A stretch of 32,211 nucleotides of DNA from JBBIPZ01 sp037442505 [NCBI: Deltaproteobacteria bacterium]. Its GTDB lineage: Bacteria > CALINM01. Below are positions 1 through 32,211 of the stretch, piece after piece. The first letter of the stretch is position 1; every line of letters starts with the position of its first letter. Location of the stretch: positions 1-32,211 of the forward strand of contig JBBIPZ010000025.1 in assembly GCA_037442505.1 (NCBI GenBank). The letters run 5' to 3'. The position numbers were made by a program, and so were the translations under genes. The notes below the pieces were generated by a model. That model was not told where the DNA came from and searched no databases. It saw nothing but the letters and a program-made list of their open reading frames with translations.

Positions 1-51
1 TATAGGGGGAAAATTTTGTTGACAAATTTCTTTAGAACATTTAAGTTATGT

Positions 52-80
52 TAGAAAAATTATATTTCAATCAGTATAAA
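52..80 (+). promoter_or_regulatory. Candidate sigma70 promoter of the first tetraheme cytochrome gene
   Basis: TAGAAA (52-57), a 17-base spacer and TATAAA (75-80) place a start site near 87, about 22 bases before the ATG. A perfect TTGACA also lies further upstream at 19-24, but it has no convincing -10 at normal spacing. Only one of the two is likely used; this pair fits the leader length better. An exceptionally strong Shine-Dalgarno, AAGGAGGTGAT, sits at 95-105. Confidence 0.45.
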
Positions 81-108
81 AACCACAAAACTACAAGGAG
101 GTGATTTT

Positions 109-615
109 ATGAAAAGCCTATTTTTGTTTTTATTGGCAACTTTCTTTTTGGTGTCTGTGTCTGCAGATGCTTCTTTTGCCTATGGTCCTCATGACCCTAA
201 CTGCGTTGAATGTCACAGCATTCACATGGCTAAGGGTGATAAGTTGCCCGCAGTTAATCTTTCTCAGGACAAGTATAAAACTGGCGAAACTGTTAAAGGC
301 ACAGATGCTTTTTGTTTGGGCTGCCATAATAAAAATGTTGGTATTTTGCCTGTAGACCTGCACAAGACACACCCCGTAGGAATTACACCCAAAAAAGCAA
401 AGGTTCCTGCTTCTAATCTGGCAGCAGATGGAATGTTTGGTTGTATTAGTTGCCATGACCCACATCCATCCAATCCAAACTATAAGTATCTCGTAGTAGA
501 TACAAATGGTGGCAAAAATATGGGAAAATTCTGTAGCTACTGTCATCCTGCTCAGGCATCGTCTGAAAGTTCGCTTGCGCCAGCTGCGGCTCCAGCAATT
601 AAAAAAAAGAAATAA
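109..615 (+). CDS. Secreted tetraheme c-type cytochrome
   Basis: A 168-residue periplasmic electron carrier. A hydrophobic signal peptide covers residues 1-24 and is followed by four CXXCH heme sites at about 32-36 (CVECH), 69-73 (CLGCH), 112-116 (CISCH) and 142-146 (CSYCH). Extra histidines near the sites (HKTHP, HDPHP) could be distal ligands, so bis-His coordination is likely. The tail is Ala/Pro-rich and ends in four lysines. The layout matches the doubled-CXXCH families common in metal- and sulfur-reducing anaerobes. The start is fixed by the strong ribosome site at 95-105. The gene looks monocistronic, with a terminator directly behind it. Its redox partner cannot be told from sequence; the NrfD/multiheme block at 2.3-6.8 kb is the obvious candidate supplier of electrons. 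Confidence 0.9.
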   Translation: MKSLFLFLLATFFLVSVSADASFAYGPHDPNCVECHSIHMAKGDKLPAVNLSQDKYKTGETVKGTDAFCLGCHNKNVGILPVDLHKTHPVGITPKKAKVPASNLAADGMFGCISCHDPHPSNPNYKYLVVDTNGGKNMGKFCSYCHPAQASSESSLAPAAAPAIKKKK

Positions 616-621
616 TTTATC

Positions 622-648
622 GAGGGGAGAGCTTGCTCCCCTTTTTTT
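622..648 (+). terminator. Rho-independent terminator after the tetraheme cytochrome
   Basis: The stem GGGGAG (624-629) pairs with CTCCCC (636-641) around a six-base loop and is followed by seven T (642-648). The T tract runs straight into the ATG of the next gene at 649. Confidence 0.85.
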
Positions 649-1125
649 ATGAATATTAATTTTTTAGTAGCGCAAACTTTAAAATCTCTAAAACTCAAAA
701 TTTCCGTAGCAGAATCCTGCACTGGTGGACTCATATCAAAGCTGCTTACTGATGTTCCAGGTAGCTCAGATTTTTTTTATTCCGGCATAGTAACATACTC
801 CAACGAAGCTAAAATTAACCTTTTAAATATTAACAGCAACATAATTTCAAAATACGGTGCTGTTAGCAAAGAATGTGCTGTCGCAATGGTTACTGGTCTA
901 CATAAAATAACAAATTGTGATATATGCATTGCAACAACTGGTATTGCTGGTCCTATTGGTGGCTCTATGCTTAAGCCTGTTGGCTTAATTTACACTTCTT
1001 TTATTATCAATAATAATTTAACTGTAAAGAAGATTTTCTTAAAGGGTTCAAGGGAGCTGATTCGGCAACAGACTGCTAATTTTTGCCTTAAATTTTTGTT
1101 AACTGCAGTTACTAAAAATGTATAA
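649..1125 (+). CDS. pncC: CinA C-terminal domain protein, nicotinamide-nucleotide amidohydrolase (PncC)
   Basis: PncC deamidates nicotinamide mononucleotide to nicotinic acid mononucleotide in the NAD salvage cycle. This is the stand-alone 158-residue form without the N-terminal MoCF-like domain of full CinA. Family signatures are AESCTGGL (about 21-28), YSGIVTYSNEAK, YGAVSKE and TTGIAGPIGG, then KPVGLIY. The only in-frame ATG is at 649 and abuts the T tract of the upstream terminator, so there is no Shine-Dalgarno and expression must come from readthrough or an unseen start. The reading frame overlaps thpR by 8 bases. A cinA-thpR pairing, often followed by recA, is common in bacteria; recA is not here. 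Confidence 0.88.
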   Translation: MNINFLVAQTLKSLKLKISVAESCTGGLISKLLTDVPGSSDFFYSGIVTYSNEAKINLLNINSNIISKYGAVSKECAVAMVTGLHKITNCDICIATTGIAGPIGGSMLKPVGLIYTSFIINNNLTVKKIFLKGSRELIRQQTANFCLKFLLTAVTKNV

Positions 1126-1690
1126 ATTACGCTTATTTATAGCAATAGACATTGACTCAACCGGAATTGAAAAGATATCTTTACTACAGGAAAAGTTTAA
1201 GAATCTTACAAAATTTATTCGACGGACTGATAAATCAACATGGCATTTAACTTTGAAATTTCTTGGAGAACAAGATGCAAGAAACATCCCTAAATATATT
1301 GAGTTATGTGAATCTGTTAAGCAATCCTTTTCTAGATTTTCCATAACTCTTAAAGGAACCAGTGCATTTCCAAATCTTAATTATCCTCGCATATTATTTG
1401 TTAATGTAATTAAATCCGATTATCTTTGTAGGCTTTATAATCTTTTAGAAGATGCTTTTGAACATTATGGTCTTCCAAAAGAAAAAAAAAGCTTTTCCCC
1501 ACATGTAACTCTGGGCAGAATTAAAGAACTTGATAAATTAAATCACTCTCATCCCTCTTTTATTTTAGATTTTATAAAATTGGGTGGGACATTTGAGCAC
1601 TGTTTTGAGGTGACTTGTTTTACTTTATATCAAAGTATTCTTAAACCAGATGGACCTCAGTACAAAGCTATTAAAAGCTTTATTTTTTAG
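1118..1690 (+). CDS. thpR: RNA 2',3'-cyclic phosphodiesterase (ThpR/LigT family)
   Basis: A 190-residue member of the 2H phosphoesterase superfamily, which opens 2',3'-cyclic phosphates on RNA ends and in vitro can join tRNA halves. The two catalytic HxTL motifs are visible at about residues 43-46 (HLTL) and 129-132 (HVTL), at normal spacing and in a protein of normal family length. The N-terminal RLFIAIDI strand is typical. Translation is probably coupled to pncC through the 8-base overlap. Its 3' end overlaps the convergent triheme cytochrome gene by 4 bases. Confidence 0.9.
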   Translation: MYKLRLFIAIDIDSTGIEKISLLQEKFKNLTKFIRRTDKSTWHLTLKFLGEQDARNIPKYIELCESVKQSFSRFSITLKGTSAFPNLNYPRILFVNVIKSDYLCRLYNLLEDAFEHYGLPKEKKSFSPHVTLGRIKELDKLNHSHPSFILDFIKLGGTFEHCFEVTCFTLYQSILKPDGPQYKAIKSFIF

Positions 1691-1917
1691 TTTTTATGAC
1701 ACTCTACACACCTCTCATCTACAAACATCTGTGTTTTAATATTTTTCTTATCAATTTTTACATTGATTCCATGGCATTTGAAACAGTCTTTGAAGCCTAA
1801 AGCCTTGTGCATCTTTACCATCTTAGGATTTTTGCTATGACATTGATTACACTGAAACGCATTTAGTTTTGCAAATGTAAACAGTAAAATTAAAGTTATA
1901 TGAAGTATCCATTTCAT
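1687..1917 (-). CDS. Very small secreted triheme cytochrome
   Basis: A protein of only 76 residues with three CXXCH sites: CNQCH (23-27), CFKCH (45-49) and CVECH (70-74). A signal peptide occupies about 1-20, so the mature chain is about 56 residues for three hemes. Triheme c7 cytochromes of Geobacter (PpcA type) are about 70 residues when mature and carry three hemes; this one is shorter and its third heme site is almost at the C-terminus. Free histidines (H37, plus those of the motifs) could supply only part of the sixth ligands, so one or more hemes may be Met/His or five-coordinate. No clear ribosome site precedes the ATG; a TAAAAT lies just upstream (1924-1929). It is tail-to-tail with thpR. 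Confidence 0.82.
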   Translation of the reverse strand: MKWILHITLILLFTFAKLNAFQCNQCHSKNPKMVKMHKALGFKDCFKCHGINVKIDKKNIKTQMFVDERCVECHKN

Positions 1918-1963
1918 ATTTTTATTTTAACATTAATCGAGATTAAAACCTTTGACTAAAATC

Positions 1964-1989
1964 AAAAAAGGGGCTTGTTGCCCCTTTTC
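1964..1989 (-). terminator. Terminator of the dodecin gene
   Basis: AAAAGGGGC (1966-1974) pairs with GCCCCTTTT (1980-1988) around the five-base loop TTGTT. Read on the minus strand the hairpin follows the dodecin stop closely and ends in a run of T. The A/T arms make it potentially bidirectional. Confidence 0.85.
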
Positions 1990-2193
1990 TTAATCTTCCA
2001 GCAAAAAGATGACATCCAGCTTAACTCTGTACTCTACAATTTTGTTTTTTTCGACATGTGCCTTAAATTCTTTGACTTTGAATCCTGTTATCCCTCTCAG
2101 TGTTTTAGAAGCCCTTTCAAAACCGGTTTTGATAGCATCATCAAAGCTTTTTTTAGAACCTGCAATAATTTCTGTAACTCTTGCTACTGGCAT
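1990..2193 (-). CDS. Dodecin family flavin-binding protein
   Basis: A 67-residue protein with the dodecin pattern: VARVTEIIAGSKKSFDDAI, then a helix, then TLRGITGFKV, KEFKAHVEKNKIVEYRVKLDVIFLLE. Dodecins form hollow dodecamers that store or buffer flavins. There is no Trp in the chain, whereas well-studied dodecins stack the isoalloxazine between Trp side chains (W36 in archaeal and many bacterial forms); the aligned position here reads GF. Ligand and stacking may therefore differ. The ribosome site AGGAGGT is at 2198-2204. The gene has its own promoter and terminator, so it is a single-gene unit. Confidence 0.88.
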   Translation of the reverse strand: MPVARVTEIIAGSKKSFDDAIKTGFERASKTLRGITGFKVKEFKAHVEKNKIVEYRVKLDVIFLLED

Positions 2194-2237
2194 AAATACC
2201 TCCTGCTGTTTTACTCCACCTTAGTGGGCTTATCCTA

Positions 2238-2265
2238 AATTTAGCAGGGGGAAAAAGTTTGTCAA
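2238..2265 (-). promoter_or_regulatory. Candidate promoter of the dodecin gene
   Basis: On the minus strand a perfect TTGACA (2265-2260) is followed by a 16-base spacer and TAAATT (2243-2238). It lies just downstream of the NrfD-operon terminator and 45 bases before the dodecin ATG. Confidence 0.5.
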
Positions 2266-2275
2266 GTATAGTCAC

Positions 2276-2304
2276 GAAAAAGGGGCTTAAAAAGCCCCTT
2301 TTTC
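2276..2304 (-). terminator. Terminator of the tetraheme/ferredoxin/NrfD operon
   Basis: A perfect 13-base stem: GAAAAAGGGGCTT (2276-2288) pairs with AAGCCCCTTTTTC (2292-2304) around an AAA loop. It sits 17 bases after the NrfD stop codon on the minus strand. Confidence 0.9.
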
Positions 2305-2320
2305 TATGCAAAATTGATAT

Positions 2321-3529
2321 TTACTGTTTATTATATCTGAGCCTTCCAGTATCGATAGCAATTGCAACCTTTGCAAGAAGTGTGTATATCAAGAAGCCTA
2401 ACGCCCAGACGCCTAAAGACACCATAACTTCTGTTGATGAAGGCATATATTCATATATCTCGCCTAAGGTATCAGGAATAAATCCGGGAATGATAAATCC
2501 CATACCTTTTTCGATCCAGACACCACAAAAAATTAATACACAACCAATATTTAACAAAACTATACTTCTAATGTTTCTAAGCAACAAGAAAATCACAAAC
2601 GCAGAAACGTTAAACACGATAGCCGTCCAGATCCATGGCACCAGAGCGTTGTGCCCATGCAATCCCTGCATAAGATACTCCATTGGTGCAAGATGGATTG
2701 TTCCTGAATAGTACTCTTTAAAAAGCTCTGCTCCAAAAAGGAATAGGTTAAAAAACATTGCATAAGCCATTATTTCTGCTACTTTAAAAAGTGCCGCATC
2801 CTGAATTTTGAAGTTGCCAAATTTTCTGATAAGCTGGAATATTATCAATATTAAAGCTGGTCCAGAGCAGAATGCCGAAGCCAGAAATCTCGGAGCCAAA
2901 ATTGCAGCATTCCAGAAAGGCCTTGCTGGTAGCGGATTATACAAAAATGCTGTAACCGTGTGAATACTGACAGCCCATGGAATTGAAAGGAGAACAAATG
3001 GCAGATAAAACTTTTTGTTTGGCTCCTGTTCAACATATTTTTTATAAAGTAGATAAAATGGTATGATAGTGTTTATAATCAAATAGCCGTTAAGCACTAT
3101 AACGTCCCATGAAAGCATAGAAATCGGAAAATTAAGTATCCCAAGCCCCGGTATGATATGCCAGAATCTGTCGGGTCTTCCTAAATCCACAGTAATAAAA
3201 CCTAAACACATAACAATCGCAGAAAATGCCATCAGCTCTCCAAGAATAACAATCTCGTGAATAGCATGAAAATGATATATGTAAGCAGGAATCACCAGAA
3301 GAACCGCAGCTGCCGCTACACCAACCATAAAGGTAAAGTTAGCAATATAAAGTCCCCACGAAACCTGATCCTTCATATTAGTCACTATCAAGCCTTGATC
3401 GAGCTGGTGAATGTAGCTTCTGGCAGCAAAAGCTATTATAATTAGCAAAAACGCCACCCATGAATAATATAACTTTCCACCTTTAAATATTTCTTTTATA
3501 GCTCCACCAATAAAACTAATAAATTTCAT
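2321..3529 (-). CDS. NrfD/PsrC-family integral membrane quinone-interacting subunit
   Basis: A 402-residue polytopic protein with about ten membrane spans and almost no soluble domains. Family features include WGLYIANFTFMVGVAAAA in the second span, ITVDLGRPDRFWHI in the loop after the third or fourth span, and the PLPARPFWNAAILAPRFLASAFCSGPALIL stretch typical of the longer DsrP/HmcC/CbcU-type NrfD proteins. These subunits oxidise or reduce menaquinone and pass electrons to a partner ferredoxin on the periplasmic face. The partner is the gene immediately upstream. GAGGAG at 3538-3543 is its ribosome site. It is the last gene of the unit, before a strong terminator. The exact subfamily (Dsr, Hmc or Cbc type) needs a tree. 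Confidence 0.88.
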   Translation of the reverse strand: MKFISFIGGAIKEIFKGGKLYYSWVAFLLIIIAFAARSYIHQLDQGLIVTNMKDQVSWGLYIANFTFMVGVAAAAVLLVIPAYIYHFHAIHEIVILGELMAFSAIVMCLGFITVDLGRPDRFWHIIPGLGILNFPISMLSWDVIVLNGYLIINTIIPFYLLYKKYVEQEPNKKFYLPFVLLSIPWAVSIHTVTAFLYNPLPARPFWNAAILAPRFLASAFCSGPALILIIFQLIRKFGNFKIQDAALFKVAEIMAYAMFFNLFLFGAELFKEYYSGTIHLAPMEYLMQGLHGHNALVPWIWTAIVFNVSAFVIFLLLRNIRSIVLLNIGCVLIFCGVWIEKGMGFIIPGFIPDTLGEIYEYMPSSTEVMVSLGVWALGFLIYTLLAKVAIAIDTGRLRYNKQ

Positions 3530-3552
3530 ATCACACGCTCCTCATATCTTAA

Positions 3553-4473
3553 TTAACTATGGAAGAAGTAGAAAAACCTCGGGTGTGTATTTAAATCTTC
3601 CTTTAACCTGAACACCCTCTTGGTTTCTATTATCTGCCTGATTTCGCTTTCCGGGTCTAAAAGATTGCCAAACTTTCTTGCACCAACAGGACAAATTTCG
3701 ACACATGCCGGATATTTACCCTCTCTACTCCTCTGAATACAGAATGTGCATTTTTCGACAACGTTCTTCATTCTTGGTCTATTGCCAAGATAGTGTGTAT
3801 TTGTATTCAGTTCTTCCAATGGTATCTGTGGTTCTGCCCAGTTAAATTTTCTACCCATATATGGGCATGCTGCCATACAGTATCTACACGCTATACACCA
3901 GTTGTAATCAACAACCACAATACCATCTTTTTCAGTCCAGGTAGCTTTAACAGGACATGCCTTTACACAAGGTGCCTTTTCACACTGCTGACATTGCACT
4001 GGAACATAAAAATAACCCGGCTCCGGAACTTTTGCTGCTTCATAGTAATGTTCAGAATTTTCAAAATCAATACCTTGCCCTTTCTTAAATCTCATCACTC
4101 TAATGTAATGTATCTGATGAGGAGCCCTTGACAGGTTGTTTTCCTTAACACAAGCATATACACATCTCCTACATCCGATACATTTTGAAAGATTCAAGCC
4201 ATATGCAAAAGAAACATTCTCCCTTGCAGGGGTTCCTTTCACGACAAAATCTTTTCCATACTTCTTTTTGTATTTTTCTTCCAATCTTTTTAGAGTCTTT
4301 TTTACTTCATCAGGAGTCATTTCTCTGAAATTCTTTTGTAAAAAATCCTCCATATCAAAATCTCTTACAGCCGACTCAGCCTTTGCAAGTGGCAAAAGAG
4401 CAGCAGCTGCACCTGCCATAAACGTCTTTAAAAACTTTCTTTTTGTTAAGGATACTTTCTTCTCTTCCTTCAT
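3553..4473 (-). CDS. Exported ferredoxin subunit with four [4Fe-4S] clusters (DsrO/HmcB/CbcT-like)
   Basis: A 306-residue protein from the ATG at 4473, chosen because AAGGGG precedes it at good spacing; an in-frame ATG at 4518 overlaps the upstream gene and would put 15 charged residues before the export signal. Sixteen Cys form four cluster motifs: C98/C101/C104/C108, C161/C164/C169/C173, C193/C196/C199/C203 and C242/C245/C257/C261. The N-terminus reads KRKFLK followed by an Ala-rich hydrophobic stretch ending in AKA, i.e. a Tat-type signal with KR in place of RR. It probably wires the NrfD quinone site to the tetraheme cytochrome encoded directly upstream. The spacing to NrfD is 23 bases. 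Confidence 0.9.
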   Translation of the reverse strand: MKEEKKVSLTKRKFLKTFMAGAAAALLPLAKAESAVRDFDMEDFLQKNFREMTPDEVKKTLKRLEEKYKKKYGKDFVVKGTPARENVSFAYGLNLSKCIGCRRCVYACVKENNLSRAPHQIHYIRVMRFKKGQGIDFENSEHYYEAAKVPEPGYFYVPVQCQQCEKAPCVKACPVKATWTEKDGIVVVDYNWCIACRYCMAACPYMGRKFNWAEPQIPLEELNTNTHYLGNRPRMKNVVEKCTFCIQRSREGKYPACVEICPVGARKFGNLLDPESEIRQIIETKRVFRLKEDLNTHPRFFYFFHS

Positions 4474-4498
4474 ATTTTTATTCCCCTTGAATAATGGT

Positions 4499-4996
4499 TT
4501 AATGTGCTTTAGAACCATGCCTTGTTGGTTTAATTGGAGCCGGTTCCGGTGTTAACTCTTTAAACTTGGGCGAGTGTGGATTATGACAATGAACACATAA
4601 CAGGTACTGCTTTTCTCCATCCCAATTCCCTGTCCTTTTACCATGAACGCCTCTTTTCCAATCATTAAAAATGTTTCCGTGACATTGTCCACAAAGCTTA
4701 TAAGACTCATAAAAATTAATTGATTCTCCGTTAGCTAGCTTCAATTTATTCATATTTCTTTCATCATGGCAATCATAACACCAACGGTCGCCGTGATGTT
4801 CTATTTTAATATTTTGGTGCATCTCCTTCAGTACCCTCTTTTTCTTGTTTCTATCCAGACCTTCATGACACTCCATGCAGGGATAAATTCCCGGCGTAAA
4901 AGGTGGATAAGGCACATGATAATCCTTCCCCGCAAAAACTTTCATTGAGAAAACAAAAACAAAAACAGCTACTAACATAATCACTCTTTTATTCAT
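4499..4996 (-). CDS. Secreted tetraheme cytochrome of the NrfD module
   Basis: A 165-residue protein with a signal peptide (about 1-22) and four CXXCH sites at 40-44 (CMECH), 73-77 (CYDCH), 102-106 (CGQCH) and 134-138 (CVHCH). The last site is followed by NPHSPKFKELTPEPAP, a Pro-rich tail that may dock onto the other subunits. GGAGG at 5004-5008 is the ribosome site. It is the first gene of a unit with the four-cluster ferredoxin and NrfD protein. The same subunit set (multiheme cytochrome, ferredoxin, NrfD) is described as Cbc4 (CbcSTU) in Geobacter, so a menaquinol:periplasmic cytochrome oxidoreductase role is likely. Minus-strand TAAAAT (5035-5030) or TCTAAT (5026-5021) could be its -10, but no good -35 was seen. 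Confidence 0.88.
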   Translation of the reverse strand: MNKRVIMLVAVFVFVFSMKVFAGKDYHVPYPPFTPGIYPCMECHEGLDRNKKKRVLKEMHQNIKIEHHGDRWCYDCHDERNMNKLKLANGESINFYESYKLCGQCHGNIFNDWKRGVHGKRTGNWDGEKQYLLCVHCHNPHSPKFKELTPEPAPIKPTRHGSKAH

Positions 4997-5073
4997 CTAT
5001 AAACCTCCAAGCATGTTGACATTAGAATTATTTTAATCTTTGTATGAACGTAAAACGCATTTATTTTATTATT

Positions 5074-5112
5074 AAAAAAAAAGAGAAGTCAAGATTGCCG
5101 ACTTCTCTTTTT
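5074..5112 (-). terminator. Terminator after the 14-heme cytochrome gene
   Basis: GAGAAGTC (5083-5090) pairs with GACTTCTC (5100-5107) around a nine-base loop, extended by A/T pairs, with nine T on the minus strand (5082-5074). It separates the 14-heme gene from the downstream tetraheme/ferredoxin/NrfD unit, which is therefore transcribed separately or by readthrough. Confidence 0.85.
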
Positions 5113-5140
5113 GATTATTTTTGTTTAATTTAACGAAGTT

Positions 5141-6751
5141 TTATTTAGTTTTCTCTAATTTTTTTAAATAGCCTTCAACCAGCTCCAGATTGTGTAGAGG
5201 TTTTCCTTTCTTCAGATGTTCTAACAGTTCTTTTTCTTTGCCATGTTTTCTGCTAATTTGATTGTTAAGTCTCTTTATTAAATCAGCCTCTTCTTTCAAC
5301 CAATCTGTGAGCTTATTTGCCATCTTTTCATCATGACAGTTTACACACTGTGTTTTTACAAGTTGCCCCTTCTGAGGCATTCCGGCAATGATCTTATGAC
5401 AGTCAACACATTTGATCTCTGCTGTTGCCTTAAAGCTTGGCGATGGTTTCTTTTCATCGATTATGGTTCCATAGTAAAGCTTTCTAGCTTCGACATGACA
5501 ATACTGACATTTATCTTCTTTCACGTCCCAGTGATGACATCCAACACAGTTTTCATGATTAATAGTTTTGCCATGCTCTTCAAACCCAGCATGACAGTCG
5601 ATACACACCAGCTTTGCCTTTTTAATATGTTTTCCGTGGTCGAACATTACCGTGTCATGTGAAACTTTAAGGTTTTCTATCCCTGCATGACAGTTTCTTA
5701 CACAAGTGTTTTCTTCCCTTGTAATTATCACCGGCTTGTAGTTTTTATCTACATGACTAATCAGCTTCTCTAAGCTGTTCACAAGATTTGTATAACGAGT
5801 AGAGATTTTTTCGAAGTTGTGAACACCTTTTGAGCCATCAATTTTTAACTCATAATACTCATCAAGATATTTCTTCAAAAAACCATCTTTTTCGACCTTG
5901 CCTTTTTCGACAAGTTCATTCAATTTGTTGATATCAACATCTGCCCTTTTCGCAAGATCTGTTACATCATGTTGCCATTTTCTAAATACTTCTGCATACC
6001 TCTGATGCCCTCTATGACATCTGATGCAGGATTTTTCGCTTGCCCTGAAATCTGTTATCGGAATATGACAATCAACACACATTAACCCAGCCTTACCCTT
6101 AAAGCTTGAGTAAAAATTTTCCCCCTCTTTTGGATGACACACATCACATTTGCTTCTTGGCGCTTTAACATCATTGTGACAACCAAAACAACCACTTCTA
6201 TCAGGATGGCTTTTCTCATTTATATCAGCATGCGCTATTCTCCAGTGACATTCGGTACATAGCTTCTCTGTTAACTCATCGTTGTGATGCTTAATCCTTA
6301 ATCCATTTACCATAGTTTTTGTTCTTACGTCTTTATGACAGTTGTAACAGGCTTCCCATGGTGCCTTAGCAGATTCCCTTATAAGCTTTTTCATCTTTTC
6401 TGGATCTTTGACAAGCATATGATAAGCACCATGTCTAACAGCCATTATTTTTGCCAATATGTAATTGAGCTTTCCCGGCTTAACATGGCAATCGATACAC
6501 TCAACGCCTTTCTGGCTATGTTTCGACCTGTTCCATGTTCCGCAAGCATTCCCCATCTCGTGACAGGAGATGCAAAAACTTGCCTTTGATGTTGCATGCA
6601 GGAAAGCTCCCCCCCCATAGTAAAGCGCTGGTATAGCTATTAAGATAGCTATCACTACTATCTTTGGATTATCTTTCAACCATCCAAAAAACCTTTTAAA
6701 AAACCCTTTCTTCTCTTCAGCTGACTTTTCATTTTTTTCTTCTTCTGACAT
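5141..6751 (-). CDS. Membrane-anchored NapC/NirT-like multiheme cytochrome with 14 heme sites
   Basis: A 536-residue protein from the ATG at 6751; an in-frame TTG lies at 6766, but the purine-rich G8 tract between them is the obvious ribosome site for the ATG. A charged N-terminus and one membrane span (about 31-50) are followed by a NapC/NrfH-like tetraheme segment (CISCHEM, CIDCH, CYNCH, CTECH), then CFGCH, CDVCH, CVDCH and CIRCH, a helical stretch of about 100 residues without hemes, a CVRNCH site (three residues between the Cys), and CIDCH, CVGCH, CQYCH, CVDCH and CVNCH. That makes 13 canonical sites plus one CX3CH. The heme-free helices contain GVHN, and the C-terminus PLHNLELVEGYL, patterns also seen in the helical parts of NrfA/octaheme reductases. 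Likely a quinol-linked electron conduit; enzymatic activity is possible but not shown. Confidence 0.88.
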   Translation of the reverse strand: MSEEEKNEKSAEEKKGFFKRFFGWLKDNPKIVVIAILIAIPALYYGGGAFLHATSKASFCISCHEMGNACGTWNRSKHSQKGVECIDCHVKPGKLNYILAKIMAVRHGAYHMLVKDPEKMKKLIRESAKAPWEACYNCHKDVRTKTMVNGLRIKHHNDELTEKLCTECHWRIAHADINEKSHPDRSGCFGCHNDVKAPRSKCDVCHPKEGENFYSSFKGKAGLMCVDCHIPITDFRASEKSCIRCHRGHQRYAEVFRKWQHDVTDLAKRADVDINKLNELVEKGKVEKDGFLKKYLDEYYELKIDGSKGVHNFEKISTRYTNLVNSLEKLISHVDKNYKPVIITREENTCVRNCHAGIENLKVSHDTVMFDHGKHIKKAKLVCIDCHAGFEEHGKTINHENCVGCHHWDVKEDKCQYCHVEARKLYYGTIIDEKKPSPSFKATAEIKCVDCHKIIAGMPQKGQLVKTQCVNCHDEKMANKLTDWLKEEADLIKRLNNQISRKHGKEKELLEHLKKGKPLHNLELVEGYLKKLEKTK

Positions 6752-6801
6752 ACTCTCCCCCCCCAAAAATTAATTATATCAAATGTGTTTTTTTTAATTT
6801 G

Positions 6802-6830
6802 ATTATTAGCAGAAATTTAGTTTTTGTCAA
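6802..6830 (-). promoter_or_regulatory. Sigma70-type promoter of the 14-heme cytochrome gene
   Basis: On the minus strand TTGACA (6830-6825), a 17-base spacer and AATAAT (6807-6802, five of six consensus bases). It gives a leader of about 45 bases ending in the G8 ribosome site. Confidence 0.65.
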
Positions 6831-6888
6831 GCAAAATTAATCAAATTTAATAAAAATTTCAAAAATTGTAAAACTGACTCACGCTTTC

Positions 6889-6917
6889 TTGACTTTATTT
6901 CGGTAATGTTTTAATCT
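6889..6917 (+). promoter_or_regulatory. Candidate promoter of tRNA-Pro
   Basis: TTGACT (6889-6894), a 17-base spacer and TAATCT (6912-6917), ending 8 bases before the tRNA 5' end. The -10 is weak, but position and spacing fit. Confidence 0.45.
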
Positions 6918-6925
6918 ATAGCTAA

Positions 6926-6999
6926 CGGGACGTGGCGCAGTCTGGTAGCGCACTTGCTTCGGGAGCAAGGAGTCGCTGGTTCAAATCCAGTCGTCCCGA
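6926..6999 (+). tRNA. tRNA-Pro, anticodon CGG
   Basis: A 74-base cloverleaf. Acceptor arm CGGGACG (6926-6932) pairs with CGTCCCG (6992-6998), with discriminator A at 6999. The anticodon stem CTTGC/GCAAG encloses the loop TTCGGGA, giving anticodon CGG, which reads CCG. The T arm is CTGGT-TCAAATC-CAG-like. CCA is not encoded. The opening GTGGCGCAGTCTGGTAGCGC is typical of bacterial tRNA-Pro. A T run follows but without a hairpin, so transcription may continue into plsY. Confidence 0.96.
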
Positions 7000-7016
7000 T
7001 TTTTTATAAGACAGCT

Positions 7017-7619
7017 ATGGATATACTTGTTGATATTTTTTTTGTGGTTTTATCATACCTGATAGGTTCGATCTCAACAGGTGTTATTATAGCAAAATAC
7101 ATCTACAAGATTGACTTGAAAAGTGTTGGCAGCGGCAATATTGGTGCGACTAATGTTATGAGAGCTCTGGGGAAAAAGATGGGGATACTTACCTTAATTG
7201 GTGACGCTCTTAAGGGTTTGATACCTACCCTTTTTGCAACCTCATATCAGCCTTTTCCTATTAATCAGTCGTTAATTTTTTTCTGCGCCTTAGCAGCCTT
7301 TTTAGGACATCTGTTTCCTTTTTATCTAAAATTTAAGGGCGGAAAAGGAGTGGCAACTGCATTAGGTATATCTTTAGTATTGTTTCCTTTACAAACACTT
7401 CTTTGTGCAATTGTTTTTTTTGCGGTTGTGCTAAAAACACGCATCGTTTCGATAAGCTCTATACTTGCAGCACTTTCTTTACCTATCTTTGTTTCGTTTA
7501 AAGCTCAGTCGGGCTATATGTTGTCTCTTGCTATTATCATCAGTGCACTTGTGATTATCAAACACAAAGATAATATTCACAGGCTTTTAGAAGGCAAGGA
7601 AAATAAACTTAACTGGTGA
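7017..7619 (+). CDS. plsY: Glycerol-3-phosphate acyltransferase PlsY
   Basis: A 200-residue membrane enzyme that moves the acyl chain from acyl-phosphate to glycerol-3-phosphate, the first step of phospholipid synthesis. The three family motifs are present: GSGNIGATNVMR, a central HLFPFYLKFKGGKGVAT, and HKDNIHRLLEGKENK near the end. It has about five spans. The ATG at 7017 is the true start; the open frame extends back through the tRNA, which is not coding. It lies 17 bases behind tRNA-Pro with no promoter or clear ribosome site between, so it is probably released from a tRNA-mRNA precursor by tRNA 3' processing. It converges with the NYN nuclease gene, 2 bases apart. Confidence 0.93.
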   Translation: MDILVDIFFVVLSYLIGSISTGVIIAKYIYKIDLKSVGSGNIGATNVMRALGKKMGILTLIGDALKGLIPTLFATSYQPFPINQSLIFFCALAAFLGHLFPFYLKFKGGKGVATALGISLVLFPLQTLLCAIVFFAVVLKTRIVSISSILAALSLPIFVSFKAQSGYMLSLAIIISALVIIKHKDNIHRLLEGKENKLNW

Positions 7620-7621
7620 TA

Positions 7622-8107
7622 CTACAGCTTCTTTAGCTTTAAAAGTCTTTTTCTTTCAGCTTTTTTTGGGCGTTTCGGGTTCCCCTTTTTTGTGTTTCTG
7701 CTATCGATATAATCATAATCGTTTTCTTGATTTTTATACACCACGTTAAACAGTCTTCTTGCAAAGTCTTCACTGCGAATGTACCCTGCATTTTTGCCTT
7801 TTGCATAATGAATTATCTCGTTATCTGAACTAACAACAATACAGCCTTCTCTAATATCTTTAACAAGCTCCTTTATCTTCTGATCCGCAGTTTTACCTAA
7901 TCCGGTAAAAATAACGGTAACACCGCCAAATTTTTCTGAGGTGTCTCCAGACAATCCGGCTTTGTAGCTGTCAAACACAACAGTAACCCTGTTTTTTGAA
8001 AATTTGCGATAATTTTCAAGAAGCCTTAGCAAATCTTCGCGCTCACCTTTATAAATATCGAGAAGAACTACATTTAAAAGGTTATAACCATCAACTAAAA
8101 TTTGCAT
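7622..8107 (-). CDS. NYN (PIN-like) domain nuclease, YacP/Rae1 family
   Basis: A 161-residue protein. The core shows the NYN acidic sites: ILVDGYNLL at the N-terminus, TVVFDSYK in the middle and IVVSSDNEI, followed by SEDFARRL. The characterised relative is Bacillus Rae1/YacP, a ribosome-associated A-site endoribonuclease. The C-terminal 25 residues are strongly basic (KKGNPKRPKKAERKRLLKLKKL), suited to RNA or ribosome contact. Its ATG overlaps the lemA stop by one base (TAATG), so translation is coupled. Substrate assignment is inference from the family. Confidence 0.8.
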   Translation of the reverse strand: MQILVDGYNLLNVVLLDIYKGEREDLLRLLENYRKFSKNRVTVVFDSYKAGLSGDTSEKFGGVTVIFTGLGKTADQKIKELVKDIREGCIVVSSDNEIIHYAKGKNAGYIRSEDFARRLFNVVYKNQENDYDYIDSRNTKKGNPKRPKKAERKRLLKLKKL

Positions 8108-8673
8108 TATTTAAAATCCACAACTGGTGTTTCTTTGTCTTTAGCAGGAATTTCATAATAAGGCAACGGTGAAAAACCAAACATACTGGCTATAATATTT
8201 GCAGGAAACATCTTAACTTTAAGGTTATAATTTTTGACACTTTCATTATACCGCATCCTTTCAACAGAAATTCTGTTTTCTGTGCCTGCCAACTCGTCCA
8301 TAAGCCTTATAAAGGTAGCATCAGCTTTTAGATTAGGATAATTTTCTACGACAACAAGGAGTCTTGAAAGTGCTGTATTCATCTCGTTAGAAGCAGTGAA
8401 AAGCTCCTGGGGACTTCTTGCTCCCATCATCTTTGCTCGTGCTTCAGCCAGCTTTTCAAAAATCTCTTTTTCATGTTTTGCGTAGCCTTTTACAGTATTT
8501 GTTAAATTTGGAATCAAGTCTGCCCTTCTCTTTAACTGATTTTCTACCTGTGCAAACTTCGCATTAACATCCTCTTGCATTCTTACAAAGCTGTTCCTCG
8601 CTGAAATGATATAACCAAAACATATCAATGCTATTCCAATGATAACGAATAAAATTATCAAACCTTTCTTCAC
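8107..8673 (-). CDS. lemA: LemA family membrane-anchored protein
   Basis: A 188-residue protein with an N-terminal membrane anchor (about 4-25) and the long-helix LemA domain. Family signatures are NAKFAQVENQLKRRADLIPNLTNTVKGYAKHEKE, ENYPNLKAD and ENRISVERMRYNESVKNYN, with the terminal FPANIIASMFGF. LemA proteins are of uncertain function and face the cytoplasm or periplasm depending on the species. The start is GTG (8673-8671), with AAGGGGG at 8684-8678 only four bases away. It is transcribed with the NYN nuclease from a promoter inside the end of mnmA. Confidence 0.9.
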   Translation of the reverse strand: MKKGLIILFVIIGIALICFGYIISARNSFVRMQEDVNAKFAQVENQLKRRADLIPNLTNTVKGYAKHEKEIFEKLAEARAKMMGARSPQELFTASNEMNTALSRLLVVVENYPNLKADATFIRLMDELAGTENRISVERMRYNESVKNYNLKVKMFPANIIASMFGFSPLPYYEIPAKDKETPVVDFK

Positions 8674-8700
8674 AAAGCCCCCTTAATGATACTTTATTAC

Positions 8701-8729
8701 ATAATATTTATCGCATTTGTGTTAGTCAA
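8701..8729 (-). promoter_or_regulatory. Promoter of lemA-yacP embedded in the mnmA stop
   Basis: On the minus strand TTGACT (8729-8724), a 17-base spacer and TATTAT (8706-8701). The -35 overlaps the last codons of mnmA. The leader would be about 20 bases and include the lemA ribosome site. It would uncouple lemA from nifS-mnmA. Confidence 0.6.
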
Positions 8730-9786
8730 TTAACTTTATCCACCCGCCACCCATCACAACATCACCTTTATACATTACTGCCGCCTGTCCTGGTGTTATT
8801 CCTCTTTGTGGCGTATCGAAAGCGATATGAACTTCATCATTTTTTTTGTTAATAATTTTACCATATTCGCCCTTATGTCTATATCTAACTTTAATAAAAA
8901 ACCTATCATTTTTGCCAACATCTTCAAAAAAGTTACAGTTGCCAATCACAAAGTTTGTCCTGTAAAGGTCAGCTTCATCTCCCACCTCAACTATGTTATC
9001 ATAAGGCAAAATCTTTGTAACATAAACTGGCTTGCCAATAGCCAATTTAAGTCCGCTTCTTTGTCCAATAGTAAAATTAAAATAACCATCATGCATACCT
9101 AAAACCTTTCCATTTTTATCAACGATCTTTCCAGTCTTTTTTATCACGCCAGAATCTAGCAAAAACTTTCTGTAATCATTATTAACAAAACAGATTTCCT
9201 GACTTTCCCTTTTTTTCGCAGTAATTAACACTTGCTCCTCTGCAATCTTCCTAACCATCTTCTTTTCAATATTTCCAAGCGGAAACAGAATATTCTGTAG
9301 CATAGAGGGTGGAATCCCATAAAGGAAATATGATTGATCTTTCGCCTCATCTATTCCTTTTAAAAGTTTAAACGTGCCATCAATTATTTCAATTCTTGCA
9401 TAATGTCCCGTTGCGATATAATCTGCTCCAAAAGTTTTTGCCCTGTTGAAAAGGATATCGAATTTCAAGTCAGTATTACAATTAACACACGGATTAGGAG
9501 TTCTGCCTGCAATATATTCATCTACAAACCTTTTTATCACTTTATCTTTGAACTCTTCCTTTAGATTTAGTACATAAAATGGAATACCAATTTTTTCACA
9601 CACCCTTAAAGCATCATTAGCATCACTAAGGCTACAACAACCTCTTTCCTTGCCTTCACCCTCCCAGAGTTTCATAAATACGCCAAAGACGTTATAACCC
9701 TGCTGTTTAAGAATGAAAGCTGCCACTGAGCTATCCACTCCACCGCTCATGGCAACACAAACGGTTTTGCCAGATTTTTCAGACAT
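8722..9786 (-). CDS. mnmA: tRNA-specific 2-thiouridylase MnmA
   Basis: A 354-residue enzyme that adenylates U34 of Lys, Glu and Gln tRNAs and replaces the oxygen at C2 with sulfur. The PP-loop SGGVDSS is at about 14-20. The catalytic Cys pair is C100 (in GRTPNPCVNCN) and C199 (in SQEICF). The C-terminal beta barrel with TPGQAAVMY closes the family pattern. Length is normal. It begins 6 bases after the cysteine desulfurase stop, which supplies the persulfide sulfur. No clear ribosome site is present, consistent with coupling. Confidence 0.96.
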   Translation of the reverse strand: MSEKSGKTVCVAMSGGVDSSVAAFILKQQGYNVFGVFMKLWEGEGKERGCCSLSDANDALRVCEKIGIPFYVLNLKEEFKDKVIKRFVDEYIAGRTPNPCVNCNTDLKFDILFNRAKTFGADYIATGHYARIEIIDGTFKLLKGIDEAKDQSYFLYGIPPSMLQNILFPLGNIEKKMVRKIAEEQVLITAKKRESQEICFVNNDYRKFLLDSGVIKKTGKIVDKNGKVLGMHDGYFNFTIGQRSGLKLAIGKPVYVTKILPYDNIVEVGDEADLYRTNFVIGNCNFFEDVGKNDRFFIKVRYRHKGEYGKIINKKNDEVHIAFDTPQRGITPGQAAVMYKGDVVMGGGWIKLID

Positions 9787-9792
9787 TGTTGA

Positions 9793-10953
9793 CTACTTTT
9801 TATAAAAAGGTGACATTTTCCTGATTTTTTCTACAAGAGGTGGCAACACTTCTAGACAGTATTCTACATCTTCTTCTGTATTTCCATACCCTAAGCTAAA
9901 CCTGATAGCACCACGCGAACAAAGCGGGTCTAAATTCATTGCAGTAAGGACATGAGAAGGCTCTGTTGCACCAGATGAGCATGCAGAGCCAGTAGAAACA
10001 GCAATGCCATTCATATCAAGCATCACAAGAAGTGCCTCTGCCTCGATATATTTAAAACTTATATTTGAAGTGTTGTATAATCTATTTTCAGGATGTCCAT
10101 TTATAACGGTATCGGGTATTTTTTCAAGAATACCATTTTCTAACTTATCGCGTAATTTGCCAACTTCACCCATCTTTTTTGACATTTCGGCTATGGCAAG
10201 TTCACAGGCTTTGCCTAACGCCACAATTCCAACCATATTTTCCGTTCCAGCACGTAAACCTCTCTCTTGATGTCCACCAGAAATAAGGGGCAAAATATCA
10301 AGCCCTTTTCTTACATACTGAAAACCAACACCTTTCGGTGCATTAAACTTGTGCCCTGAAACTGTTAGTAGGTCTACTCCAAGGTCTTTGACATCAAGTG
10401 GAATTTTACCAGCGACCTGAACCGCATCAGTGTGAAAAATAACCCCCGCTTCTTTTGCAATCTGGGAAATTTCTTTTATAGGAAAGATATTGCCAGTTTC
10501 GTTATTTGCATACATTACGCTGATAAGCACAGTATCTTTTCGGATAGCCTTCTTTAGCTCATCTAAGTCAATCATTCCGTAATTATCAACAGATAGATAG
10601 GTGACTTCAAAATCAAACTTCTCAAGAAACCTGCATGTATTATAAACAGCTGGATGTTCTACAATGGTGGTAATAACATGGCGTCCTTTTTTTAAGTTGC
10701 CCATCAAAATGCCTTTTATTGCCATATTATCACCTTCTGAGCCGCAACTGGTGAACACAATTTCTGACGGATCCGCATTTATAAGCTTTGCAGCATTTTC
10801 TCTTGCCTCTTCTACAAAAGCCCTCACTTCACGACCAGCCCAGTGTAATGAAGACGGATTACCATATTTTTCTGAGAGAAAGGGCAACATCACATCTTTC
10901 ACTTCTGGTCTAACAGGTGTAGTAGCATTATGATCAAAGTAAACCTTTTTCAT
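9793..10953 (-). CDS. nifS: Cysteine desulfurase, NifS/IscS family
   Basis: A 386-residue PLP enzyme that removes sulfur from cysteine for Fe-S clusters and, given the neighbour mnmA, for tRNA thiolation. Visible are YFDHNATTPVRPEV at the N-terminus, the EHPAV motif, the NNETG loop, PLP lysine in SGHKFNAPKG, the GGHQERGLRAGTEN motif and the active-site loop STGSACSSG with its catalytic Cys. The start at 10953 is chosen because homology begins at MKKVYFDHN; the open frame runs 36 codons further up but that stretch has no family match and contains a promoter. No Shine-Dalgarno precedes the ATG. Confidence 0.94.
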   Translation of the reverse strand: MKKVYFDHNATTPVRPEVKDVMLPFLSEKYGNPSSLHWAGREVRAFVEEARENAAKLINADPSEIVFTSCGSEGDNMAIKGILMGNLKKGRHVITTIVEHPAVYNTCRFLEKFDFEVTYLSVDNYGMIDLDELKKAIRKDTVLISVMYANNETGNIFPIKEISQIAKEAGVIFHTDAVQVAGKIPLDVKDLGVDLLTVSGHKFNAPKGVGFQYVRKGLDILPLISGGHQERGLRAGTENMVGIVALGKACELAIAEMSKKMGEVGKLRDKLENGILEKIPDTVINGHPENRLYNTSNISFKYIEAEALLVMLDMNGIAVSTGSACSSGATEPSHVLTAMNLDPLCSRGAIRFSLGYGNTEEDVEYCLEVLPPLVEKIRKMSPFYKK

Positions 10954-10960
10954 GTTAAAA

Positions 10961-10989
10961 AGGGTATCAAATACAACTAAAACAGTCAA
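10961..10989 (-). promoter_or_regulatory. Candidate promoter of nifS-mnmA giving a leaderless transcript
   Basis: On the minus strand TTGACT (10989-10984), an exact 17-base spacer and TACCCT (10966-10961). The expected start lies 7 bases further, at the nifS ATG itself, so the mRNA would have almost no leader. The -10 is poor. Confidence 0.4.
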
Positions 10990-11068
10990 GGAAAAATCCC
11001 CGCCATCTGTATATTTAATTTCGTAATATCTAAGCTTCAACAAACTAAGCTTACAAAACACAAATTAA

Positions 11069-11097
11069 TTGATTATTACAAAAATTTATCATAAAAT
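11069..11097 (+). promoter_or_regulatory. Promoter of the Lys-rich peptide gene and downstream plus-strand run
   Basis: TTGATT (11069-11074), a 17-base spacer and TAAAAT (11092-11097). It gives a leader of about 20 bases containing AAGGAG at 11111-11116. It is divergent from the nifS promoter about 80 bases away. Confidence 0.6.
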
Positions 11098-11123
11098 TTT
11101 TCAAAAACCCAAGGAGTACATTT

Positions 11124-11363
11124 ATGTTAAAAGTCATTACAGCAACTTTGTTTTTTGCTTTTGTTATTTCAGCAAATGCTCAATCGGTGAATATTAACGT
11201 AAATCTGGGCGATAAAAAAGACGAGAAGGTTATCGTAAAAGAGAAAGAGACTGTAATAATCAAGGATGAAAAGGATAAAAAAGATAGGGGAAAGCATAAA
11301 GGACACGATAAAAAGAAAGAAAAGAAGGGGAAAAAAATAAAAAAAGAGGACAAAAAAGATTAA
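11124..11363 (+). CDS. Small secreted Lys/Asp/Glu-rich protein, function unknown
   Basis: A 79-residue protein with a clear signal peptide (1-19, cleavage after NANA-type ANA). The mature part is extremely charged: 22 of about 60 residues are Lys and 14 are Asp or Glu, with almost no hydrophobic residues after VNINVNLG. It is probably disordered and may bind polyanions or the cell envelope. It has a good promoter and AAGGAG ribosome site, so it is likely a real gene and not chance. The stop TAA overlaps the presumed ATT start of the DUF3108 gene. I do not recognise a family. Confidence 0.78.
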   Translation: MLKVITATLFFAFVISANAQSVNINVNLGDKKDEKVIVKEKETVIIKDEKDKKDRGKHKGHDKKKEKKGKKIKKEDKKD

Positions 11364-12093
11364 ACTAATATGCATTAAGAAAATTCTCTTATTTTTTGTA
11401 ACATTTCTTTTTTTTCACCCAAACCTTTTCGCATTTAGTGCCTCTGCCTGTTATAAGGTAGAGGTTTTATTTTTTAAAGTTGGGGAAAGCTGTATCGAGT
11501 ATAAAGAAGATGGTGAAAATATTAATGTAACCAGCTTTATGCGAACAGTTAACATAGGTAGTTTAGCCAGACGTGTTGAAGACAAAGGCGAGGCAATTAT
11601 TGATAAAAAAAACTTGAAGCCAATAAGTTTTAAATTCCACCAGGAAGAGGGCAGATTTAAACGTTATCAAGAATACCAATTTTTAGAAGACAAAATATTT
11701 GTTCGAGAGATAAAATTTAAGGAATTAACAGATAATATTGAAAAGGATGAGAAAAAAGTTTACGTTTCCAGAGAATATGGAGATCCGTATACAGTAGCAT
11801 TACATCTCTTTACAAACGTTGCCAGTAACAGAAAAGGTGTGTTAAAGCTTTTTTATGACGATAAATTTTATAACATCCCTTATACCGTTCTTAAAGAAGA
11901 AACCATTTCCGTTTCATCAAAGAAGTATGACACTTACAAAGTTTTAGTCAAACCATACATTCGAGGCAAAGGTCTTCTGAAGCCTAAAGGCGACTGGATC
12001 CTATGGATTGACAAATCTTCCAGAATGCCTGTTAAGATGAGTGTTGGATTTATCATCGGAAGCGTAAATGTTATTATAGAAACTTTAAAGTAG
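11359..12093 (+). CDS. DUF3108 domain protein, exported, with no standard start codon
   Basis: The frame is open from 11341 to 12093. An ATG exists only at 11539, but the 55 codons before it encode a signal peptide (KKILLFFVTFLFF, then PNLFA) followed by YKVEVLFFKVGESCIEY, the usual first strands of DUF3108 proteins. The coding region therefore starts upstream. The best non-standard start is ATT at 11359, with AGAGGA at 11345-11350 and its last base shared with the TAA of the preceding gene. Alternatively ATG at 11370 is real and one extra T at about 11374-11375 breaks the frame. The rest matches DUF3108: ARRVEDKGEAIIDKKNLKP, an internal YDTYKVLVKP and KGDWILWIDKSSRMPVKM. The function of the family is unknown; an envelope role is likely. 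Confidence 0.65.
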   Translation: MKLICIKKILLFFVTFLFFHPNLFAFSASACYKVEVLFFKVGESCIEYKEDGENINVTSFMRTVNIGSLARRVEDKGEAIIDKKNLKPISFKFHQEEGRFKRYQEYQFLEDKIFVREIKFKELTDNIEKDEKKVYVSREYGDPYTVALHLFTNVASNRKGVLKLFYDDKFYNIPYTVLKEETISVSSKKYDTYKVLVKPYIRGKGLLKPKGDWILWIDKSSRMPVKMSVGFIIGSVNVIIETLK

Positions 12094-12101
12094 TTTTAAC
12101 T

Positions 12102-12130
12102 TTAAAAACATAACCTTTATCAGGTATAAT
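12102..12130 (+). promoter_or_regulatory. Promoter of crcB with perfect -10, leaderless transcript
   Basis: TTAAAA (12102-12107), a 17-base spacer and a perfect TATAAT (12125-12130). The crcB ATG begins only 10 bases after the last base of the -10, so the expected start is within 0-3 bases of the ATG. No ribosome site and no room for a fluoride riboswitch. Confidence 0.55.
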
Positions 12131-12139
12131 TAGCCAGTT

Positions 12140-12534
12140 ATGAGAAAATTTTTGCCATATTTATTAGTAGGGCTTGGTGGTTTTTTAGGCGCAAATACGC
12201 GTTTTATAGCAGGAAAAATTTTTTCTAAATACTTCACAGTTTACTTTCCATTCAGCACGTTTTTTATAAACATAACTGGCAGTTTTTTATTAGGTATTGT
12301 TGGGTATATAGCTGCTTATTTTAAAATCTTTGACCCGGACTATTTCCGTTACTTGTTGGGAATAGGCTTTTTGGGGGCTTACACCACATTTTCTACTTTT
12401 GAATACGAGACAAATACTCTTCTGGAAGAAGGTGCATTTTTTATTTCTGCTTTATACGTGGTCTCCAGTGTGTTGTTAGGGCTTCTTGCCGTAAAACTTG
12501 GTATTTTAACAGCCAAATACTTTGCAAGGTTATT

Positions 12535-12538
<4 letters not shown>
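12140..12538 (+). CDS. crcB: Fluoride channel CrcB/FluC
   Basis: A 132-residue, four-span protein that exports fluoride as an antiparallel dual-topology dimer. Family sites are visible: GGFLGANTRF (13-22) in the first span, FINITGSFLLG with Asn44 in the second, and GFLGAYTTFSTFEYET (76-91) in the third, which carries the pore Phe and Na+-site residues. A single copy fits a homodimer. The next gene, a DUF190 protein, overlaps it by 4 bases (ATGA), a frequent crcB partner. Confidence 0.95.
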
Positions 12539-14584
<2,046 letters not shown>

Positions 14585-14587
14585 TTC

Positions 14588-15277
14588 TTGCAAATAAAAG
14601 GTTTTCAAGAAGTAACATTGATGGATTGGGAAGGCGTGGTTGCATCCATCCTTTTTGTGGGTGGATGTAACTTTCGCTGTCTTTATTGTCACAACTATAA
14701 CATTGCATTCAATCCCGCTACGGAAGAGAATGTGCCTCAAGAGTTTATTTTCTCAAGATTAAAAGAACTAAAAAAATGGATTGACGGTGTTATAGTTTCT
14801 GGTGGGGAACCAACTATTTATGGGGCAAGCTTAAAATTGCTTTTAGAAACTCTTAAGGCAGAAGGTTTTAAAACGAAACTTTATACTAATGGAACAAATA
14901 AAACACTGCTAAAAGAGCTGATAGAAAACAAGCTTTTAGATGCTGTCGATATGGATATAAAGCATGTGTTTTCAAAATATGCTCAAGTAACTATGGCTGG
15001 TAATTACGATATTCTGGAAGAAGTTAAAAGTTCTGTCTCACTATTAAAGTCAACGAAAACCATTGATGTTAAATTTAGAACAACTTTAGTAAAAGGATTA
15101 CATACACAAAACGATATTGAAGAGATTTACAAAGTTGTATATCCCTGCACTTTTATAATTCAAAACGTTTCAAATGAGCATGTGCCAGAAAAATATTCAA
15201 AATTAATCCAACCATTTACACTGAAAGAGTTTGAAGAGCTTCAAAAATTAATTAAATGGGGTAATATATGGACTTAG
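14588..15277 (+). CDS. Radical SAM activating protein, NrdG-like (anaerobic RNR activase type)
   Basis: A 229-residue radical SAM protein with C27-x3-C31-x2-C34 in GGCNFRCLYCHNYNI, followed by SGGEPTIYG and LYTNGT. Short length and sequence match the NrdG2/TIGR02495-type activases, which generate the glycyl radical on class III ribonucleotide reductase. No nrdD is present in the window, so the substrate enzyme is assumed to be elsewhere and another glycyl-radical enzyme is possible. The start is TTG at 14588 with AGGAGA at 14576-14581; residue 2 onward (QIKGFQEVTLMDWEG) matches family starts. It lies 3 bases after eno and overlaps gmhA by 10. Confidence 0.85.
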   Translation: MQIKGFQEVTLMDWEGVVASILFVGGCNFRCLYCHNYNIAFNPATEENVPQEFIFSRLKELKKWIDGVIVSGGEPTIYGASLKLLLETLKAEGFKTKLYTNGTNKTLLKELIENKLLDAVDMDIKHVFSKYAQVTMAGNYDILEEVKSSVSLLKSTKTIDVKFRTTLVKGLHTQNDIEEIYKVVYPCTFIIQNVSNEHVPEKYSKLIQPFTLKEFEELQKLIKWGNIWT

Positions 15278-15852
15278 ACGTCATTTTTGATGAAACCATC
15301 TTTTTGATGGAGAAGGTTAGAGAAAGGTATTTAGAACAGATTAAAAACATTGCAAAACTACTTTACGAGACATTTAAAACTGGTGGCAAACTGCTTATCT
15401 GTGGAAATGGAGGCTCAGCAGCAGATGCTCAGCATATAGCTGCTGAATTTATTAATCGATTCCGGATAGAAAGACAACCTCTACCAGCAATCGCTTTAAC
15501 CACAGATACTTCTGTTCTGACGAGCATCGGAAATGATTATGATTATGTAGAGGTTTTTTCAAAACAAATTAAAGCTCTGGCAAATAAAGGCGATATGCTT
15601 TTTGCCATATCTACTTCTGGCACATCAAAAAATGTGTTACTTGCATTAAAAGAGGCTAAAGGTAAAGGAGTAATAACGGTAGGCTTTTCTGGTGACTACA
15701 GGGAAGAGATGGGAAGATTATGCGACCATTACATTGCGTTGCCATCCCGTAACACTCCTCGAATACAGGAAGTGCTTCTTGTGGTTGAGCATGCGATATG
15801 CGAATTGATAGACGAATACTGGAGAAGAGATAATGTACCCCACCCTGAATAA
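15268..15852 (+). CDS. gmhA: Phosphoheptose isomerase GmhA
   Basis: A 194-residue SIS-domain enzyme converting sedoheptulose 7-phosphate to D-glycero-D-manno-heptose 7-phosphate for LPS inner core. GGKLLICGNGGSAADAQHIAAEFINRF, ALTTDTSVLTSIGNDY, ISTSGTSKNV and the C-terminal IQEVLLVVEHAICELIDE helix are all family hallmarks. Its presence argues for a Gram-negative envelope. It overlaps both neighbours, which suggests coupling with the unknown protein that follows. Confidence 0.95.
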   Translation: MDLDVIFDETIFLMEKVRERYLEQIKNIAKLLYETFKTGGKLLICGNGGSAADAQHIAAEFINRFRIERQPLPAIALTTDTSVLTSIGNDYDYVEVFSKQIKALANKGDMLFAISTSGTSKNVLLALKEAKGKGVITVGFSGDYREEMGRLCDHYIALPSRNTPRIQEVLLVVEHAICELIDEYWRRDNVPHPE

Positions 15853-16774
15853 CAAAAACATAAGAACGTATTCTTTATTCGAAAGAGAAAGCAAGGTTTG
15901 TGTTTTAGATTTTGGCAAACCGTTTGATTTATCCTGCGATTTTGAGGCATTTTTATCATCGCTTCCGAATATTCTTGCTGCAAAAGACCTTAAAGAAATA
16001 GCAAAATCCATTGCTGATACAAAAAAGGCAGGCAAAAAAGTTATTTTGGGGATAGGGGCTCATGTTATTAAGGTAGGATTATCTCCTCTCATAATCGATT
16101 TAATGGAAAATGGTGTTATTGATGGCTTGGCTATGAACGGTGCATGTACTATTCACGACACAGAAATAGCATTAGTTGGACATACATCAGAAGACGTTGC
16201 AAAAGAGATCAAAAACGGCAGTTTTGGGATGGTAAAAGAGACTGCTGAGTTTATAATAAATGCTGTAAAAGATAACAATAATCTGGGACTTGGCGAGGCT
16301 ATTGGAAAGGCGTTATATCAATCAAACTTTAATTATAAAAATTTTTCGCTACTTGCTGAGGCTTACAGACTAAGAATTCCTGCTACTGTGCATATAGCTA
16401 TGGGAACCGATATTATCCATATGCATCCAGAATTTGATGGAGCAGCGTTTGGAAGGGCATCGCACAGAGATTTTCTTGTTTTTTCAAAATTAGTTTCTGA
16501 GCTTGAAACTGGATGTTACATAAACCTTGGCTCTGCCGTTATAATGCCTGAGGTTTTTTTAAAGGCTGTCTCCCTTGTGAGAAATTTAGGACATTCATTG
16601 ACAAATATAACTACCGTTAATATGGACTTTATTCAGCATTACAGACCTATGACAAACGTAGTTAGAAGACCAACTCTTGAAGGTGGAAAAGGTTTTAGCT
16701 TAACAGGACACCACGAAATAATGTTTCCCCTACTGTGTGCTTCAATAAAAAAACACCTTAAACAACAGGATTAA
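15833..16774 (+). CDS. Conserved protein of unknown function next to gmhA
   Basis: A 313-residue soluble protein with no signal peptide or membrane span. Conspicuous conserved-looking motifs are GIGAHVIKVGLSPLIIDL, AMNGACTIHDTEIALVG, TSEDVA, GLGEAIG, IPATVHIAMGTDIIHMHPEFDGAAFG, NLGSAVIMPEVFLKA, NMDFIQHYRP and TGHHEIMFPLL. The alternating Gly-rich strands and the clustered His/Asp suggest a Rossmann-like enzyme with a metal or nucleotide site. It faintly recalls the deoxyhypusine synthase fold, but I cannot confirm that. GGAG at 15821-15824 supports the ATG at 15833, which overlaps gmhA by 20 bases. The context hints at sugar or envelope metabolism. Confidence 0.75.
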   Translation: MYPTLNNKNIRTYSLFERESKVCVLDFGKPFDLSCDFEAFLSSLPNILAAKDLKEIAKSIADTKKAGKKVILGIGAHVIKVGLSPLIIDLMENGVIDGLAMNGACTIHDTEIALVGHTSEDVAKEIKNGSFGMVKETAEFIINAVKDNNNLGLGEAIGKALYQSNFNYKNFSLLAEAYRLRIPATVHIAMGTDIIHMHPEFDGAAFGRASHRDFLVFSKLVSELETGCYINLGSAVIMPEVFLKAVSLVRNLGHSLTNITTVNMDFIQHYRPMTNVVRRPTLEGGKGFSLTGHHEIMFPLLCASIKKHLKQQD

Positions 16775-16775
16775 T

Positions 16776-17669
16776 ATGGGTGAAGAAAAAAGAAGAGACC
16801 CAAGAGTTTCTGTAAAATTAAAGGTAAAACTTGTAAATAACAGTTTTGATGGAGAATTTTACACTGTCAACGTTAGTAGAGGTGGCGTCTTCATTGAAAC
16901 AAAAAATCCATTCACCTTGGGTGATTATTTTTATCTTGAGCTATTCCTCACAGAGTCAGAAAAGATTTCCTGTAATGCCAAAGTAGTCTGGGTTTCACAT
17001 TATACAGAAAACAGTTCCTATCTCCCCGGTATGGGACTAAAATTTGAAAACTTATCATTAAAAGATAGAGAAAAAATAGGATGCCTCCTGGGTGAGATTT
17101 TAAGGAGAGAACAAGAAGTGGATGCAGACATGCATTATAATCTTAATGAGAGACTTGTTATTTCTTCTGATGATATATGCGAAACCCCGGCAGAAGTCAT
17201 CGCAGTATTAGCAGGAATCGGAATTAGAGACAGAGTAAGTTTAACACAGGAAGTGCTAAAAAATGCAGGAGAAACATTGGTTAAAAATTATAATCTTTAT
17301 GGAGATGATTTAGAAATTGGAGATGCAATCCTGGTACCTTATGAAGGCAAATTAACCAATCCATACATAATCCTTGTAGGTACTCCTTCTTTTTATGATG
17401 CCTTTGGGGAAGAGAACTTAAGAAATGTCATGCTCGATGTACTAAAAATGGCTAAAGATCAGGCTTTCACAAGCTTAGCTGTCCCGGCATTCTCGTTTTT
17501 AGAGGTTGGTTATCCAATACTGAGTGTAGCAAAAATATGTTTAGGAACAGCTTATGGTTTTCTTAAAAAAGAGATTTTCCCAAGAAAAATATTTTTTTAT
17601 TGCAACTACAACAATATTCAGGATTTTCTTGTTTTTGAAAAGATAAAAAAGGAGATATTTTTAGATTGA
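16776..17669 (+). CDS. PilZ-macro domain fusion protein
   Basis: A 297-residue protein with two domains. The N-terminal PilZ domain (about 5-110) has an intact c-di-GMP motif: RxxxR at 6-10 (RRDPR) and NxSxxG at 32-37 (NVSRGG), then the closing GMGLKFENLS. From about 125 to the end it reads as a macro domain: SSDDICETPAEVIAVLAG in place of the usual GDIT...NAAN, LTQEVLKNAGETLV, LEIGDAILVPYEGKL, YIILVG, then SLAVPAFSFLEVGYPILSVAKICLGTAYGFL and IFFYCN. The nucleotide-binding Asn and the STGxFG phosphate loop are not conserved (SFLEVGYP replaces the latter), so ADP-ribose hydrolysis is unlikely and the ligand may differ. It lies 1 base after the unknown gene and overlaps the precorrin-2 dehydrogenase gene by 4. 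Confidence 0.8.
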   Translation: MGEEKRRDPRVSVKLKVKLVNNSFDGEFYTVNVSRGGVFIETKNPFTLGDYFYLELFLTESEKISCNAKVVWVSHYTENSSYLPGMGLKFENLSLKDREKIGCLLGEILRREQEVDADMHYNLNERLVISSDDICETPAEVIAVLAGIGIRDRVSLTQEVLKNAGETLVKNYNLYGDDLEIGDAILVPYEGKLTNPYIILVGTPSFYDAFGEENLRNVMLDVLKMAKDQAFTSLAVPAFSFLEVGYPILSVAKICLGTAYGFLKKEIFPRKIFFYCNYNNIQDFLVFEKIKKEIFLD

Positions 17670-18313
17670 GCAGTTATGTGCCAATTTGCGTTTGTCTCGA
17701 AAACAAATCATGCCTTGTGGTTGGTGGTGGTAGCGTTGCAGAAAGAAAGGTAAAAAACATAGTCTCATCGTCACCAGAAATAACGCTTGTTTCACCTACA
17801 ATCACCCCATATTTATTCAAACTGGCTTCTTTGAAAAAATTAAACTGGGAAAAAAGAGAATTTTGCGAAAGCGATATTGACAATAAATTTATTGTTTTTG
17901 CATCAACAAATGACGAGGATTTAAACAGAAAAATTGCTGAGCTTTGTGAAAATAAAGGTGTTCTTGTTAATGTGGCTAAGCCCGGAAGATATGGTAATTT
18001 TATTGTGCCCGCTTCTATAAAAAAGGGAAGTATAGCCATTTCTATTTCAACATCTGGTGAAGCACCTTTCTTCTCAGCACTAATAAAAAAAGATATACAA
18101 AAAAGGCTTTTTTATTATCATAAACTTTTCAAGATTTTAAAACCTCTAAGGTCTCATTTATTGACAAAAAACGATGTTCAAGTTTATAATAATTTGATGT
18201 TTAAAACGTTTTTTAATGATAATGTTTTTAAAAACTTAGAAGCAGGTAATTTAAAGGCTGTTCAGAAAATAGTTAAGGATTTTTTATCAGCAATCTCCGA
18301 GGAAAAAGAATGA
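17666..18313 (+). CDS. Precorrin-2 dehydrogenase / sirohydrochlorin ferrochelatase (CysG N-terminal/Met8 type)
   Basis: A 215-residue NAD-dependent enzyme that oxidises precorrin-2 to sirohydrochlorin and, in Met8-like forms, also inserts iron. It has the Rossmann motif LVVGGGSVAERKVKN, FASTNDEDLNRKI, VNVAKPGRYGNFIVPASIKKGSIAISISTSGEAPFFSALI, which is diagnostic. Siroheme here is likely a precursor of heme through the Ahb route. The start is TTG at 17666 with AAGGAGA at 17648-17654; the second residue onward (SSYVPICVCLENKSCLVVGGG) matches family N-termini. Confidence 0.9.
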   Translation: MSSYVPICVCLENKSCLVVGGGSVAERKVKNIVSSSPEITLVSPTITPYLFKLASLKKLNWEKREFCESDIDNKFIVFASTNDEDLNRKIAELCENKGVLVNVAKPGRYGNFIVPASIKKGSIAISISTSGEAPFFSALIKKDIQKRLFYYHKLFKILKPLRSHLLTKNDVQVYNNLMFKTFFNDNVFKNLEAGNLKAVQKIVKDFLSAISEEKE

Positions 18314-19131
18314 TATTTCAGTTAACATTTTACCCTATTTTATTTTTCCTTCTTTGTGCGACCCTTTTCTTTTTCTTTTTTCTTTTTACACTGCAAGAAA
18401 AATGGGGACGCATTGGAGTATCGTTCTTAAGTCTCAGTTTAGTTGCAAGTTTTTTATATTTAATAGTTAAAGCTATAAATCTTGGCTACCTTCCTATAAC
18501 AAATAAACACGAATCTCTTGTTTTTTTTGAATTTTTATTGATTTTTATCTTTTTCATCTTTTACTACAAGTTTCGTTTACTTATGGTGGGGGTTTTTCTA
18601 TCTCCATTAGCTTTACTATTGGTGGTAGTGTCTGCCTTTATGAATAAAGAAACCAGCACTGTAATACCCGTCCTACACAGCTTCTGGCTACCTCTACATG
18701 TAATGGCAGCATTTATTGGCAACGCCCTTTTTGCACTTTCGTTTGTGATAAGTTTTATATACCTTATTGAAAATTTTAGACTGAAGAAAAAAAAATTTGA
18801 TGAGTTTGGAAAATATCTACCATCTATAACTATCCTCGACAATATTAACTATTTCTGCATAGTTTACGGTTTCCCATTTATGACTTTAGGAATAATTACA
18901 GGCGCAATCTGGGCACAATATGCGATTGGTTCTTACTGGAATAACGACCCCAAGGAAGTATGGTCTTTAATAACATGGATACTTTATGCAGCTTTGCTCC
19001 ATTTAAGACTTATAACAGGATGGAAAGGTAAAAAGGTTGCTATGTTTTCTATCCTTGCATTTATAATACTGATTTTCAGTTTTGTCGGTGTAACATATCT
19101 CTTTAAAGGATACCATTCGTTCAGATTATGA
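18310..19131 (+). CDS. CcsA/HemX-like cytochrome c assembly membrane protein
   Basis: A 273-residue protein with about eight spans. The cytochrome c assembly (CcsA/CcmC) signature appears as AIGSYWNNDPKEVWSLITW, a WWD-type heme-handling loop, with histidines in preceding and following spans (LPLHVMAAF, LLHLRLITGW). This family includes both true System II CcsA/ResC synthetases and HemX, which sits next to hemA and modulates its level. Location directly before hemA (4-base overlap) favours HemX-like naming, while the abundance of c-type cytochromes makes a heme-export role attractive. The two cannot be separated from this sequence alone. No ccsB is in the window. Confidence 0.82.
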   Translation: MIFQLTFYPILFFLLCATLFFFFFLFTLQEKWGRIGVSFLSLSLVASFLYLIVKAINLGYLPITNKHESLVFFEFLLIFIFFIFYYKFRLLMVGVFLSPLALLLVVVSAFMNKETSTVIPVLHSFWLPLHVMAAFIGNALFALSFVISFIYLIENFRLKKKKFDEFGKYLPSITILDNINYFCIVYGFPFMTLGIITGAIWAQYAIGSYWNNDPKEVWSLITWILYAALLHLRLITGWKGKKVAMFSILAFIILIFSFVGVTYLFKGYHSFRL

Positions 19132-20420
19132 AGATTTGTTCAGTTGGCTTAAGTCACAAAACAGCTCCCGTTGAAATAAGAGAAAAGATAGCCTTCTCAA
19201 GTCCACAAAAATTGGAAGAGGCTATCTTGATTCTAAAGAGAGAGCCTGCCATCAGGGAATGTGTCATTCTTTCTACCTGCAACAGGGTAGAAATTTATCT
19301 TGTTGTTAATAAAAACTCAGACTGGAAAGAGATTGTTGCAGATAAAATCGCTCTGTATCAGGGGGTAGAAAAGAAAGATTTTGTTCAACACCTTTACTTT
19401 AAAGAAGATACTGATGCGATAAAGCATATATTTAGAGTTTCTGCCGGCCTTGACTCTATGGTGCTGGGAGAGCCCCAGATTCTTGGACAGCTAAAAGAAG
19501 CATACGGATTTGCTTCTGGAAAAAATGCTACAGGATTTGTGATCAACAAACTTATGCACACAACATTTTCCGTAGCAAAAAGGGTCAGAACAGAGACAAA
19601 AATCGGTAGCTACGCTGTTTCTATAAGCTATGTTGCGGTTGAGCTTGCAAAAAAGATTTTTGAAAGTCTGGATGGGAAAAAGGCTATGTTAATTGGTGCA
19701 GGAGAAATGGCTGAACTTGCCGCCAGGCACCTTTTGACAAACGGAATATCACAGATAATAGTAGCAAATAGAACTTTCGAGCGTGCATGTTCTCTTGCAG
19801 AAGAGTTTAATGGCGTTCCTTGCAACTTTGATGAATTTCCAGAAAGACTTAAAGATGTTGATATTGTCATATCCTCTACAGGTGCCCCCGGCTTTGTGAT
19901 AACGCCAGAAAAAGTAAAATCTGCCTTAAAATCAAGAAGAAATAGCCCAATGTTTTTAATAGACATTGCTGTTCCACGTGATATTGATCCAAAGGTAAAC
20001 GACTTAGACGATGTTTTTGTATATGACATTGACGATTTGCAAAATGTGGTTGATTCAAATCTTGCTGAAAGAAAAAAAGAGGCAGAAAAGGCTGAAAAGA
20101 TTATAGAAGAGGAGTTAGAGGCGTTTGTAGGCTGGGTAAAATCGTTACAGGTGAAACCATTACTAATAAACTTACGAAGCGAGATAGAAAAGATTAAAGA
20201 GGCAGAGCTTACCGAGCTTAAAAAGAAGCTTCCCAACCTGAGTGATAAAGACAAAAAGGCAATAGAAGCATTTGCCAATGCATTGATAAACAAGTTTCTT
20301 CACTATCCAACTATATTTCTCAAAGAGGTTGGTAATAGTGAAGATAGTTATGCATATTTGGATGCGTTTAAGCGCATTTTCAATTTAAAAAAAGAAGGAG
20401 ACAGTGATGAAAAAAATTAG
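19128..20420 (+). CDS. hemA: Glutamyl-tRNA reductase
   Basis: A 430-residue enzyme reducing Glu-tRNA(Glu) to glutamate semialdehyde, the first committed step of tetrapyrrole synthesis. SVGLSHKTAPVEIREK, the catalytic Cys in LSTCNRVEIY, GLDSMVLGEPQILGQ and the NADPH site LIGAGEMAELAARHL are present, followed by the C-terminal dimerisation helices. It overlaps the CcsA/HemX gene by 4 bases and hemC by 14, so the set is translated in a coupled way. Feedback by heme on HemA stability is known in other bacteria; no N-terminal Lys pair regulation site is evident. Confidence 0.97.
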   Translation: MKICSVGLSHKTAPVEIREKIAFSSPQKLEEAILILKREPAIRECVILSTCNRVEIYLVVNKNSDWKEIVADKIALYQGVEKKDFVQHLYFKEDTDAIKHIFRVSAGLDSMVLGEPQILGQLKEAYGFASGKNATGFVINKLMHTTFSVAKRVRTETKIGSYAVSISYVAVELAKKIFESLDGKKAMLIGAGEMAELAARHLLTNGISQIIVANRTFERACSLAEEFNGVPCNFDEFPERLKDVDIVISSTGAPGFVITPEKVKSALKSRRNSPMFLIDIAVPRDIDPKVNDLDDVFVYDIDDLQNVVDSNLAERKKEAEKAEKIIEEELEAFVGWVKSLQVKPLLINLRSEIEKIKEAELTELKKKLPNLSDKDKKAIEAFANALINKFLHYPTIFLKEVGNSEDSYAYLDAFKRIFNLKKEGDSDEKN

Positions 20421-21336
20421 GCTGGGGACGAGGGGAAGTCAACTTGCCCTTTGGCAGGCTAACCATATAAAAAAGCTTTTAGAGGATACACATCACATCG
20501 AGGTTGAACTTGTTAAAATAAAGACTCAGGGAGACAAAATCCTTGATGTTGCCCTCGCAAAGGTTGGAGGAAAAGGCTTATTTGTAAAAGAGTTAGAAGA
20601 AGCTCTATTAAAAAAAGAGATAGACTTTGCGGTACATAGCATGAAAGATGTTCCAGTTGAATTACCAGAAGGGCTTCATATAACTGCTATCACAAAGAGA
20701 GAGGACCCAAGAGACGCATTTGTTTCTAAAAAATTTAGTTGTCTGGAGAACCTCCCTGAAGGCTCAAAGGTAGGAACAAGCAGTTTAAGAAGACAGTGTC
20801 AGTTGTTAAATATTCGCCCCGACCTTAAGGTTGAAGTTTTAAGAGGAAATGTAGAGACAAGAATCAGAAAGATGACTGAAAATATTTACGATGCAGTTAT
20901 TCTTGCTTATGCCGGTTTAAAAAGGCTTGGTCTTACGGAATTTGTTAAGGAAATCATTTCAGAAACTGTTTCCATACCTGCTATTGGACAGGGAGCATTA
21001 GGGATAGAGTGCCGTATTGATGACAAAGATACCAATAACCTTCTTTCAATCTTAAATGATGAAGACACCAACTACTGTGTTACTGCCGAAAGGTCATTTT
21101 TAAAACTGCTTCAGGGTGGCTGTCAGGTGCCCATTGGCGGTTATGCGAAAATCAATCCTGACAACAGGCTATCTCTTATAGGTCTTGTAGGCAGTCTTGA
21201 TGGAAAAACTATTATTAAAGAGATCGTGTCTGGTGAAAAATCTGATGCTGCCTTTTTAGGTGAAGCCCTTGCTAACGTTATATTAGAAAGGGGTGGAAAG
21301 GCTATCTTAGAAGAGGTTTATGGGAGAGCCCTGTAA
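20407..21336 (+). CDS. hemC: Hydroxymethylbilane synthase (porphobilinogen deaminase)
   Basis: A 309-residue enzyme joining four porphobilinogen into hydroxymethylbilane. It shows LGTRGSQLALWQ at the start, KTQGD, GKGLFVKELEEALL, AVHSMKDVPVELP, GTSSLRRQCQL, LRGNVETRI, and the dipyrromethane cofactor Cys in LLQGGCQVPIGG. The start is ATG 20407 with AAGGAG at 20395-20400; a GTG one codon earlier is less well placed. It starts inside the end of hemA. Confidence 0.97.
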   Translation: MKKIRLGTRGSQLALWQANHIKKLLEDTHHIEVELVKIKTQGDKILDVALAKVGGKGLFVKELEEALLKKEIDFAVHSMKDVPVELPEGLHITAITKREDPRDAFVSKKFSCLENLPEGSKVGTSSLRRQCQLLNIRPDLKVEVLRGNVETRIRKMTENIYDAVILAYAGLKRLGLTEFVKEIISETVSIPAIGQGALGIECRIDDKDTNNLLSILNDEDTNYCVTAERSFLKLLQGGCQVPIGGYAKINPDNRLSLIGLVGSLDGKTIIKEIVSGEKSDAAFLGEALANVILERGGKAILEEVYGRAL

Positions 21337-21339
21337 ATT

Positions 21340-22854
21340 ATGGATTCAATAACTAAAGGAAAGGTCTTCCTTGTTGGAGCCGGGCCGGGTGATATAGAAC
21401 TGATTACAGTAAAAGGAAAAAGGTTGCTTGAAGAGGCAGACGTCATAATCTATGACTACCTTGCCAATCCCATGCTGCTAAAGTATGCAAAACCAGACGC
21501 CGAATTAATTTACGTAGGCAAAAGAACAAAAGAACACACAGTAGATCAGGATAATATAAACAAAATTATCGTAAAAAAGGCTCTCGAAGGCAAAAAAGTG
21601 GTTAGACTCAAGGGAGGCGACCCATTTGTGTTTGGGAGAGGCGGAGAAGAGGCGCAAATCCTTGTTAAAGAAGGCATCGAGTTTGAAGTAGTGCCTGGCG
21701 TTACTTCGGGAATTGCTGCGCCTATGTATGCAGGCATTCCACTCACAATGCGGGGCGTAAATGCAACCGTAGCATTTGCCACGGGGCATGAAGCTGAAGA
21801 CAAGCAGTTAAGTTACCTTGACTGGAACGCCTTAGCAGGAATGGGGACGCTTGTGTTTTATATGGGGGTTAAAAATCTTCCCATAATTTCAAAATCACTT
21901 ATTGATGCCGGTAAACAAAAAGACACACCAGTAGCAATAATCCGCTGGGGCACATATCCATATCAAAAAGTCCATACAAGCACCCTCTCAAAAATTGCGG
22001 ATGGGGAAGATTTGACAGGCATTAAACCACCAGCAATAATCGTCATTGGTGACGTTGTAAAAATGAGGGAATCATTAAGCTGGTTTGAAAAAAAAACTCT
22101 CTTCGGGAAACGAATAGTTGTCACAAGGGCAACGCAGCAGGCAGGTACGTTTTCTCAAAAACTCACTGAATTAGGGGCGGAAGTGATTGAACTTCCCACA
22201 ATTAAAATACTACCACCTGATACTTTTAAACCCTTAGACGACGCAATTGAAGATATTAACAGTTATGACTTTTTAATCTTAACCAGCGTGAATGGGGTAA
22301 ACTTCTTTTTTCAAAGAATAAAGGAGCTAAAAAAAGATATAAGGATATTGAGTGGGCTCAAAATATGTGCCATCGGTCCTGCTACAAAAAAGGCGATAGA
22401 AGACAGGGGTGTTCTTGTTGATATCATGCCAGAAAAGTATGTTGCAGAATCAGTGATAGAGACACTTAAAACTTACGAAATCATAGGCAAGAAATTTCTT
22501 CTTGCCCGGGCGCTTGTTGCAAGAGATGTTATACCAGATGAAATAAAAAAGCTTGGTGGAGTGATAAACGTAGTACCAGTTTACAAAACCGTTAAACCTG
22601 AAGGAATGGACGAAAAACTGGCATCGTTGGGTAAAGTTGATGTAATCACATTTACCAGTTCTTCTACCGCAAAAAACTTTTTCGATTCAGTCACAGACAA
22701 AACCTTGCTTCAAGGCACAATATTTGCGTCTATAGGTCCAGTAACCTCTGATACCATAAGAAAATGTGGTTTTGAGCCGCAAATAGAGGCAAAGGTATTT
22801 ACAATAGACGGATTAATTGATGAAATTTTGTCTTTTTTAAAAAATCGAGTATAA
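21340..22854 (+). CDS. Fused uroporphyrinogen-III C-methyltransferase / uroporphyrinogen-III synthase
   Basis: A 504-residue bifunctional protein. Residues 1-245 are SAM-dependent uroporphyrinogen-III methyltransferase (CobA/SumT): VFLVGAGPGDIELITVKG, YVGKR, VRLKGGDPFVFGRGGEE, VVPGVTSGIAAPMYAGIPLTMRG, VFYMG. Residues from about 255 are HemD (uroporphyrinogen-III synthase): KRIVVTRATQQAG, LTELGAEVIELPTIKI, FLILTSVNGVNFFF, AIGPATKKAIED, TFTSSSTAKNFF. The fusion channels uroporphyrinogen III straight to precorrin-2 and is common in anaerobes that use siroheme/cobalamin branches. No separate hemE follows. Confidence 0.95.
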   Translation: MDSITKGKVFLVGAGPGDIELITVKGKRLLEEADVIIYDYLANPMLLKYAKPDAELIYVGKRTKEHTVDQDNINKIIVKKALEGKKVVRLKGGDPFVFGRGGEEAQILVKEGIEFEVVPGVTSGIAAPMYAGIPLTMRGVNATVAFATGHEAEDKQLSYLDWNALAGMGTLVFYMGVKNLPIISKSLIDAGKQKDTPVAIIRWGTYPYQKVHTSTLSKIADGEDLTGIKPPAIIVIGDVVKMRESLSWFEKKTLFGKRIVVTRATQQAGTFSQKLTELGAEVIELPTIKILPPDTFKPLDDAIEDINSYDFLILTSVNGVNFFFQRIKELKKDIRILSGLKICAIGPATKKAIEDRGVLVDIMPEKYVAESVIETLKTYEIIGKKFLLARALVARDVIPDEIKKLGGVINVVPVYKTVKPEGMDEKLASLGKVDVITFTSSSTAKNFFDSVTDKTLLQGTIFASIGPVTSDTIRKCGFEPQIEAKVFTIDGLIDEILSFLKNRV

Positions 22855-22867
22855 ATAAGGGGGCTTT

Positions 22868-23842
22868 ATGCAGTTTCCAGATTTACGCCTTAGAAGGTTA
22901 AGAAGAACAGAAAAGTTAAGGGCTATGGTAAGAGAGACCAATCTAACCGTTAACGACCTCATCTATCCCTTATTTGTTGTTTATGGCAAAAACAAAAAAG
23001 AAGAAATAAAGTCTATGCCAGGCATTTATAGATACTCTGTTGATCGCATAATGGAAGAGGTTGACGAAGTTGTTAAATTAGGCATACCTGCAGTTATTTT
23101 GTTTGGTATCCCTGCACACAAAGACGAAGAAGGCAGTTCTGCTGTCAACGACAACGGAGAAGTTCAGCAGGCTGTAAGAAAGATCAAAAAGAGCTATCCC
23201 GAACTGATTGTTATCACAGATGTATGTTTGTGCGAATACACCTCTCATGGTCATTGCGGTATTCTCACCAAAAAAGGCGAAGTGGATAACGACGCTACAA
23301 TCGAGATTCTGGCAGAAGAGGCGCTTTCCCACGCAAGGGCAGGTGCTGATATAGTAGCACCATCAGATATGATGGACGGTAGGGTTCTGGCAATTAGAGA
23401 AAAGTTAGACGAGAAGGGTTATGAACACATACCGATAATGTCTTATTCTGTTAAATATGCATCTGGTTTTTACGGTCCTTTCAGAGATGCCGCAGAGTCT
23501 ACTCCTGCATTTGGTGATAGAAGAAGCTATCAGATGGATCCTGCTAATGTAAGAGAGGCGATAAGGGAAGCTACCCTCGATATAGACGAAGGGGCAGATA
23601 TGATTATGGTCAAGCCCGCCCTGTCATATCTGGATGTAATATCACTGATGGCAGAAGAGTTTCCCTACCCTCTTGTAGCTTACAATGTATCGGGAGAGTA
23701 TTCAATGGTCAAAGCTGCGGGTAAATTAGGCTGGATAGACGAAAACAGAGTTATGATGGAGATACTGCTCTCGATTAAAAGGGCTGGCGCAGATCTAATA
23801 ATAACCTATCATGCTAAAGAGGCGGCAAAGCTTTTAAAATAA
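22868..23842 (+). CDS. hemB: Delta-aminolevulinic acid dehydratase (porphobilinogen synthase)
   Basis: A 324-residue enzyme condensing two aminolevulinate into porphobilinogen. The Zn-type site [14 protein letters not shown] is intact (three Cys plus His), so this is the zinc-dependent and not the magnesium-only form. Schiff-base lysines are visible in MSYSVKYAS and MIMVKPAL. [11 protein letters not shown] at the N-terminus is typical. AAGGGGG precedes the ATG. It lies 13 bases after the CobA-HemD gene. Confidence 0.97.
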
Positions 23843-23865
23843 ACAAAAAGATGGAGGATTTATAT

Positions 23866-24957
23866 ATGCATCACATGGGACATAAACATTCTTCGGGTGA
23901 GGGAGGAGAGAGAAAGTATCTGCCTCATCTAATTGCGTGGGAAATCACCAGAAGTTGTAATTTAAATTGTGTACACTGCAGGGCTGCCGCACAGTTCGGT
24001 CCATACCCAGGAGAACTAACCACAGAACAATGTAAGGCAATCCTTGACAATATTGCCTCTTTTTCAAATCCAATAATTATCTTAACTGGTGGAGAGCCCC
24101 TTTTACGTCCGGATATATTTGAAATAGCTCAACACGGGACCAATCTGGGATTACGAATGGTTATGGCGGTCAACGGTGTACTAATTACAGATGACATTGC
24201 AAAAAAGATGAAAAAAGTGGGCATACAACGGGTATCTATAAGCATTGATGGTGCCACAAAAGAATCCCATGACGATTTTAGAAAGGTTGAAGGGGCGTTT
24301 GAAGGCGCATTAAGAGGCATATCAATACTTAAAAAACACGGCATTGAGTTTCAGATAAACACAACAATAACAAAAAGAAACCTTGACGAATTACCAAAAA
24401 TACTAAATCTTGCAATAGAGCTTGGCGCTGTGGCATACCATCCATTTTTACTTGTACCAACAGGTAGAGGAAAGGAGTTGGCAGCTGACGCGTTGTCAGC
24501 AAATGAGTACGAAAAAGTTTTAGAATGGTTTGAGGATATGAGAGACAAAGTCCCGCTTCAATTCAAACCAACCTGTGCACCTCACTACTACAGGATTATC
24601 AGGCAAAAGGCAAAAACAAAAGGCAAGACAGTTGATTTCAAATCCTATGGACTTGATGCAATGACAAAAGGATGTCTGGGTGGGCAAGCGTTTGCGTTTA
24701 TTTCTCATCAAGGCATTGTTCAGATTTGTGGGTACATGGAGGTGCCATGCGGGGATGTTAAAAAACAGACATTTAAAGAGATATGGGAAACCTCTCCTGT
24801 GTTTTTGCAGATGCGTGATTTAGATCATTATCATGGCAAATGTGGAGTATGTGAATACCGTAAGGTTTGTGGTGGCTGTCGCGCACGTGCTTATGAACTA
24901 ACAGGCGATTATCTTGCAGAAGAACCACTCTGCACATACATACCTGTATGTAAGTAA
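23866..24957 (+). CDS. ahbD: AhbD-type radical SAM heme b synthase
   Basis: A 363-residue radical SAM enzyme that decarboxylates the two propionates of Fe-coproporphyrin III to give heme b, the last step of the siroheme-dependent heme pathway. C31/C35/C38 (SCNLNCVHC) bind the SAM cluster, followed by LTGGEPLLR. The C-terminal SPASM-like Cys set CGVCEYRKVCGGCRARAY binds an auxiliary cluster, and TKGCLGGQAFAFIS is the AhbD hallmark. A His-rich N-terminus (MHHMGHKHSSGEGG) recurs in this family. ATG 23866 follows GGAGGA at 23853-23858; an upstream ATG at 23851 would place the Shine-Dalgarno inside the coding region. ahbA, ahbB and ahbC are not in the window. Confidence 0.93.
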   Translation: MHHMGHKHSSGEGGERKYLPHLIAWEITRSCNLNCVHCRAAAQFGPYPGELTTEQCKAILDNIASFSNPIIILTGGEPLLRPDIFEIAQHGTNLGLRMVMAVNGVLITDDIAKKMKKVGIQRVSISIDGATKESHDDFRKVEGAFEGALRGISILKKHGIEFQINTTITKRNLDELPKILNLAIELGAVAYHPFLLVPTGRGKELAADALSANEYEKVLEWFEDMRDKVPLQFKPTCAPHYYRIIRQKAKTKGKTVDFKSYGLDAMTKGCLGGQAFAFISHQGIVQICGYMEVPCGDVKKQTFKEIWETSPVFLQMRDLDHYHGKCGVCEYRKVCGGCRARAYELTGDYLAEEPLCTYIPVCK

Positions 24958-25041
24958 AAGAATTAAGAAAAAGGTCTATTACTCCGGGGCAGATCCGAAA
25001 GCAACATGGTGGCAAGTTATTAATTTTTAGATAAAAAATTC

Positions 25042-25069
25042 TTGATATTTTTATTTTTTTGTGTAAAAT
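25042..25069 (+). promoter_or_regulatory. Promoter of the rpsF-ssb-rpsR-rplI-dnaB cluster
   Basis: TTGATA (25042-25047), a 16-base spacer and TAAAAT (25064-25069). The expected start near 25076 gives a 67-base leader with a hairpin and the AGGAGG site at 25131-25136. The stretch 24958-25041 upstream holds nothing recognised, although its GC-rich 24980-25010 section stands out from the AT-rich flanks. Confidence 0.6.
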
Positions 25070-25095
25070 AAAATGTCTATTAATTTTTGCTCCTT

Positions 25096-25117
25096 GCTCC
25101 CACTAAAGGTAGGGGGC
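25096..25117 (+). promoter_or_regulatory. Leader hairpin before rpsF, possible S6:S18 autoregulatory element
   Basis: GCTCCCAC (25096-25103) pairs with GTAGGGGGC (25109-25117) around TAAAG, with one bulged A and one G-U pair. It sits in the 5' leader between the promoter and the rpsF ribosome site. S6-S18 complexes bind leader hairpins in many bacteria; the conserved bulged CCG of that motif is not obvious here. It is followed by TAAAAAAACC and could alternatively act as a weak attenuator. Confidence 0.4.
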
Positions 25118-25142
25118 TAAAAAAACCATAAGGAGGTTGTAA

Positions 25143-25484
25143 ATGCGTTATTACGAAACTACCTACATTTTGTCCCCAGACATTTCTGCAGAGGAAAGGC
25201 TTGCGATTCAGACAAAGCTTAAGTCCCTGATTCAGAAACATGGCAGGCTCGTTAAGGAAGAAGATTGGGGAAGGCGCAGATTGGCTTACTCAATCAACCA
25301 CAAAGATTTCGGGAACTATTATTACATGGTTTACGAGGCTGATGAATCTACTGTACAGAAGCTGGAACACGAGATGAATCTTCTTCCGGAAATTTTGCGT
25401 TATCTTTCTGTAAAGATTAAAAACGTCAAGCCCTTTCTCCCAAAGGATGAGCCACAGGTAGAACAGCCACAAGGAACTGAATAA
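25143..25484 (+). CDS. rpsF: 30S ribosomal protein S6
   Basis: A 113-residue protein starting MRYYETTYILSPDIS, with DWGRRRLAYSINH and YYYMVYEAD, the standard S6 RNA-binding core. S6 binds 16S rRNA with S18, which is encoded two genes downstream. The C-terminal tail (PKDEPQVEQPQGTE) is the usual acidic extension. AGGAGG at 25131-25136 marks the start. It is first in the rpsF cluster. Confidence 0.97.
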   Translation: MRYYETTYILSPDISAEERLAIQTKLKSLIQKHGRLVKEEDWGRRRLAYSINHKDFGNYYYMVYEADESTVQKLEHEMNLLPEILRYLSVKIKNVKPFLPKDEPQVEQPQGTE

Positions 25485-25485
25485 A

Positions 25486-25899
25486 ATGGCTACGTTTAAT
25501 AAAGTCATTTTGGTTGGCAACCTTACCGCTAACCCACAACTAAAATATAATCCGGGGGGTCTTGCTGTAGCTAACTTTGCACTTGCTGTTAACTCTCGCA
25601 TCTCCTCTAAAGAACAGGGCGTAAAGGAACAGGTTGACTTTTTTGATATAGTTGTGTTTGGTAAACAGGCAGAAAATTGTGCAAATTACCTTAGCAAGGG
25701 AAGAACTGTTTTAGTTGAAGGAAGGCTTGCCACAAACAAGTGGGAAGGAAAAGACGGAATTACCAGAAAAAAGGTTTATATTGTTGCAAACACAGTGCAG
25801 TTTTTAAGTCCAAAAGGTACAGGTAGCTCATCTGAGTCAGTTCAAGATGAAACAGACGTGATTGATGATCTACCCTTAGAGGACGATATTCCATTTTAG
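25486..25899 (+). CDS. ssb: Single-stranded DNA-binding protein
   Basis: A 137-residue OB-fold protein opening with [18 protein letters not shown], and containing [32 protein letters not shown], typical of bacterial SSB. The conserved acidic tip [10 protein letters not shown] at the C-terminus recruits partner proteins. The gap to rpsF is 1 base and no separate ribosome site is present, so translation is coupled. Location between S6 and S18 is conserved across many bacteria. Confidence 0.97.
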
Positions 25900-25921
25900 A
25901 ATATTTCAGGAGGATTTAAAG

Positions 25922-26179
25922 ATGGCTATACAAAACGATAAAAGACGTTTCGTACCCAAAAAGAAGTTTTGCAGATTTTGTGCCGATGCAAAGCTGGTGA
26001 TCGATTACAAAAAACCAGTTTTTTTAAAACAGTATGTGTCTGAACGTGGCAAAATTTTACCACGTAGATTTACTGGCAACTGTGCAAAACATCAGAGAGA
26101 GATAAGCACAGCGATCAAGATGGCAAGACAGTTAGCATTGTTGCCATACACAACTGTCAACCAAGTATTTCCTGGTTAA
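25922..26179 (+). CDS. rpsR: 30S ribosomal protein S18, zinc-binding (C+) form
   Basis: An 85-residue protein. It retains C17-x2-C20 ([11 protein letters not shown]) and the [11 protein letters not shown] motif, giving the CxxC...CxxH set seen in zinc-bearing C+ S18 proteins; many bacteria have lost these Cys. [26 protein letters not shown] and the LALLPYT ending are standard. AGGAGG lies just upstream. A C- paralogue for zinc starvation is not in the window. Confidence 0.96.
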
Positions 26180-26204
26180 TAAATTACTAACAGTTGAGTT
26201 TGGC

Positions 26205-27107
26205 ATGGCAACATTATGGAATAAACAGAGAAAGGTTGCCTTTTTTATCTTTCTTACCTTTTCTTCTCTTTTTGTGTCGCTACAACTGTTCTCTGTTTTA
26301 TCTTCTATGCTGGGTGCCGTGATGCTGGGCTTTTTGATTAATAAAAGATGGTTAGAGCTAACTGTTGTGTTAGCTGGTTATATTGGCATCGTTAGTTATG
26401 TTAATTTGGTAGCGATTAATGTTTTTTTCCCTCTGGTGTTTTTGGCAATGACATATTTAATCAATTCATTGTTTAAAAATATCGATAAAGGCGCTCTATT
26501 TTTCTTAGTAACGGTAGTTTTGTCCTTGTTTTTTTTGTTAGTAGTGGGGGTTATGGAAATTAAATCAGGTTACGTCAGTCAGATATTATCAGCAACTAAA
26601 GCTGAAATGACTCAAATGACGGAAGTTTTTAAACAAGTTATGACGCCAAAAGAGATTTCTGAATATCTTGCTTATGCGCAATCTCTTTTAGAGAGATACC
26701 ATATATTTTTTGCCCTGCTTCAAATTGTATTTTTTACTTTTTTAAATCTGGCTTTGTTGCCATATCTGTTTGATACCTTGCCGGTAACTCTCTCCGAGAG
26801 CTTCTACAAAATGAAAATTCCTTATTATGGTATCTGGGGGATAAATTTTGGCTTAATCCTTTATCTGTTTAAAACTGGAACAATAGCGATTTACGGTATA
26901 AATGCTGTGTTGTTTTTTCTTTCAATATATTTCATTCAGGGGCTGTCGTTATTTACCGCTTTTTTTAGAAAATACGGCATCCCATTTTACATTTCGTTAT
27001 TGTTTTTTACTATGTTTTTAATCAATCAGGCAATGTGGCTACTTCTTAGCATAGCAGGCATTGTTGATTCCCAATTTAATATAAAAAAGTATTTAAAGGA
27101 GGCATAA
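26205..27107 (+). CDS. DUF2232 (YybS-like) polytopic membrane protein
   Basis: A 300-residue hydrophobic protein with about eight spans, a soluble-looking helical segment at about 125-165 and a basic C-terminus (KKYLKEA). Location between rpsR and rplI is the usual place of DUF2232/YybS family proteins in several anaerobic lineages, and the S-component-like arrangement of spans fits that family. The function is unknown. No strong ribosome site precedes the ATG. The family assignment rests on context and hydropathy more than on motifs. Confidence 0.72.
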   Translation: MATLWNKQRKVAFFIFLTFSSLFVSLQLFSVLSSMLGAVMLGFLINKRWLELTVVLAGYIGIVSYVNLVAINVFFPLVFLAMTYLINSLFKNIDKGALFFLVTVVLSLFFLLVVGVMEIKSGYVSQILSATKAEMTQMTEVFKQVMTPKEISEYLAYAQSLLERYHIFFALLQIVFFTFLNLALLPYLFDTLPVTLSESFYKMKIPYYGIWGINFGLILYLFKTGTIAIYGINAVLFFLSIYFIQGLSLFTAFFRKYGIPFYISLLFFTMFLINQAMWLLLSIAGIVDSQFNIKKYLKEA

Positions 27108-27109
27108 AA

Positions 27110-27556
27110 ATGAAGGTGCTTTTACAAGCTGATGTTGAGTCGCTTGGTTCTGCTGGACAGATTGTCACAGTAAAACCAGGATTCGCCCGCAACTACCTAT
27201 TACCTAAAAAGTTGGCAGTAGTTGCAGACGAAAAAAATGTCAGGGTGTTTGAACATTTAAAACGCCAGACAGAAGAAAAGATTAAAAAAATCAGGAAGGC
27301 TGCTGAAACATTGTCTGATAAGCTTTCCCAATTAACTCTTCAGATACCTTGCAAAGTTGGTGAAGAGGGCAAGCTTTTCGGTTCGGTCACAAATATGCAG
27401 ATTAGCGATGCATTAAAAAAGGCTGGTTTTGACATTGACAGAAAAAGAATCTTGATTGAACAGCCAATGAAAGTTCTTGGTAACTATGAAGTAAAAGTTA
27501 AATTAGACGGTAATGTTACTGCAAACCTTAAAATTGAGTTGATTAAAGAAGAATGA
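27110..27556 (+). CDS. rplI: 50S ribosomal protein L9
   Basis: A 148-residue protein with the L9 signature LGSAGQIVTVKPGFARNYLLPKKLAV near the start, a long connecting helix (HLKRQTEEKIKKIRKAAETL), and the C-terminal domain with KLFGSVTNMQI. AAAGGAGG precedes the ATG. The stop overlaps the dnaB ATG (ATGA), coupling the two. Confidence 0.97.
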   Translation: MKVLLQADVESLGSAGQIVTVKPGFARNYLLPKKLAVVADEKNVRVFEHLKRQTEEKIKKIRKAAETLSDKLSQLTLQIPCKVGEEGKLFGSVTNMQISDALKKAGFDIDRKRILIEQPMKVLGNYEVKVKLDGNVTANLKIELIKEE

Positions 27557-28905
27557 AAAACAAAAGCAAAATTCTACCTCATAACATAGAAGCAGAACAA
27601 TCCATCCTGGGTGGAATTTTGCTTGATAAAGACGTAATAAATAAAGTTACAGAAGTTGTACAACCAGAAGACTTTTACCTGGATGCACACAAAAAGATTT
27701 ATCAGGGCATCGTAGATTTATGTGACAGAAACGAGCCCATCGATCTGATTACACTTACAGACTACTTTTTAAAAAAGGGGATGTTAGAACAGGTCGGTGG
27801 GGCTTCTTACTTATCAAAGCTGATAGACAATATACCATCTTCTGCCAATATAATTCATCACGCAAAGTTAGTAAAAGAAAAGTCTGTATTAAGAAAACTT
27901 ATAAATGTTACAGGCGAGATTTACAATTCATCTTTTGAACCAATTGAAGATGTAGAAGCTTACTTAGATGTTGCGGAAGAGAAGATTTTTGAGATTACGC
28001 AGAAAGAAAGAACAACACAAAACTGCTTTGAGCTTAAAGATGTTTTAAAAAGCACATTTAAGGTTATAGAAAACTTATTCCAGAGAAAAGAACTGATTAC
28101 CGGTGTGCCTACAGGTTTTTCTGATTTAGACAAGCTTACGGCAGGACTGCAACCTTCAGATTTGATAATAATAGCAGGACGACCCGGCATGGGAAAAACC
28201 TCTTTTGCACTTTCCATACTAAAAAATGCTGCAATGAGTGCAAAGATACCCGCTGCCTTTTTTTCACTTGAAATGTCTAAAGAACAGATCGTTATGCGAT
28301 TACTTTGTAGTGAAGCACGCATACCACTTCAAAACTTAAGACGTGGCTTCATAGACCAAAAAGACTGGACACCTTTAACGGAAGCTTCTACAAAACTTTC
28401 TACTACCGGGATAATAATAGACGATACGCCAGCTATGTCTATACTTGAGCTACGTTCACGTGCAAGAAGGCTGAAAGCAGAAAAAAACATCGGTCTAATC
28501 ATGGTCGACTATCTACAACTTATGCGTGCCCATAACAATAAAGACAACCGTGAGCAGGAAATATCTGAAATTTCACGTTCTTTAAAGGCTCTTGCCAAAG
28601 AGTTAAACGTTCCCGTTGTTGCACTTTCACAGCTAAACAGGGCAGTTGAAAGCAAAGAAGACAAAAGACCACAAATCTCACATTTAAGAGAATCCGGAGC
28701 CATCGAGCAGGACGCCGACGTTATCATGTTTATATATCGCGAAGAGTTTTATCGAAGAGACAAAGAAAACATTCCAGAAGACATAAGAAACGTAGCAGAG
28801 ATAATAGTAGCCAAGCAGCGCAACGGTCCTACTGACACCGTAAAACTATTCTTTAACGACAAACTAACACACTTTGCTGACCTAAATGACAGGCGATACT
28901 ATTAA
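27553..28905 (+). CDS. dnaB: Replicative DNA helicase DnaB
   Basis: A 450-residue hexameric 5'-3' helicase that unwinds the fork and recruits primase. The N-terminal domain opens PHNIEAEQSILGGIL. The RecA-like motor has Walker A GRPGMGKTSFAL (about 209-220), LEMSKEQIVMRLLCSEARIPL, Walker B IGLIMVDYLQLM, LSQLNRAVESKEDKRPQISHLRESGAIEQDADVIMF and AKQRNGPTDTVKLFF with the arginine finger region. No intein is present. It closes the rpsF cluster; no terminator hairpin is visible in the 141 bases that follow. Confidence 0.98.
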   Translation: MKNKSKILPHNIEAEQSILGGILLDKDVINKVTEVVQPEDFYLDAHKKIYQGIVDLCDRNEPIDLITLTDYFLKKGMLEQVGGASYLSKLIDNIPSSANIIHHAKLVKEKSVLRKLINVTGEIYNSSFEPIEDVEAYLDVAEEKIFEITQKERTTQNCFELKDVLKSTFKVIENLFQRKELITGVPTGFSDLDKLTAGLQPSDLIIIAGRPGMGKTSFALSILKNAAMSAKIPAAFFSLEMSKEQIVMRLLCSEARIPLQNLRRGFIDQKDWTPLTEASTKLSTTGIIIDDTPAMSILELRSRARRLKAEKNIGLIMVDYLQLMRAHNNKDNREQEISEISRSLKALAKELNVPVVALSQLNRAVESKEDKRPQISHLRESGAIEQDADVIMFIYREEFYRRDKENIPEDIRNVAEIIVAKQRNGPTDTVKLFFNDKLTHFADLNDRRYY

Positions 28906-29046
28906 TCCTGCTTTAAGATATAAAGACTTTGCAAAGGCCTTTAGAATCACAGGAAATGATTTTAAAAGTTTTCTATTAACTTGCCACTATGAGCTGGAAA
29001 TGTGCCACCTTTTTCAAAGGCATCAAAAGACAATAAGCTTTATTTG

Positions 29047-29643
29047 CTATAAAATATCAGCAATAGCCTTTGCAAAAATTTTATAACCTTCTTCGTTTGG
29101 GTGATCAAGTCCCGATATTAACAACGAAGAAAGATCTACACCTTCTCGCAGTTTTTGATGCCAAATGCGATGTATATCAATAAAAGCAACCTGTTTTTCT
29201 TTGCTTACTTTTTGCAGTTTATCATAGTACTTTCTTACAAGCTTGTCCGCCTCTTCATCCTCAAGTATTTCTGATGTTAAAACAAGAACATCACAATTAC
29301 AGGTAGTTTTTATATTTTCGATCATTTCAGAGAGATTTTTTTCAAACTCCGTAAGATTGACGTTACTAAATGCATCATTGATTCCAAAATTTATAGTAAC
29401 AAGATCTGGCGAAAGTGATACTACATCGTTTTCTAACCTGAATAGGCCATCTTCAGCAGTATCCCCTGAGCGTCCTTTATTATAAAGAGTAATATTAGAC
29501 TCAGGATACTTCTTTTTTAACTCTTTCACCAACTTTTCAGGCCAGCCTTCAGACACACCGTAGCCTTCGGTTATCGAGTCACCAAACGCAACAAAGCACA
29601 CATTTTCACCGTTTTTTAGTTTTTCCTTGACACGTTCAAACAT
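29047..29643 (-). CDS. SGNH/GDSL family hydrolase
   Basis: A 198-residue cytoplasmic esterase-like protein without a signal peptide. Block I is VAFGDSITEGYG with the nucleophile Ser in GDSIT, block II is NKGRSGDT, block III is TINFGINDAF (GxND), and block V is GLDHPNEEGY. The Asp normally three residues before the catalytic His is replaced by Gly, with Asp moved next to His (LDHPN), an arrangement also seen in other family members written NHPND. Substrate is unknown (lysophospholipid, acyl or acetyl ester). A GGGGAGGAG lies 15 bases before the ATG, unusually far. Confidence 0.87.
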   Translation of the reverse strand: MFERVKEKLKNGENVCFVAFGDSITEGYGVSEGWPEKLVKELKKKYPESNITLYNKGRSGDTAEDGLFRLENDVVSLSPDLVTINFGINDAFSNVNLTEFEKNLSEMIENIKTTCNCDVLVLTSEILEDEEADKLVRKYYDKLQKVSKEKQVAFIDIHRIWHQKLREGVDLSSLLISGLDHPNEEGYKIFAKAIADIL

Positions 29644-29684
29644 AGATAAACTTTAACACTCCTCCCCTGATTTTTTATTAAAAA

Positions 29685-29713
29685 ATTATACCGAACAGGT
29701 AATAAAATTTAAA
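29685..29713 (-). promoter_or_regulatory. Promoter of the SGNH hydrolase gene
   Basis: On the minus strand TTTAAA (29713-29708), a 17-base spacer and a perfect TATAAT (29690-29685). It gives a leader of about 35 bases. Confidence 0.55.
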
Positions 29714-29744
29714 GAAAATATTGGATTTACACGTATCATACTAT

Positions 29745-29776
29745 GAAAAAGGGAGATGCAATTACCACATCTCCCT
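29745..29776 (-). terminator. Terminator after the DsbC_N-like lipoprotein gene
   Basis: AGGGAGATG (29750-29758) pairs with CATCTCCCT (29768-29776) around a nine-base loop, with a T run on the minus strand side. It closes the surface protein/lipoprotein unit 14 bases after the lipoprotein stop. Confidence 0.85.
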
Positions 29777-29790
29777 ATAAATAACAATTA

Positions 29791-30183
29791 CTACTTTTTC
29801 TGTTTTGGTTTTGTTTCTCTGGCATTTTGCTGCTGTTGCTGTTGCTGTTCCTGCTGCTGCATATGTTGCATCATCTGTGGGTTTAATGCCAGCTGACGCT
29901 CCATAGTAATATTCTTCTTCGTGTCTGCCTCAACGATACTGCCAGAAACGATGTACTTTGCATCTTTGTCAGTATAAAAGATTATAGACTGATTATTAAG
30001 CTTTAAAACTACCTCATAAAGCCCGGATATTTCCTTCAGCTTATTTACCTCTGAAATTTCAAAATCAACCGGCATAATCTTTTTTACCGATGCCTTCACC
30101 ACATCCCTGGAAGGTGCCCCACCACATCCAATAAACATACCTAAAACAGCTAAAACTACACAAAACTTAAACAATACTTTCAT
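29791..30183 (-). CDS. Lipoprotein resembling the DsbC N-terminal domain, with poly-Gln tail
   Basis: A 130-residue protein from the ATG at 30183 (AGGAGGAG just upstream; an ATG 48 bases earlier lies in the preceding gene and lacks support). A lipobox FIGC (17-20) with Gly after Cys predicts an outer-membrane-type lipoprotein. Residues about 30-95 resemble the small dimerisation domain of DsbC/DsbG: a KKIMPVDFEI strand, EISGLYEVVLKLN, IIFYTDKDAKYIVSGSIVEADTKKNIT. The catalytic thioredoxin domain is absent and the only Cys is the lipidated one. The tail is MQQQEQQQQQQQN then a basic end. It is coupled by TAATG to the surface protein gene. Function unknown; a partner-binding role is inferred. 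Confidence 0.75.
   Translation of the reverse strand: MKVLFKFCVVLAVLGMFIGCGGAPSRDVVKASVKKIMPVDFEISEVNKLKEISGLYEVVLKLNNQSIIFYTDKDAKYIVSGSIVEADTKKNITMERQLALNPQMMQHMQQQEQQQQQQQNARETKPKQKK
29827..29859 (-). repeat. CAR trinucleotide repeat encoding Gln
   Basis: Eleven codons of which ten are CAG or CAA and one is GAA, giving QQQEQQQQQQQ on the minus strand. Near-perfect triplet repeats change length in steps of one codon without breaking the frame. Confidence 0.85.
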
Positions 30184-32211
30184 TAACGTCTTCTCCTCCT
30201 GTTTTTTATTATTATAACCGCAAATATGCACAATAACAAGCTCCCTTGATATGTGTATTCAACAAAATAAACTATCGGTGTTAACATTAAGCGTGTAACA
30301 AATCTAAGCGCTTCGTGTTTTCTAATAAAATCGGCAATTGGTGGTGATGTGCGATAATAAAACTCAACAAACGCCCTTCCCGCAGCATTGGTAAGTAGAT
30401 AATTATCACGGAACTTTCTGAGTACCATAACATGAGGCTCCATATAACTACCATACGCAGCCGTAGCTATAAAACATCCTCCACCAGATGCAGTAACGGT
30501 AGTGCCAGTTCCACCAGTTGTACCTGTTCCACCTGTTGTTCCACCAGTTGTTGTAGCTGGCGTTGCATATCCCTGTAATGCAACAATCTTTGCACTGTCA
30601 GTTGTAGCATTTGTATTAATTGTAAAATTAGCAGAATTACTGCCTGTGGTTGTTGGTTCATAAGTAATATAGAGATTATAAATACCCCCACCATCTAAAA
30701 CATAGTTAGCAGAAGGTGCATTTAGTATTTTAAATGCAGCATCACTTGGCGCCGATATGCTTGTAATTGTAAGTTTAGTAGATCCTGTATTGGTTATTGT
30801 AACTGTTTTATAACTTACATTAGTGTTCAAAGCAACGCTACCAAAATCAATACTGCTTGGAGTTATAGAGTACGTTATAGAACCTGTTTGTCCTGCACCA
30901 CCCGTAGCACTTACATAAACAGCCTGTAAAAAAATTTCCTGTGTTCCAGCAGAAGTAGTAATTGTAAAACTTCCTACACTGCTTCCATAAGTATTATTAG
31001 GTGCAACTGAAGGCACAGTATAAGAAATTTGTAGAGTATACGTGCCATTTTTAGGTATATTAATAGATGTCGTTGGTCTATTAACAATAACGAAGCTGCT
31101 GTTTGTTGGCATGGATACTGAAGTTAATGTCATAGCTGCATCGCCATTATTAGTTATCTTTAGTTCTTGCCACTGAGTGGTAGTGTTTTCTGTGACAGTG
31201 CCAAAGTCTATATATGTTTTATCAACTGTCATTTCACCTGTTGTGCCTGTGCCTACAAGATTTATAGTTTTCGTTCCGGCGTTTGTCTCTATATCTATAG
31301 AACCAGCATAACTATTGCCAGATTGTGGCGTAAACCTGACAGTCAGTGTTGCACTATTGCCTGCTGTAACTGATGTCGCAGATAAACTTACAAAACTAAA
31401 ACCATCAGGAAATGCGCTGGGCTGTTTAATAGTTAATGTGTCATCCCCTTCGTTATATATTGTAAGTGTCTTAGTTATGTTTGAACCAACAGTAACACTT
31501 CCAAAATCAATCGTATCCTTATCTGTTTTTAAAACTGGAGCTACTATCTTGCCACTCAATGGTAACACTTTAGAAGTAGATGGATATGTAGTTGTTATAG
31601 ATAAGCTGTCTTCTATATTCATCCTGCTTGAACCAGTAATGCTTAATGTTATTGGGAAGTTATCACCTTCGTTTAAGTACGCAGGTAAAGTACTATCTAA
31701 GCTTATCGTTACATTTTGATTACTCGTTTTAATCTCTTTCAATTCATATGGAACATCTCCATCATTCACTATATATATAGTAACCCTTCCTTCATTATTC
31801 ACCTTCACATTACCAAAGTCCACTGTTGTTATTGAATTGCCAAGTGAATTTCTTATACTTATAGCAGGTGTCGCTGCCACGCCACTCAATGATATCGTTT
31901 GGTTAGGATTAAGAGGGTCGTCTGTGTTTATCACAAAGCTTTCGTTGAAGGTTCCGGGTGTTGTAGGAGTAAAGCTTACCAATATGTTTTCTGTAGCATT
32001 TGGTGCAATTTGTAAAGACGAGACACCTGACTTATCAAGAGCAAATGGTGTGCCTGATAGACTGTTTGCGGTATCAATACCTGTTATAGTTAGAAAACTA
32101 TTACCCGTATTAGTTATCTCAATGTATTCTGTCCATGTTAGCCCTGTTCCAACCTGCTCAAAATCCACACTCGTTACACTATACGTCGCCTTGCCACCTG
32201 TGCCCTGCCCT
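30183..32211 (-). CDS. Large surface protein with repeated ASH/choice-of-anchor-D domains and CFI-box C-terminus (5' partial)
   Basis: The frame is open to the window edge; at least 676 codons are here and the N-terminus with any signal peptide is missing. Five Ig-like repeats each open with a V/I-DF-x-x-V motif (VDFEQV, VDFGNV, IDFGSV, IDFGTV, IDFGSV) and continue with an ITNTG- or IYNEG-type strand, as in ASPM-SPD-2-Hydin (choice-of-anchor D) domains. A Gly/Thr linker (TGGTTGG type) leads to [44 protein letters not shown] and LTPIVYF, the CFI-box-CTERM module, then a hydrophobic stretch ([12 protein letters not shown]) and five Arg. The tripartite end suggests envelope sorting. The Arg codons double as the ribosome site of the next gene. 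Confidence 0.86.

What the first reader, a model, noticed from the sequence alone, without database searches (positions are those of the whole stretch)
16776..17669. PilZ domain fused to a divergent macro domain
The N-terminal PilZ has both halves of the c-di-GMP site (RRDPR at 6-10 and NVSRGG at 32-37). The C-terminal 170 residues follow the macro-domain order, most clearly SLAVPAFSFLEVGYPILSVAKICL, which parallels the family's SIAFPAIS-G-FGFP stretch, and LEIGDAILVPYEGKL before YIILVG. The catalytic Asn and the phosphate loop are altered. PilZ domains are usually fused to glycosyltransferases, pilus or flagellar modules; I do not know of a described PilZ-macro protein. It could read c-di-GMP on one side and an ADP-ribose- or nucleotide-like ligand on the other. 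It sits directly before the heme genes.
Basis: partly seen in the sequence, partly recalled or inferred. Interest (0 to 1): 0.75.

Follow-up and report, generated by a model that had tools for sequence, protein, structure and literature searches.

The report
PilZ fused to an eroded macrodomain
A gene in a bacterial heme-making operon joins a PilZ module, the usual receptor for the bacterial messenger c-di-GMP, to a macrodomain whose normal ADP-ribose site has worn away, a pairing that our paper searches did not turn up.

Summary
The 297-residue ORF at 16776-17669 (+) carries a PilZ domain (Pfam E 1.4e-16, residues 4-105) and a divergent macrodomain (Pfam 24.4 bits, cut-off 22; predicted fold Z 22.9 to E. 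coli YmdB, 1.9 Å over 162 residues). A control model made without any canonical macrodomain in its alignment has low confidence, but its best structural matches are still macrodomain chains and, from rank 19, c-di-GMP-bound PilZ. Two full-length orthologs (44% and 30% identical) sit in the same place, between a GSU2086-family gene and a cysG-N gene, in two of the three genomes held for one small phylum; the third has the operon without the gene. No other such fusion was seen in the genomes searched, which are partial samples. Reading ADP-ribose is unlikely: the catalytic Asn, the loop-1 glycines and the first Gly of the diphosphate loop are lost in all three orthologs. Best reading: a c-di-GMP receptor whose output is a pseudo-macrodomain, probably co-transcribed with tetrapyrrole and cytochrome c genes. 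The target is unknown. New domain architecture, moderate interest.

The parts
16776..17669 (+). PilZ-macro fusion gene, 297 aa (P0001)
   Evidence: ORF; Pfam PilZ and Macro above their cut-offs; orthologs in L002 and L089
16785..17090 (+). PilZ domain, residues 4-105, with RRDPR (6-10) and NVSRGG (32-37)
   Evidence: PF07238 E 1.4e-16; control model matches c-di-GMP-bound PilZ 4xrn and 4rt0
17091..17129 (+). end of the PilZ C-terminal helix and linker, residues 106-118; pLDDT under 50 at 115-118
   Evidence: helix 95-113 and pLDDT profile
17130..17666 (+). divergent macrodomain, residues 119-297
   Evidence: PF01661 25.6 bits; fold match to YmdB over model residues 124-297, Z 22.9, rmsd 1.9, 162 aligned
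17211..17246 (+). eroded loop 1, residues about 146-157 (AGIGIRDRVSLT), where canonical macros have AN..L..GGGV
   Evidence: alignments
17490..17516 (+). altered diphosphate loop, residues 239-247 (FSFLEVGYP for ISTGVYGYP in OiMacroD); E243 invariant in the three orthologs
   Evidence: ligand contacts of the OiMacroD loop from PMC5413906
15833..16774 (+). upstream neighbour, GSU2086 family protein; one base separates its stop from the start of the fusion
   Evidence: NF052581 E 2.2e-127; sequence
17666..18313 (+). downstream neighbour, siroheme synthase N-terminal-domain (CysG-N) protein; its TTG start overlaps the TGA stop of the fusion
   Evidence: TIGR01470 109.9 bits, cut-off 62.3; sequence at the junction
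18310..19131 (+). CcsB, cytochrome c biogenesis
   Evidence: TIGR03144
19128..20420 (+). HemA, glutamyl-tRNA reductase
   Evidence: TIGR01035
20404..24957 (+). HemC, uroporphyrinogen-III methyltransferase with a synthase-like part, HemB, AhbD-type heme b synthase

Best explanation
The protein is a c-di-GMP receptor whose output part is a pseudo-macrodomain. The PilZ barrel binds c-di-GMP through its RxxxR linker and NxSxxG strand, which changes how the domains pack or pair. The attached macro fold no longer works as an ADP-ribose hydrolase or canonical reader and serves as a partner-binding surface. Because the gene is wedged, one base after a GSU2086-family gene and overlapping the cysG-N gene, into a siroheme-heme-cytochrome c operon, its likeliest partners are products of that operon, so that c-di-GMP level is tied to tetrapyrrole or cytochrome supply. 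Shown here: the architecture, the pocket erosion and the conserved place. Predicted: the macro fold. Inferred from motifs: c-di-GMP binding. Guess: the partner and the process.
For: Both domains pass their Pfam cut-offs. The macro fold is predicted with mean pLDDT 84.2 and Z 22.9 to YmdB. The weak control model from two fused sequences only (pLDDT 52.2) still ranks macrodomain chains first and lists c-di-GMP-bound PilZ (4xrn, rank 19). RxxxR is present in 3 of 3 orthologs and NxSxxG in 2 of 3. The messenger is probably made: 13, 12 and 12 GGDEF matches in G001, G002 and G005. In G005 the fusion is the only PilZ match found. The catalytic Asn column and loop columns that are conserved in 35 to 43 of 43 stand-alone macros are lost in 3 of 3 fusions (columns 37, 43-46, 48, 130). 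Fusion-specific residues are invariant in the three: D208, G211-E213, L215-R216, E243, GFLKKE 261-266. The place is the same in all three.
Against: No ligand was tested. The loss is broad, not confined to the pocket: of 55 columns conserved in at least 80% of 43 stand-alone macros, 27 are lost in all three fusions and only 5 kept in all three. In the diphosphate loop the Ser and the second Gly are kept in 2 of 3, and the window protein keeps the Asp of the GDIT motif. L002 has lost the Ser of NxSxxG and is 28% identical to the window in the macro part, against 73% for GSU2086, so constraint may be weak. L001 has the operon and no such gene. Operon membership does not show regulation, and GSU2086 and the gmhA-like gene are not heme genes. 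The confident model used an alignment with 20 canonical macros, which favours that fold.
Confidence: 0.5

Rival explanations
1. The macro part still binds ADP-ribose or O-acetyl-ADP-ribose in a modified pocket, so the protein reads two nucleotides.
For: Predicted macro fold; MacroD-type nearest PDB sequences; Asp of the GDIT motif kept in the window protein; Ser and second Gly of the diphosphate loop kept in 2 of 3 fusions.
Against: The Asp is Asn in the two orthologs; the catalytic Asn column is Gly in 3 of 3; loop-1 glycines and the first diphosphate-loop Gly are lost in 3 of 3; Glu invariant in the diphosphate loop.
Confidence: 0.1
2. The macro pocket was rebuilt for another ligand, for example a linear dinucleotide, NAD or a tetrapyrrole intermediate, and the protein integrates that ligand with c-di-GMP.
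For: Fusion-specific invariant residues in the former pocket loops, such as E243 and G147; place in a tetrapyrrole operon; separate GGDEF-macro gene pairs in other genomes.
Against: No ligand is indicated and no pocket was modelled; the GGDEF-linked macros keep canonical loops by eye, and those of L127, L135, L139 and L142 fall far from the fusions in the tree; the L212 macro was not in it.
Confidence: 0.2
3. Both domains are decaying: the gene is a fast-evolving passenger without a signalling role.
For: 28-45% identity to the window in the macro part against 64-73% for GSU2086; 27 of 55 conserved macro columns lost in all three; absence from L001; NIIRGG in L002.
Against: Full-length open frame in three divergent genomes with invariant blocks; cysG-N diverges about as fast (33-42% outside the close pair L001-L002), so fast change is not special to this gene.
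Confidence: 0.2

Closest known systems
PilZ family (Pfam PF07238; PilZ domains with c-di-GMP, PDB 4rt0 of Alg44 and 4xrn)
   Same: Pfam E 1.4e-16; RxxxR and NxSxxG motifs; structural matches of the control model
   Different: C-terminal partner is a macrodomain; ligand binding untested; one ortholog lacks the Ser of the second motif
MacroD-type macrodomains: E. coli YmdB (1spv, 5cb3, 5cb5) and OiMacroD (5lau, 5l9k)
   Same: Predicted fold: Z 22.9, 1.9 Å over 162 residues for YmdB; sequence match 1.8e-6
   Different: Catalytic Asn, loop-1 glycines and first diphosphate-loop Gly absent; fused to PilZ
Macrodomains that lost activity (PARP15, some PARP14 and viral ones; PMC10221186, abstract and section list seen)
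   Same: Macro fold without the enzyme activity
   Different: Those are animal or viral proteins; here bacterial and fused to PilZ
Stand-alone degenerate macros L130 and L138
   Same: Catalytic Asn column also changed (Arg); P0001 and L130 align over 111 residues at 32%
   Different: They keep most loop-1 and diphosphate-loop glycines, show no PilZ in the fetched frame, and the tree does not group them with the fusions

Membership tests
PilZ (PF07238) | Profile match above the curated cut-off | tested here: met
   61.2 bits against 22.5
PilZ (PF07238) | RxxxR and [D/N]xSxxG motifs | tested here: met
   RRDPR 6-10 and NVSRGG 32-37 in the window protein; second motif changed in L002
PilZ (PF07238) | c-di-GMP binding | not testable with these tools
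   needs purified protein
Macro domain (PF01661) | Profile match above the curated cut-off | tested here: met
   24.4 and 25.6 bits against 22
Macro domain (PF01661) | Macro fold | tested here: met
   predicted only: Z 22.9 to 5cb5; weak control model agrees
MacroD-type ADP-ribosyl hydrolase / O-acetyl-ADP-ribose deacetylase | Catalytic Asn (second Asn of NAAN; N30 of OiMacroD by recall and by the N30A entry 5lbp) | tested here: not met
   Gly in 3 of 3 fusions; Asn in 35 of 43 stand-alone macros
MacroD-type ADP-ribosyl hydrolase / O-acetyl-ADP-ribose deacetylase | Glycine-rich loop 1 (GGGV) | tested here: not met
   columns 43-46 and 48 lost in 3 of 3
MacroD-type ADP-ribosyl hydrolase / O-acetyl-ADP-ribose deacetylase | Diphosphate loop SxGxxG | tested here: not met
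   first Gly lost in 3 of 3 (43 of 43 in the others); Ser and second Gly kept in 2 of 3
MacroD-type ADP-ribosyl hydrolase / O-acetyl-ADP-ribose deacetylase | Curated NCBIfam cut-off | tested here: not met
   best model NF001660 30.9 bits against 271

The most novel reading that the evidence does not exclude
Macrodomains form a little-known branch of c-di-GMP signalling: here a PilZ-gated pseudo-macrodomain sets tetrapyrrole or cytochrome c output, and in other genomes diguanylate cyclases with intact GGDEF motifs are paired with canonical macrodomain genes (PAS-GGDEF in G005; CBS-GGDEF in four genomes), so that c-di-GMP and an ADP-ribose-like nucleotide economy are linked.
Probability: 0.1. 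Interest if true: 0.8.

Novelty: new variant of a known kind. Interest (0 to 1): 0.5.

Why it matters
If right, it adds an effector type to c-di-GMP signalling, a macrodomain used as a passive output module, and offers a concrete candidate for c-di-GMP control of heme and cytochrome supply in uncultured bacteria. In G005 it is the only PilZ protein detected beside 12 GGDEF matches, so it could be the main PilZ output there (the completeness of that genome was not told, so a PilZ gene may be missing).

Tried and rejected
Assembly or frameshift fusion: rejected, because two orthologs in other genomes have the same architecture. Active ADP-ribose hydrolase: thought unlikely on pocket residues. 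Fold imposed by the alignment: tested with a two-row alignment without canonical macros; confidence fell to pLDDT 52.2, so that model alone proves little, but its best matches are still macrodomain chains and PilZ. L130/L138 as nearest kin: good BLASTP match, but the tree puts them elsewhere; the fused branches are very long and their place is unsure.

Led nowhere: genome-contig scan with the fusion protein (30 pattern matches, no relative); plasmid tblastn (none); paper searches on c-di-GMP with heme biosynthesis and PilZ (2 papers), PilZ domain architectures (29 papers, 12 listed) and macrodomain evolution (46 papers, 12 listed), judged by their listings.

Limits of the search for more fusions: the fusion protein or its full profile was searched in 4, 145, 3, 13, 295, 10, 195 and 3 genomes (some genomes repeat), and the macro-only profile in 395. 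One search matched 174 genomes and cut its match list; only its best 30 loci were fetched and scanned for PilZ with a profile of the three fusions, and long frames such as that of L133 run beyond the fetched DNA. Other long frames, such as those in G403, G231, G375, G210 and G303, were not read. Searches used strict E-value limits. An independent PilZ-macro fusion elsewhere is therefore not excluded. The partial match L216 (mainly the PilZ part, two stops inside) was not followed.

Full report
What is there. The ORF at 16776-17669 on the + strand encodes 297 residues. Pfam finds PilZ at residues 4-105 (E 1.4e-16, 61.2 bits, cut-off 22.5) and Macro at 162-255 (E 3e-5, 24.4 bits, cut-off 22; 25.6 bits when the C-terminal part is scanned alone). 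NCBIfam gives TIGR02266 over the PilZ part (57.5 bits, below its cut-off of 68.7) and six O-acetyl-ADP-ribose deacetylase or ADP-ribose-binding models far below their cut-offs (best 30.9 bits against 271). phmmer against PDB chains gives 21 sequences with E up to 5, led by YmdB (1.8e-6) and OiMacroD (2.3e-6) macrodomains, then 'Type IV fimbriae assembly protein' entries over the PilZ part (1.3e-4).

Fold. An AlphaFold2 model from an alignment of the window protein, ortholog L002 and 20 viral-contig macrodomains has mean pLDDT 84.2 and pTM 0.78. Residues 124-297 match E. coli YmdB at Z 22.9, rmsd 1.9 over 162 residues. Since that alignment contains macrodomains, I ran a control with the two fused sequences alone: pLDDT 52.2, pTM 0.42, a weak model. 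Its Foldseek list of 50 rows holds macrodomain chains (for example OiMacroD 5lau 9.1e-7, YmdB 1.2e-6) and PilZ domains with c-di-GMP (4xrn 2.5e-6, 4rt0 5.7e-6). The two top rows, chains of 7d3y, are SPX-macroH2A fusion constructs by their molecule name. Profile-profile comparison of the fused macro parts with canonical ones gives probability 98.2.

Relatives. A scan of genome contigs with the fusion found none; a scan with the upstream GSU2086-family protein gave 80 loci, the best of 502. tblastn of the fusion on these 80 found one ortholog, L002 (30% identity, residues 3-296). A search of 145 genomes related to that one found another, L089 in G005 (44%, residues 4-295); 50 of the 145 had some match, the other 48 to the PilZ or the macro part. 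The phylum of G005 holds three genomes in this collection: two have the gene; the third, G001, does not. In L001, which lies in G001, the operon is intact and 87 bases separate the GSU2086 and cysG-N genes. No genome is held for the window, and I place it near these genomes only by neighbour identity and gene order (GSU2086 64-73%, ccsB 58-60%). Of the 80 loci, only L001 and L002 show a tblastn match to the window's cysG-N; several loci are short. No further fusion was seen in the other genomes searched, with the limits told under Tried and rejected.

The worn pocket. In an alignment of 43 stand-alone macro ORFs from the fetched loci with the three fusions (numbering of row L096), the catalytic Asn column (37) is Asn in 35 of 43 and Gly in 3 of 3 fusions. 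Loop-1 columns 43, 45 and 48 are Gly in 43 of 43 and something else in all three fusions; lost in all three are also column 88, the His of the VIH motif (43 of 43; its role was not checked), and column 130, the first Gly of the diphosphate loop (43 of 43). Against this, Ser 128 and Gly 133 of the same loop are kept in 2 of 3, and Asp 23 of the GDIT motif is kept in the window protein. The loss is broad: of 55 columns conserved in at least 80% of the 43, 27 are lost in all three fusions and 5 kept in all three; the first part (columns up to 61) keeps 0 of 24 in all three, the second 5 of 31. The 43 were found with the fusion itself or its macro profile, so they are not an unbiased sample. In OiMacroD, S130, G132, V133 and Y134 of the diphosphate loop touch the diphosphate (PMC5413906, passages). 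By the alignment the window protein has S240, L242, E243 and V244 there, and E243 is invariant in the three fusions. A Leu and a Glu in place of that Gly and Val argue against a bound diphosphate. New invariant blocks, D208, G211-E213, L215-R216 and G261-E266 (GFLKKE), suggest a shared new role.

The PilZ side. RxxxR is kept in all three; NxSxxG is kept in two, and L002 has NIIRGG. The three genomes of the phylum have 13, 12 and 12 GGDEF matches and 2, 3 and 1 PilZ matches, one of the three in G002 below the cut-off. In G005 the fusion is the only one.

Place. Gene order in the window is DUF3108, CrcB, DUF190, enolase, NrdG2, GmhA-like, GSU2086 family, PilZ-macro, CysG-N, CcsB, HemA, HemC, CobA with a HemD-like part, HemB, AhbD. 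The fusion starts one base after the upstream stop codon, and the downstream TTG start overlaps its TGA stop, so co-transcription is likely. The left part of the window has NrfD, ferredoxin-type, cytochrome c7 and NapC/NirT genes, which fits a need for heme.

Reading. I hold the architecture at about 0.95, c-di-GMP binding at about 0.7, loss of canonical ADP-ribose function at about 0.85, and a role in tetrapyrrole or cytochrome supply at about 0.25; these are judgements. A link from macrodomains to c-di-GMP has weak outside support: E. coli YmdB is reported to influence biofilm formation (review PMC7050489, passages), and GGDEF-macro gene pairs exist in other genomes (Noticed in passing).

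Literature. Searches for PilZ with 'macro domain' (2 papers), macrodomain with cyclic di-GMP (5), 'PilZ domain' with macrodomain (0), and diguanylate cyclase with macrodomain (4) show no description of such a protein in their listings (title and start of abstract); only open-access papers are held. The PilZ motif wording was checked in PMC12564702 (passages).

Noticed in passing
L212:2214-3659 (G005): A PAS-GGDEF gene (PAS by eye; GGDEF) with an intact GGDEF motif lies 6 bp before a canonical macrodomain gene, after ORFs that look like Fur, rubrerythrin, desulfoferrodoxin and peroxiredoxin (by eye, no search).
   Followed up: partly
L135:599-2031; L127:1498-2924; L142:1465-2918; L139:1426-2854: A CBS-GGDEF gene (CBS named by eye) overlaps a canonical macrodomain gene, after a queE-like gene (by eye). 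The CBS-GGDEF protein was found in 4 of 395 genomes at E up to 1e-50, and these are the same four loci; all have an intact GGDEF. L137 and L144 of the same macro clade have queE-like and macro genes without it.
   Followed up: partly
L130:1489-2028 and L138:1489-2082 (- strand): Stand-alone macrodomains with Arg in the catalytic Asn column but most loop glycines kept, both next to the same kind of multi-pass membrane protein gene (by eye).
   Followed up: partly
L150 (G544) and L199 (G577): PilZ match inside a 488-residue open frame in two genomes; the rest of the protein was not looked at.
   Followed up: no
L091 and L093: Neighbouring pairs of short PilZ ORFs in tandem.
   Followed up: no
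window 12140-13305: A CrcB-family gene followed by a protein with two DUF190 stretches; the same order stands in L001.
   Followed up: no
window 29794-32168 (- strand): 661-residue protein with HYDIN/ASH-type Ig-like and DUF1573 matches, overlapping a DsbC N-terminal-domain ORF.
   Followed up: no
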